Source: Xanthostigma xanthostigma (lineage: Eukaryota; Arthropoda; Insecta; Raphidioptera; Raphidiidae). From it: 64,000 nucleotides of DNA. The stretch lies in assembly GCA_963575645.1 (NCBI GenBank), contig OY754464.1, positions 29,155,501 through 29,219,500 of the forward strand. The letters are read 5' to 3'. The position numbers and the translations under genes were made by a program. The notes beneath the pieces were generated by a model. That model was not told the origin of the DNA. It did not search any database and saw nothing but the letters and a program-made list of their open reading frames with translations. Shown here in pieces: positions 1 to 64,000 of the stretch; within the stretch, counting starts at the first letter, position 1, and each line of letters begins with the position of its first letter.

Positions 1-660
1 TAGATACCATACACTGCACGGCAGCACGTATAACCTACAAAAAAGGTGATTTTGTACGAAATTGAACGATCGATCGGAAAGCTATCACATTTCTCCGTAC
101 AGTGCGTTAGTTCTTATGACTTTCTGTACATAGTACTATCCCTAGTTCACATTGATGGGGAGTAGACATTTCGTACAGAGCATGTGCAATTTTGCTTTAA
201 AACAATCTTCCAGCTTCCACTACTTTACTTTTAAATCATTTATAATTATGAACCTTCTCTATTTCATTTTTTTAGAGGCTAATGATTTTAGTTTTCGAGC
301 TATTGTAATATACAATTTTATTATTTCAGTTTTAAAAACTTCCTCAAAAAAATTGCCATGTAAAAATATTAACAATGTAGACTAATTAAGATATTTCATG
401 TTCAAAAGCCAAAAGCACTAAAGTAATTTTTTTATGTGTTTTTTCTGAGACTTGGTTTAACTAGTAGACAAATTCTTATAAAAAACTGCATTTTAAAAAG
501 GCTTCAATCAGTGTGTAGGTCTGTTTCTTGCTGAGATAACCCTGCAGATCGAGGTATCTTCCTATCACACGAGCATAAAATAATTTAAATGAATTTCAAT
601 CGATCAAGTTGCCACTACCCACTTCAAAGAAAACTTTCAATAAAAACTATTTTTTTTGCA
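1..660. other. No gene seen
   Basis: AT-rich sequence with homopolymer runs. The open frame at 152-385 begins at a TTG, has no motif I recognise, and is hydrophobic and AT-driven, so I read it as chance. Confidence 0.6.
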
Positions 661-1255
661 CTAAAATAGCTGCTTTTCACATGCAAATGATCCATTTTCG
701 CACTAGTGTGTAAAGTAAAACAAAAGTAATGCGATTTTACCAATCCAGTAGTTATATCTCTGTCAAATGAATAAAATTGTCATTCTGTGTTATATTGATT
801 TGTATTTTTATTATTTTTTTTTATTATTTTTTGTCAATATATATGGTCTGAGAAAAATTGGTCGATAATTTTATTCATTTGAAGAGTTCTATTCAGACGT
901 TAATCAAAGATTTGTATATCTCTGTCAGTTGCCTTTTAAATCCATATGAGCGATAGAGACCAAAGTAGGCGCTGTACATAAAAAAACCAATATGACCGAA
1001 CGTGAACTGTTAAAAATGTTATAATTATACTTATTTTGATGAAAAAATAAGCTATTTTATATGAGTTACGTGTAAAAAATATGGTATTAATCTTATATGT
1101 ATTACTAATATAACTCTTGTGACTGTTAAACTCGCTGATACTCGTGTAACATAATGTCACAGTTCGTAACATAATAACGACATTTACGTACGAGATACAT
1201 AAACTGCTATTGTAGTTTGTACTTTTTTTGACACCATAAAAACTGTTTTTCTGCA
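661..1255 (+). repeat. Interspersed repeat family B, copy 1 (interrupted)
   Basis: This copy contains the diagnostic blocks GTAATGCGATTTTACCAATC, TATCTCTGTCAGTTGCC, CCATATGAGC, AAAGTAGGCG and AATATGACCGAACGTGAAC in that order. The same order recurs near 51945-52280 and 59740-60115, and in reverse complement at 3985-4430. No transposase or RNA-gene signal is visible. The copy is split at 765-915 by another insert, so family B is the older of the two. The class of element is unknown. Confidence 0.65.
765..915. mobile_element. 151-bp insert with an 11-bp target duplication
   Basis: The 11-bp sequence ATATCTCTGTC lies directly on both sides (754-764 and 916-926) and interrupts family B copy 1. 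Inside is GAAAAATTGGTCGATAATTTT, trimmed here to its core AATTGGTCGATAATTTT, which recurs in reverse complement at 8895-8975 and in the 37-bp insert at 33675. A duplication of 11 bp in one place and 16 bp in the other fits retroposition better than cut-and-paste transposition. The source element is not identified. Confidence 0.6.
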
Positions 1256-1889
1256 TTGAGGAAAAATCACCAACCAATCTAATTTCCCAACACTCGATAT
1301 TTTAAACTGCTTTACTTTTTTTCAATTTTGAACTGAAAGTTTTATTATATAGGAAAAAAAATATATGTTCAGTTACGTGTTTTATTTTACAATTTATAGT
1401 CTGAACTTGTGCCTACCCGTAAAAGGAGTGTAGTTGTTTATGATTTTACTTGGTTTAGTTTCAACCCTTAGATTCGTACCTCTAACTAGTTAGGTCTGCC
1501 ATCCTCTTTTTCCAAGTCCAATTTATTATAGTCGTAAACCAACAGCGAGATTTCACTTTATGTGTTAGTCGCCGTCAGATTAGACATACGTCGTGCTGTC
1601 TATCACACTCATACCTTCCTAAGCGGTGTTGTTTTCGAGCGAGTGAAGTTGAATCTCGACCATACATAGGCATATCCTTATAATTCGACAGGCTGATTGG
1701 CGTTGAAGCCATAGACCATTTACCAATGGAATAAGAATTGTCTATACCTGACCATAGCTCTAGATATACTCTTTACATGTGCCAAAAAACGACAAACATT
1801 AGTGTACCTCAAGATCAATGGACGCGAGACTGATTTTTCCACTAGACTCCTTGCTAGATTTGGCTGTAAGGTTTCAAGCGTGGCGATTG
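1256..1889. other. No gene seen
   Basis: The open frame at 1720-1953 on the minus strand runs out of frame through the tail of the transposase relic next to it. I see no other structure. Confidence 0.5.
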
Positions 1890-2262
1890 ATTTCGTGATG
1901 ACTTTTGTTTGCTCGCTTCTCTCTTGTAAAAATTTTCGGTAACTTTTTAACACAAATTGGGCTGAATCTCACCAAAAACACAAATAATCTCCGCTTTAAA
2001 TTCATCAATTTTCTATGGATTATTGCTGTAGACTTGTGATTTTACATAGCCCCAGAGAAAGAAGTCCAAAGGCGTCAAATCAAATGTTCTTTGTGACCAT
2101 GCAACAACACCATTTTTTGAGATAATTCGTCCAGGAAATTTTTGGCTCAATAAATCTACTGTTAGAGCTGCTATAGGACAAGTAGCTCCATCCTGTTGAA
2201 ACCACATGTCATGCAGATATCAATATTCACTAATTCACGCCAACAAAAAAAAATAACAAATT
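1890..2262 (-). pseudogene. Mariner-like transposase relic, C-terminal half
   Basis: Read on the minus strand, the segment carries the catalytic-domain text of Tc1/mariner-type transposases of insects: ELVNIDI, then DDMWFQQDGATC-like residues (the D of QQDGAT is the expected second acidic residue), FPGRIISKNG, and DLTPLDFFLWGYVKSQVY with the third acidic residue. A short C-terminal match follows (IQPNLC, KVTENFYKR). It is broken: one frameshift sits between ELVNIDI and the FQQDG block, with in-frame stops after VYSNNP and after IQPNLC. The N-terminal helix-turn-helix and the terminal repeats are missing, so this is a truncated fossil. It belongs to the same broad type as the relics at 29970 and 48146. 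Confidence 0.85.
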
Positions 2263-2935
2263 AAAAAAAAATATTTTTGATTGTTTACATATAGTCTAAG
2301 AAAATTAGTTTCAGAATCGTCGATCAGACCAAATAATTCCTGTAGTTTTGAAAGTTGGTACAGTTATTTCTTAAGGTGTCCAGATGAATATACAAAAAGC
2401 CCCCGAGGGTGGGACTCGAGCCGGCGGTGGGGGAGGGGGGGAAAGGTCTCTTTTTCAAGGTTTTTGCTTGTGACTCGAAAACTATTTATAATATCTCTTT
2501 AGTGACTTCTACATTAATTATCTACTTTAAATTTCCTATAAATTATGTCTAAACATTTTTACTGTACGATCAATACTTTAGGAGATACAGAGTATAAAAG
2601 GTGATAAAAATAAGAAGCTAAATCGTTTTACAAATTTTAATTCTGAAAAATTAAACAAATTTTTTTGCACGAGTATGCCGACTTATCAATCAAATTGTGT
2701 TTCATCCGTTGAAATAAAAATGTGGTTCATCGCTAAAGATGATTTTTTTTTTTAAATTTCGTACCACACGATGGGAATTTAACAAATGGCAAACCTTCTT
2801 CATTCCAAATGTCAAAACAGAAAAAAATGGAGGTCAATATAGCTGAATTGACAGCTGTCAAAAAAAAAATCCCTAATGGAACACCCATTAGGTAAACAAC
2901 AGAAAACCTAAATTTGGTTTCAAGTCAGCACACAA
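2263..2935. other. No gene seen
   Basis: AT-rich sequence with one GC-rich patch near 2400-2450 (CCCCGAGGGTGGGACTCGAG). The open frame over that patch has no recognisable motif. Confidence 0.5.
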
Positions 2936-2996
2936 GGGGGTATGCGCGAGGCCATGGGCGATGGCCCGTTTCGCCCACGCCTAGCTACGCCACTGG
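2936..2996. mobile_element. hAT-like transposon end, isolated
   Basis: Read in reverse, the segment begins CAGTGGCGTAGCTAGGCG and runs into GC-rich sequence (GGGCGAAACGGGCCATCGCC). This end type is common in hAT-class elements of insects (from memory). The partner end was not found nearby, so this is a fragment. Confidence 0.45.
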
Positions 2997-3349
2997 ACCC
3001 GCGACGCTTTGGTCATTAATTGTTCATCAACTGGGAGACATGTAATAGAGTGCATGCGCCTTGTGCATCATCGTTCAAAATTACGAAAACGCCTTGAAAT
3101 GTAAATTTTTTATTGGCTCTTTTCTAAAAAAAAAATGAGTAAAAGTATTAGAGGTTACTTTATCATGACAGTTTTTTAATAGTAAGGAAAGTGAGTTAGG
3201 TGATGAAACGAAAAAACGACATGATAGATTGAGAACGAAGAAGACCGAGCACAATCAACAGCTAAAGCACTATTTATAGACACCGCTACTATAATACATA
3301 AATGGCTGCTTCAAGAAGCTTCAGGTATCGCTATTAGTTTTTTGTTTTA

Positions 3350-3590
3350 ATTTCTACTACTGAAGATGACGGTGTAATAGAGAAATTATTTTTTTAAGGC
3401 GTTTTTGTAACCTTGAGTCATCAATTAGATATTGGCTAGATTGAGATGTTTCTCGTTCCATACGTGAATGTTCAATGGTTGAAACTAGTGATCGACCAGT
3501 TGACAAAGATGATGTGGCTTTAAGAAAATATCCACTAATTAGATATAACGTTGAAAAAGTCGATTTTGTCATTTTATTACATAAGTGTTT
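3350..3590. other. Overlapping short open frames, coding status unclear
   Basis: On the minus strand an ATG-started frame of 71 codons (3357-3572) is Ser/Thr-rich and ends in a basic stretch. On the plus strand a different frame (about 3474-3593) reads as an acidic, hydrophilic peptide. Neither matches a family I know, both cannot be real, and neighbouring frames have stops. It could be remnant coding sequence of an old element, or chance. Confidence 0.15.
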
Positions 3591-3984
3591 ATGACCTTAC
3601 TCGTCGTGACAGCGTTTATTATATTCCATTCAGTCGAGTGAGTAAAGGATGATGCGAGACTAAAGATTTAAATCTTTTAATTAATTTACGTTCGAACGTT
3701 TTCCGGAAACCGAATAAATACATTCTTTAGGCACTCTGTTAAGCCTTGCAACTAATAAAGATTAATTATAATCATTTAAAAGTGTTACATTCAGTCACAA
3801 CTGTTAGGAATTTTATTGATTACTTTGTTTATAAAATAGGCATGATTTTGTAATGACCCAATTATTTTTTAGTAAAGTTGAGAAAGAGTCAATGCATCTT
3901 CAATGTTACACTCAACATTTAAAAACACGTTCTCTTTTTAACCGACTGCAAAATAGTAGTTAATGTATCATTGGTTTGTAATGC

Positions 3985-4430
3985 ATTGTTTTATAATGAC
4001 GATTTGTGACTTTGTATTAATAACGAGCGATTAGCGAGTTTTAACAGTCACACGAGTCATAAAAGCTTTACAACTACTACATTTTTTGCACCTCTAATAA
4101 AATAGCTGATTTTCATATCATATTAAGTGTATTTGTAATGTTCACGTTCGGTCATATTGGTATTTATGAGCATTGTTCAACGCCTACTCTGGTCTTTGTA
4201 ATTGTTTATATGCAACTAAATGACAACTAACAGAGATTACACTATTGCATTGATATTTATGTGAACTATTTAGCGCCTACTTTGCTTCTCTGTTGTTCAT
4301 ATGGATTTAAATGGCAATTGACAAAGATATTATAATTTATAATGGTAAAATCGAATTACTTTTATTTTACTTTACGCACTTGTGCGAAAAAGGGTCATTT
4401 TATTACCGCTATACAATTATGAAAAACAGC
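3985..4430 (-). repeat. Interspersed repeat family B, copy 2
   Basis: Reverse complement of family B. It contains GTTCACGTTCGGTCATATTG, CGCCTACTTTGCTTCTCTGT, CATATGGATTTAAATGGCAA and GCACTTGTGCGAAAAAGGGT in inverted order relative to copy 1. The middle is partly duplicated: the CGCCTACT block occurs twice, near 4170 and 4270. Confidence 0.6.
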
Positions 4431-5203
4431 TATTTTATAAAGGGTCATTTAAGAAAGGTATTAAAATATTACTTATGAGGATAAATAAAATTTTCACTTT
4501 GTTTTACAATCACCTTCCCCAAAATTCTATTTAAAGTGCTACCGATTTGAAAATTGGAATAGTTATAAAATTTGTGTGTTCGTGTCTAGTCTAAGAGAAT
4601 CTAAAAAATCTTTTTTTTGTCTATTTTTTAAGGATTAAAAACTGAGAGTAAAAAAATTCACCTGGTCAAAAAAATTAAAAATGTTCACAGTAAAAAAGGG
4701 TCTATAGCTGAATGGGTCAGTAAAATGAAAATGATATTTTGACCCAAACGTTTCCACAAAATCGAAAAAGGGTGCAAATTTGAGAGAACATTTATATATT
4801 ATGTATGATATATAATCTGCCAAAATTGCACTTTCGTGCGATGACTGGGAGTTGTCAAAAAAAGGTTAAAAACAGTTAAAAAACTGTGTTTCGTCAGTTT
4901 TTTGCTTGTATCTCAAGAACAGTTAGAACTAGCCATATATTTTATTGATAATATTGTAACAGAGATAATGATTCGCAAAAAAGTCTTTAAAAATAATTCT
5001 CAAAATTAATAAAAAAATGATTGAAGTAGACAAGTTGAAAATTTCCACGGCTCAGAAAATGTCTGCAAACACTCAACCGTTAAAAATAAGAAAAATTATC
5101 AATTATTTGAATTTTTAGTGTATTTTTCTATTTTTTATTGATTTTTAAGCCAAAACTGTCACTTATGCGCTCCGAGTACTTCTAAGTTTCAAATTGGTGA
5201 AAC
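4431..5203. other. No gene seen
   Basis: AT-rich, with T- and A-runs. No open frame with protein-like composition was found. Confidence 0.5.
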
Positions 5204-5722
5204 TAGGGTTTCTGGTTTCTCATCTTTTTTATTTCTCAAGGCATGAGAATTCTCGACCAGGATTTTTTTATTTTCTCGAGTAATTCGAGAAATTTTGCTA
5301 ATAAAACACGATGTTATTTTCAAATTTTTGCTTTATTACAAATTATACTGATAGATGAGATCAATTAAATCAAATGGTAAATTTTTAGTTACCATAAATT
5401 ACACTTATTAATTAACAAATCTACAACAAACAACAAATTAAACAAACTAAGTATATACTCAGCTGGTTTATATAAACAGTAAAGAGTAGGGTAGTACTTA
5501 ACTTTTTTATAATTAATTATCGGGTTCCCAAATGTACAACAGTCTTTAATTGAATAAAAAATAATTATCAAAATTAAATCAATATCTAGACTCTAGACTT
5601 GTCACGTGTTATATGCGTGTTTTTTTAGTTACCTAGCGCACGGAATTTATTTCTCGAGGCGTTGCATTTTTTCCGTTTCGGCTAAAGACAAATTTCTCGA
5701 GAATTCTCGAGCTTAAACCCCT
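5204..5722. mobile_element. hAT-like non-autonomous element
   Basis: The ends are TAGGGTTT on the left and AAACCCCT on the right. Subterminal copies of TTCTCGAG or close variants sit within about 100 bp of each end, an arrangement typical of hAT transposase binding sites. The flanking 8-mers GGTGAAAC (5196-5203) and GTGGAAAC (5723-5730) agree at 6 of 8 positions, which would fit an aged 8-bp target duplication. The inside is AT-rich with no transposase. A weak open frame at 5389-5571 on the minus strand is not convincing. Confidence 0.5.
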
Positions 5723-6502
5723 GTGGAAACTGCGTTCGTAATTTTACTGGTCTATGAAAATAGGGTAGTGTATGTACTTCATATAATAGTAGGCATGTAT
5801 TAATGTAATATAGTCATTTGCATGTTCACTATTTCATGTATTACTATTTTCGGACAGACTATAATTAAGCTTGCAGGAAAAATAAGCGATATCTCTAACA
5901 CTTTGTTCAACTTTTCAAAAAAATGTTTGTGCATTACGTGTAAAGAACCCTCGCCGGGTGCGACTTATTTGACCGGTTTTTATGTTTAAGTAAAACGTAG
6001 TAGAGAATGTGTCACAAACAATTTTAATTTAAATTTCGAATTTACCTTACAAACTAAGTAACGCGTTTAAAAAAGAATGCCGTTCAAGATTAAACTAATA
6101 AAATTGTCAGATTAAAATAATAATATGCATTCTAATGTCCCCACTTAGTAGCTAAAAATCTAGATTTATTGCATATAAAACACACTTTAATGGAATTTAT
6201 TATTCTCAGTTGTCAGAATTATTAAGATATCACTTTTGCTTTATTACAAATAGAATTCCAGGAAAAAGCTATTTCCGTCACCTTGTTAGCATTTCTTTTA
6301 CTGCTAAGCCTCGATTTCAAAATTTCAAGTATATAATATATGGTTAATTCTGTAATTATTTCAACAAAATAAGAATCTTGATTCTCATTTCGACCAAATG
6401 ACAAATTAATCTTGAATCTCGATTACCGGAAATTTGCTAAAAAAAATATCTTTTCAAAAAATTATTGCCTGAATCCTTCTTAGTCTGTCCCGTCACAGAC
6501 GG
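5723..6502. other. No gene seen
   Basis: AT-rich sequence without recognised repeats. The minus-strand frame at 6222-6404 shows no motif. Confidence 0.5.
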
Positions 6503-7288
6503 AGGTTGCATCTACATTGGATCCGGATTTCTTCCGATCCGACGTCGGCCGACAGTGCCGGCCCAAGGGTAGAGTGAACGGAACAAGCGCTCTAGGCACC
6601 GGGTCAAAAAGGTCGCCGAAATTCGATTGCCTATCAAATATTCGAATAGTCATCCAACTATTATTAATTATCGTTATTTTCCGAAATCGAAAAGTGTACG
6701 TTTTCTTCTATTTTTATTTTCAGTACATTTTTAGTTTTTGGGAAATTGCAACCGATTCGAAATAATTCAGAGCCGTCGCTCTCGATCAGCGTCGGAAGAA
6801 AAGCAAACACCAAGATTATAATGTAGATGCTTACATTACAAAGGTATGTCCGATACGGCGGACCGACGGGTTGGCCGATCAAACAAGTTTGTTTCCAATA
6901 CGATATATCATTCCGACGGCACATAATGACGGGGAAAATTGGCAGAGACGAGAGTTGATTGTAGTCAAACATTTCTATAGTCAAATTTTAATTGATCTAG
7001 ATTATTTCTTATATGGTTGACAAATGAAAAAAAAAAACTATCCATCACATCTATTTTTACTAGCCTGATGCACCCATATCTTTCTTCTACGTCTCTTATT
7101 AAGGAAAATGTTCTTCACTAGCGGAAGCCAATACAAAAAAATCATCGTCAGAGTCACTCACAAAATAACTGCAACTACTTCTTGATTGGAACAAGTGTAA
7201 GCGCTCACGATGATCGACCGACATGCGAATACAAAATTGGATCGAATCGGACCGGGAGAAATGCGGATCTAAAGTAGGTGTAGCCTAC
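6503..7288. mobile_element. Inverted-repeat element, about 0.8 kb
   Basis: The left end has GGTTGCATCTAC followed by GGATCCGGATTTCTTCCG. In reverse complement the right end has GTAGGCTACACCTACTTTAG and GATCCGCATTTCTCCCGG. The two are related over about 45 bp. No duplication of flanking sequence was seen, and the interior has no transposase I recognise. The left arm appears to be interrupted near 6551 by a different end (next entry). Confidence 0.45.
6551..6615 (+). mobile_element. hAT-like end, CAGTGCCGGCCC type
   Basis: The sequence CAGTGCCGGCCCAAGGGTAG followed by GGCACCGGGTC resembles the starts of hAT-class elements. It begins just inside the left arm of the surrounding element. The other end was not found, so this may be a fragment. 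Confidence 0.35.
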
Positions 7289-7862
7289 ATTATGAAAATA
7301 GCTGTTCACTGTTTGTAAAAAAAGGAATCGATTCGTAATTTAATAAGCTTCATTTTTGTTATATTCAGTATTTTAATAGAGCGCATAGTTTTTGAGTTAT
7401 TCGTGAAATAGCACTCGAAAATGTCTATATTTCAATGAAAAATCGAGATTTTCAATCGAAAATAACTGGATAAATATCAATCCAAATAAATAACTTCATA
7501 TGATACGTTTTGCTTAAAATTCAATGATGTATCGATTCCTGGAGTTACTTTTTCCAAAAAAAATCCCCCCCCCCCCGAGAAGGGATGGCATATCAACATA
7601 TTATGTCAAAAGCGGCAATAATAAATGGGTAAACATTTTAGTATTTAGTGTGTTAAAAACACATTCCGAAAGATATTAGAAAAATCCGTTCGGTGGATCC
7701 GGGTTCCGAGGTATAAACCTTACGGCACTCCACTATAATAAAAAAAAATTCTAAGTTGGATTGAAATCAAGTTTATGTCAAAAATTATACCCGATAATTT
7801 TAAATTCGAACAAATGAGCGACGCGAATGCATCCGGGTGGATAAATGATCATCTCCTGTTTA
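7289..7862. other. No gene; C-run
   Basis: AT-rich sequence with a C homopolymer of about 13 bases near 7567, followed by GAGAAGGGATGG. Nothing else was recognised. Confidence 0.5.
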
Positions 7863-9675
7863 GTCCAATCGGTGGAGATAAAAAGCTCCAGAAATTAGCA
7901 AACAGGCTGATTTTTTTTTAATAAGTAGTTTAAAGTGTACTGATTGAAATAAAAAAAAGTTCATTCGTCTATCGATTTCCCAAAATAAAAAAAAAATTGA
8001 AAATCATTTTGATTTTCAAAATTCTTTGATATTTTGAAATTTAAAAAAGATAGGAAGAAATAAAAAATACCACGTTGTAGAAGACGTTTTTTTCTATAAA
8101 AAAGATATCTTATACTTTTTTCGTCCGACTTATAGTTTGCCCGCAAAAAATTCGATAAACTATGTATCTATTTTACGCGCAGGATGCTCGGCTAGCCATG
8201 CGAGAACCTACTTTTTCATGTCCGGCGTATTGAATTATATTATTTTACATACTTATAGAGTAATAAAATAAAAATTCAAATAGACTATCTTCAAGTAGAA
8301 AATCTGAACTTTTCAATGGTGTAGTTAATTTTTTTTTTTGAATAAAATATGTATAAAAATGCAAGTATAGATATATATTTGAATCGAAAATCGAACGTTG
8401 CAATAATAATTTTTTTTAAACATAAGGAAAAGTCGTAAATTTTTTTTTAACCTGGTAAACTATTCTTTAGATGTTCTTTTTCATAAATAAAAATTCCTGA
8501 CCATAAATCTTATCTCGTTATTAAATACGGCCCTTGTTACTATTTTCAATTTTTTCGGAATCTTGAATTCACTGGAAAAAATATTTTTAAACCTCTGTAA
8601 CACGATGAAAACTTAACGGATTTCAATGTTTATTTTTTTAAATCGTAGGTATAATTAAGTGTATTAAGAATCACTAAGTATAAATTTGTTAAGTTTTCAA
8701 AATTTTTTAATATTAACGATTTTTCATCCAAAAAGAAAAACAGACATTTTTTTGGTTTTTCGTTTGTATCTTTTTATATCGTTGAATATAAAATTTCATA
8801 CTATTACATTACGAAGATAAATACTCAAGGAATAGAATGTGATATGTGGCTAGGTAAGAAAGTATCTAGGTAAAAAATACAATGGAAATTAAAACAGGTA
8901 AACAAATCTTTGATTAACGTCTGATTAGAACTCTTCAATAAATAAAATTATCGACCAATTTTTCCATGACTACTTAATAAAAAATTGATTGTTATTATTT
9001 TTTCATTATTTTGATAATCATTAATAATTTTGAAAGATTTTATAAAAAGCTAATCAGAATTAATATCTCAAAAATGGTGCATTTTATAGGAAAATCATAA
9101 GAGACCTTTTTTCTTTAGAATTGTCCAAAAAACCTAAAAAAATTGGTTCCGACGCCAAAAACAAAAAAAATTTATTTTCCGAAAATTTTTTGCAAATTTT
9201 GAAATTTTTTTTTGAAAATTTTGTTTTTTTATAAATTTTTTATTTGGAATATTTAGAATATGCATTTCTAGACAAATAGTGTTATAAACATTTTAGTAAA
9301 ATTTAATGATTCTTGCTTCTGCAAAGTGATTTATTTGCTTGTTTGCCGACGCAAGATGACTTACTAACTTTCCGAATTTTTTCCAGGTAAACTATAGCTC
9401 TGACGAAAAAAGTACAAGATACCTTTTTTATAGAAAAAAATGTCTCCTACAAGGCAGTATTTTTTATTTATCTCTATCTTTATCCCAGCTTAAAATATTC
9501 AAGAATTTTGAAAATAAAAATTTTTTTCTAAATTTTTTTTGACTTTGGGAAATCGATAGACGAATGAACTTTTTTCTATTTCAATCAGTACACTTTAAAC
9601 TACTCATAAAAAAAATTTGAGTCTGTTTGCGAATTTCTGGAGCTTTTGGTTTAAAATTGTGTCCACCGACTGGAC
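7863..9675. mobile_element. 1.8-kb element with ~290-bp inverted ends
   Basis: The ends are GTCCAATCGGTGGA on the left and TCCACCGACTGGAC on the right, each next to TA (7861-7862 and 9676-9677), consistent with a TA target duplication. The inverted similarity runs for about 290 bp (7863 to about 8150, and about 9385 to 9675) and includes AAAGCTCCAGAAATT, AAAGTGTACTGATTGAAAT and TCGTCTATCGATTTCCCAAA. The middle is AT-rich, holds no transposase, and carries a copy of the sequence seen in the 765-915 insert at 8895-8975. The frame at 7961-8146 lies in the inverted end and is not a gene. Confidence 0.65.
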
Positions 9676-10034
9676 TAGTTAGTAAACAACTATGAATAAA
9701 AAAAACAACACATTGCCCACTTAGATTTATTTAAATTGAAATATCGCTTAATTTTAGAATTAGTCTACCTGATATTGAGAAACTAATATTTACAAATAAA
9801 ATAACAGAGTGAAAAATTAATTACATAATATATGAATAGAGAAAGAATAATGTATTAGTATTTATTACAAAGGTGTCTAAACAGCTGTCTCTACTCTCCA
9901 GTTTAATTACATTCATATATCAATATGCAGATGCAGGTGTCCTGTGCCGTAAATAAAACTCGTGTCGCAGTCTGTACCTGATGTGATATTATCATGGATG
10001 TGGGAAAATCGATATTAATATTTCTATAAGGCCC
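9676..10034. other. No gene seen
   Basis: Nothing recognised in this stretch. Confidence 0.5.
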
Positions 10035-11586
10035 ATATTCACCGAACACTATTAAAAAAATGCCAGCCAATTGGACGACGGGACCATTCCAACTTCAAAA
10101 TATTGACATTTATAATATAGTATAATAAAAAAAATAAAATTTCTGATATCGCGTGAGGTGACGCGGGTAATGGCTAGTATTCAATATGACATTTGCTCTT
10201 CGTTGCCGTGGTTACCTCCATAATATGTTCCACGTCATGTAAAAATTAATCAAATCACGCTTAACTAGTTTATTTCTGACAGATCTTCAAAACAAAAGAA
10301 CAGCTGATTTTTCACAATATTTCAAAACTATAAGGTTTAGAAAACAGTTTTCAACGAAATGTTCTTTAAAAAATAAATAGAATATTAAGCCGTTATGAAA
10401 AGTATAGCATTATTATATAAAAGACAACGTTATAGCATATATCTCTTCTGCGCATGCGCCGATTTTTCCCAAAAGCAATAGGGCTGTTCATATTTACATA
10501 CCAAACATTCTCTCAAAATTTGGTTTCAATCCGTTTAGCCTATATTGTGCTCACAGACTAACAGCCCAAGTAACAATTTGATATTTTTTTTAACTGTTGC
10601 AAGAACGTTTATACAACATTTTTTATAAAACAAGAATGTTGATATAAACATTTTAACAATGTTTACAAAACATCTATAGAACCAAAATGGGCACACTTTA
10701 TAAAATAAATTAGCTCTATAATTTGTTGTATATTGACTACGAAAGCTATTATATAATAGTTTTATAAACGTATATAGAATCTTAATAAAAGTTATATAAA
10801 ATAATTATAAAATACTTTTTTAGAAAACAGTTATACAACTGAATTGTGTCTTATTTTTAAGACCTTTATAAAATATTAATCGAACCTTTATAAAATATTT
10901 CTATCAGCATGATTTTATTTCTTCTATGCAACAATTTTGTTGCAATACCACAATAATGGAACTAAATACAAATAATGTTCTAAATTGCTTTCGAGGGAAC
11001 TCTAATAAAAACGCATTAACATTATGGCTTCCATTTCTGAATATTTGTTACATTACATATAAATTATAACTAGACAAATATCTAATTTGGCCAGTAGAAA
11101 GGTGAATTTGACATGCGACGAAAATTTTTATGTGCAATATATAGGGTATATGTGCTAAAATTTTGAAGCGCCATAAAAATATTAAATATTTCTTATATTA
11201 AAATAATAAATAGTGAATATAAATAAATATTTTTTTTCATTTTTTTTCATCAAATGTGTATATAATTACAAAAAAAGTATCAGAATTAAATTTTTGTTAG
11301 CTAAAACAGGCAATTGATAAAAAAAATCGTCTGTTGTTTGCAAATTCCAAAAATGTCGGAGAATACATTGTCAACATTACCTCCAAAAAATGGCTGCGCT
11401 TTATAAAACATATTTATCTAGGCGGTGATAATTATAAAATAGATATGCTCTATATGTCACTTTTATAAAACATACATTTTGTATTAAATTATTTTTCTCT
11501 ACTGGGGCGTACTTAATGCAACAACAAAGTTATTTCATAATATAATTAATCTGTTAGAATATAAGTATTTATCTTGTAGGAAAATA

Positions 11587-12660
11587 GTACTTAGAACAAA
11601 ATTATAAAATATTAAAGAGAGTTAGATTTTAACTGTTCAGTAAACGTTTATACAACAATTCTTATGCAACATTTTTGCTGTCGAAACAAAATTGTTTTAT
11701 AGTGGCTATATAAAGGCAACCACTAGGATCATTTGGTTACTTTAGAAACAATTATAAAATACTTTTTTAAAAGCTGAGCTGAACAATAATAAAATAGTTT
11801 TGTAATGCCGTTTTCTGTCACATTATTGCTGCACAGAACATTATTTAATGCGCCAAGGGCCTTTATCCGAGTATTTTATAATAGAATCATACAAAGCCAT
11901 TATACAACACTTATCGAATAGTTATAACTCAAAAAAATACTTTTTTCCATCAATATTTTTATAAAACAAAACTATTCAAGTAAGGTTCGCCTTATTGATT
12001 TATTTTATCAGTTCTGCTGTTGTGCTGTCAGAATGTTAAGCAAGTGGAAAGAAATAAAAAGAAGTGGAGCTTTTCGCAGAAAGGTCAGCAAATACTATGC
12101 AATTTTGAGTAATAATGGCCATGAAACAGTAACTAATAATAACAGTGGCATAATTTTAAAAAATAAACCCCCAGAAGAGCCTGCAGTCTACGATACCGAT
12201 CTTTTAGATGAAAAACCGCAGAACTGATAAAATAAATCAATAAGGCGAACCTTACTTGAATAGTTTTGTTTTATAAAAATATTGATGGAAAAAAGTATTT
12301 TTTTGAGTTATAACTATTCGATAAGTGTTGTATAATGGCTTTGTATGATCCTATTATAAAATACTCGGATAAAGGCTATTGGCGCATTAAATAATGTTCT
12401 GTGCAGCAATACTGTGACAGAAAACGGCATTACAAAACTATTTTATTATTGTTCAGCTCAGCTTTTAAAAAAGTATTTTATAATTGTTTCTAAAGTAACC
12501 AAATGATCCTAGTGGTTGCCTTTATATAGCCACTATAAAACAATTTTGTTTCGACAGCAAAAATGTTGCATAAGAATTGTTGTATAAACGTTTACTGAAC
12601 AGTTAAAATCTAACTCTCTTTAATATTTTATAATTTTGTTCTAAGAACATTCTTAGTACT
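11587..12660. repeat. Long inverted repeat, ~430-bp arms
   Basis: The left arm is about 11587-12012 and the right arm about 12226-12660. By eye they are roughly 97-98% identical when reversed, for example AAGTAAGGTTCGCCTTATTG against CAATAAGGCGAACCTTACTT. Such similarity implies recent formation or ongoing correction between the arms. A transcript would fold into a long hairpin with the ORF in the loop. Confidence 0.8.
12033..12227 (+). CDS. Small ORF in the loop of the palindrome
   Basis: This is a 64-codon frame with a true ATG. It fills the spacer between the two inverted arms almost exactly: the left arm ends about 20 bases before the ATG, and the TGA is the first bases of the right arm. 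The N-terminus is basic (KWKEIKRSGAFRRKVSKYY) and the C-terminus is acidic and proline-containing (PPEEPAVYDTDLLDE). The basic start resembles the N-termini of some insect transposase-like proteins I recall, so it may be a leftover 5' transposase exon in a non-autonomous element. I cannot assign a family. There is no visible promoter beyond the many TATAAAA motifs of the arms. Confidence 0.35.
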   Translation: MLSKWKEIKRSGAFRRKVSKYYAILSNNGHETVTNNNSGIILKNKPPEEPAVYDTDLLDEKPQN

Positions 12661-12955
12661 ATTTTATAAAACAATTTAGCTGCCGATGATAAAATACTCA
12701 TCTTGGTGACAGCAACAGAACAAAATAGCTTTTGGACGACAGTAATACAACATTAAAAAAACAGAACCGTTCTTTAATTTTAAAATTACAGAGCAACTTT
12801 GCTAGTTGGGAGAGTACCTGACCAACGGACAGAGTTTTTCTAAAAATATATCTTTTGGATTGGGGGGACCTCAAAACGAAAAATATTGTAAAATTTTGAA
12901 AAGTGGATTTTGACCTAAACTAATACCATTCCCCAATTGTGGGTTGGAATGGTAA

Positions 12956-14564
12956 TAGAAGCTACTAACCTTGGAAGAAATTTATTCTGTCGAATAAAAT
13001 TTACTTTCAATTTACCAAACAAAATATCCGTCAAAATAGTTACTTGAAGAATAAAAATATACACTGTACTATACACCTTGCTCTTTTTGACGTTCATCCA
13101 GAAATCCGACCAATTGCGTAGTGTAAACGTCAAAAAAAATACAACTACAAAAACGTGTTTATTTCACAAAATAATAATGTTTTATCCTAACCCAATTACA
13201 CACGAAACTTCCACTAACTTTAATGTTTTAGAACTATACACTTCACAAAAGGTTGATAAACACATAAATAAATTCACAAGAGCGAATTGTAAATATATAA
13301 TACTCCACATTTACAGGCTAGGTATTATGATCTATGTGGCAGTCATTATTTTATCAGCCGAATAAATATATTTTATACCCTGAAAATTGTACAGAATAGA
13401 TATTCTGACGATACGTGCAGTAAACTTAATTATATTTGGTGAATTGAAATATCGCTATTTATTCGGAGGAACAAATGAACCGAATAAATAAGTTCGGTAA
13501 ATATGGCCATAAGAAAAGTGTGTATGTTTGTAAGAGGTGGGTATTCCCAGAAACTACTGAACCGATAAAAACATTACTTACTTCTTTCAGAGTGACGCAG
13601 GTCATATATTATCACACTATGACAAATGAGGGATTAGCAATGAGCGAAAATGTAGAGCAAGTCGATCATTCCGAAAATGTTCTTTGAGCTAAAAATAATA
13701 TTGTACAATGTACAGTAAAGTGATGTTATATCGTTACATAATAGTTTTGTTGTTTCTTATTATTTGGCACTCAAACGATTCCTGATTCATTTGAACAAAA
13801 AATGGAGGAGGTGCGGACAATAAAGATGTTTGCACATAAATAATCAAATTCACTTCTTACACACGACGAAATGTTGTCTTAGGACCTTACTTCTCTATTT
13901 TGGTAAAATTACTTTTATAATTTGTTCCTCTCCTGCAGGGATGATTATTGAGAGCTCAGTTTGGTGAGAGAAGAATAAAGATTAGAGGTTATAAACGCTC
14001 GACAAGTGATCCGTTAGCTAAAACTGGGTTGTAGTATATCAGGAAGCAGGACGTAGAAATTACAAACTGTCAGTTGGCTAGTTTTAGGGTAGAGCATAGC
14101 CGTTGTATGTCTCCTATAGCTACGGTCGAGTTGACCCCGAGCAAAATCACTTTCTTGCTTATCCCTAGCTGAAATAAATTGTTAGTTATAACATAAAATG
14201 TAGTTACAGTAGTTTTGTGCTTAACACTTTACTCCTTGTGCAGCGTAAAACGTAAGTAGTGGACACTTAGAAATTGAAATAAATAAATCAATATAATTAA
14301 ACAACCGCACACACATTTTGATTTACAAACTGCTTTAACAAGACAGCAGTGCACTCTCTGAGAATGTAGTAAAAATAGTGCATAGAAGATAAAATTGGTA
14401 CTGTCCTGTATGGTCAATGTAAGAATTTATATTGTTCTTAATAACTTGGCATAATTTAACAGAAGTGTTAATTTTAATATTGATGATACAAATTGGCGCT
14501 AAATATCTTTTTGAATGTCAATTTTAATAAGAACTAGCTGTGTTTACTTCATAGAGATATAAGT
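12956..14564. other. No assigned gene
   Basis: There is a short hairpin near 13090-13135 (TTTGACGTTCATCC and its partial reverse). Two open frames, 13078-13365 (TTG start) and 13475-13687 (ATG start, 70 codons), lack known motifs. The second contains TTTGTAAGA, which could act as a splice donor, but I see no other exon support. Confidence 0.4.
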
Positions 14565-14572
14565 AACTAGAG

Positions 14573-14989
14573 TAGTGATGGGAGTAAATTGAGATATAAT
14601 AATCGATTCATTCGATTATTAACATATCTCGAGACATCTCGATTATAATATACAATTAGTAATTCATTCGATTATGAATCATTTTACTAAAAACCTATCT
14701 ACTGAATCGAATTACTACTAACATTAATCGAATGAATGCATGTATCGGAACGGAACACTACGAAACACTACTAATAAGTATTACTGTAATAATCGAGATT
14801 CGGGACAGAACAGAGTAGCCGATACAGCTAGCAGCTACACTACACACAAGTTGTGCTGCAGGGAACCGAGCGAGATAGATACTACGATTCGATTATGGCA
14901 ATCATTCGATTATTAAAATCATTCGATTATTGAAATCACTAGATTACAATGTCTGGATTATCGAAACATCTCGAATATTCCCATCACTA
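14573..14989. mobile_element. hAT-type MITE
   Basis: The 11-bp terminal inverted repeats are TAGTGATGGGA and TCCCATCACTA. The flanking 8-mers AACTAGAG (14565-14572) and AACTATAG (14990-14997) match at 7 of 8 positions. Numerous ATTCGATTAT-type subterminal motifs cluster toward both ends, as expected for hAT transposase binding. The element is 417 bp and has no coding capacity. Confidence 0.8.
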
Positions 14990-14997
14990 AACTATAG

Positions 14998-15740
14998 TTT
15001 ACGCTAGTGTGTATGCTTGCCATAAGTGAGTGTCCTCAGTTAAGAGAGAGATCGCTGCAGATGTTCCGTATCATTCTCTCTTTCATGAGCCCTTGTTGAC
15101 TAATGGTTGACACATATTATGCTGTTTTGAAATTAAATTCAGTTGTCAATTTAAGGACATCGACCCATTTTTGTCTGAGCTGCTGGTCTGTATGAAACCT
15201 ATTTACATGTAAATATTACTAATCATATTATATTACTAATCATATCTTCTTTCATATGGCCATTTATAATGGGTACTTAAGATAAATTAAAATAAACCTG
15301 TGAAAACTTTTTACCATTTTGCATTTGAAAGTGTCACTGAAGAATTAAGCGAAATAAACATTAAATACTTAACACACGCAACTTTATAACCTCATAGATA
15401 AATACCTTAGCCAGACCATCAACGGAGTATACACAACTTTGACCACTTAAAGGAAATATTAAACACGAATATGAAGAAGACAGTATTCCAATTCAATAAT
15501 ATCTGTTGTAAACGAAAACCATAAATTTGTTTATTGAAATCAGCATGAAGTTTTGCATCATTAGTTACCATAGAGATTAACAACTATTCTCTCTCTTAAT
15601 TGCAATCACTTTCACTACCCTCTCGCGTACCTACTCTATTATAATATCTCATGGTTTACTTTGAGGACATAACCCAAAGCCTTCCTAAATATTTTCTCAT
15701 CTATTCACTGAAACCGCATGACAATCGGTTGAAAATCAGA
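14998..15740. other. No gene seen
   Basis: AT-rich sequence. No recognised repeat or coding frame. Confidence 0.5.
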
Positions 15741-15900
15741 TAGGCGTTTAATTGCCTAGAACTTAACTAATACCGGAACCGCTGGACCGATCTTGATCGA
15801 CCATAGTCAATGTTCAAATCAAAATCATAATGTGTAACCAATTTCATTGAAATCGGACAAAAGTTTAAGAGATATGAAGGCGGAACAGATAGACACATAC
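15741..15900 (+). repeat. Retroposon-tail-like sequence
   Basis: Contains AATTTCATTGAAATCGGAC, then AGATATGAAGGCGGAACAGA and TAGACACATAC. This arrangement resembles the 3' tails of RTE-like LINEs and their dependants in insects (from memory). No reverse transcriptase is attached. Confidence 0.35.
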
Positions 15901-15912
15901 CCAACCTCCTTA

Positions 15913-16308
15913 GTGGCGTGCGTGAGTCGGAAAAAACGCGAAAATGGTAAATATTTTGAGCCGGAATGAAACTACCTCCCCCCCCGTTTTAGAGGTGTTA
16001 TTTTTTTTATTTTTCGGGGGTGAGTATTGGCCGATGGAAGGGTTGGTAGGGGTCGGACGCGATATCCAACACCACCACCGTGCTCACCATCCTCGAAAAC
16101 GGGGGTAAAGTACTTCTTTCTGCAGGGAAACCTAGTAAATCGCGTTTAACCCCTCTCGGGGGTGGTTTTTGACCGATTTGAGAGGTTGGGCCACACTAAC
16201 GAGAAATTCTGACGCCGACATCGTGTTCAGCATCTTCGAAAACGGGGGGAGGAGGTAGTTTTATTCCGGCTTAAAATATTTACCAGTCCTCCGACTCACA
16301 CACGCCAC
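15913..16308. mobile_element. TA-flanked MITE, ~85-bp inverted ends
   Basis: The ends GTGGCGTGCGTGAGTCGG and CCGACTCACACACGCCAC are flanked by TA on both sides (15911-15912 and 16309-16310). The inverted similarity continues inward through TGGTAAATATTTTGAGCCGG and GAAACTACCTCC to a C/G run. The middle is unusually GC-rich for this window (GGGGGTGAGTATTGGCC). No ORF was found. Confidence 0.7.
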
Positions 16309-16310
16309 TA

Positions 16311-17785
16311 CCTTTCACAGTTTTATATTTAGTTTTGGACTGTACATGCGAATGCTCGAAACGTACAGGACGCTCAGTGAATACTATCAAAAAGCCTTAG
16401 CTGGACAGCTATGTTAGACACGCTGTATGTAAAATTGTTTTCGGGAAAGGAATTTGATAAAAGTCAGAAATATTCGTCATTGATTACTCAACATCGTGTT
16501 TTATTGTTACAGAGAATTTTTAATATCTGTAATAAACTTGTTGTCATAAAAAACTACACATGTCTTTTTTGTAATATGCGTGTTTGTTTGCTTTACTTGT
16601 GTAATGGAAAAGTTTCAACGAACATGGTTCACAATAGTGTTTTTTAATAATTTTTTGTATTAATATTAAAACTTGTGTGAACTAAGCATGCATTTCTGTA
16701 AAAATTAATAACTTTCATATACTTCGCAAAAAAGTGCTTCTCGCTTTTTTCCACTTGTGCTTTACCAAAAATTAAAAAATAAAAGATGGATATTGTAGAT
16801 TTCAGACGCTTGACAAATAAGATAATTATTATTAATTAGTACTTAAGAAGAAATAAAAACAAAACAGGTCCTCGGTACTCCCAAGAGATGTGAATACGTT
16901 CAGTTTCTAATATGATGAGAGCTACATACAGTCTTAATTTTTTTTAATAGATATAAATATTTGGTCACTTCTGCGACACACAACTTCCATGACATTTCAC
17001 CGAGTAAGGAAGGACCTCTTATAAAGTCAGTTTGTTCTTTCGCAACAGTTTCAATGGTTTCCATGTTCAAAGATTTGTACATACATACTTTGATCTAATA
17101 CACAAACATTTCCAGTGAATTGCGATCGAACATTAAAAAATTAATGAAAAGTAGTCTAATTTTTATTTGCTTAATTTTACCTAACTTTAAATTATAGCGT
17201 TCCGCTTAAGCTAGATTTTTGGCATTTTTGTGAGCGATTTTCTGCGGTAAAATCGAAGATTGAGAGCGAAGCTGCAGGCAAACGTTGTGAGCGAAGCGGC
17301 AGATTCAAGCTAGGATAATATAATAAACCATACAGTTTAAATGTAAACATAGTATAAAATCATAGGCAAATCATATACTATGAAACCGCATACCAATATA
17401 AATATTTCGAGGCAATATCCATAAAACTCACATAAATTAAGGGATTAAATTGAACAGATCTCTCTGTATAGATTTTGTACAATAAACAAACCCACAAAGT
17501 TGTGAACATAAAATATTCTTCATGTGTGAGATGTCTAACAGTGGTCATTTTGTTTACACGTCATAAATGACCTTGTGTGACTTCGAGTTCATTCGTTCGG
17601 AAAAAGTTATACAAACCAGTTGAATTATTGTCACAATTAGATACCTGTAGGCTGTTAATAAAAAAAAAAAATATCGCTGAGTGGGGAATCGAATTTAGAC
17701 TTTTAAGGACCTGATGCTAATATCACTTAAGGTAGTACAAGCACCAAGACAACTTTAAATAAAAGGCTTGATTTTTTTTATATTT
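16311..17785. other. No gene seen
   Basis: Mostly AT-rich. The frames at 16411-16647 and 16900-17082 show no motifs. Around 17230-17310 GAGCGAAGC is repeated, in a short imperfect pair. Confidence 0.5.
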
Positions 17786-18026
17786 CGGTAGATGGCTGAT
17801 ATGTTTTCTTTGATTTCTTCAAAACTAGTCGGTGGAAATTAAAAAAATAAACTATTTAAATTAAAGCAATCTTTTTAATTAAATATCTTTTTAATTAGTC
17901 GGGCACAACGGGTTTTTTTTTGTTTTCAATAATTTATTAAGTTTTAACTTTAATTTAAATAGTTTTTTTTAAATTTCCACCGACTAGTTTTCGAGAAATC
18001 AATGAAAACATATCATTCATCTACCG
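17786..18026. mobile_element. Small inverted-repeat element
   Basis: The left arm CGGTAGATGGCTGATATG, AAAACTAGTCGGTGGAAATT and ACTATTTAAATTAAAG is mirrored on the right with few changes. Arms are about 95 bp around an AT-rich middle. Target duplication is not clear. Confidence 0.6.
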
Positions 18027-18758
18027 TTTTACTTAACTTATTGCTAAAAAATTTTTAAAAAAGATATTTTTTCGTTCTAAAAATTGTATCAAAAAACATA
18101 TTTGTCAATATTTCTATACAGCACGACATGAGTTTTCAATTCACAGGACGTCTAATGGAATTTTTATTTCTTTACAAATGCAAATAAATTTAGTTTGTTT
18201 AACAATTTTTTATTATTATTTTTTTTTGTATATAAATTTGTGTAGGTATTATATATATTTTTACCATTTTTACCTGATTTTAAATATCATCTATTTTGAT
18301 CTAATATACAAAAATCTGGCTCCAAGTCATATGGGAAAAGAATGCTGTATACTTCTGTAAGTGAAAGCATTACCACCCAATATTGAATCATAGAAATTAA
18401 TGACTTCCTGAATCGTTTTTCAGGTGAGTTAGTTTTGTATGCACACACCCAGTTAAAAGCTCGTAATATTGAGTTATGCGGGTGAATAAGCGACCATAAG
18501 TTGAGTAAGTTAATTCGAAAGATATAGTATGTCTTTATAAAATTGTGCATTGTAATGTTGTTTGTCGGAATACATCATTTATTTATTTATTGAGCAGCTG
18601 ATGAACAGCCACTTTAAAACAACTTTTTTGTTTCAAAAGACGTTAGATTTTGGGGATATATTTTTGTAACAAAAGGCTGTTATTTCATATCAGTTATTTA
18701 AAATTGGTTCTTTTCAAAAGAACAGGAGCAATAACTACATGTTATATCGGATCAGAGC
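18027..18758. other. No gene seen
   Basis: AT-rich sequence with T-runs. The frames here are chance. Confidence 0.5.
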
Positions 18759-18949
18759 ATGTTTTTGTCATCACCATCAGTACGTAAACAGAAGCGCGTT
18801 TGGGTGTGTTGTGCGGCCAGCCTAATGAACTGATTGTGTTCGGGTCTAGTGCGAGCTTGTCGAGATCCGATCTCGACTTCAACTTGACTCGAGAGGAGGG
18901 TTACGTCGAGACCGTCAAGTGTAACCGGCTCACTAATGATTATTTATAG
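18759..18949 (+). other. Coding-like GC-richer patch, unassigned
   Basis: Two plus-strand frames overlap. One starts at ATG 18759 and reads a short Ser-rich then basic peptide (SSPSVRKQKRVWV), ending at 18833. The other, open from 18791 to the stop at 18949, reads an acidic peptide of 52 residues (including SDLDFNLTREEGYVETVK). The patch stands out from the AT-rich surroundings and contains several CG dinucleotides. It may be a frameshifted exon or transposase relic, but I recognise no family. Confidence 0.2.
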
Positions 18950-20524
18950 CCTTTATTTGAAGATGTGTTAATGGCACTACCTACATATTATATAAAAAAA
19001 ACTCCCCAAACCTGCACGAGTGTATATAATTTGACCATTAAAATAATGTGTGACTGTTTAAAAATAATTACCTAAATAAAATAAATGATCAGGTAAACAA
19101 CCGAAATGTTTGAATTATTATTTTTTACAAGATATGTTCACGCAATAAAAACAGAGATTTTTAAGCACCCGTTTTTATGAAAGCCTTGTTCGATTCCTTT
19201 CGAGTTCTGCACTGTACTGAAAAGTTCTAATTTCTGAAAAATAATATTAATTCTATTTTTTTTCCTTTCATCAACTTTTTTGTTATTTTTACTTTTGAAA
19301 TGAATAACTCTCATCAAGAAAACGTTTTTATGCTTCAGTAAAACATTTGTTTACAAGTTTCGAAACCGTCACCAGACTGTCTCAAATTCGAGTGGAACGC
19401 TTAAAGGACGGTTCGAGAACCGTTCATATCTCATTAGGAACACGTTTTAGCTACTGCGCATGACTGACGATAATATTACCGTTCGCAGAGAGGTTGGAAC
19501 ATAGCTAATGTAAAAGAAAAACTCTTACCACAGGTTCCTACAATTGCTATATTACTGAAATTATAAAATTAAGACACCAAAGTCTCGAAGCAAATGTTTT
19601 ATACAATATATTGCGTACAGAAGTTTAAAAGAAGAATAATTTGGAAATAACATCCAATTAAAGTGGAAGAAGTATTTAAACTGGTCGTTGAAAACGATCT
19701 GTCCAAATTGAAAGTTAAAATAATCGACATATAAATCCAGTCCATTGTTGTGTACGTTATCTGATCGGTTTGATCTGAAATCTTCACGCGCGGTTCTTGA
19801 TCGTTCCTTTATAAAAAAAACCACACCTATTCGTCTGTCTGTCATTCAATTGTTTTCGTCTCGATAGTCTTTTCGTTTCATAGCGCATTTTAGCACTCAT
19901 CAAATATTAGTTTGGTACAACTGCTTTCTCACGTCACATTACACCGTTACTATACATATATATCAGTTTTCCGTCATCGTTCAGCAGTCTATACCTACTC
20001 CCACAAAGTTAAAAATAAAACCTTTTCAAAGTTGAAGTTCGGTTTTAATAATTTATTTATTTGCCTATGTGTACCATCGATGTTAGTCGAATGACAGGAT
20101 CTTGTTTCATATAATTTTGAACAATTTGAAAAATCTACTTCCAAAATTATATCAAAATCGGCTACGTAGGGTTGGGGTTACACAATTTTTGGAAACATAC
20201 TATGTGCACGGAATAATTTAGTTACTTCATATTGTGTATATAATTTGTTACATATGTTTGTAATTGGTTCTTTTTTTTTGCCAATCTTAACTACTCAAAA
20301 TTTAAAATAAGTCAAATTTTACATTATTTAAGGTGAGCTATAGCAATATTGCTGAAACCCCTATATTTTATTGTAGGTACACAGCTCTGTAAATAGTATA
20401 TATTGTTGTAAATAAAGAATTCTTCTTCTTTTTGGTTTGTAAATCAATTCAAGGATTTGACAAAGCAACCCATGTTTTTTAAGATCACCAACAATTATTA
20501 TTCTTTTATTTTTCATCATAATAT
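18950..20524. other. No gene seen
   Basis: The frames at 19561-19845 (minus) and 19912-20094 show no known motif. Around 19380-19500 a short sequence with GGTTCGAGAACC occurs. Nothing else was assigned. Confidence 0.4.
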
Positions 20525-20800
20525 CTGTTCCAAGCTGTCTGAAAATGGTAACAGAACCGTCAGAATTTGTTCAGGGTCTGTTACCGTTCTCTAACTGTCT
20601 GGAACAGATCTGTTATAACAAACAATAAAACACACTTGAAAATTCTACAAAATATTTTCTTTCTCTTGACGATCATTTCGGAAAACCCATATCTGGACGA
20701 ATACAGACATTGAAGATGGACTGATTGTCCGAAACGATCGTCGAGAAGAGAGAGAGAAAATATTTAGTAGAATTTTCAAGTGTGTTTCATTGTTTGTTAT
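20525..20800. repeat. Two adjacent foldback repeats
   Basis: 20525-20608 is an imperfect hairpin (CTGTTCCAAGCTGTCTGAAA against its reverse CTGTCTGGAACAG). Directly after it, 20615-20800 is a longer inverted repeat: ATAACAAACAATAAAACACA and TTGAAAATTCTAC are mirrored at the far end with one or two changes. The centre of the second contains TTGAAGATGGACTGATTGTC and CGAAACGATCG, a layout also seen in the palindrome at 52286. Both may be non-autonomous DNA elements. Confidence 0.6.
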
Positions 20801-21214
20801 TAATCGTTCTACCAAATGTCGAGTGAAAAATCAGTGCAAATTATAGATCTATTTCTAATGATAAATTGAGTAGCACACATGCAAAATCCGATAAATCCAA
20901 TTTTGTGATTTTTGAGTTATTTACCTATTCTAATTAATTTTGGTTCGCTCCTTCGATCTGTGTATTCAGAATGAAGTTAAACATTCATACAAACACCGAT
21001 AGATCTCAGATGTATGAAAACGTAGATAAAATTCATGAAATATTTTACTTTTTATTAAAAAAATATTTTTGAAACTTTTCAAGAATTTTATGTAATGTTT
21101 GCACAGTTTTTTTTTTTTTAAATACTGTACATTTTTTTCATTGTTAAGCGATGTTTTCATACGAATAGAAGCTTTCTGAAGATCTTATATTACTAGATTT
21201 GCGAGCAAAACTCT
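20801..21214. other. No gene seen
   Basis: AT-rich, with A and T runs. Confidence 0.5.
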
Positions 21215-21216
21215 TA

Positions 21217-21874
21217 GTCCATTGAAAAGTTACATTTGTCAGAGGACGCAATTTTATTTTTTAGATATCAAGAAGGGGTTAGTGTAAAGTTAAATTCAAG
21301 TTTGTTGGGTCACCACCCTTGTTCCACGGCCACCATCTTGGAAAAAGGGTTGCAAGTGGTTTCCATGGTTTATCTCACGAACTATAGGTCTCACAAAAAA
21401 TTTTTTTTTGTAGAAAATATAATTTCCTACACCTTTGGTTCAGTAACTTTTTGTCGTAGAACCAAAAATAACAATATAAATGTATACAATGTTGGCTTTC
21501 ATATACAAGATCCTGAGCCGCAGCCTGGTCCATCAAAAAAAGCGAGGACAGAGTAATTATGTCATTTCGAAAATGACCGTGGATTAAGCCTATTGGGAAT
21601 ACTACGACAAAAAGTTACTGAACCAAAGTTGTAGGAAATTATATTTTCTACAAAAAATGTTTAAAAATTTTTTTTGTGAGACCTATAGTTCGTGAGATAA
21701 ACCATGGAAACCACTTGCAACTCTTTTTCCAAGATGGTGGCCGTGGAACAAGGGTTGTGACCCAACAAACTTGAATTTAACTTTACACTAACCCCTTCTT
21801 GATATCTAAAAAATAAAATTGCGTCCTCTGACAAATGTAATTTTAGCCCAAAAAAATGTAACATTTCAATGGAC
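21217..21874. mobile_element. TA-flanked element, ~240-bp inverted ends
   Basis: The ends GTCCATTGAAAAGTTACATT and its reverse (AATGTAACATTTCAATGGAC without the first base pair difference) are flanked by TA (21215-21216 and 21875-21876). The arms extend to about 21455 and from about 21598, with high identity. The plus frame at 21236-21556 starts from a TTG inside the left arm and runs into the unique middle, where it ends with a hydrophilic tail (DPEPQPGPSKKARTE). That tail looks like the end of a real protein, so the middle may be the last bit of a transposase ORF kept between the inverted ends. The superfamily is not identified. Confidence 0.7.
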
Positions 21875-21876
21875 TA

Positions 21877-22734
21877 TCTATGAAATTCCGGTTGTACGTA
21901 AAAAGCGATAAATTCAAACAAAAGTGTTAAAAACTAAGTTGAAAAAATATATTTTTCTAAATTTGGTAATCTCATAATCCATAAACTATTTGCTTATTAT
22001 ACGAATGATTTTGTGTGACAGATTGTCGCCTCGAAATCAGTAAAATTGGCTTTATCGGGTTTTGCATGTGAAAATACAATTGATATTTTCACTTTATCAG
22101 ATTAAATACAGGGAACTTAGGGCACACTGCAGTGTTTTTTGTTATCTTAAATGTGAAATTGAATCATCCTGTAGATTAAACGCCAATATAATTGGTATAT
22201 AGTTATAAAATTGAAATTGTTAATGTGTCTAACTGTAAAATCTACAGATACAGTAGATTTTATTGGCTACCTATACTTTTTATGTATCTACATATTTCAC
22301 ATACATTCATGCGACGTGTATAATAACTTCTTAAAACGGAATATCTCATTATTTCGGATTATAAGAGATATAAATTATATTTAAGTAAACCTACATTAAG
22401 ATATCAATATCACTTACTGCTAGAAAGGCAAATCTAAATCCGATTTAAATTCTTTAATTTATAACCGAGTACATGCAGACGGATTTCGTTTTAATGTGTC
22501 TGGAACTTGCGTTTGCCAAATACGGGCTTATTGTCTATTCACACTAACGCCACAGCTTTGGGGAAATAAAGTTATTAAAATATTAATGGATTATTATATA
22601 AAACTTTCTTAATGATAACATTCAGTAATCAACCGTGAAAGGTTTTATTAAAAAAAATATTTAAAATTGATTGTTGCTTAAAATTAAGATGTCGATTCTA
22701 AAAACTTGCTCTATATAAAACTATAGCGGTCCGT
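21877..22734. other. No gene seen
   Basis: AT-rich; no recognised repeat. Confidence 0.5.
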
Positions 22735-22925
22735 CCCGGTTTCTGCAAAATGTATTTCGTTCGTGGCCCGGCGTCTGAACTAATAACTTTGAGCAAATTC
22801 TACCAGATTTGCTTCTGAATTAATAGCTTTGAGCGAATTCCAACAGATGTCGCTATTTGGTACTAAAACAGTTTTTTTTTGCTTCTGAACTAATAGCTTT
22901 GAGTAAATTTTTGAGGGGAAGTCCC
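22735..22925 (+). repeat. Three imperfect direct repeats
   Basis: CTGAACTAATAACTTTGAG, CTGAATTAATAGCTTTGAG and CTGAACTAATAGCTTTGAG occur near 22774, 22815 and 22885, each followed by an AAATT-type run. The surrounding sequence is GC-richer than average. Origin unknown. Confidence 0.5.
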
Positions 22926-24061
22926 TTTAAGGGCGCCAGCAACCGCGGGTAGTGTGTGGCTCACTTACAGCAATACCCACTAAAAACCCCTCCTTTTCGT
23001 TACTGTGGACCTGGAACCGTTATCGGATGTCGTTACAATCTATGAGATCTAATAAGTTAACCCAAATTTAGAAATCTAAAACTTACTACAAAAATTAGAA
23101 AAACAATAAAAAAATGACAGTTTGTCACAAAGCAAACTTGTGTACAGTAGGTGTAACAGTGCAGGGTTAGCAGCTGAAGTCGTTGTACTGCATTTACTAT
23201 GAAAAATAATTTGATTTCTATTAAGTTTTTGTTTTTCCCAGATATATACCTACATATATATTTATTTTTATCACGAGAAGCAGAACTAATGAATAATGTG
23301 TTGTCGCAAAGGAATTCGGTTGTTTTTTAAGCGCGAGGGAGGCATTCAGCAAAGGATCTCACCCTGATATAAGTTTAGTTATGCATGGCGTATAGACATA
23401 TACCAAACCAGGGGCGGATGAGCCACACATAGGCCGGGGCCCGCCGAGGTCGGTAGGCCTATTGCCTTTATTATTAGTTTATATTTTTTTTGTTTACTAG
23501 AATGATTTTTGTTTTATTTTTGAAGTAAAACTTCTTTACGCGCGCTTGACTTGGGGAGAGATTTACGGAAGTGTGATTGGGCGAGGCGAACGGAAGTTGA
23601 GAGGGAGATATAGGTTAGTGAAGATAGAAAGAGGATGACAAATACTTCACTGGCTAGTGGCACCATCAGGTGGCCGAAAATATAAGCAGTACTAACAATA
23701 GAATGACACATACTTTACTTGCCAGTGACGCTATCGGGTGACAGAAAAAGTTTTGTAAACCTACTTAAGCTGCAGAGCTAAATAATACTTCATAAAGATT
23801 TACGCTTAAAATCCAACGAGAGCTAAGTTATTGCAATGTATTTGTTTTCATTATCTTTATGTTTATAATGCGAACTCACACAGAGAAAATATCTGCACAG
23901 TGGCAGAATAACACTAATTGAGGTTTGTGGTGACTTTAAATGTCGAGGTCCTTTTAGAAAAAAAATATAAAGGTCAACAGGGTAAGTGTAGTAAATAAAA
24001 AAATGGTTGTCTGTAAAGTCGGTTTACGGACGATAGTTTTACGTGATAACGTATTCCGTAA
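22926..24061. other. No gene; hAT-like end at ~23410
   Basis: Near 23410, CAGGGGCGGATGAGCC followed by GGCCGGGGCCCGCC resembles a hAT-class terminus (CAGGGGCGGAT type, from memory). No partner end is visible. The minus frame 23514-23711 has no motif. Confidence 0.35.
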
Positions 24062-24115
24062 TACATAACCTAAACCTCCCAAAATTTGGTTTCAATCCGC
24101 TTATCCTTGGTGTCG
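24062..24115 (-). repeat. Family X fragment
   Basis: CCCAAAATTTGGTTTCAATC followed by CGCTTATCC matches the family X copies at 10.5 kb and 52.8 kb. Only this short piece is present. Confidence 0.45.
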
Positions 24116-24752
24116 GAATGATAAGAAATGTCAAAAGTGACGTTTGCAACTGTCAAAGTATTATGTTCTAATAATAATTAGTTATTCCAATACTTAACTT
24201 AGAAGGCGTTGCATTTCACAAAATACTAATGTCAAAAAATTGAATTAAACATTAGAAATGCAGCCGTTTTCATGTTAAGACAAGACATACGTTATATTCT
24301 AATTTCCATGTACGGCAAACAAAGACGACCGACCGCGTCGCGCCATGCATTAGACAACATTGCATTTATATTTTATACAGCTATTTTTCTATATAAAATT
24401 GTATAAAAAAACTGTTTAGGCAAATTCTGTTATACGAAATCTATGTAAAATGTTCTCCTCTTTCGTTTAAGACTGGTTTCAAACCGATCTGATTTAAATT
24501 GAGCGAGAAATTAGCAAAAAGCACGCACAGGGTCAGGCGGAATGTTACGCGTTACGCGTTACGAACGTTAGGAACGTTACGATCGTTACACTTTTTCGTG
24601 CATGCAGCCGGTGTTTTATCAATTTATAAGATTGGTGATTCATCAATTTATAAGACGTTATCACGTCAAAAAAAATATTTATTTTTTTTATTTTTAGTTT
24701 AAAATGACATGGCAATATAAATGTATGTGTTAGAGTAGGTCATCCCTTTCCG

Positions 24753-25595
24753 ATGAGGCCACTGTCTGTGTATTCGAAGTACATGGAAAATCTTATGGTG
24801 GGCTCTCCGTCTATTATTAAGCATAGACTGCGAAGAGCACCGGTGCAACGTAGTGATGTGTCGCTCCTAAACGAGACGTTCATAATGAACGGAGCGGAGC
24901 GAGTCGCTCTTTTTTGTGAATGACTCACTCCGAGCGCAATTGATCTATGCTGAGCTGTTCTGTACTGTTGAATTCGCACATTTACAGAGCACACACAGCA
25001 CAGGTCACAAAGGAACTAGTGAATTTTGCACGTACGGAGTTATCTTTGCTGAGTCATTTAATGTTGAATGACACACTGCAAGTGGAATAGTACTATGACT
25101 TAAACCATTCACATTGACTTCGTTGACAAAGATATAATATTGTAACAATAAACATTATTATTGTTAAGCTTTTATTATACTTTATATTATTAAATGAGCT
25201 CAGAGCTGAGTGTGTGTATTGTGCTGTGCAATGCTACGTGACTCCTGAGCATGCATGATGACAGTTCACACCTCTACCTTATGCACTCTTGTCTAGTGTA
25301 GCTCCTTTGAATGACTCCCTTTGAGTGACTCTTTAGTGAGCGGAGCGCACGGAGCCAGCTCCCAATAAAGAGTCATGTGGACACATCACTAGTGCAACGT
25401 TATTATGGTATGTTGCGTTTGCAAGGAGAGGAGGCAAGGCTTATTGAATATATTGGCGCGTCCGTCGCCTTCTCAACAGAGCGGATCCTGCAGGCGGGCA
25501 GACAGGCAGCGCAGCGACGGTGGAAAGAAGCAGCTTTAAGTGTGCAAGAGGTGTCCGAGCATAAATTACGGCATTCGGACGACTGGCCACACTGA
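24753..25595 (+). pseudogene. 97-codon ORF split by a hAT-type MITE
   Basis: An ATG frame runs from 24753 to the left target duplication (24843-24850) without a stop. The same frame resumes after the right duplication (25392-25399) and continues to a TGA at 25593-25595. If the MITE and one 8-bp copy are removed, the codons join cleanly (..GCA CCG GTG CAA CGT TAT..) to give a 97-residue protein. It is rich in charged residues and Ala/Gln, with text such as SVYSKYMENLMVGSPSIIK near the start and RQAAQRRWKEAALSVQEVSE near the end. The base composition is much more GC-rich than the flanks. I do not recognise the family. It may be a host exon, a processed copy or part of another element; no poly(A) tail or splice signal is obvious. 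Confidence 0.55.
24851..25391. mobile_element. hAT-type MITE with perfect 8-bp TSD
   Basis: The 12-bp terminal inverted repeats are TAGTGATGTGTC and GACACATCACTA. The target duplication GTGCAACG is exact on both sides. Subterminal GAGCGGAGCG-like motifs occur near both ends. There is no transposase, so it depends on a source elsewhere. The first 8 bases match those of the 14573-14989 element, suggesting related families. The perfect duplication suggests a fairly young insertion. Confidence 0.9.
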
Positions 25596-26504
25596 GTCGA
25601 TGGTCGTAAACATGTCCGGACAAAGCCACCGCGTGGCATCGCACTATGTAATACACATAGGGTAAAGGTGTCGGTGTTTTTTTTTTTTAAATATTGAGCT
25701 CACTTATTAGAAATATAACTAGTTTCTAATTTAGTGTATATAGTGTATTCATTCTATGAATTTAAATAGGGTTCTGGTCTGATAGTAAACAAAGCGAATA
25801 AAATATAAACCAAGACGATCACGGTAAAATTGCGATCTGTAGAGCTCGGACGTATGTACATACGTACATATGTACATCCGTACAGACCAACCAACAACTG
25901 CTGTTCGTGATTTTCATTTACATTTTTAGTAGTAATTGTGAACTCGCATTGATCTAAAATGGTTATGTTTTATAGAACAGAATCTCCTCTTTTCAAAAAG
26001 CTACAATTTGAATGGATTTCGTGTGAAATTAACTTAGATATAACTTCTTGCAGTAAGAACGAAAGTCAGATCTGACGCACAAAGCGATAATAGAGCACAT
26101 ACCGCTAGTTTAGCGATATGTGCAATTACAATGCGTGGTCAGAAACCGGTGCCTTTACCCGTACTTTCAATCGAGCGTCTATAATCTACAAAATCTCTTT
26201 CTCTCTCTCTCTCTTTCTAGTAGTCGGTGTGATCACTGTACACGTAGTGTTGTATACAATCGTATGCAAAATAGAATATATATACGAACGTATTTTATGT
26301 TAGCTGGGAACTGTCCTCGCGGATCATTCGTGGCATAAAACCCGAACGTGGATTTTAATAACTTAACGTAAATCAAACATTTATGGTTATGGCGGACTAT
26401 GGTAATAATATATTCACAGGTATGATATCGCGTACTAAAAATATGCACATACATGCTATAATAAGAGTGCATTGTGCTTTTTATATTAAATATTTCATTT
26501 GAAA
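25596..26504. other. No gene; (CT)n near 26200
   Basis: There is a palindromic TACATACGTACATATGTACA stretch at about 25857 and a CT-rich microsatellite near 26200. The frames at 26118-26338 cross the microsatellite and are not convincing. Confidence 0.5.
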
Positions 26505-26650
26505 TATAGTGAAACCTGTCTAGATCGGTAACCTAGGGCTCCATCAAAATATAGATACGTCGCGGTCGGTCAAAAGTGCGGTTCCATGTAAAAATGGCCA
26601 AGGATCAAAGTTACAGATGACCAAGTTACAGAGATGGACAACTAAACATA
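26505..26650 (+). mobile_element. Pogo/Tigger-like end fragment
   Basis: ATAGTGAAACCTGTCTAGAT, then GGGCTCCATCAAAAT and several GTTACAGA steps, resembles the ends of pogo-like elements (CAGTGAAACCTC type, from memory). No second end or transposase was seen. Confidence 0.35.
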
Positions 26651-27388
26651 ACGGATTTGATTGCGAATTTAGAAATACTTTTTTAGAATTTTTTCAGTTT
26701 TTGTTTAAAGATTACTTATAAATTACTAGCTGTTACACGCGATATCTCACGCTATAACAGAAACTTTATTTTAATTATTATATAATAATGGCAACGCGAG
26801 TGAGGCCCGTTATCAAGTCACTCAATTGTATAAAATTTTCATAACGTAACATAAGAAAATATCCAAGAAATGCGTTATCAATTTATTAATGAAATTAATT
26901 TACGTATGTGTGGAATGCTATGAAAAGTAATTATTACTGAATATTTAATTAATAATAAATTGATAACGTTTTCTCGGAAACTTTTTTATGTAATTTTGTG
27001 AAAATTTTACATGAGATTATAGAGAAAAAAATGAAGATTTCTAAAATGTAAAATTGTGTTGCCATTTGAAAAAAAAAATGCATGTACACTTCCGGTTGAG
27101 TTTGAGGTACAAAAAAATATACCTCAACAGTTTCCGATGACAAATCTCGAGTTGAACAAAAAACTATTTAAGCTTTTTTTTGTATCTAGTAGGATACACG
27201 AATTATTTACTGTTACCACTTTCGGTGAACGCACTGTATACCAAATATTTTTGAAATCGGGTTTAAGACGTTTCAGAGTTACGGCGGAACAGACATACCA
27301 ATTATATAACTTGAATTCATGCAAAATTCCTACAAATATATTCAAATTTTGGAAACAATACGTATCGCTAATCGCTATTTTCACTTAA
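26651..27388. other. No gene; retroposon-like tail at ~27220
   Basis: About 27220-27300 has CACTGTATACCAAATATTTT, GAAATCGG and GAGTTACGGCGGAACAGACA, similar to LINE 3' tails. The overlapping open frames on both strands across 27056-27388 follow from that repeat. Confidence 0.4.
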
Positions 27389-27808
27389 GAGTATTCGTCC
27401 CAGCAAACACCCCCTGCACCCTTTATCTCAAATCTTTTCCCCTCGCCTAAAAACGGTTTGCGCTCTCCCGACGCTATTTTTAAAGCTAGAGGGTTCTGGT
27501 AAACGCCAAATAAAGGACAAAGAATTAGGCTACAGATCCTTCAGGCGAATTTTTTGAAAAAAAGTTTCGTTTACGTGTGAAATATTACGTAATTTATTAT
27601 TTTTTTCCAAAGGTTGTAAGTTTTTTCAGAAATTTTTTTTCAAAAAATTCGCCTGAAGGATCTGTAGTCTGATTCTTTGTCTTTCATTTGGCGTTTACCA
27701 GAACCCTCTAGCTTTAATAATAGCGTCGGGAGAGCGCGAACCGTTTTTAGGCGAGGGGAAAAGATTTGAGATGAAGGGTGCAGTGGGTATTTGCAGGGAC
27801 GAATACTC
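27389..27808. mobile_element. TTAA-flanked palindromic MITE
   Basis: Flanked by TTAA at 27385-27388 and 27809-27812. The arms are about 165 bp each (27389-27555 and 27642-27808) and begin GAGTATTCGTCCC. They share CTCAAATCTTTTCCCCTCGC, CTCTCCCGACGCTATT and CAGATCCTTCAGGCGAATTT with few differences. The spacer is about 85 bp and AT-rich. TTAA is the target of piggyBac- and Kolobok-type elements, but the terminal bases do not match canonical piggyBac ends, so the superfamily is open. Confidence 0.8.
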
Positions 27809-27812
27809 TTAA

Positions 27813-28249
27813 TATAGAACTACCACACTATGATCGTATCTAATATTTCCTCATAGTATAATAACAAATAAGGAAATACCTGATAAGTAGTAATATTATA
27901 CATGAGAGCTAGCAACGTTTGGAGAAAGAATTGTAGGTCTTTTGATATTCATATTTTTTTTATTGAAGCTTCGTAGGGAATAGAGATGCGTCCCATCTGG
28001 TTCGCTCCCAGCAAGCTGTGCTGTATAATTTTATTATTTTTTAACATGAGAAAAAAATTGGTACGTTTGAATCAGTGAAATATACTAGATATGAAAACAC
28101 ACATACTGTACCACAAATTTCTTAAAAAAGCGACTTTTAATATTTTTGACCTATATATGTATATAGGGGGCATAGCCTACCAACTTATAGACACAACTGT
28201 GTTATAATACAATTATTGAACGATTTAACTGGATGTATTTACGAATCTG
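27813..28249. other. No gene seen
   Basis: AT-rich; nothing recognised. Confidence 0.5.
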
Positions 28250-28257
28250 GTCTCGAA

Positions 28258-29087
28258 CAGGGCTGCCAGATTTCTCTCCTCAGAAATCCGTCGGTAAGGC
28301 GAAAAGTGGTGAGGGAAGTGGTCTGAAAAATCCGTTTCCATCCGTTCGCCCGGTTCACCCATTAATGCAATGAGTGTGAGAGAGATAGAGAGTAAAGTGA
28401 AGTATGCGGTACCATAAACGACACATCGACGTGTTTCCACCTTCATTATGGCTTTATTATTAACATTATTAAATGAATTTCGTATAAGACGTTGAATTTA
28501 CTTTTACTTACAAACAGACTTTAAATTGAATAGAAATGATTCATTTTTTCACATCCAATGAATCGATTATTTCGTAGATTTTTCACATTTTTATGAAATA
28601 AAAATATTATATTGACTGTTAGAATGTTGCGATAGTAACAAACGCGGCAGTACAATCAGTTAAATCCTCAATGTGTTCCGTAAATCCGTGTAACTCGAAA
28701 CACTTGACTCCAGCTGTGTGAAAAAAACGCATCAGACAAAGATAGCGAGTCGATATTCATCGATATAGGTGTGTGTTTCGCGAACACATTGTTTCATACA
28801 CTCTCTTATCTTTTTCTACCCAAATAAAGAGAGGAGTAGGACAGAGGTAGTGAAAGAAACGTGCTCAGATATGCTCGAATGTGCTAAAAATACCTGAATG
28901 TCCCCAAATTATCGATTATCGAGTGAAGTTTGAATTTATATGTAGTAAAAAAGGTAAAAAATTCGGAAAAGTTAGAAAATCCGTTAAATCCGTTCAGATC
29001 ATGAAATCCGTTCCATTATCCGTTCAAATTTATTTCTACTCGAAAAATCCGTTTGGAACGGAAAAATCCGTTCATCTGGCAGCCCTG
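28258..29087. mobile_element. hAT-type element with perfect 8-bp TSD
   Basis: The 14-bp terminal inverted repeats are CAGGGCTGCCAGAT and ATCTGGCAGCCCTG. The target duplication GTCTCGAA (28250-28257 and 29088-29095) is exact and fits the hAT preference nTnnnnAn. ATCCGTT motifs are clustered near both ends, at least three on the left and about six on the right, as for transposase binding sites. The element is 830 bp. The plus frame 28881-29138 runs through the right-end motif array and is not a gene. Confidence 0.9.
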
Positions 29088-29095
29088 GTCTCGAA

Positions 29096-29442
29096 TCACG
29101 CTTATAAGTCAATCAGCAATGCGAGATGTCGGGGTTAGGAGGTCTTCCTCGAACTGTGGCATTGTCGGAAACATGCGACATTCTTATGCTGAGTTTCTAG
29201 TAAAACTTTCATCCTTAAATCTAGATTAATATACCAGAAGCTTTTTCGGATCAATACAATGTAATATTCGCAGCATAAATGTAAAATGCAGTGGGTGATG
29301 TCAAGTGGGATAGATAGATATACATTATGTATATTGAAACGTTATAATATTTCTGTTGTCACATCTCACCTATCGACATTGCTTGATACGCACACATGCA
29401 CAAAGAGTCGTGTGCAACAACAACAACAACAAAGGAGGAGAG
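29096..29442. other. No gene; (CAA)n at ~29415
   Basis: A short CAA repeat precedes the exon candidate below. Nothing else was recognised. Confidence 0.5.
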
Positions 29443-29488
29443 ATGGGGAGGAAATCGCGTGCACGACGACGAAAACCACGGCCTCCCG
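29443..29488 (+). other. Possible first coding exon, weak
   Basis: An ATG is followed by a very basic peptide (GRKSRARRRKPRPP) and then CCCG|GTGAGT, a consensus splice donor at 29489-29494. The exon would be 46 nt. There is no recognisable downstream exon, and the basic peptide can arise by chance in a GC-rich patch. Confidence 0.2.
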
Positions 29489-29601
29489 GTGAGTGTCAAC
29501 ATCGCTTCGAAATAAAACGATTGTTGTTCCCATCCTCTGCATAAAACACTCCTCCTGAATAGGTGTAGAGTGTAGATGCACACACATACAGAACCTCGGT
29601 A

Positions 29602-29798
29602 TTACGAAACATTAAGCAGCACATACACGATCAAACGAGTTCGACGAGCACGTTTGGGAGTCGTGTTGTCACCGGGAACTTCACAGCCTCTTGGGCTTAT
29701 TGTGCTATCTTCCAATGTTATATCACTCGATCCAGTATCTTCGTTCTTTGCGCTAGCTTGTGCAGTCCGTGGACTGGGTGATTCAAGCCTTTCTAATG
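29602..29798 (-). other. Possible coding exon, minus strand
   Basis: On the minus strand, TTTTAG (29804-29799) could be a splice acceptor. It is followed by 64 codons without a stop, ending TAA at 29602-29604. The peptide is Ser/Thr/acidic (RLESPSPRTAQASAKNEDTG, then DITLEDSTISP) and ends in a nuclear-localisation-like TPKRARRTR. Composition is protein-like and GC-richer than the flanks. The family is unknown, and a TE origin is possible. Confidence 0.3.
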
Positions 29799-29969
29799 CT
29801 AAAATTAATTACCAACTTTTTATTTTGAAACCTTTACAGTTTTCACGAAATACCTATTTCTTATCGAAATAATTCCGATATTAAAAAAAAATTACTCATC
29901 GTCTAGTTATCTAAATAAATGCTTGTGAAGTCGACGGCTTCAGATCTTTTAATACACGGGCACTATATA

Positions 29970-30763
29970 ATGGCTGTCCCAAAATTTACGCAAGAGTTGA
30001 ATTTGCCGCCCTTTGTGAGGTACCTAAAGTGTTTCTAACCAAAATGAAAAGACAGATTGACAGCTAATAGTTTAGCGTTACTAAAAATGGAGCACTACAT
30101 GAAAGAACAACGCGTTTTCATTGTTGAACAATATTTAAAAAATGGTGAAAGTTTTGCTGCCACAATTCGCAAATTTTGCACAAAAGATGGTCGTAATATT
30201 GTTTTAAATTCTTCAACTGTGAAGGTTATCATTAAAAAATTTAGAGAGAAAAAAAGATGCATCCACAACGTGTCACTGTTTGGTGCGGATTTTGGGCTAG
30301 AGGCATCATTGGACCATACTTCTTTAAAAATGAGGCTGGTCAAGCAGTAACATGATAAGAGAGTTTTCTTCCTAAAATAGAAAATATTGATGTGGACAAT
30401 ATGTGATTTCAACAAAATGGTGCCACATGCCATACATCCCGCTCTCGTTTCGGTGATCAGAATTGGCCCCCTAGATCATCTGATTCAACCCCACTGGAAT
30501 TTTTCCTATAGGTTTTTTTGAAGTCACAGGTCTATGCCATCAAGCCTCTAACCACCCGTGCATTGAAGGAAGAGATTCAACGCTGTATCAATGAAATTCA
30601 GCCACAGCGGAATGGTGATGGAAATTTTTGAAAAAAGAGTTCATATTTGTCAGCAAAGTCGTGGAGGCCATATGTCCGATGTGTTATTTCATACGTAACC
30701 CTAGACTATGCACATTATGTTCCAATAAAGAAGTTAAAATGCGTAAATTTTGGGACACTCTTT
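29970..30763 (+). mobile_element. Mariner-like element, internally deleted
   Basis: The terminal inverted repeats share TGTCCCAAAATTTACGCA (left about 29975-29992, right reversed near 30741-30758) and are flanked by TA at 29968-29969 and 30764-30765. The length of about 0.8 kb is below the usual 1.2-1.3 kb, consistent with internal loss. It contains the degenerate transposase described in the next entry. Confidence 0.85.
30087..30690 (+). pseudogene. Mariner-like transposase, degenerate
   Basis: The helix-turn-helix start is recognisable (YMKEQRVFIVEQYLKNGESF), matching the N-terminal domain found in a group of insect Tc1/mariner transposases. After a deletion and frameshift comes catalytic-domain text: TVWCGFWARGIIGPYFF, then FQQNGATCHTS, FGDQNWPPRSSD and FLKSQVYAIKPLT. 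In the FQQNGAT motif the catalytic Asp is Asn (codon AAT). The stretch between CHTS and RSRFGDQNW lacks the usual LLxxKFPGRVIS. Several in-frame stops are present. It is inactive. Confidence 0.85.
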
Positions 30764-30897
30764 ATTTCCGCCGTTACTTTTCTTAATTTTTTATATATTT
30801 ATTTACCGGTTATAAAAAATAATAAATAAGTATAATATAACTGAAAACGTATATTTATACATATCTAATTAGAAACATTAAGTAACAAATGTTTTTT

Positions 30898-31392
30898 AGG
30901 GTTCCGTACCTCAAAAGGAAAAAAGAAACCCTTATATTATCACTTCGTTGTCTATCTGTCTGTTTGTCAAGACCCTTTTTCTCAGGTTAGCGTGGAGGTA
31001 TCAAGTTGAAATTAATATCAAATAGTCAGGTCTATGCCGCATATTTTGACACTCTCAAGGGAATTCAAACTTATAGGGTACTTTCTGTTGACCTAGAATC
31101 ACGAATTTTGGTAAAAATCAATGTCTTATAGTACAAGTAAAGGGAAAAATCCGAAAACCGTAAATTTGTAGTTACATCAAAAAAATATTTTTTTTGCGAC
31201 TATAAACTTATTTGCAGCTTCGATGTACAATGCGGTACTATTAATTTCTTTTTAAGTCACCACTTATAAAGCTGGTTCAATACTTAAGTAAAAAAATTAC
31301 TTTGACTTTCAATTTTGGTATGAACTGCTATACAGATCGTTTGTACGGAACCCTCAGGAAGCGAATTCTACTCGCACTTGTCTGTATTTTTT
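30898..31392 (+). repeat. GGGTTCCGTAC-type interspersed repeat
   Basis: Starts AGGGTTCCGTACCTCAAAAG and has GTACGGAACCCT near the end, followed by CTCGCACTTGTCTGTATTTT. The internal text (TTGTCAAGACCC, GGTCTATGCCGC, CCTAGAATCACGA) matches a repeat I recall as very abundant in moth genomes and present in other insects. No coding sequence. Confidence 0.7.
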
Positions 31393-31944
31393 TTACAAGA
31401 CTGATAGCAGCAAGAATTAATATGAAGGAAGACTAACTACAATGTAAAAAAGAGATAGAGATTTGACTACCGAAGTCATTTCAATAGTTTTGCAACAAAT
31501 TAATTACAGATTTTCAAGCTTGACATATTTATATTAATAAAAATTGTAATTCTCATTAAAATTCTTAAAACTAAAATAGCAAAGAAAAGTCCTTAAGCTA
31601 TGACTATGTGGGCCTGGTACAAAATGATGTTTTCGATTAGTTATTTTTATAATAAAAAATTGATAGTACAAGTGACATTTTTATCAATTCTCGCAAGAGG
31701 AGCTAAATTTGGAAATCGAAAACTTGTTATAGATGAGTCATTCCCTAAGTTTGGTGAGCATGTCCTGAAAAGATCTGGGTTCATATGGATTGCAAAACGC
31801 ACTTGTGTACTGAAAAATTCCCCACGACCTGCTGGGCCACATTAAAACAAAACCAAAAGATTTCTATTACAATAGACACGCGCAAGTGAATATTATAAAA
31901 ATAAAATGGTCGAATATATTTGGTTATTGCTTTGGTAGTTCACA
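31393..31944. other. No assigned gene
   Basis: An 81-codon frame with a true ATG at 31600-31845 ends with a fairly polar tail (KRTCVLKNSPRPAGPH) but matches nothing I know. Otherwise AT-rich. Confidence 0.35.
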
Positions 31945-32323
31945 GTTAAGCGAAAATACCTAAATGTATTAGCTAAACGACATCGAGTCATTGGACATTG
32001 CAAAAACATCGGTAAAATACTTGGTGACATGTCTAAAGTCAATGTTTCAACTGCACCCACATGCGTTGCTGCTGTCTTCTTTCTGTTGGATCATCCAAAA
32101 AGACGAAACAACTCAAAATTACTACCGCCGTTTCGAGATCACGATATTCACTGTTCAAGATATCCAACTTGGGAAATTTGATTCGGAGTTCGGACGGATA
32201 GGGAAACCAACGAGCATGCCCCGCTCGGAGTTGGTAGAGGTACTTTCTCTCCGAGTCGAATATATTCGATCGATGAGTCTATTATTTTCGATCGTGTATG
32301 GTCTGCTTTCTTATACATTGTAA
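31945..32323 (+). other. Coding-like region, unassigned
   Basis: Two overlapping plus-strand frames are open. One (from about 31939 to the stop near 32178) reads as an 80-residue protein-like segment with GHCKNIGKILGDMSKV and FFLLDHPKRRNNSKLLPPFR. The other (31991-32323) is longer but has less natural composition. TTGCTTTGGTAG and TTCACAG just upstream could serve as splice acceptors. The region is GC-richer than its flanks. I do not recognise the family. It could be an exon or a relic. Confidence 0.3.
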
Positions 32324-32682
32324 AACATTTCATCATCGAAAACAATATCGCCATTTACATAATAGTATTCTTCGACGATTCCTCCAGATCGTGGCCTTTA
32401 TTCAAGTCTGCACACGAACCAGCTATACGATAGTTTATATGAAACAACAACAATAAATTGATGCCTAAAATGCTTAGAACAAACGCATTGTTAATATTGT
32501 AAAGGAGCTCCCAACAAAAACATAATGTACACTTAAGTTTATGATAATATAAAACAGTTTTACTTCGTAATATTTATAATGCACAATGATAAATTATTTA
32601 TTTCAAATGAATGGTGTGATTGTATGTGACTTTTTGACTCTATAAAGAGTATAAAGCTTTATTCTAATCTTATATAGTATCA
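32324..32682. other. No gene seen
   Basis: AT-rich; nothing recognised. Confidence 0.5.
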
Positions 32683-33186
32683 CTAGCTTTTGCCCGCGGC
32701 TTTGCTTGCACCAAGTTTGATGTTAATAGATAAGTCAGTCGCGGTTTTCTTTTACATATTCGTATTAAGACTTCTGAATTTTGTTGTTCAAGTGTAATAA
32801 ATTTCAAAATTGATGACATTCACGTGATCAAAGTCCCGACAAACCTTGAAAATGACACCTGTGTTGATTTTTAGACTACTTACCTCTTTTCACCATCTGA
32901 AGGGGTTGTTTTTGAAAAAGCACGAAACACGTGTTTATTTGTTGACGGGAGTAATCCTGCGCATTTTTGAATTGGCACATATCTTATACGATTTCTCCAT
33001 GCAAATGTTGAGCGCCCGTTACACCCTTTTAGGGGTTGAATTTTCATAAATCTGTTCTTAGCGGATGCCTACGTTATAATAACTATCTGTGTTCCAAATT
33101 TCAGCCCAATCCGTCCAGTGGTTTGAGCTGTGAGTTAATAGATCAGTCAGTCAGTTACTCACGGTTTCCTTTTATATATTTAGATA
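32683..33186 (+). repeat. CTAGCTTTTGCCCGCGGC-type retroposon
   Basis: Begins CTAGCTTTTGCCCGCGGCTT and ends with CCAAATTTCAGCCCAATC, CGTCCAGTGGTTTGAGCTGT, GATCAGTCAGTCAG and TTTTATATATTTAGAT. This block order matches a retroposon-like repeat I recall from several insect orders. The open frame at 32846-33049 lies inside it and is not a host gene. Confidence 0.7.
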
Positions 33187-33658
33187 TTAAATTAATGTGA
33201 ACATATTTTGTATGTTGGCTGCTCAATCGCACTTCAACAGTGCAACGCATTTTGAACGAAGTTTTGCATGCATGCAATTTATGACATAAAATTAAGACAT
33301 ATTATAGGCTAATTTTTATTTCGATTGATTCAATAGCTCCCGAGGGATACAACGAAACTTTATTACTGGACTGCGCGAAAGCAAAAGGTTTGAGACTATT
33401 CTCACGGAGAATGTAATATTGGTAAGTCTTTTGAGAAATGAAGTGCGGATAGAGTCGCCATATTTTTACAAGTGACGCTAGGTGTAAAATTCAATATGGC
33501 GGATGCAAGACGCCATATTGTGAAATTGTAAAAATCAAGTCAGCAAATTGCGAGTTTGATAGAATTTAACATCTTTCAGAACTTTTTCAAATTCCCCATA
33601 CTTGTAAAATAACACGCTGATTCCAATCAAAAACGTCTATATATCTGTTCTAGTTTAG
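33187..33658. other. No gene seen
   Basis: There is one imperfect inverted pair near 33450-33520 (CGCCATATT and AATATGGCG). Otherwise nothing. Confidence 0.5.
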
Positions 33659-33674
33659 AAGTCTTATTTATTTT

Positions 33675-33711
33675 CAATAAATAAAATTATCGACCAATTT
33701 TTCAGACAGAT
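33675..33711 (-). mobile_element. 37-bp retroposed fragment, 16-bp TSD
   Basis: The 37 bp are flanked by the exact 16-bp repeat AAGTCTTATTTATTTT (33659-33674 and 33712-33727). The insert contains AAAATTATCGACCAATTTTT, shared with 765-915 and 8895-8975. A long exact duplication around a very short insert is typical of severely 5'-truncated target-primed reverse transcription. Confidence 0.75.
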
Positions 33712-34139
33712 AAGTCTTATTTATTTTATTTGAAGTTTCCCAAAATTTCTTTTGTGAATGCTTATATCTTCTAATTTCTAAACTAAAAGGGAAACAGAAA
33801 TTTGCTCCAGCTCATTTGGATGTGGTTTAGATTTTTCAGATATACATTTTCAAAACCTGTAAGCATCAGGAATTGTAAGACATTATAGCTATTATAATAT
33901 GTAGTTATGTGGTGCCATAAGTTACACAAAAAAATCATGTGGATTACGGAACAACATTCAACATAGGCTACGTCAACTTGGCCCCCGACTTGTTTTTTTT
34001 TAAATTTTTTTTTGATAATTCAATTGTGCTCGCATTGTGCTACATTGTGCTGTAATTCATTTCAATTGTGCTCATTTGCAAATTGCTTTAAAATTAGAAA
34101 CAAATCCGGGGGCCAAGTTGACGCTCAGCCCCCGAAAAT

Positions 34140-36895
34140 TTTGGCATTTTTATGTTTTTTTTAGGTCATTCGATTGTGCTCACATTGTGTAACATTGTGC
34201 TGCTGAGTTTTTCAATTTTTCTCAATTGCAAAGTCGATAAATTTAAAAACAAACCCGGGGGCGGACCTAAACAATAGCCCCCGGCAAACTGTTGATATGA
34301 GATAATTTTTTTCTAACGTAATACATTGTGCTCGCATCGTGTAACATTGTGCTGCTGAGTTTTTCAATTTTTCTCAATTGCAAAGTCGATAAATTTAAAA
34401 ACAAACCTGGGGGCGGGCCTAAACAATAGCCCCCGGGAAACTGTTGATAATTGATAATTTTTTTCTAGCGTAACCCATTGTGCTCGCAATGTGTAACATT
34501 GTGCTGCTGAGTTTTTCAATTTTTCTCAACTGCAAAGTACATAAATTTAAAAACAAACCCGGGGGCGGACCTAAACAATAGCCCCCGGGAAACTGTTGAT
34601 ATGAGATAATTTTTTTCTAACGTAATACATTGCGCTCGCATTTTGTAACATTGTGCTGCTGAGTTTTTCAATTTTTCTCAATTGCAAAGCTGATAAATTC
34701 AAAAACAAACCCGGGGGCGGACCTAAACAATAGCCCCCGGGAAACTGTTGATAATTAATAATTTTTTTCTAGCACAATCCATTGTGCTCGCAATGTGTAA
34801 CATTGTGCTGCTGAGTTTTTCAATTTTTCTCAATTGCAAAGTCGATAAATTCAAAAACAAACCTGGGGCGGACCTAAACAATAGCCCCCGGGAAACTGTT
34901 GATATGAGATAATTTTTTTCTAACGTAATACATTGTGCTCGCATTTTGTAACATTGTGCTGCTGAGTTTTTCAATTTTTCTCAATTGCAAAGTTGATAAA
35001 TTCAAAAACAAACCCGGGGGCGGACCTAAACAATAGCCCCCGGGAAACTGTTGATATGAGATAATTTTTTTCTAACGTAATACATTGTGCTCGCATCGTG
35101 CAACATTGTGCTGCTGAGTTTTTCAATTTTTCTCAATTGCAAAGTCGATAAATTCAAAAACAAACCTGGGGGCGGACCTAAACAATAGCCCCCGGGAAAC
35201 TGTTGATAATTGATAATTTTTTTCTAGCGTAATCCATTGTGCTCGCAATGTGTAACATTGTGCTGCTGAGTTTTTTAATTTTGCTCAACTGCAAAGTACA
35301 TAAATTTAAAAACAAGCCCGGGGGCGGACCTAAACTATAGCCCCCGGGAAACTGTTGATAGGAGATAATTTTTTTCTAACGTAATACATTGTGCTCGCAT
35401 TTTGTAACATTGTGCTGCTGAGTTTTTCAATTTTTCTCAATTGCAAAGTTGATAAATTCAAAAACAAACCCGGGGGCGGACCTAAACAATAGCCCCCGGG
35501 AAACTGTTGATATGAGATAATTTTTTTCTAACGTAAAACATTGTCCTCGCATCGTGCAACATTGTGCTGCTGAGTTTTTCAATTTTTCTCAATTGCAAAG
35601 TTAATAAATTCAAAAACAAACCCGGGGGCGGACCTAAACAATAGCCCCCGGGAAACTGTTGATATGAGATAATTTTTTTCTAACGTAAAACATTGTGCTC
35701 GCATCGTGCAACATTGTGCTGCTGAGTTTTTCAATTTTTCTCAATTGCAAAGTCGATAAATTCAAAAACAAACCTGGGGGCGGACCTAAACAATAGCCCC
35801 CGGGAAACTGTTGATAATTGATAATATTTTTCTAGCGTAATCCATTGTGCTCGCAATGTGTAACATTGTGCTGCAAGAGTTTTTCAATTTTGCTCAACTG
35901 AAAAGTACATAAATTTAAAAACAATCCCGGAGGCGGACCTAATTATCAGCCCCCGGGAAACTGTTGATATTTGATAAATTTTTTCTAGCGTAATCCATTG
36001 TGCTCGCATTGTGTACCATTGTGCTGCTAAGTTTTTCAATTTGCTCAAATGCAAAGTACATAAATTTAAAAACAAACCCGGGGGCGGACCTAAACAATAG
36101 CCCCAGGGAAACTGTTGATATTAGATAATTTTTTTCTAACGTAATACATTGTGCTCGCATCGTGCAACATTGTGCTGCTGAGTTTTTCAATTTTTCTCAA
36201 TTGCAAAGTCGATAAATTGAAAAACAAACCTGGGGGCGGACCTAAACAATAGCCCCCGGGAAACTGTTGATAATTAATAATTTTTTACTAGCGTAATCCA
36301 TTGTGCTCGAATTGTGTACCATTGTGCTGCTAAGTTTTTCAATTTTGCTCAACTGCAAAGTACATAAATTTAAAAACAAACCCGGGGGCGGACCTAAACA
36401 AGAGCCCCTGGGAAACTGTTGATAATTGATAATTTTTTCTAGCGTAATCCATTGTGCTCGCAATGTGTAACATTGTGCTGCTGAGTTTTTCAATTTTGCT
36501 CAACTGCAAATTACATAAATTTAAAAATAAACCCGGGGGCGGACCTAAACAATAGCCCCCGGGAAACTGTTAATATGAGATAATTTTTTTCTAACGTAAT
36601 ACATTGGGTTCGCATTTTGTAACATTATGCTGCTGAGTTTTTCAAATTTTCTCAATTGAAAAGTCGATAAATTCAAAAACAAACCTGGGGGCGGACCTAA
36701 ACCATAGCCCCCGGGAAACTGTTGATAATTGATAATTTTTTTCTAGCGTAATCCATTGTGCTCGCAATGTGTAACATTGTGCTGCTGAGTTTTACAATTT
36801 TGCTCAACTGCAAAGTGCAAAAATTTAAAAACAAGCCCGGGGGCGGACATAGTCTATAGCCCCCGGGAAACTGTTGATATTTGATAATTTTTTTC
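34140..36895 (+). repeat. 152-bp tandem array, left arm (~18 units)
   Basis: The period is 152 bp: the ACAATAGCC block starts at 34271, 34423, 34575 and 34727. Each unit contains CCCGGGGGC, a 14-base loop and GCCCCCGGG, which can pair as a hairpin. This is followed by AAACTGTTGATA, a T-run, AACGTAATACATTGTGCTCG and ACATTGTGCTGCTGAG. Two subtypes are mixed: one with GATATGAGATAA and CTAACGTAATAC, the other with GATAATTGATAA and CTAGCGTAATCC. Open frames of 60-83 codons through the array are by-products of the repeat. Confidence 0.95.
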
Positions 36896-37040
36896 TTCGT
36901 AAGTCGATGTTAGTAAATATAATGACGTCTTATAAATTGTGCCTTTCTATGTCGAAATTTTTATTAAGTCGAAAACTCATATTAACTGAAACTTTTTAGC
37001 ATTTCCCTTGAAATTCGAGTTATCGAGATTTCACTATATT
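36896..37040 (-). mobile_element. Pogo-like terminal sequence, left arm
   Basis: Read in reverse, ATATAGTGAAATCTCGATAA followed by CTCGAATTTCAAGGGAAATG and GTTTTCGACTTAATAA resembles pogo/Tigger ends. The same sequence occurs in the right arm at about 38626-38800. No transposase of that type is present, so it is a nested fragment duplicated with the arm. Confidence 0.4.
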
Positions 37041-37447
37041 TGGAAACGAAAATATGTTTTTGTAATTAAGAAAATTCTACCAAAACAGTGCAATAACTGT
37101 CATCATTAGACATCGGACATTTATTAGTCTAGACATCGGACTTTTATTGCAAAAACGCTTAAAGTCAGGACCGGTCTCTAATTATACAAAAAAAAATCTT
37201 AAAAAACATCATGAGAACTTAATGTGACAGGTAGAAACGTGTTCTTTTATTAAATTATTAGTCTAACATAACATTTTTTATCAATCTAGATTCTAGATAA
37301 TTAAATAACAGAAAAAACCCGAAAGAACAATATTTTTTTCTTTAAAATCGAACCACCGTTTGATGATAGCAAATCATTCGTTTCGCTTGAACGCTTTGAA
37401 GGTATTTACCGAATAATGTTCAAACAACCAATCACAGAGGAGTATGC

Positions 37448-37450
<3 letters not shown>

Positions 37451-37482
<32 letters not shown>
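37451..37482 (+). repeat. (GT)16 microsatellite
   Basis: About 16 GT units. The mirrored site at about 38205-38217 has only 6-7 AC units, so the arms have diverged here by slippage. Confidence 0.9.
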
Positions 37483-37486
<4 letters not shown>

Positions 37487-37581
37487 AGTTCTCAGACACA
37501 TAAAAACAGAAGTACCAAAACATTGATTTGCGAAATTTTCTTCTTAGTACATATAGGTATTATGTATTATTAAAATTTTTT

Positions 37582-38180
37582 CTATGTTTGAATTAATAGT
37601 CTATATCTCCTTTCACTTAAAATTAGTTTATAAATTGAGAACGACCGTTCAACATCTACCGATGTTACCGGAGAATTTTTATAAAAATAAAATAAATTAT
37701 ATGGAATGTTCGGTACATTTTCTATGCCACCATTAAAAATATTACTAATTTTAGATATTATTTCATATCCAGGATTGTTTAGTAACACACTATTAAGTTT
37801 TGAGTTTATATTTTTCCCGATTATTCAAATCTGAAAATCGTTTTTTTGTTTCTTCAATTAACATAAGTGAATCGTGAAGAGGTAAATCCGATTTTTCTAA
37901 TTGTTTGATTGTTGATAGCAGAATAGCATAATGCTCTTTAATTAACAGAAAATCGTTCTTAATTTCACTGTTTTTTAATACAGCTTGCGCTTTTGTTATT
38001 GATTGAGATTCTGTTGGATCCAATAGTAAAATCACGTTTTTTATATACCTTCAAAATGGTCGGCATAAAATATGGCCGCATTTAGCCAATTGCCCCACCT
38101 TGTAATAACAGGTTCTGGTGGTAGGAAATATTGGGCAGGCAATTTTGATATATTTTCACCCTTGAAGGAGCTTTTAAAAA
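37582..38180 (-). pseudogene. hAT transposase, C-terminal fragment
   Basis: On the minus strand, starting near 38170: a hAT-type block PPEPVITRWGNWLNAA (FYADHF follows), then LDPTESQSITKAQAVLKN, then NNPGYEIISKISNIF and the dimerisation motif SVDVERSFSIYKLILSERR near the C-terminus. The series is typical of a hAT subgroup with a C-terminal dimerisation domain. It is broken: stops follow HFEGI, and a frameshift lies near 37790 between the two main open segments (37793-38035 and 37582-37788). The N-terminal zinc finger and most of the catalytic domain are absent. It fills nearly all of the unique centre of the palindrome. Confidence 0.85.
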
Positions 38181-38625
38181 TATTTTTTTTCTATTTGAAC
38201 TATTTACACACACACACATAAAGCATAATGCTCTGTGATTGGTTGTTTGAACATTATTCGGTAAATACCTTCAAAGCGTTCAAGCGAAACGAATGATCTG
38301 CTATCATCAAACGGTGGTTCGATTTTAAAGAAAAAAATATTATTCTTTCGGGTTTTTTTTCTGTTATTTAATTATCTAGATTGATAAAAAATGTTATGTT
38401 AGACTAATAATTTAATAAAAGAACACGTTTCTACCTGTCACATTAAGTTCTCATGATGTTTTTTAAGATTTTTTTTTGTATAATAAGAGACCGGTCCTGA
38501 CTTTTAGCGTTTTTGTAATAAAAGTCCGATGTCTAGACTAATAAATGTCCGATGTCTAATGATGACAGTAATATTGCACTGTTTTGGTAGAATTTTCTTA
38601 ATTACAAAAACATATTTTTGTTTCC

Positions 38626-38800
38626 AAATATAGTAAAATCTCGATAACTCAAAGTTCAAGGGAAATGCTAAAAAGTTTCAGTTAATATGAGTTTTCGACT
38701 TAACAAGAATCTACAGATTTAATTACTAAAAATTTCGACATAGAAAGGCACAATTTATAAGACGTCATTATATTTACTAACATTGACTTACAAAGAAAAA
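38626..38800 (+). mobile_element. Pogo-like terminal sequence, right arm
   Basis: Mirror of the left-arm segment: ATATAGTAAAATCTCGATAA, CTCAAAGTTCAAGGGAAATG and GTTTTCGACTTAACAAGAAT. It is slightly diverged from the left copy. Confidence 0.4.
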
Positions 38801-38809
38801 AATTATCAA

Positions 38810-41800
38810 ATATCAACAGTTTCCCGGGGGCTATAGATTATGTCCGCCCCCGGGCTTGTTTTTAAATTTTTGCACTTTGCAGTTGAGCAAAATTGAACAA
38901 CTCAGCAGCACAATGTTACACATTGCGAGCACAATGGATTACGCTAGAAAAAAAATATCAATTATCAACAGTTTCTCGGGGGCTATTGTTTAGGTCTGCC
39001 CCCGGGCTTGTTTTAAAATTTATGTACTTTGCCGTTGAGCAAAATTTAAAAACTAAGCAGCACAATGCTACACAATGCGAGTACAATGGATTACGCTAGA
39101 AAAAAATATTAATTATTAACAGTTTCCCGGGGGCTATTGTTTACGTCCGCCCCCGAGTTTGTTTTTAAGTTTATTGACTTTGCAATTGAGAAAAATTAAA
39201 AAACTCAGCAGCACGATGTTACACAATGCGAGCACAATGGATTACGCTAGAAAAAAATTATCAATTATCAACAGTTTCCCGGGGGCTATTGTTTAGGTCC
39301 GCCCCCGGGCTTGTTTTTAAATTTATGTACTTTGCAGTTGAGCAAAATTTAAAAACTCAGCAGCACAATGCTACACAATGCAAGTACAATGGATTTCGCT
39401 AGAAAAAAATTATCAATTATCAACAGTTCTCCGAGGGGTTTTGGTTAGGTCCGCCCCCGAGTTTGTTTTTAAATTTATCGACTTTGCAATAGAGAAAAAT
39501 TGAAAAACTCAGCAGAACGATGTTACACAATGCGAGCACAATGGATTACGCTAGAAAAAAATTATCAATTATCAACAGTTTCCCGGGGGCTATTGTTTTG
39601 GTCCGCCCCCAGGTTTGTTTCTGAATTTATCGACTTTGCAATTGAGAAAAATTGAAAAACTCAGCAGCACGATGTTGCACGATGCGAGCACAATGAATTA
39701 CGCTAGAAAAAAATTATCTAATATCAACAGTTTCCCGGGGGCTATTGTTTAGGTCCGCCCCCGGGTTTGTTTTTAAATTTATGTACTTTGCATTTGAGCA
39801 AAATTGAAAAACTTAGCAGCACAATGGTACACAATGCGAGCACAATGGATTACGCTAGAAAAAATTTCTCAAATATCAACAGTTTCCCGGGGGCTGATAA
39901 TTAGGTCCGCCTCCGGGATTGTTTTTAAATTTATCGACTTTGCAATTGAGAAAAATTGAAAAACTCAGCAGCACAATGTTACACGATGCGAGCACAATGT
40001 ATTACGTTAGAAAAAAATTATATCATATCAACAGTTTCCCGGGGGTAATTGTTTAGGTCCGCCCCCGGGTTTGTTTTTAAATTTATGTACTTTGCAGTTG
40101 AGCAAAATTGAAAAACTCAGCAGCACAATGTTACACGATGCGAGCACAATGTATTACGTTAGAAAAAAATTATCAATTATCAACAGTTTCCCGGGGGCTA
40201 TTGTTTAGGTCCGCCCCCTAGGTTTGTTTTTGAATTTATCGACTTTGCAATTTAGAAAAATTGAAAAACTCAGCAGCACAATGTTACACATTGCGAGCAC
40301 AATGGATTCCGCTAGAAAAAAATTATCAATTATCAACAGTTTCCCGGGGGCTATTGTTTAGGTCCGCCCCCAGGTTTGTTTTTGAATTTATCGACTTTGC
40401 AATTGAGAAAAATTGAAAAACTCAGCAGCACAATGTAACACATTGCGAGCACAATGGTTTACGCTAGAAAAAAATTATCAATTATCAACAGTTTCCCGGA
40501 GGCTATTGTTTAGGTCCGCCCCCTGGTTTGTTTTTCAATTTATCGACTTTGCAATTGAGAAAATTTGAAAAACTCAGCAGCACAATGTTACACGATGCGA
40601 GCACAATGTATTACGTTAGAAAAAATTTTTCTCATATCAACAGTTTCCCGGGGGCTATTGTTTAGGTCCGCCCCCAGGTTTGTTTTTGAATTTATCGACT
40701 TTGCAATTGAGAAAAATTGAAAAACTCAGCAGCACAATGTTACACGATGCAAGCACAATGTATTACGTTAGAAAAAAATTATCTCATATCAACAGTTTCC
40801 CGGGGGCTATTGTTTAGGTCCGCCCCCGGGTTTGTTTTTGAATTTATCGACTTTGCAATTGAGAAAAATTGAAAAACTCATCAGCACAATGTTACACATT
40901 GCGAGCACAATGTATTACGTTAGAAAAAAATTATGTCATATCAACAGTTTCCCGGGGGCTATTGTTTAGGTCCGCCCCCAGGTTTGTTTTTGAATTTATC
41001 GACTTTGCAATTGAGAAAAATTGAAAAACTCAGCAGCACAATGTTACACGATGCGAGCACAATGTATTACGTTAGAAAAAAATTATCTCATATCAACAGT
41101 TTCCCGGGGGCTATTGTTTAGGTCCGCCCCCAGGTTTGTTTTTGAATTTATCGACTTTGCAATTGAGAAAAATTGAAAAACTCATCAGCACAATGTTACA
41201 CATTGCGAGCACAATGGATTCCGCTAGAAAAAAATTATCAATTATCAACAGTTTCCCGGGGGCTATTGTTTACGTCCGCCCCCAGGTTTGTTTTTGAATT
41301 TATCGACTTTGCAATTGAGAAAAAATGAAAAACTCAGCAGCACAATGTTACACGATGCGAGCACAATGTATTACGTTAGAAAAAAATTATCTCATATCAA
41401 CAGTTTCCCGGGGGCTATTGTTTAGGTCCGCCCCCAGGTTTGTTTTTGAATTTATCGACTTTGCAATTGAGAAAAATTGAAAAACTCAGCAGCACAATGT
41501 TACACATTGCGAGCACAATGGTTTACGCTAGAAAAAAATTATCAATTATCAACAGTTTCCCGGGGGCTATTGTTTAGGTCCGCCCCCAGGTTTGTTTTTG
41601 AATTTATCGACTTTGAAATTGAGAAAAATTGAAAAACTCAGCAGCACAATGTTACACGATGCGAGCACAATGTATTACGTTAGAAAAAAATTATCTCATA
41701 TCAACAGTTTCCCGGGGGCTATTGTTTAGGTCCGCCCCCAGGTTTGTTTTTGAATTTATCGACTTTGCAATTGAGAAAAATTGAAAAACTCAGCAGCACA

Positions 41801-43195
41801 ATGTTACACGATGCGAGCACAATGTATTACGTTAGAAAAAAATTATCTCATATCAACAGTTTCCCGGGGGCTATTGTTTAGGTCCGCCCCCAGGTTTGTT
41901 TTTGAATTTATCGACTTTGCAATTGAGAAAAATTGAAAAACTCAGCAGCACAATGTTACACGATGCGAGCACAATGGATTACGCTGGAAACAAATTATCA
42001 ATTATCAACAGTTTCCCGGGGGCTATTGTTTAGGTCCGCCCCCAGGTTTTTTTTTGAATTTATCGACTTTGCAATTGAGAAAAATTGAAAAACTCAGCAG
42101 CACAATGTTACACGATGCGAGCACAATGTATTACGTTAGAAAAAAATTATCTCATATCAACAGTTTCCCGGGGGCTATTGTTTAGGTCCGCCCCCATGTT
42201 TGTTTTTGAATTTATCGACTTTGCAATTGAGAAAAATTGAAAAACTCAGCAGCACAATGTTACACGATGCGAGCACAATGGATTACGCTGGAAAAAAATT
42301 ATCAATTATCAACAGTTTCCCGGGGGCTATTGTTTAGGTCCACCCCCAGGTTTGTTTTTGAATTTATCGACTTTGCAATTGAGAAAAATTGAAAAACTCA
42401 GCAGCACAATGTTACACATTGCGAGCACAATGTATTACGTTAGAAAAAAATTATGTCATATCAACAGTTTCCCGGGGGCTATTGTTTAGGTCCGCCCCCA
42501 TGTTTGTTTTTGAATTTATCGACTTTGCAATTGAGAAAAATTGAAAAACTCAGCAGCACAATGTTACACGATGCGAGCACAATGTATTACGTTAGAAAAA
42601 AATTATCTCATATTAACAGTTTCCCGGGGGCTATTGTTTAGGTCCGCCCCCAGGTTTGTTTTTGAATTTATCGACTTTGCAATTGAGAAAAATTGAAAAA
42701 CTCAGCAGCACAATGTTACACGATGCGAGCACAATGTATTACGTTAGAAAAAAATTATCTCATATCAACAGTTTCCCGGGGGCTATTGTTTAGGTCCGCC
42801 CCCAGGTTTGTTTTTGAATTTATCGACTTTGCAATTGAGAAAAATTGAAAAACTCAGCAGCACAATGTTACACGATGCGAGCACAATGTATTACGTTAGA
42901 AAAAAATTATCTCATATCAACAGTTTACCGGGGGCTATTGTTTAGGTCCGCCCCCGGGTTTGTTTTTAAATTTATCGACTTTGCAATTCAGAAAAATTGA
43001 AAAACTCAGCAGCACAATGTTACACGATGCGAGCACAATGTATTACGTTAGAAAAAAATTATCTCATGTCAACAGTTTACCGGGGGCTATTGTTTAGGTC
43101 CGCCCCTGGGTTTGTTTTTAAATTTATCGACTTTGCAATTGAGAAAAATTGAAAAACTCAGCAGCACAATGTTACACAATGTGAGCACAATCGAA
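38810..43195 (-). repeat. 152-bp tandem array, right arm (~29 units)
   Basis: The same unit as the left array, in reverse orientation (CTATTG block at 40807, 40959 and every 152 bp). There are about 29 units against 18 on the left, so copy number changed after the palindrome formed, or the arms were never equal. In the inner part (about 38830-40000) units are more diverged; from about 40600 to 43000 they are very similar, with the ATCTCATATCAAC subtype dominant. That gradient suggests recent homogenisation on the outer side. Confidence 0.95.
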
Positions 43196-43407
43196 TGACC
43201 TAAAAAAAACATAAAAAAGCCAAAATTTTCGGGGGCTGAGCGTCAACTTGGCCCCCGGATTTGTTTCTAATTTTAAACCAATTTGCAAATGAGCACAATT
43301 GAAATGAATTACAGCACAATGTAGCACAATGCGAGCACAATTGAATTATAAAAAAAAAAATTTTAAAAAAACAAGTCGGGGGCCAAGTTGACGTAGCTTT
43401 CAACATA

Positions 43408-44354
43408 ATGGTTTAAATTGGTATTTACTTTGCTGCGTCATGTGTGTTAAATGAGTGTGTAATTGTTTATATGAATGTAATTTTTCATTCCTCTGATATT
43501 ATAGAATAATGTAAAAATTATAAAATTATTGTTTTACAAGCATTATAATATAAAACGTATACATAAAACACAGAATAAATATAGCATTATAAAATATTGT
43601 TTGTTTAATTCTCTGTACAGCAAACATCATTCGTCTGAAGTATGCCGAGGTTTGCTTACATACAGTGTGTTACGTGCTTAAAGTTCTTCATTGAATTTGT
43701 CTGGACATGGTCTATAGTTGGTCGGATGATTTAATCTCTGCATTTCAAATCATTCAAATATATGTGCTTATTGTGTGTACGTGTGCGCGATAACTCTTAA
43801 TTTGAATGAAATTTGGTATACATAGCTCGATACCAGTCTAAAAAAGGAAACTAGAACACACGAGTGAAGTTGCCATTTCTCATCATGTAGGTAGCCATTT
43901 TCATCCGGCTTTCCGAGCTCCTGATTGGTTTCCTTTTCTATCGTGAAGTTACTTGCGATATCCAGGACAATTCAATCAATGTATATCTTACAAGAATATC
44001 TCGAGCAATAAGATCAATATTCTGGAAGTATATCTTTCAAGGATATATTTTTCGCGGCGCGCGAAGCCGCAAGCTTTAAAATGAACGCAATCGAACAGGA
44101 CCTTTAAAAAATGATGAAAATATCGTGAAATGTTGAGAATCAATATAAATAGTTGCAATATTTCCTGTCTCAAAATTTTAATACACTAGGGTTCATGTTT
44201 TTTTTTTTTTAATTAACAACAGTCAATTTTCCAAAATATATATCACGCTTCCGTACATATCAATATTATTTTAACTATAAAAAAGGTGACACCGTTTTCG
44301 AAAACCACGTGTGCAGTACTGTGTATAAAAAAATATTGATTAAGATTATTAAAA
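43408..44354. other. No gene; weak retroposon-like text
   Basis: Near 43790-43850, TTGAATGAAATTTGGTATAC and CATAGCTCGATACCAG resemble LINE 3' tails. Nothing else was recognised. Confidence 0.4.
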
Positions 44355-44582
44355 AAAATAAAATATAGTTTAAAAAAAACTAAAAAACACGCTTTATATC
44401 GAACTAAAAAGTAAAAAATAATTTTTTTAAAATAAGCTTAAAAAGCGTTGGGCGCTTTGTTCCACATTTTCGTACATCGAGCGCCCAACGCTTTTTAAGC
44501 TTATTTTAAAAAAATTATTTTTTACTTTTTAGTTCGATATAAAGCGTGTTTTTTAGTTTTTTTTAAACTATATTTTATTTTT
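44355..44582. repeat. Perfect palindrome, 102-bp arms
   Basis: The arms 44355-44456 and about 44480-44582 are reverse complements with no mismatch that I can find. The spacer is 23 bp. Landmarks are AACACGCTTTATATCGAACT and AAAAGCGTTGGGCGCT. Perfect identity means recent origin or frequent correction; single-stranded DNA or RNA from here would form a very stable hairpin. It may be a MITE, but terminal and target sites are not clear. Confidence 0.9.
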
Positions 44583-44595
44583 CACTTTTTAGTTT

Positions 44596-44894
44596 GAGGA
44601 TCTATAAAAGAATTTATTAATCCTGGGGGTCCTAATAAGGATAATGGGAAACTGTTATCAAATTATTGCATTGTCATCGGTCCTTGATACGTATGCAAAG
44701 TTTCAAATTAATCAGACTTCGGGAAATTGGTGAAAATAAAGCGTTTACTACAGAGGATCTATAAAAGAATTTATTAATCCTGGGGGTCCTAATAAGGATA
44801 ATGGGAAACTGTTATCAAATTATTGCATTGTCATCGGTCCTTGATACGTATGCAAAGTTTCAAATTAATCAGACTTCGGGAAATTGGTGAAAAT
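44596..44894 (+). repeat. 142-bp exact direct duplication
   Basis: GAGGATCTATAAAAGAATTT to the AAATTGGTGAAAAT end is present twice (from 44596 and from 44753), apparently without differences, with a 15-bp linker that includes AAAGCGTTTAC. The sequence has LINE-tail-like text (CAAAGTTTCAAATTAATCAG). It lies immediately after the perfect palindrome. Confidence 0.9.
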
Positions 44895-44918
44895 TATGCT
44901 CAAAGATTCCGTTACATG

Positions 44919-44957
44919 CATACATACATACATAATACATACATACATACATACATA
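44919..44957 (+). repeat. (CATA)n microsatellite
   Basis: Imperfect CATA tetranucleotide repeat following the direct duplication, as often found at the 3' end of insect retroposons. Confidence 0.85.
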
Positions 44958-45089
44958 GTTAGTTACAACCCAAACTAATATAAAGCGTTTAAAAATGTTA
45001 CAAGAATACATTTACAAAATATATAAATATAAAAAAACACTAGTTCTAAAACAATATATTCAAACATTTCTTACTTATTTAATATTTTC

Positions 45090-45336
45090 CCAGACTCGTC
45101 ATTTCAGTACTGTTAAAACTTTATCAGTAAAGGTACAATATTTAGTTAAAAACGTATGCTAACTTGCTAGCTGAAAGCGTAGACTTTTAAGAGATAACAC
45201 GTGTTTTATGTACCTTTAGAACCTGTTATCTCTAAAAGGCCCACACTTTCAAGCTAGCAAATTGGCATACGTTTTTAACTAAATATTGTACATTTACTGA
45301 TAAAATCTTAGCAGTTTTGAAATGATGTAGGTCTGG
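45090..45336. mobile_element. MITE, ~100-bp inverted arms
   Basis: The ends CAGACTCGTCATTTCAG and, reversed, CAGACCTACATCATTTCA lead into mirrored blocks GTACAATATTTAGTTAAAAA and TTGCTAGCTTGAAAG-like sequence. The arms meet near AGAGATAACACG. No ORF and no clear target duplication. Confidence 0.7.
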
Positions 45337-45985
45337 CGGATCTAGGATCTTGGTCTAATACCGACAAAGGCAAAAATAGTTCTTTTGTACTAGTGAATTG
45401 AACTTAAAAAGTATGCATTACTTTTAATGTACATGCGAACGAGAGAGGGACAGTAAGTGAGTGGGAGAGAGAGTTGATTTAATGAACGCACTCTCTCTTT
45501 TATCGCGCAGTCAGTATAAATTGTTGAAAAAAGTCAAACAAGACCACTGCAAAATACAGAACTATCAAATATCGGGCCTTAAGGTACACACGTTATAAAA
45601 TATTCATATATGTATGCACTCACACACGCGCATGCGTAATTCGTGTGTGTATGTGTGTACACACCTACACATAATATGTAGTATATATTTATATTCTTTA
45701 AAACATAATAAAACCATTAATATTAACTACCAAAATATACCTATGTTCCGTCTACAATGATTTAACTTGATATTTCAACTAGGCGATAGATTTAGTGTTA
45801 TCAGCACTTAATTCAGAAAACGAGGTTATAAAGTATAGCTGCACTAACGATCTTTTTTTTACACTTCCATATACGGAGCATATGGGAAGTTTTTGTGATC
45901 GTGCACAATCTCAACTTTGAGTTTTTGGTGAATATTTGCTTTTTCAAGTAATTCTTGAAACCAAAAATGCGGCCTGTGATATGGG
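45337..45985. other. No gene; GT/CA patches
   Basis: TG/CA-rich microsatellite near 45620-45665. Nothing recognised as coding. Confidence 0.5.
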
Positions 45986-46880
45986 TTACCAACCGTTCGG
46001 ATTTGTCCGGACATTTGGCCTTCCATCCGGACTTTGTACGGCTTTTTAATTTGTCCGAATTTTTTACGCAGATAAAAGAATTTAAAAAAATGTTCATTTA
46101 TATACTTTTTAAGTAAAATGCACGTATCAAATCAGTCTTCAATCTTTATTTAACTATACATTATACATAACATAGAAGTACTTTAACTACTGTGCGATCG
46201 GCGAAAGAAGACCGGTGGGGAAAGGGCAAGAAGTCGCTGATGTGTTCCCAAATTATCGGAATTCATAGGCGGCGCATAGCAAGGCATGCAAACAATGTAT
46301 AGCTTTAAATTTTAAGGCATTATTTTGAGCCTCTAACTAGCACATTTTAATTACATTCGCTATGACCTCCCTAGCGCTACTTCTAACTGTTTTTCCCTTT
46401 TTACTTTCCATTTTGATGATATTCAGACAACACCTCTCAACTTAGTCCGTGGACGTACGCCTATGTACTGTCTGGTGTATGATTTTTTTGTACTGTTAGC
46501 AAGTGTCGCTGTATAGTTGTACGGCTATAGCAATAGTACAATTATCGCGATAACACAATTGTTAAACGTTTGGTCGACTGGACTCCCTTATTGCATAGAA
46601 GCGGTTCCAGGATCATTACCTTTTACTAATATTATGTAATATAAAATACATGTGCGCTCTTCTGCAATAAGGTCATAGGACTACATTCCATAGACCGGTC
46701 TTCTTTTAAAAATCCAACAGTAGATAAACTAGTTAGTCAGTCTCATCTCCGGACCAGACCAACTGTTCAAAACGTCTAAAACGTGCATTACACGTGGAAT
46801 TGATTTTTTCATTTTGTAACTATAATGTCCGAACTTTTTTTTAATGTCCGCCTTTTGCCCGAACATTTGAAATTTTGAGA
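45986..46880. mobile_element. Possible GTCCGRA-motif element, uncertain
   Basis: GGGTTACCAACCGTTCGGAT is followed by several TGTCCGGAC or TCCGGAC motifs (46005-46070). Further GTCCGAA and GTCCGCC motifs occur at 46830-46865. Clustered short motifs at two places suggest an element with transposase-binding repeats, but no terminal inverted repeat is evident. Confidence 0.3.
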
Positions 46881-47789
46881 TGGAATTTCGTGTTAAAATA
46901 ACTGAGACTATATTATAAATGCTCAAAAATTTTGACGACAAATTACAAAAAATTCAGAGATCATTAGGTGTAATGTGGAAGTTTTGAAATTCAGATTCAT
47001 TTAAAACTTTTTTCTGAATCAGGATCATATTTTTGTATTACTGTGACCCGCATTCGTATTTATTTATGTATTTTTGATTTATTTGAACATATTTTCGATT
47101 AATTACTTCTTTGGCGTTCCTATTTTAATACCACTAATAATAATTTTGTTTAATGAATAACAGTCAGTTTAAAAAACAATCAAATTCATTACAAAAATGC
47201 CATTTTCATAGAAATTTATTTCAATCGCAAGACCTAATATAAAAGATATTCCCCTAATCGCAATGGATAGCTATAGAATCCAGTAACTTTAATAAAATGA
47301 AACTTACAGGCCTTACAGCGCCTATGTTGACGAAAAGTGGAACATGAAAAACACAATAAAGGGACGTTTAACTTGCGCAAAGTTGTAAAAATATTGACAG
47401 TAGTTATCATACTATTTTTTTGTCACAAGCAACTAGAGTTACATAGGTAATAGGTTGCATTGTTCTATCTGTCCAATCAGCGTAACCGCGAGAATGACGT
47501 CAGCTGGCGGACCGTCCAAATGAAGTACAACGATAGATAGAAAAATAGACGTTGAAAAAAGAAAATATTTATTTTTATTACAAAATTTAGCATTTATTAA
47601 TATCTATACAAACAAATAAAAAAATAAGTAATGCTAAGATATATATGAAATGGTAGACACTTAAAACTATATTTATACAGTTAAATAAAATTGAAGTGTC
47701 TGTTTATAATGTCAAAATAACAGCTTTTTACTAAATGCATATGAAAGTAGGTATATATACCTATATTTTTTAAGTTTTTGGTTTTCTGT
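46881..47789. other. No gene seen
   Basis: AT-rich; nothing recognised. Confidence 0.5.
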
Positions 47790-48133
47790 CTGTTTGTTCC
47801 GGCTAATCTCCGAAACGACGAGACCGATTTTGACGTGATTTTATTGGCTAATATAGCTAATGTTATAAGAAGTAACTTAGGCCACTTTTATTTTATACTA
47901 TAGCTACTCCTCCGGCTCCGCACGCGATTGTGATGAAACACGGTAGCGATAACAGTAGTGGAACCTTCGGCTATACATTCTATAAAAAGTAGCCTAAGTT
48001 ATTTCTAACATCAGCTATCTGCCAGTGAAAATCCCGTCAAAATAGGATCAGTCGGAGATATAATAAAAAGCCACTACTGTTGCCGTTACCGTGTTTCAAA
48101 CACAATCGCGTACGGAGCCGCGGGGAGCAGCTA
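47790..48133. repeat. Two retroposon copies, inverted
   Basis: 47805-47961 and 47985-48133 are reversed versions of one another. Shared text is GGCTCCGCACGCGATTGTG against CACAATCGCGTACGGAGCC, AACAGTAGTGG against CCACTACTGTT, and the CGGTCTCGTCGTTTCGGAGA-type block. Such text is common in insect RTE-like and SINE-like tails. Inverted copies side by side form a hairpin of about 150 bp arms. Confidence 0.6.
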
Positions 48134-48145
48134 GTCTACTACATA

Positions 48146-49055
48146 AAGGATGTCCCAACAAGAGCGCCGGATTTAAATTTGCCACCATTTTGATAATACG
48201 AGTTGTACGGTGATATTTTTTTGACAGTTGTCACGTACAGACCACGCGATAATATGGAGAAGTATTCAAACGAGCAACGTTTAATTATAATAAAAACACA
48301 TTACAAAAATGGTGGACGTTTTGCGAAAACAGTTCGCCAATTATGTCAAGTTTTCAGTCGCAATTATGCGCCAAATGAATCGACAGTGAGGCGTTTAATT
48401 ACAAAATTTGAGACCAAACTTACGCTGATGGATCAGAAGACCATTGTTCGTCGTCGTCTTTATCAGTCACTCGAAAATATATAGCCACAAGAAGAGAATC
48501 TGTATTTCTTTGAAAATGTGGCTGGAAATGCGCTAACTGTTAATAGTGTGCGGTATCGCGAAATGTTAACAGAGTTTTTGTAGTCCCAATTGGATGTAAT
48601 TGATGTGGAGGACACGTTTTTTCCAAGACGGTGCGACCTGCCACACAGCACGTGAAACAATGGTGTTACTGCAGACCAAGTTTCCAGGCCGTGTCATTTC
48701 TCGATTTGGCGATCAACATTAACCACCAAGACCGTGCGATCTAACACCGATGGACTTTTTTTTGGGTCTATGTGAAGGAAAAGGTGTATACAAATAAGCC
48801 AAAAACAATTGAACATCTTAAAGAGGAAATATGGCGCGTTATTGGTGAAAGCCACATTTATGCAAAAACGTTATTCAAAATTTCAACAAAAGAAGAACCC
48901 TGTGCCAGAGGTTTCGTGGTAGTCATTTGCCTGATGTATTTCACGTTTAATCGAAACTATTTTTCTTTATGTTGAAATAAAAATGTTTGCTTAATTAAAA
49001 AAAAATGTGTTTTTCTTTAAAATTAAATCCGGCGTTCTTGTTGGGACACCCATTT
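48146..49055 (+). mobile_element. Mariner-like element with both ends
   Basis: The left end is TGTCCCAACAAGAGCGCCGG (from about 48151). The right end, reversed, is TGTCCCAACAAGAACGCCGG, with ATTTAA following in both. TA flanks at 48144-48145 and 49056-49057 fit a mariner-type target duplication; the outermost bases differ by a 2-bp indel. The total of about 0.9 kb is shorter than a full element. Confidence 0.9.
48254..48975 (+). pseudogene. Mariner-like transposase, internally deleted
   Basis: ATG at 48254 starts a helix-turn-helix domain (EKYSNEQRLIIIKTHYKNGG, ending near RLITKFE) and stays open to the stop at 48482-48484. The following linker and first catalytic Asp region are largely missing. 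After them come, in shifting frames, NVAGNALTVNSVRYREML, FFQDGATCHTARETMVLLQT, KFPGRVISRFGD and CDLTPMDFFLG, then KEKVYTNKPKTIEHLKEEI and a C-terminal NFNKRRTLCQRFRGSHLPDV. The second and third acidic residues are present, about 36 residues apart. Frameshifts near 48630 and 48870 and stops make it inactive. This is the best-preserved of the three related relics. Confidence 0.9.
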
Positions 49056-49057
49056 TA

Positions 49058-49459
49058 TAAAAAAAAATTTTTGGCCTTCTATTTCAGATGTTTTTCCTTT
49101 TTTTTGGATTTGCTTTCTTCTATTGTTGCGCTGAGATATCTAATACGGATGAGTATTCTTTGTCGTAAAAAAAAATCCGAAATCTCAATTCTCAATTTAT
49201 TGCAAATAATATCAATATTATGTCTTTGACAATTGTTAACTGCAATTAAAATGTGTAAACAACAGTCGTTGCCTCGCAATCATTTGACATGTCTGTAAGA
49301 TGACGCCGTTCTCCCATTATCAAATGGAACGAGGCAGCCTTTATATCTATTAACCTATGACGAATAGGTTTTATTTGAAATAAAACCACAATATGGGGTA
49401 TAAGTCCATCAAAAAATGCGATAAGTTACCGCGATGTGACGCTACTCATAGGCTCTGTA
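49058..49459. other. No gene seen
   Basis: AT-rich; nothing recognised. Confidence 0.5.
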
Positions 49460-49473
49460 CACTTAGCGAATAT

Positions 49474-49852
49474 TATAATAATAATGCGTTTAACGTCCGT
49501 TTCTCGACTTTATTTCATAACAGACGCTATTCGCTCCATTACTCTTTTTTTACCACACTTTCCGTTATTTTTTGTACAATTTTTAAACTTCAATTTAATT
49601 AATGAAGTGAAGGAATTTTTTGAGAATAGGAGTTTGACAGGTAATTGGCCATGGCCTTGAATAAGGAACCATCTCGAAATTTATCTGGAATTATTGAGGG
49701 AAACCATGGAAAACCTCAATAAGATGGCCGGTACAGGAAGTACCGTTTCTCGGCGAGAGGCAATGGGAAAAACTCCCAGCCACATCTGCCGAACCCAGTA
49801 CCTTGCGAATGCGAGTCTAGTGCTCTATAACCACTACGCTACACCACTCGGT
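49474..49852 (-). mobile_element. tRNA-headed SINE, minus copy
   Basis: A minus-strand copy of the 58087-58507 SINE. The exact 14-bp target duplication CACTTAGCGAATAT lies at 49460-49473 and 49853-49866. The 3' end has the same ATT-type tail (here read as ATTATAATAATAAT on the plus strand). The promoter B box is damaged: about 13 bases around GTTCGAACCCC are missing relative to the plus copy, so this copy is unlikely to be transcribed from its own promoter. Confidence 0.9.
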
Positions 49853-50100
49853 CACTTAGCGAATATGTTGTGCTGAAGGATAAAATCGATGTAATGTTTC
49901 TATTTCTCAACAGACGATAATATATTTTGTCTATGGTTTCGAGAGAGGTCAATGTGTTTGTGTGAGCTTGCATTTCAGGTATGGAGGGTGGAGGTAAGGA
50001 GGATAAGCTTATATGGGAGATAAGTTGAAAAAGTGTCCATCAAAATGCACTAAATAAAAATTCAAAAATCGTCCCGAATGGCGCTAGCGCTGCGTCCGTG

Positions 50101-50140
50101 TATAAAATGAATTTAGCAGTTGTTTACCCTCCATGACAGT
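50101..50140 (+). promoter_or_regulatory. Possible TATA/initiator promoter
   Basis: TATAAAA at 50101-50107 is followed about 35 bp later by ACAGTT, similar to the arthropod initiator. It lies upstream of the THAP reading frame inside the same element, so it may be the old transposase promoter. Confidence 0.4.
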
Positions 50141-50292
50141 TATCAACGAATTGAAATGCGCTGAGTTAGAAGATTTAGTATCTCTGGTATTTGTAATGAT
50201 TAGAGTCGTTTATAACACTGTTGTGAGAATTTTTTAGTCATTTTATAGTTTTTACTCTTATACTTAAAACTTTTTAAAATAATAGAACAATA

Positions 50293-50632
50293 ATGGGAAA
50301 AATTGGTGCTGTGAAAAGTTGCCCAAGTGGGCGTAAAATGAAAAATAATACACCTCAGTCTGTGTCTTTTTTCCAGCCAACAGTATGTAAAATAACTTTT
50401 TACAAAATATTTATTCAATTAACGCTTTTAAACTTATATAATTTTTTTAATAAATTAAAAACTACCTTTTTTTGTTTATATTAATTTACGGACACCAGAA
50501 AGATTAGAAAATTGGAAAATGTCTTTAGGCATACAATTGAAAGCAACCAATTATATTTGTCACTTTCATAAATCTATTTATTAAAAACAAATTGTATATA
50601 ACTTATCTGACGTTTGTTTATATCGATATAAT
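50293..50632 (+). pseudogene. THAP zinc-finger domain, broken
   Basis: ATG 50293 begins MGKIGAVKSCPSGRK and continues to SVSFFQPT, followed by a donor-like GTATGT at 50383. After about 90 bp comes RTPERLENWKMSLGIQLK, then TNYICHFHKS. Together these fit the C2CH THAP DNA-binding domain (SFFxFP-like, PERLxxW, and C-x2-H near the end). Defects: the first expected Cys appears to be Gly (GGT where TGT would be expected), the intron lacks an AG acceptor at the right place, and a TAA follows KSIY. The downstream KQIVYNLSD and LYRYNR continue the family resemblance. It is inactive. Confidence 0.75.
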
Positions 50633-51053
50633 CGTTTATTTATAACTAAATGATAATAGCACGTTTAAAAATGACATTTAAATCAAAAATTAATTTTATG
50701 TCATATTGTTTTCTTATTTTATGTTTTACTTTTAAAAAGTGCGCCATAAAAAGGCGAAAATTCTTCTTTCTTCGTTTACTTCTCTATCCTACTCTAATCG
50801 TTTTTGCCCTCTATTCTATGCTCCATACGCTTGCTCTAAAACATCCTCCATACTTCAAAATTTACCTATTTGCGACAGTAGCGGTCCCCTAATTTAACGC
50901 TTTTTTTAACGGACACTTTTTCGTACACGGAGATGGTTCTCCTTAACCTCTACCCTCCATAATTTCAGTGAACGCTTGCATGTATGGCAGCACGTCGCGA
51001 TTAAGGAGGAGGATCAGAAAGGACAATGATGAAGAACAAGACGTACCCACAGC

Positions 51054-51543
51054 CAGGGCCGTAACGTGGATTTTGTGGGCCCTGGGCAAGACCTTCAAAT
51101 TGGGCCCCCCTCAATAAAAAAAAATTGAGAAAAAACTTACCATGGTTATAGTTCCTGTTCTTTCACATTTTTAAAGTTTAGATAACACTATTTATTTATG
51201 GAGTGACATGTGTAGAGCATGTGGGATAACCTTTAAACGAAAAATTCTAGGGAATATTTCTGGCTGTTCATCAAATTCATTGTCTGTTTCAATGGATGAC
51301 ACGCTTGAAATAGAAAATACCGATGAAGCAGATGACACCGATGATATTCTGGCCTTTTTGGGCCCCGTCTATCTGAGCCACCAGTGGTGTTACTTATATA
51401 TGTGATTTGTAATATTCATTAAAATACGAATGAAAATAATTGAGATAATTTTTTATCGGGGTCTTCTTGGGCCCCTCCGGGGCCCCCCTGGGCCTTGGGC
51501 CCTGGGCAAGTGCCCCTATTGCCCCTGCCTAGTTACGGCCCTG
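51054..51543. mobile_element. hAT-type element with perfect 8-bp TSD
   Basis: The terminal inverted repeats are CAGGGCCGTAAC and GTTACGGCCCTG (12 bp, exact). The target duplication CCCACAGC is at 51046-51053 and 51544-51551. GC-rich ends rich in GGGCCC motifs surround an AT-rich core. The frame at 51208-51405 is an acidic peptide (TLEIENTDEADDTDDIL) without known family, perhaps a leftover of a source gene. Confidence 0.9.
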
Positions 51544-51551
51544 CCCACAGC

Positions 51552-51944
51552 TATTGTGGACCCAGCATTATAGCATTACAACAGTCGAATTCTCCGGTGT
51601 TTTACTGCTCACTACAGTGGCGAAGAGTTCTTTCTTTCGTTCTTTCTCCGCCGATTTAGTCAACGAATTTATCACATTTCATTTTATAAAACTAATCGAT
51701 TAGGTTATATTATTTCAATGGTGCTTGTAAAAGGTTCGCTTTAAGTAGACTGAAGACTTTTCCCCCTGAAAACATCTTATTTGAAGTCTTACGAGTGCGA
51801 GATTCTAGACAAAAGATTAGCAATATTTAATGAGCAACGTTTCACCAATAAATTGTGTCTCCTTCAGTTTTTGAATAAGGCACCAGTAGAAGTTGAAACG
51901 TTGGCAATTAAAAAATGTTGCAAATGAATAATGTTATTTTTAAC
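51552..51944. other. No gene seen
   Basis: CAACGTTTCACC near 51837 and TGAAACGTTGGC near 51894 form an imperfect inverted pair. Nothing else. Confidence 0.5.
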
Positions 51945-52280
51945 ACAGTTGCTTTTCATGCCTGTAGCGGTAGTAAAATGACCCTTTTTCGCACCAGTGC
52001 CGTAAGTAAAACAAAATAAATGATATTTAACCAATCCAATAGTAATTCCCCTCCCCCCCCCCAAGTTGCCATTTAAAACCATATGAGCAACAAACACAGC
52101 AAAGTAGGCGTAAATAATCAAAATAGATTCCTATATGGCCGAATATGAACGGTCAAATACATAAATATATACTTATTATGAAGTTAAAATCAGTGAATTT
52201 ATGGCAGATTCGTGCTTTCATGATTCCCGTAATTGTTAAAACTCACTGGCTGGTCGTTTTAACATAAAAAAATGCATTAT
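51945..52280 (+). repeat. Interspersed repeat family B, copy 3
   Basis: Contains TTTTTCGCACCAGTGCCGTA, ACCAATCCAATAGT, CCATATGAGCAAC, GCAAAGTAGGCGTA and ATGGCCGAATATGAAC in the same order as copy 1. A C-run is found where copy 1 has the TCTCTGTC site. Confidence 0.65.
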
Positions 52281-52285
52281 AATCT

Positions 52286-52468
52286 ACGATGAAGGAGGGT
52301 TTGGTTGAGGATCAGAAATAAACTTTACCAACGTTACGCTAGTGGCCAACGTTTCGAAAAATTTATTTACTTTTACTGAAGATGAAAATAAATTTTTCGA
52401 AACGTTGGCCACTAGTGTAACGTTGATAAAGTTTATTTCTGATCCTCAACCAAACCTTCTTTCATCGT
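52286..52468. repeat. Near-perfect palindrome, ~82-bp arms
   Basis: ACGATGAAGGAGGGTTTGGT, GAGGATCAGAAATAAACTTT and GTGGCCAACGTTTCGAAAAA are mirrored on the right with about six differences. The loop is ACTTTTACTGAAGATGA. It shares the TGAAGATG-then-CGAAACG layout with 20615-20800, so both may belong to a foldback family. Confidence 0.8.
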
Positions 52469-52664
52469 GACATTGTATTGGATCAACTCTATTATATACT
52501 GAAGACATTATAATCTACATTAAAGACCTGACGTTTCATATAATATTGTCGTGGATGTCCTCAATCGCCTAAACTCCTAAAGGAACAAGTTACACGACCA
52601 CTCAACTAGAAATCGACTACACATTCGTTATTTTAAAAACGTTTTCAAAAAAATTATAATTCGT

Positions 52665-53325
52665 TGATTTTACCATTCCAACACACAAGGGAATGGTACT
52701 AGTTTAGGTCAAAAATCACTTTTCAAAATCTTTCCGTTTTAAGGTCCCCCGAATCCAAAAAACATATTTTTGAAAAAATTCTGTGCGTCTGTTTGTCTGT
52801 GAACACGATACAGGTCAAACGGATAAGCGGATTGAAACCAAATTTTGAAAGGATGTTTGGTATGCAAATATGAAGAGCCCTATTGTTTTTGCGGATAATC
52901 GGCGCATGCGCAGAAGAGATATATGCTATAACGGCATTTTTTATATAATAATGGTATACTTTTCATAACGGCTTATTATTCCATTTATTTTTTCAAGAAA
53001 GTTTCGTTAAAAGATTTTTTTTCTAAACTTTATAGTTTCGGAAATATTTTGAAAATAAACAAAAATCAGCCGCTCTATTGTTTTATGGATCTGTCAGAAA
53101 TAAACTAGTTCGGCATGCTTTGAATAATTTTTACATGACGTGGAACATATTATGTAGGTAACCATGGCAACGAATAGCAAATATCATATTGCATACTAGC
53201 CATTACCCGCGTTACCTCACACGATATCAGAAATTTTATTTTCTTTATTATAATCAAATGTCAACATTTTTGAAGTTGGAATGGTCCCGTCGCCCAATTG
53301 GCTGGAATTTTTTGACTAGCTTACT
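52665..53325 (+). repeat. Family X repeat, uninterrupted copy
   Basis: Starts with a small hairpin (TACCATTCC to GGAATGGTA) and ends GTTGGAATGGTCCCGTCGC, CCAATTGGCTGGAATTTTTT. It gives the empty-site sequence (GTGAACACGATACAGG, with TTTGTCTGT) for the insertion at 10564-12811. No coding sequence. The frame at 53189-53380 overlaps its end and is not a gene. Confidence 0.65.
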
Positions 53326-54473
53326 GCTTAAGTTTGTCTTCAAACCACCTATAAACACTAAAACAGTACCCAGAAAATAACGACCAAATACTTATATGTT
53401 TTTTGTCGATGCATCTTCTGATGATGTTAACATGGTTAGAGCATCATGCTTTGAGAATAAAGTGTTTTATGGTTACTTTTTTTAATATTCACATGAAAGA
53501 TTCCACCCTTCATCAATTGAGATTCATTCAAACCATCTAACAAAACGTTTGGTTAGTCATGTACGCCATAATTTATTGCAATAGTTTGAAAATCGTTGTT
53601 TTTTCCAGTAACATCCCTCGTTCGAATTCGAAGGAAAACACTGTCATCTATTATTATACTTCACTCCCAAGCAAATTGACAGTTGAAAATGTACCGCATC
53701 AACGGCGATCGTTGAATAAAAATCTTCGCCACTGGTATTAGGCGCACACATGCCGAAAGACAGAAGAATATAAGAAAAGAAGGGAGAGTCGATGTCTGAA
53801 TGATTAATTATGTATCTCGCCCACATGAAGAAATGAAACGGCATAGTGCACGTAGTAGGTACCGTAGCTATGTAAGACGACACATACATGCATTGTGTAC
53901 CAGTGCTGGATTCAGACGTAGGCCCGCGAGCCCGGGTTCCTGGGCCTAGGGGCGCTAAAATCCTTGGGACGTCAGTTAATGTATAAATCACTACTAATAA
54001 TAAAACTCTCAATAGTACAGGATCCTTAATTGATGTCGACCTACACCAATCAAATCACCGAATGAAATGTATTTTTTATAAAATAAAATATGTAAACAAA
54101 AGTAATGTTATTAGGTTGCTTAAAGAAATCTGTCCAAGGTTACGTTTAATTAAAAATTTGATAATTATTTTTTTTCCATACCTTCACCGAACTTGTAACC
54201 AAAAAAATAACACTAATCGAAAGTATAAAACTAATAGATTATAGAATATGCAAACATATGGTTGCTTATATCTTTTTCTGTTCAAGACTTTACGGTTGCC
54301 ACGTTTAAAAAGGTGAATCGAAAGTGGTATCTTCACTGATCGAGTATCCAATTAAATTAAACGTTAAATAAAGTTTATATTTTTTGCGAAACGATAGTAT
54401 ACGGTTGCTTGCGAAAAACCATTCAAGAGTCATGGTTGCAAGGCTTTGAAATTTAAAAATTAAAGTGTATGAA
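53326..54473. other. No gene; hAT-like end at 53908
   Basis: CAGTGCTGGATTCAGACGTA at about 53908, followed by GGCCCGCGAGCCCGGG, resembles a hAT-class end without its partner. The 122-codon minus frame at 53644-54012 runs through that end and has no motif. The rest is AT-rich. Confidence 0.4.
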
Positions 54474-54630
54474 AATGTGCGAGAAGGAGTCTATCCATTC
54501 TATTCAGTGCGATAGAAGAAGACGCAGCATAGTAGCTGTTCGCGCTACGTCAGTCATTTGAAATTGTGCGAGAGAGAGAGTCTATGCGTACTAACAAATG
54601 CGACAGAGAAGGACGCAGCATAGCACATAA
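54474..54630 (+). repeat. Imperfect ~60-bp direct duplication
   Basis: Two blocks start AAAATGTGCGAGAAGGAGTC and AAATTGTGCGAGAGAGAGAG. Each continues to GCGAyAGAr(A)GAAG-like sequence and GACGCAGCATAG, about 90 bp apart. GA-rich; origin unknown. Confidence 0.6.
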
Positions 54631-54773
54631 TATAAGATAGGGAAAATATAATGTAATTTTTTTATAGATCAATGAAACCTATGAAGAAGAAAAGACTCTC
54701 TTTTCCTGTTTAGTTTCACGTTGCATAGGGAACTATGAAAAATGTTCAATTAAATTTTACACTTAGGTATCAA

Positions 54774-55036
54774 GAAGTCTGTAACCAGTAAACCCAGCTC
54801 GAGCGATATCTGTCGCCTGAACCAATATGGCGTCAGCTACTGGGTAACGCATACACGTTCATAGCTTACATATGTGTAGTGTCTGTGAAGTTAAAAAACG
54901 TTGGTAACTATGGCGAAACAGGTAGAAAAACCCGAAGTTTTCCAAGGTTGTGATAACAGCGTCATCTCGCCTGAAAACGGTCCATCTCGAAACACGGCAA
55001 GCATAGGAATTAGTTAGGTCTCCTGGTTACAGACTT
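54774..55036. mobile_element. Small inverted-repeat element
   Basis: The left end is GAAGTCTGTAACCAGTAAACC and the reversed right end is GAAGTCTGTAACCAGGAGACC (first 15 bases identical). The interior is GC-richer than the flanks (GCTCGAGCGATATCTGTCGC). No clear target duplication and no ORF. Confidence 0.6.
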
Positions 55037-55946
55037 CATGCAAGAGATACAAGATTAATTTTCAATGTCTTTTCTATTGAAACGTCCGATAAAAATAAAA
55101 TTGGTATACAGAATAAATATCGTAGTTCGTCAACTCAATACTAATAATAGTCAGCGGGTTTGGTTGGGTTTTTGATGAATGAGTTAATAAATGTTAAAAA
55201 TAGCGATTTCTAGACGTCAATATCTCAGGAATTATCAATTTTTTTTTTGTAAAATTTAGGATTTTTGATAATTGGCGGAACTTTAATAGATAAACAAATA
55301 AATTAGTTATAGGGAGGTCGAAACTCGAAAATAACAAAATACAGTTGCGAAACTTGGCCGTGTGTTTATATTTGTAATGGAAGTCCTATTTTAATGCGAG
55401 CGAAGCCAGATATAAATTGTCCTTTGAGTTGAGGAGCACTGTGCGTATATGTGTACCAAATTTAACTAAAATCAGATTGGCGATTTAAGACTTATTGCAG
55501 ACATTTTTCTTACTAATTGTAGGTTCAGGGCGAATTTTGTATACGTAAATCCGCCTCTGCGCAATCACCTATCTACAATGGGTAGAAACACAATGTGTGG
55601 TAACAGAACAGTCGCCATTTTATAAGGAAAGTCAACAGTGCACGCCGTGCATCACGCAATGGGTTACGAATGTCTGGACGTCTGTGTAGGCACAACACAA
55701 CAACAACATTTACAAACTACTGCTTAATATGTATTTAACTGACAGTATAAATTGTTCATTTGTTTGAATGACTGAAACCAATCCGACAATTGCATAGGTA
55801 TACTTATTCGAAAAACTAACTACAGTAGCCTCTCCATTGAGTCACCCTTTCAACTCCTGCTCCTTACTAAATCAGTATAAAACCTTTTAGTCTCACAGCC
55901 GACTGTCGGACTCCCAAGTATCGAATACACAGCGACGAAGTCTCTG
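55037..55946. other. No gene seen
   Basis: Mostly AT-rich. Near 55440-55510, GTGTACCAAATTTAACTAAA and ATCAGATTGGCGATTTAAGA resemble a retroposon tail. Confidence 0.4.
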
Positions 55947-57403
55947 TGAGTTAGCATTGAGGCAGACAAATAGAGAGTTACGATTATTATTGTAACAAAA
56001 CTGCTGTAGTCCGTGGCGGAAATTATTTATTTACAATAATATGTTTAACAAAACAGTAAAACACACAAACGAAAGCGTACTTCTTTAACTTAACAGAAAT
56101 AATAACATTAACAGATACAAAACTAGATAATAAAATAAAGACTAAGTAACAGAGAATAAAGAGTCACTCAATTATGTACACAAAATATTTACTACGACAC
56201 AGGAACACACTTGTCTATTAACTATAAATCATTTATGTAGAGCCACTCACTAAAGTTTATTTATTTTCACAGTATTTATGTCATATTTCCAGAGCACTGT
56301 GTCAACACATGAATAACACGAATAACTGACTGCCCTGACTTTCACACTCTGCTCGCCTTTTATAGTTTCAGCCCACGCTCTAGAATGTTTTCCACGAATC
56401 GAGATTTCATCCTTTGCATGCATTGTTCTCTCCAAGCGATAGTCTAAAGATCGGGTGTTTTTTACCTGTTTTCCATTGTTGTTGTTTCTAGTAGTTTCTA
56501 CCGATTCCATTGTCGTCACACCAAAGGGGCACGCAAAATTATTATTTTTATTTCGCCGGAAATTAAAAAAATAAGAGTTGCGACAAAATGAACTCCGACA
56601 TGATACCATGAAATTACTTGAACGTCAATTGTATATGTGCATTCGCTGATATTATAAGAGACAATCCAAAAAATGACCGGAAGTTGTGTCAGTATCCTGA
56701 TAAGGCAGAAAAATAATAAAAACTCGGGTCGCAGTGCGAAACCCTGTCGAAGTGTATTTGCTATTACAGATAGTGTGGCTTTATTATGTGAACTAAACTT
56801 TATTTTTGGCCAAAATAAAAAAATCCCTTAATATGCCCCTTAAAATAATATATTTTTTTCTTAATTTCAATTATTACTATCAATTTGTCAAATTAAATTC
56901 ACCCTTCACTAAGTAAATCCATAGCTAGAAACTAACGTTTTCACAATTTTTTTAAGTCCGCTCCTGTCGGGCTGATTTTAATAAAATTTTGGCAGCACAC
57001 TTATCTTTACTAATAGGTTAAATTTCGATTTTGAAACGATTCTGAGAATATTTTTGGTATTTTTGGGCTCAAAAGTATTTTTCAACCACTAAAAACCACC
57101 CTTAAAGTGGCCCGACTGAGCCCATTTTAAATAGACTTTGTGCGGTAATGGATTTCAATATATGGTCCAAATTTTGTCAAAATCAATTCACCCCTTCGAA
57201 AGTTATAGCTCGCACATAAACATATATAAACAGACTTTTCCAAAAATGGTGCCAAACTTCTTAGGAGACTATGAAACGTCGAGAAATTTTAGTCCGTCCC
57301 CTAGGTTCCGCCATTCGACCGACGCCAAGAGTGTAAGTGCTTTATGGCAAATACACTAATTAATTTTGGCTTCATAATATGTGTCTGCCTCAATGCTAGC
57401 TCA
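55947..57403. mobile_element. Possible 1.46-kb inverted-repeat element
   Basis: TGAGTTAGCATTGAGGCAGA (left) and, reversed, TGAGCTAGCATTGAGGCAGA (right) match over 21 of 22 bases. No flanking duplication was found. The inside has an LTR-like segment (next entry) and, near 56930-57240, LINE-tail-like text (CAATATATGGTCCAAATTTT, GTTATAGCTCGCACATAAAC). The match could be a coincidence of two copies of a short repeat. Confidence 0.4.
55991..56520 (-). mobile_element. LTR-like segment with TATA and poly(A) motifs
   Basis: Read on the minus strand it starts TGTGACGACAATGG and ends TTTTGTTACA, so it has the TG..CA form with short inverted TGTnAC ends. Within are TATAAAAGG (56364-56356), TCAGTT about 37 bases later as a possible initiator, and AATAAA further on. 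These fit a gypsy-type LTR. Against this, no 4-6 bp target duplication, primer-binding site or second LTR was seen. The open frame at 56250-56609 overlaps it and is not convincing. Confidence 0.4.
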
Positions 57404-57853
57404 GACAAACAAATTTATCTATGTATTATTAGGTATGAAATTTGACGGTGTGCTCTCCATCTATTTGGTATTCACACTCTGATAACAAATGATCTGACGG
57501 AAGTGATCATGAAACGGCACATTGCTTTCTATGAAAGTTCAGGTTTGTCTGAAGATACATACATAAGCAAACAACGAAATGTTCCGCAAGCGTTTTAAGC
57601 TTTAACCCCTGAGAACCAAATATTTGGATACTAGATGTGTATCAATACATCACAAATGGGTTGAGAGTCGTCTCCCGAGAGGCTAGAACTGTTCGCGACA
57701 TAATTAGTTGTCGGGAAGGCACTATGGGTTTTCGCATGCCTGAGTGCAGTGGAAAATTGATTTCCCTGTCCCTAAATCATCTATTTAGTATTTTCAACCG
57801 CTAGAAATTTCTAACCTTGCAAACGAATCAAACGATATATATAATAGCTATTT
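57404..57853. other. No gene seen
   Basis: Nothing recognised. Confidence 0.5.
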
Positions 57854-58890
57854 CGAACAAGACAATCTAATCTTTCTACATTTTCAGCTGCTGTCATCAA
57901 CACTGAAATTATTGTACATTGCGCCATCTTTAATTATCTTGGTGTTGTAATTGACGAGCATTTATCTTGGCGCTCTCATATTGAACTATGTTGTACAATA
58001 ATTTCAAAAGGCATACTCATCGTATGTCGGGTTAAGGTTGAAACTATGCTTTCGCTATATTGTACGTTCATATTTCCTCACATTAACCGAGCGGGGTGGC
58101 GTAGCGGTGAGAGCACTAGACTCGCATTCGGGAGGTACCGGGTTCGAACCCCGGCGGAGGCAGATGTGGCTGGGACATTTTCCTGCTGCCTCTCGCCGAG
58201 AAACGGTAATTCTTGTACCGGCCATCTTGTTGACGTTTTCCATGGTTTCCCTCAATAATTCCAGATAAATATCGAGATGGTTCCTTATTCAAGGCCATGG
58301 CCGATTACCTGTCAAACTCCTGTTCTCAAAATTTGCCTACTTATCCTAATGTCCTAAAATTCCTTCATTCGCCCATTGCTATTAAGTAGAAGTTAAAAAA
58401 ATGTGGAAAATAATGGGAAGTATGATAGATGGAAAATAGTAATGGTGCGAATGGCGTCTGTTATGACATAAAGTCGAGAAACGGACATTAAACGCATTAT
58501 TATTATTATTTCCTCACATTAATTGTGGCATCCTGCTTTGGGGTAATTTTAATGAAGCACAGCGGGTCTTTATACTGCAGAACAAAGCTTTGCGAATTAT
58601 TTTCAAGCTTAAATATGAAGAGTCATGCAGAAACATTTTTGTGAGCAATAAAATCCTTGATTTACTTGCTTTATTTTTATTTCATGCAGCAATGTAAGTT
58701 GACGAAAATTTTTACGAATTTGACAGCAATTCACATCAATATCTGACAAGAAATAAATATGACATCCTATACCTTCAAAGCCAAATCTAATCTTCTATAC
58801 CAAAAGCCCGTTCTGCAGTAGTGCTAAAGTCTTTAACCAACTCCTTAAATCCTTAATTATGTAAAAGAATTGACTAGTTCATCATTTAAG
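57854..58890 (+). pseudogene. LINE reverse transcriptase fragment (jockey/CR1-like), split by a SINE
   Basis: The plus strand reads the C-terminal reverse transcriptase region of a non-LTR element: FNYLGVVIDEHLSWRSHI, then TMLSLYCTFIFPHIN up to the SINE at 58086. It resumes after the second target-duplication copy with CGILLWGNFNEAQRVFILQN, KALRIIFKLKYEESCRNIF and KILDLLALFLFHAAM. The frame is continuous across the SINE when one duplication copy is removed. Weak further similarity (HQYLTRNKYDIL) follows an in-frame stop at about 58696. The endonuclease, the palm motif FADD and the 5' part are absent, so it is a fragment; the stop shows it was already dead or has since decayed. Confidence 0.8.
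58087..58507 (+). mobile_element. tRNA-headed SINE with 15-bp TSD
   Basis: The head has a tRNA-like A box (GTGGCGTAGCGGTGAG) and a perfect B box (GGTTCGAACCC) near 58140. A body follows with CCATGGTTTCCCTCA, AGATGGTTCCTTATTCAAGG and CATGGCCGATTACCTGTCAA. The tail is an (ATT)n run. The target duplication ATTTCCTCACATTAA is exact (58072-58086 and 58508-58522). The body resembles a conserved central domain I recall from SINEs of several insect orders. It does not fold as a normal tRNA along its full length, so it is not a tRNA gene. Confidence 0.95.
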
Positions 58891-59739
58891 AAGGAATATA
58901 TGATTGATGAATGTCTTAACTTAATAAATGATTTTTTTAACAATAATGTAACTTTTGACAATTTCCTTGCAATTTGTACCTATTTATTCGGAAAATAACA
59001 TTAAAAAGATTATCATGGGGACTTTTTGATATTATTTTAAAATAGAGCTAGAAACTTCCTATAGGAATAAGTAATCAATTTTGTCATTTCAATGCTGTTT
59101 CACTCTGTAGGTAGTTACATATAGTCACTTCCATGACGATGTGATATAAATATGAAATGCATCAGTGACAGCACTGGTAATTACAGTATGATCATACTAA
59201 AGATAGACATGAAAAATAAAACTGTAAAATTGCTTGGAACGTTTTGAAAATTAATTTAGCCTGATATAAAACAACTTTCATAAAATTTTCATACAATATT
59301 AATTATACATTCAGTGTGAATGTTGAATAGTGGATTGTAATTTTCCTCTGAAAATAAAATAAAACTGCACCGAATGCTACACAGAAATAGGTATTTATTT
59401 GGTCGATAATGAATGCATGCAACCTGCTATAATAATCGTGCATGCCTTTCATTTTTTTTTATTATTATTAATTAAAGTCAGTGTTACACAACTTAAATGA
59501 TAATATCACCAGAGTTTGAGAATAGCCAAACATTTTCATTTCAATTACTCGTCTATTAGAAGCCCCCAGTTCGCATATACAAATCCGAGAACTGGCAAAG
59601 GTGTCAAATGAAAAAATAATAAATACATTGAAAACATGAATTAGCGCTAAGCCTAAAAACATTCCCGCCTGTACAAAAATTGATTGAACAATGTACAGAA
59701 ACTTGGAAACAAAATTTTTGAACGATATAAAATAGCTGC
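58891..59739. other. No gene seen
   Basis: AT-rich. The overlapping frames at 59468-59822 on the minus strand have no motif. Confidence 0.5.
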
Positions 59740-60115
59740 TTTTTGTTGTTGAATAACGGTTGTAAATTGACACATTTCGCACTAATGCCTAAAGTTAGAC
59801 AAAAGTAATGCGATTTTTCCACTGCAATAGTTTTAACTCTGTCAGCTGCTTATTATGAACGACAGAGAAGCAAAATAGGTTTTGTCTTGTAAACAACCCC
59901 CAATATGACCGAACTATATCAGTAATATAAACATATACTTATTATAAACTGAAAATTAGATATTTTATAGAGGTGCGTGCAAAAAATCTAGTATTGTAAT
60001 GATATTATCACTCGAGTAACTTGTTAACACTCGCTAAATGGCTCGTGATAACACAATGTCGCTCTCGTAATAATACCTGCATTTACAAACAAGATACATA
60101 AACTATTATTTTCGT
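59740..60115 (+). repeat. Interspersed repeat family B, copy 4
   Basis: Contains ATTTCGCACTAATGCCTAAA, AAAAGTAATGCGATTTTTCC, TCTGTCAGCTGC, AATATGACCGAAC and CTCGTGATAACACAATGTCG in order. Similar in extent to copy 1. Confidence 0.65.
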
Positions 60116-62193
60116 TCAATTTTCTTATTAAAAATTGCAGTAAAATCACAAATAGAAAAGATTGATTATATTATTATTAATTCTGTTTAAACTTTGTTCA
60201 CTTATGCAAAAATTTCATCAAAGTTCATTTCAATTTTCAATAACATATAATGTAAAAAGTTTCCTTATATTTTAACTGTCTGTAAAGTTTCTTTTAATAT
60301 ATTCTATAAAATGAAGAATTACGTTACTACGTAAACTGATTATGGAATAAGTTTTTATTATTTTTTAATATCATATGCGGATACTTTTGCCAGGTTCATT
60401 ATTGTAATCCCAGACTCTAGGATGTCACACAGATAATTTGGTAATATTACTGTATACTTATTATACTGTACAATAGTGGTCTATTATGGCTTTTTTGACT
60501 TAGACAGATGGGGGTGAGAATAAATGGTTTATGTGCGGTTATTTCCACGTCTCTTGTATTACAAGCTTCCCGTTTTCAGATTCTAATCTGATAACTAGTA
60601 TAAAGTAGGTATTAATTGGATTTTTATTTAATTAAAAATACGATTATTGTACCTATTGGGTTCCGTTAAATGAGCGGAGCTTTAAAAACATGGCGACGAT
60701 GGGGTACAGTTTCCCATAGTCCTTATAGCATACAGTGCAATTGGTAATTTTTTGAAATGCAATAAAATGATAAGTATCAGCACAATATGTGATTAATCGA
60801 AAAATGAATTTTCTTGAAGGGTAACATGTATTTAATGCCGGTAATATCATAAAATTATGAAAAAATTCTTGTAAAACTGAACTTTCAAATAAGGCTTTCT
60901 GTTTACAAATACAAACTTCCGATTTAAAGAGTAATCAACATGAAATAAAAATAGTAAAGTTATATCAATGCGGTGTTGATAAATGTTGTAAATTTATTAT
61001 TAAAACATTATTTTATTGCAACAGGTAAGTTCCTAACCTAAAAATAGTCATCTGTTAAAATGTATTTTCAGTTTGAAGGTTTTTCTACCCAAATTCTTAA
61101 TGCTATTTAATAATAATAACTGTTCAATTAATAAATTAAGTTTTCAATATTAAGACTAAGTGTAATAATATCTACTTACTTGGTAAAATATTTAATCATC
61201 CGTATTAAAATGACATGGTACTATTACAGCCTTTTACTATACCTACAGACTAACTTTTCATGGGATGAAAATTTCACAGGTTCCATAATAAGTCATTTAT
61301 TAATTTATTCAACGCTTTCCATTATTATAGTTAAAAAATCTTGATTTACAGTAACGATTCATAATCATGTTTACCTGATTATAGTTGTAAGTTTTGCCGC
61401 CAGATAGAGTAGTCCATATAAAAGATCCCAATACTAGTCAAAATAATTCAGTGTGAAATAGTATTTATTTTTAGTGGTGTCATTCGATCACATGTCAATT
61501 GTGTAATCTTGATGTTTTTGTAATTTTTTATTAACTATTTTTATTTTGATTTGTTTATTTGCAGTCAAAAATGTCTATTGGGAAAACGCAAGAATATCAA
61601 GCACACTGTATGAAACATGCTTTCTTTTGAACCGTGATTCGTCAGCAGGCGTCGTCGCGCCCCCAATTTAACCGACGCAACAATGACAGCCTCTACCAAC
61701 GTAACGTACGATTTCTACGTTAGGGTCCATTCAGAAATGTTACATAGTAAACTGAATGAGATAACTATAAAATTTATGCACTAAAACGAAATAAAAATTG
61801 CTTTCCAAACGTAAAAAATACTGATTTTTTGTAAAAAGGAACGATCAACAATTTTAATATAATGAAAATTTCTCAGCATTCAGCAAAATACTTTTATTCA
61901 AAAGTGATTTTTCAAATTTAATAATAGTTAATCTAATTGGTATACAAAAATAACCAATTTGATTATTTAAGTTACTTCTTTTGCAGTTTTCAAGTACTTC
62001 AGTAGAAGAAGTTTTTATTTTCATCATTTTGTATGAAGGCGAGGAAGAGAGCTTTAGATTTATCTTATAAAATTAAATTAACTAAAACGACAAATCACTA
62101 GTACACTAGATCAGTCCAGCACGGCTATACAGAAATATTATTACAGATGGTTGCAAGTGCTGGTCTAATGAGGGCTATACTCCGCTCAATAAC
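60116..62193. other. No gene; one splice-acceptor-like site
   Basis: This is the least repeat-like part of the window. Near 61550, TTTGATTTGTTTATTTGCAG is a good splice-acceptor match, followed by an ATG frame of only 19 codons (61571 on). Without a longer exon this is only a hint of a transcribed region. TATAAAA at 62066 and TCAGT at 62111 are also present. Confidence 0.35.
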
Positions 62194-62338
62194 ATGGCTT
62201 CACGAACAGACTTTTCTAGTTTGTGCTGGTCCGTGTTGATTAAGTGTGCGCGGTCTTTAACAGAGTTACTGTCAGACAAAAATCTTAAGCTGTCTAATGG
62301 AGCTACTGTGTCGTGCGAAACAATTGAAAATAAAGTTT
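62194..62338 (+). CDS. Candidate first coding exon, unknown protein
   Basis: ATG at 62194 is in a good start context (AACATGG). It opens a frame that includes ASRTDFSSLCWSVLIKCARS and LTELLSDKNLKLSNGATV, reaching a consensus donor TTT|GTAAGT at 62339. Read through, it would stop at 62350-62352 after 52 codons. The composition is protein-like, with CG-containing codons, in an otherwise AT-rich stretch. TCAGT (a possible initiator) lies about 80 bp upstream. I recognise no family, and the next exon could lie beyond the window. A leader exon of an unrecognised retroelement is an alternative. Confidence 0.4.
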
Positions 62339-62352
62339 GTAAGTGTAAATAG

Positions 62353-64000
62353 ATTGATACGCTGTGTTTCGTTTCATTTCAATGGTACTTTCTTCTGGCC
62401 TATGTAGGCATTTGAAAAAGACAACCGTCCTCCTGTATCCACCCGAACTATAATATACCAGCCTACGTCAGGCGTATAAATATTATTTAGTGTGCATTAA
62501 GGCGTATCGACACTACTTGGCACGCGCTGGTTATTATTTCCTTTCTAATAAATATTTAACAGTTGTTTTTTTTATTTCCCACGTTTCCCCTATTGTACGT
62601 AATTTGATATCAGAAACATATAATAGGTGCATTAAGTGACATAAAACAATTTATCATGTTGAATGATTATATAGCAATTTTATAAATCCGTGTTTACTAT
62701 AAATAACGCAAAACGCGGGGGCAGAATGCTCTAAGAATAGTAGAGTCTTATTTTTAGACTTGCCATTGTTGACATCTTTTTTTTATATACGTGCAGAATA
62801 GATACATCAAAGGGTATTGTTGTTAAATTACTAAAGTAATTATCAATTTAACTGAAAAGTTGGTGACAGTATAAATCAGTACGATTATAATGTAAAAATT
62901 AAATATTATAAAGTTAGGAATATTTCAATAAGACGCCAAGAAGAAGTTTGTTATGGATTTTCTTGAAATTTTAATACTGTGTCGGAGGTTAAAAAAATAG
63001 TTTTCAACTAAACTGAAAGAATCTGTTTAAATTTGCAAAAATAATATGGTTTTAGTTGAGATCGGATTTTTGAAAGTTGAAATGAATTCATTATACGCTG
63101 TAGAAACAATATAATGTGTTGAAACAGTGTTTTAATATGTAGGAATTTGCAAATTTAAATACATAACACCGTGAACAGAATAGTCATTGTTTTTCACCCT
63201 GTAAGAGCAAGCCGAAGAGCGATCCTGTTGTTGTATTCAAATATTAAACGTGTAAGAACCATTGTTGTTTTTTTTTTTTTTATTTAACATATAACCAAAT
63301 CGAGTTCACGCTTTTATCTTAATACATACATATAGACAGAGAGTCCACCGCCAAACTTATCAGATACACAGACAAATAACATGAACCATTTAAAATGTCT
63401 GACACTTCGAATATGGTCGAACATGTTAAAATGGTTTATGTCATTTGTCAGAGAACATTATTTTAGCGTTTTGGTTGAAGTTTTTAAGCTATCCAATTAA
63501 AAACACAAATAATATCTATAAATTTTTACATGTCGTCAAAACATCTTTCGGAAATTATAAATAAAAAATCGCAGGATTGTGGACAAATATTAGATTTATT
63601 AATTGTACGACGTTCCGTCTATAAATTTAGATTTTTTCAAGTACAAGTTGAAAATTATTAAAACAATAATTATGAAAATAAACATTAATTATTAACCATA
63701 GCAATTAACAAAAGTTAAGGTACATAAGACAAAAACATGGCAACAAGTAATGTATAAATTTTTTAAACAATAAAAATAAAAATTAATTAAATTTCTATTT
63801 AACGAAGTTCAAATACTAGATAAAGAGTCAAATTGGAAGAAACGTAATATCAGTGAAATGTGTTTTATTAGAAAAAACAATTCTATTAATTATAGAACAG
63901 ACACTCAAAATTTAAGTGGTCAGTACAACTATATTATGAAATTGAACTAAATTTCGAATTTTTAATTAATTTTTATTTTTATTGTTTAAAAAATTTATAC
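62353..64000. other. No gene seen
   Basis: AT-rich. Possible intron if the exon above is real. There is a T-run near 63270. No acceptor followed by a protein-like exon was found. Confidence 0.45.

Follow-up and report, generated by a model that had tools for sequence, protein, structure and literature searches.

A non-autonomous foldback element with arms built of a 152-bp tandem repeat in a snakefly genome, probably of Mutator-like type

Foldback elements with tandem-repeat arms

Foldback elements with long tandem units that give rise to satellite DNA have already been described, namely Tetris of Drosophila virilis (PMC4079207). In the excerpts of the papers on which the comparisons below are based, each arm of Tetris consists of a terminal domain, tandem units and an inner domain, as in the element described here. 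The units of Tetris are ~220 bp long and have 37 bp in common with its terminal domain, its centre is non-coding, its target duplications are 8-10 bp long, and no autonomous copy was found (PMC4079207). In contrast, the unit here is 152 bp long, and almost all of it can be aligned to the terminal module (with 74% identity among aligned bases), the copy studied carries 19 and 30 units around a hAT-like centre, and there are no free arrays among the unit matches listed.

Mutator-like elements (MULEs) provide further parallels. Tandem repeats make up the composite arms of the Mutator/foldback element Tm1 of root-knot nematodes, which makes mostly 9-bp duplications and has MITE-like forms and a gene inside one member; unlike the present element, its units are ~14 bp long and a copy with a Phantom-type MULE transposase is known (PMC3169594). 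In Aedes, the target duplications of all 14 reported MULE families are 8-9 bp long, and one MULE of Aedes aegypti, Muta1, is classed as a type 2 foldback and has subterminal tandem repeats (PMC5225508). Muta1 and other Aedes aegypti MULEs also have non-autonomous derivatives with foreign centres, as here, but the units of Muta1 are 12 bp long, its arms 145 bp, and its active transposase is known (PMC5225508). A survey found MULEs across arthropods, with inverted repeats of 13 to 1193 bp in coding elements only, a range that the arms described below exceed (PMC13359780). Rehavkus and Phantom MULEs likewise make 9-bp (8-10) duplications and carry minisatellites: Rehavkus has one ahead of one of its ends, and Phantom of aphids has one behind its transposase gene. 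These are coding elements, and their likeness to the present element is one of description (PMC6446971).

Galileo, a P superfamily element of Drosophila, resembles the present element in its long arms with tandem units, unequal in number between arms, and in having recruited internal sequence into the arms, but it has a P-type transposase and 7-bp duplications (PMC3573991). The foldback FB4 of Drosophila melanogaster has symmetric ends that begin with AGCT, as here, and is otherwise different (AGCTCAAAGAAGCTGGGGTC; PMC9682801).

The element resembles foldbacks already known in flies. A sequence-only reading of this DNA had stated that tandem-repeat foldbacks are known, but none with this unit or a hAT core. 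Our literature search returned no foldback or Mutator-like satellite with a 152 bp unit, and no occurrence of the end sequences GCTACGTCAACTTGG and CCAAGTTGACGTAGC was found in the literature searched; that statement needs correcting in so far as Tetris, in the part of its report cited above, already combines long tandem units with derived satellite DNA.

Structure, copies and insertion sites

The window, that is, the whole stretch of 64,000 nucleotides analysed, contains an inverted-repeat element of 9,433 bp at 33966-43398, with coordinates exact to the base. Its features are as follows.

33957..33965, plus strand: left target-site duplication, TTCAACATA
33966..34123, plus strand: left terminal module, beginning G-GCTACGTCAACTTGGCCCCCG; 98.1% identical to the solo 164-bp copy
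34108..34123, plus strand: 16-bp direct repeat GGGGGCCAAGTTGACG, with a second copy at 43378-43393
34152..36896, plus strand: left array, 19 units of 152 bp including partial ones (BLAST); mean 93.8% identity to the unit consensus
36893..37470, plus strand: left inner arm, mirrored
37491..38204, minus strand: centre, a broken hAT-like transposase gene fragment (C-terminal part), a captured passenger
38206..38797, minus strand: right inner arm, inverted copy of 36893-37470
38794..43212, minus strand: right array, 30 units of 152 bp including partial ones (BLAST); mean 94.9% identity to the unit consensus
43241..43398, minus strand: right terminal module, terminating GACGTAGC-T; 96.2% identical to the solo 164-bp copy
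43399..43407, plus strand: right target-site duplication, TTCAACATA

The 9.4-kb palindrome, the 9-bp flanking direct repeat, the opposite-facing arrays and the mirrored inner segments proposed in the sequence-only reading were all confirmed. The ends match at 97% over 234 bp, and the inner segments (~0.6 kb) at 92%, or 97.5% with gap columns excluded. TRF also identified period-152 arrays, at 34173-36896 (90% matches) and 38794-43191 (93%). The arms measure 3.5 and 5.2 kb, and the motif ATTGTGCT is present 94 times across the element. With its long inverted arms that contain tandem repeats, the element belongs structurally to the foldbacks. For arms of kilobase length a chance origin is not an issue. 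A 9-bp match at a given position is expected by chance with p ~1e-5 from base composition and p = 6e-5 from the window's own 9-mers, self-matches included, and six copies carry one.

A genome search with the 21-mer end (≤3 mismatches) returned 21 matches, 16 of them exact, against none for the reversed control. Family ends have A or G followed by GCTACGTCAACTTGGCCCCCG (the element ends are also given as AGCTACGTCAACTTGG), and nine ends compared over their outermost 300 bp differ from one another by 0-3%. We identified six two-ended copies, of 9.4, 9.2, 7.4, 6.3, 0.5 (507 bp) and 0.16 kb (164 bp). The further copies with 8-9 bp duplications sought by the earlier reading do exist: all six have perfect duplications of 9 bp, each different from the others. 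The remaining nine of the 21 end matches are one-ended; in the eight examined, the sequence retrieved on the expected side contained no exact partner of the 9 bp. An exact end match at C3:8111645 was rejected as a candidate partner, given that only ~40 bp of the end matched and the rest of the 2 kb read was unlike the element.

The 164-bp copy lies in a repeat, and 40 of 40 scored relatives of that repeat (from 1342 candidates at first look) are uninterrupted at the junction, with a single 9 bp, as expected of an empty site. The proposed empty-site check thus succeeded for this copy, one of four insertion sites tested; the other three, those of the window copy and of the copies at C2:36.9M and on C3, have single-copy flanks and yielded no empty site. 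With several copies, target duplications in all six and empty sites at one site, the claim of a mobile foldback built largely of a 152-bp unit holds.

These insertion sites also bear on whether recombination or misassembly, rather than transposition, gave rise to the structure as a satellite array or a palindromic duplication. Large palindromes are difficult to assemble, and one copy is indeed split between two contigs inside its array: its left flank lies on C24 and its right flank on C2, with identical 9 bp on both sides and the cut in register to the base. Nonetheless, differing flanks with perfect duplications at all six two-ended copies, the empty sites of the 164-bp copy, and four long copies with unequal array lengths make such an origin extremely improbable. 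The split copy marks a point where this assembly was cut, leaving a 107-kb piece, apparently of chromosome C2, as a separate contig, and so shows a practical hazard.

The transposase and the hAT-like centre

We infer the transposase class from duplication length and structure alone, and the element is probably a non-autonomous foldback DNA transposon of Mutator-like type. MULEs make 8-10 bp, mostly 9-bp, duplications, and all six here are exactly 9 bp. Among Drosophila foldbacks, FB too makes 9-bp duplications. The 7-8 bp duplications of the P superfamily and Galileo were not seen in any of the six. A genome search for the MULE transposase domain gave 53 matches. Many of them have long open frames, and a frame of 615 aa matches MULE, Transposase_mut and SWIM above cut-off.

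No transposase gene with the element's ends was found, nor any extra facing pair of ends within 20 kb (21-mer ≤3, 15-mer ≤1 mismatch; the 15-mer search was at control level, 34 vs 33). No MULE match lies within 0.7 Mb of any end in the 21-mer list. One MULE locus (L075), read over 4.4 kb, is without these ends, and no terminal repeats were found in it. Separately, the 15-mer search gave one new exact end match, at C13:6177108. That no engine with these ends was found would also suit a foldback moved by another superfamily, such as Merlin, which makes 8-9 bp duplications. We consider this improbable, since tandem-arm foldbacks with 9-bp duplications are tied to MULE transposases in the cited excerpts on Tm1 and Muta1.

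A hAT core had been proposed for the centre. The broken gene at 37491-38204 has a partial PF05699 match below cut-off (E 0.0064). A relative at 42% identity matches DUF659, a domain of hAT elements, above cut-off, and PF05699 at E 0.11. The copy of the fragment on C13 (a 187-aa frame) gave no hAT match, and searches of solved structures and NCBIfam with the hAT-like pieces and a relative returned nothing. The hAT-like nature of the centre is thus weak on its own profile match, and its relatives point to it.

The fragment is central in all four long copies, as it would be if the core were a decayed autonomous hAT element whose transposase moves the whole. However, hAT target duplications are usually 8 bp, and none of the six two-ended copies has one. 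The fragment, only ~0.7 kb long, also occurs on C7 and C13 without arms or ends, and the copies of 164 bp and 507 bp, which lack it, have moved as well. A hAT engine is already largely refuted and very improbable. The part of the earlier proposal that stands is a broken hAT-like fragment; because of the 9-bp duplications and the armless fragments on C7 and C13, it is a captured passenger and not the engine.

The left inner arm from 37130 inward is sequence that also flanks the fragment at the unrelated locus on C7, and the four long copies all have the same inner arm pair and the same hAT-like centre, in a fixed arrangement relative to each other. The arm-tip diagnostic TTTGTG/TTTATG tracks the orientation of the hAT-like piece in each of the four. 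The direction of the centre is plus in the window copy and minus in the other three, which fits inversion of the core or insertion in the other orientation.

Descent of the 152-bp unit and growth of the arms

The unit and the 164-bp copy share 107 identical of 145 aligned positions, with a score of 135 (1000 shuffles, 45 ± 8, maximum 73). Judged by this likeness, the 152-bp unit appears to derive from the subterminal module, a descent also reported for the unit of Tetris. A 157-bp double repeat at 44596-44894 was dropped as a relative of the unit, as 36 of 500 shuffles reach its score. The most similar unit lies in the same arm for 48.3 of 148 units (label shuffles 18.4 ± 3.5) and in the opposite arm of that element for 17.5 of 148 (14.2 ± 3.1). 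Array lengths vary between arms and between copies in the four long copies.

The near full-length homology would also be expected if the 164-bp copy were an ancestral miniature element and the array its concatemer. Unit junctions can form a hairpin with a 9-bp stem (z -3.75, in a hand-picked stretch), which could be a relic of two joined ends; folding of 146 of the unit's 152 bases was no better than shuffles (z 0.13). Against such an ancestor, just one solo copy was found, and it is 96.2-98.7% identical to the terminal modules of the long copies; by comparison, the outermost 300 bp diverge by 0-3% among nine ends. From the 16-bp direct repeat, such a copy would be expected as a product of deletion. 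We therefore see the 164-bp copy as possibly, yet not likely, ancestral. It is quite unlikely that the arms represent a polymer of transposons, in which every 152-bp unit is the degenerate form of a whole miniature element (164 bp, having ends and a target duplication of its own), the elements having been joined in series, perhaps via a circular excision product. If so, the satellite would be a transposon concatemer carried within a longer element of its own family.

On the preferred Mutator-like reading, a transposase acting in trans, most likely of a MULE, would bind the ends and possibly also the repeated arm motifs ATTGTGCT, cut with a 9-nt stagger and paste the element elsewhere. The arms would have grown as the subterminal module was duplicated in tandem and then underwent local unequal exchange or slippage. 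The hAT-like fragment would have been captured once, and an inverted duplication would then have pulled its flank into both arms. Loss of internal sequence would give rise to the short copies; a deletion between the 16-bp direct repeats at 34108-34123 and 43378-43393, for instance, would yield a copy like the 164-bp one.

The suggestion that such an element could seed satellite arrays across the genome is not supported among the unit matches listed (of at least 190): they fall in six loci, each with an element end, and no free arrays were seen outside the element. The family offers another case of the Tetris route, in which a subterminal module becomes a long tandem repeat while the foldback is still mobile. 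Because its copies span 164 bp to 9.4 kb and carry target duplications, the order of the steps, from module duplication and array growth to capture and deletion, may be read within one genome.

Structure and mobility of the foldback family

The window corresponds to C1:29155501-29219500 of the assembly. Within it, each arm of the foldback element runs inward from a terminal module of ~158 bp through an array of 152-bp units to an inner segment of ~0.6 kb. The two arms measure 3.5 and 5.2 kb, with 19 units in the left array and 30 in the right (partial units included), and a centre of ~0.7 kb sits between the two inner segments.

Element and target-site duplications in the window
33957-33965, left target-site duplication, TTCAACATA
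33966-43398, element, bounded by TTCAACATA on both sides
43399-43407, right target-site duplication, TTCAACATA

The element belongs to a mobile family. In the assembly (623 Mb, 28 contigs), its 21-base end has 21 matches at up to 3 mismatches (16 exact), against none for the reversed control. Six two-ended copies account for 12 of these matches, and all six carry a perfect 9-bp target duplication; the sequence-only reading had suggested looking for duplications of 8-9 bp. In these copies, either A or G adjoins GCTACG at the terminus.

Two-ended copies and their target duplications
Window, TTCAACATA
Contigs C24/C2, TAGTAGGTA
C3:13389144, CAAAAGCGC
C2:36931768, TTGGTATAT
C2:24458378 (507 bp), ATAGTCGAA
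C1:1900838 (164 bp), GACTCGAAG

Empty sites, also named there as something to look for, were recovered for the 164-bp copy: with its flanks joined, all 40 relatives scored (1342 candidates at first look) run uninterrupted across the junction with a single 9-bp copy. The joined insertion sites of the window, C2:36.9M and C3 copies are single-copy in the genome, and no empty site was found for them. The other nine end matches are one-ended; in the sequence stretch inspected (C8:1709058 left out), eight of the nine have no exact 9-bp partner on the expected side, the pattern that truncated copies would show. Further terminal modules on C5, C8 and C10, at only 77-88% identity, point to older copies alongside recent ones.

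One copy is split between contigs. C24 (107,000 bp) stops at base 107000 within a unit array, and C2 likewise starts inside an array. Base 107000 of C24 and position 1 of C2 are consecutive in unit register with no unit base missing, the joined alignment outscores every variant tried with 1-20 bases removed or inserted, and the outer flanks share one 9-bp duplication. We infer an artificial cut, so that C2 would in reality begin with C24; the round length of C24 suggests a scaffolding break inside the copy.

Elsewhere in the window, seven self-inverted stretches (44354-44582, 27385-27812, 52272-52483, 45099-45325, 17786-18026, 20615-20800 and 26831-27009; 179-428 bp, 69-94% identity) resemble miniature or foldback elements, and 11587-12021 and 12214-12648 form a 435-bp inverted pair (98.6% identity, spacing 192 bp).

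Origin and turnover of the 152-bp unit

Aligned to the 164-bp copy, the unit scores 135 (107 identities over 145 aligned bases) against 45 +/- 8 for 1000 shuffles (maximum 73), and it thus descends from the subterminal module. Among near-full-length units from five copies, the nearest unit lies in the same arm for 48.3 of 148 units, versus 18.4 +/- 3.5 for shuffled labels, and in the element's opposite arm for 17.5 of 148, near the expected 14.2 +/- 3.1. Thus, the arrays appear to change mainly through local exchange. The motif ATTGTGCT is found 94 times within the element versus 6 times in the remaining 54.6 kb of the window; a role as a binding site is a guess.

The idea that the element seeds satellite arrays across the genome was not borne out: of at least 190 unit matches, the stronger ones listed all fall in six loci, each with one or more element ends. 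At 44596-44894, 1.2 kb past the element, lies a perfect repeat with a 157-bp unit in 1.9 copies; it was rejected as a relative of the 152-bp unit, the similarity not being significant.

The hAT-like centre and the inner arms

The sequence-only reading had described a broken hAT transposase core. The same centre is present in all four long copies, and since stops interrupt the best core protein match of each, the core is taken as a passenger. Its hAT-like identity is likely but not tight, because the window core protein piece has a weak PF05699 hit (E 0.0064, short of the cut-off), the 187-aa frame of the C13 core copy has no hAT match, and a 524-aa open frame on C2, 42% identical to the C13 frame, passes the cut-off for DUF659 and reaches E 0.11 for PF05699.

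The TTTGTG/TTTATG difference that distinguishes the two inner arms keeps a constant relation to the centre in 4/4 long copies, which indicates a single origin of the arrangement; the eight inner arms differ from one another by 0.5-3.4%. The centre also occurs on C7 (90% identity) and C13 (87%) with adjoining inner-arm sequence, at C7 starting from window 37130, and without foldback arms, so that part of each inner arm would have been recruited from the flank of a hAT-like element.

A ~95-bp inner-arm piece (positions 306-399 and 1150-1242 of window 36893-38790) recurs at many loci on C10, C8, C1, C11, C12 and others, many also with a core piece, and these likely represent a non-autonomous hAT-like family. 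Separate insertions lie within the core of one copy at C2:36936079-36936768 (~0.7 kb) and of another at C24:102300-102636 (~0.3 kb); overlaps of 10 and 4 bases, respectively, between the matched pieces may be target duplications.

Transposase source and related families

Most likely, a trans-acting transposase cuts the element ends, with insertion at a 9-nt stagger, and the 164-bp form could derive from deletion between GGGGGCCAAGTTGACG at 34108 and GGGGGCCAAGTTGACG at 43378. The enzyme would be of the Mutator-like element (MULE) class, given the 9-bp duplication length and because foldbacks with tandem arms are known to be linked to MULE transposases, as described for Tm1 (PMC3169594) and Muta1 (PMC5225508). 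The genome has 53 MULE-domain matches, long open frames among them, and the one locus read has a 615-aa frame with MULE, Transposase_mut and SWIM matches all over cut-off; none of the 53 was found tied to element ends. C10 (41 of 623 Mb) holds 34 of them, 31 at 8.8-16.3 Mb, a transposon-dense region.

The plan of the X. xanthostigma element is also that of Tetris from D. virilis, which combines a terminal domain, tandem units of ~220 bp akin to that domain and an inner domain, with 8-10 bp duplications, no autonomous copy reported, and unit arrays that turned into satellite (PMC4079207). Galileo likewise has tandem units within its arms and recruited internal sequence (PMC3573991), and minisatellites are present in Rehavkus and aphid Phantom MULEs (PMC6446971). 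A review lists several routes to satellites, from MITEs and from internal transposon arrays (PMC12628747). The inverted repeats given in a survey of 322 arthropod MULEs (at most 1193 bp; PMC13359780) are shorter than the 3.5- and 5.2-kb arms here. Because Tetris shares its plan, and Galileo, Rehavkus and Phantom share features with it, the element is a new family of an already known kind, a large one with a broad size series.
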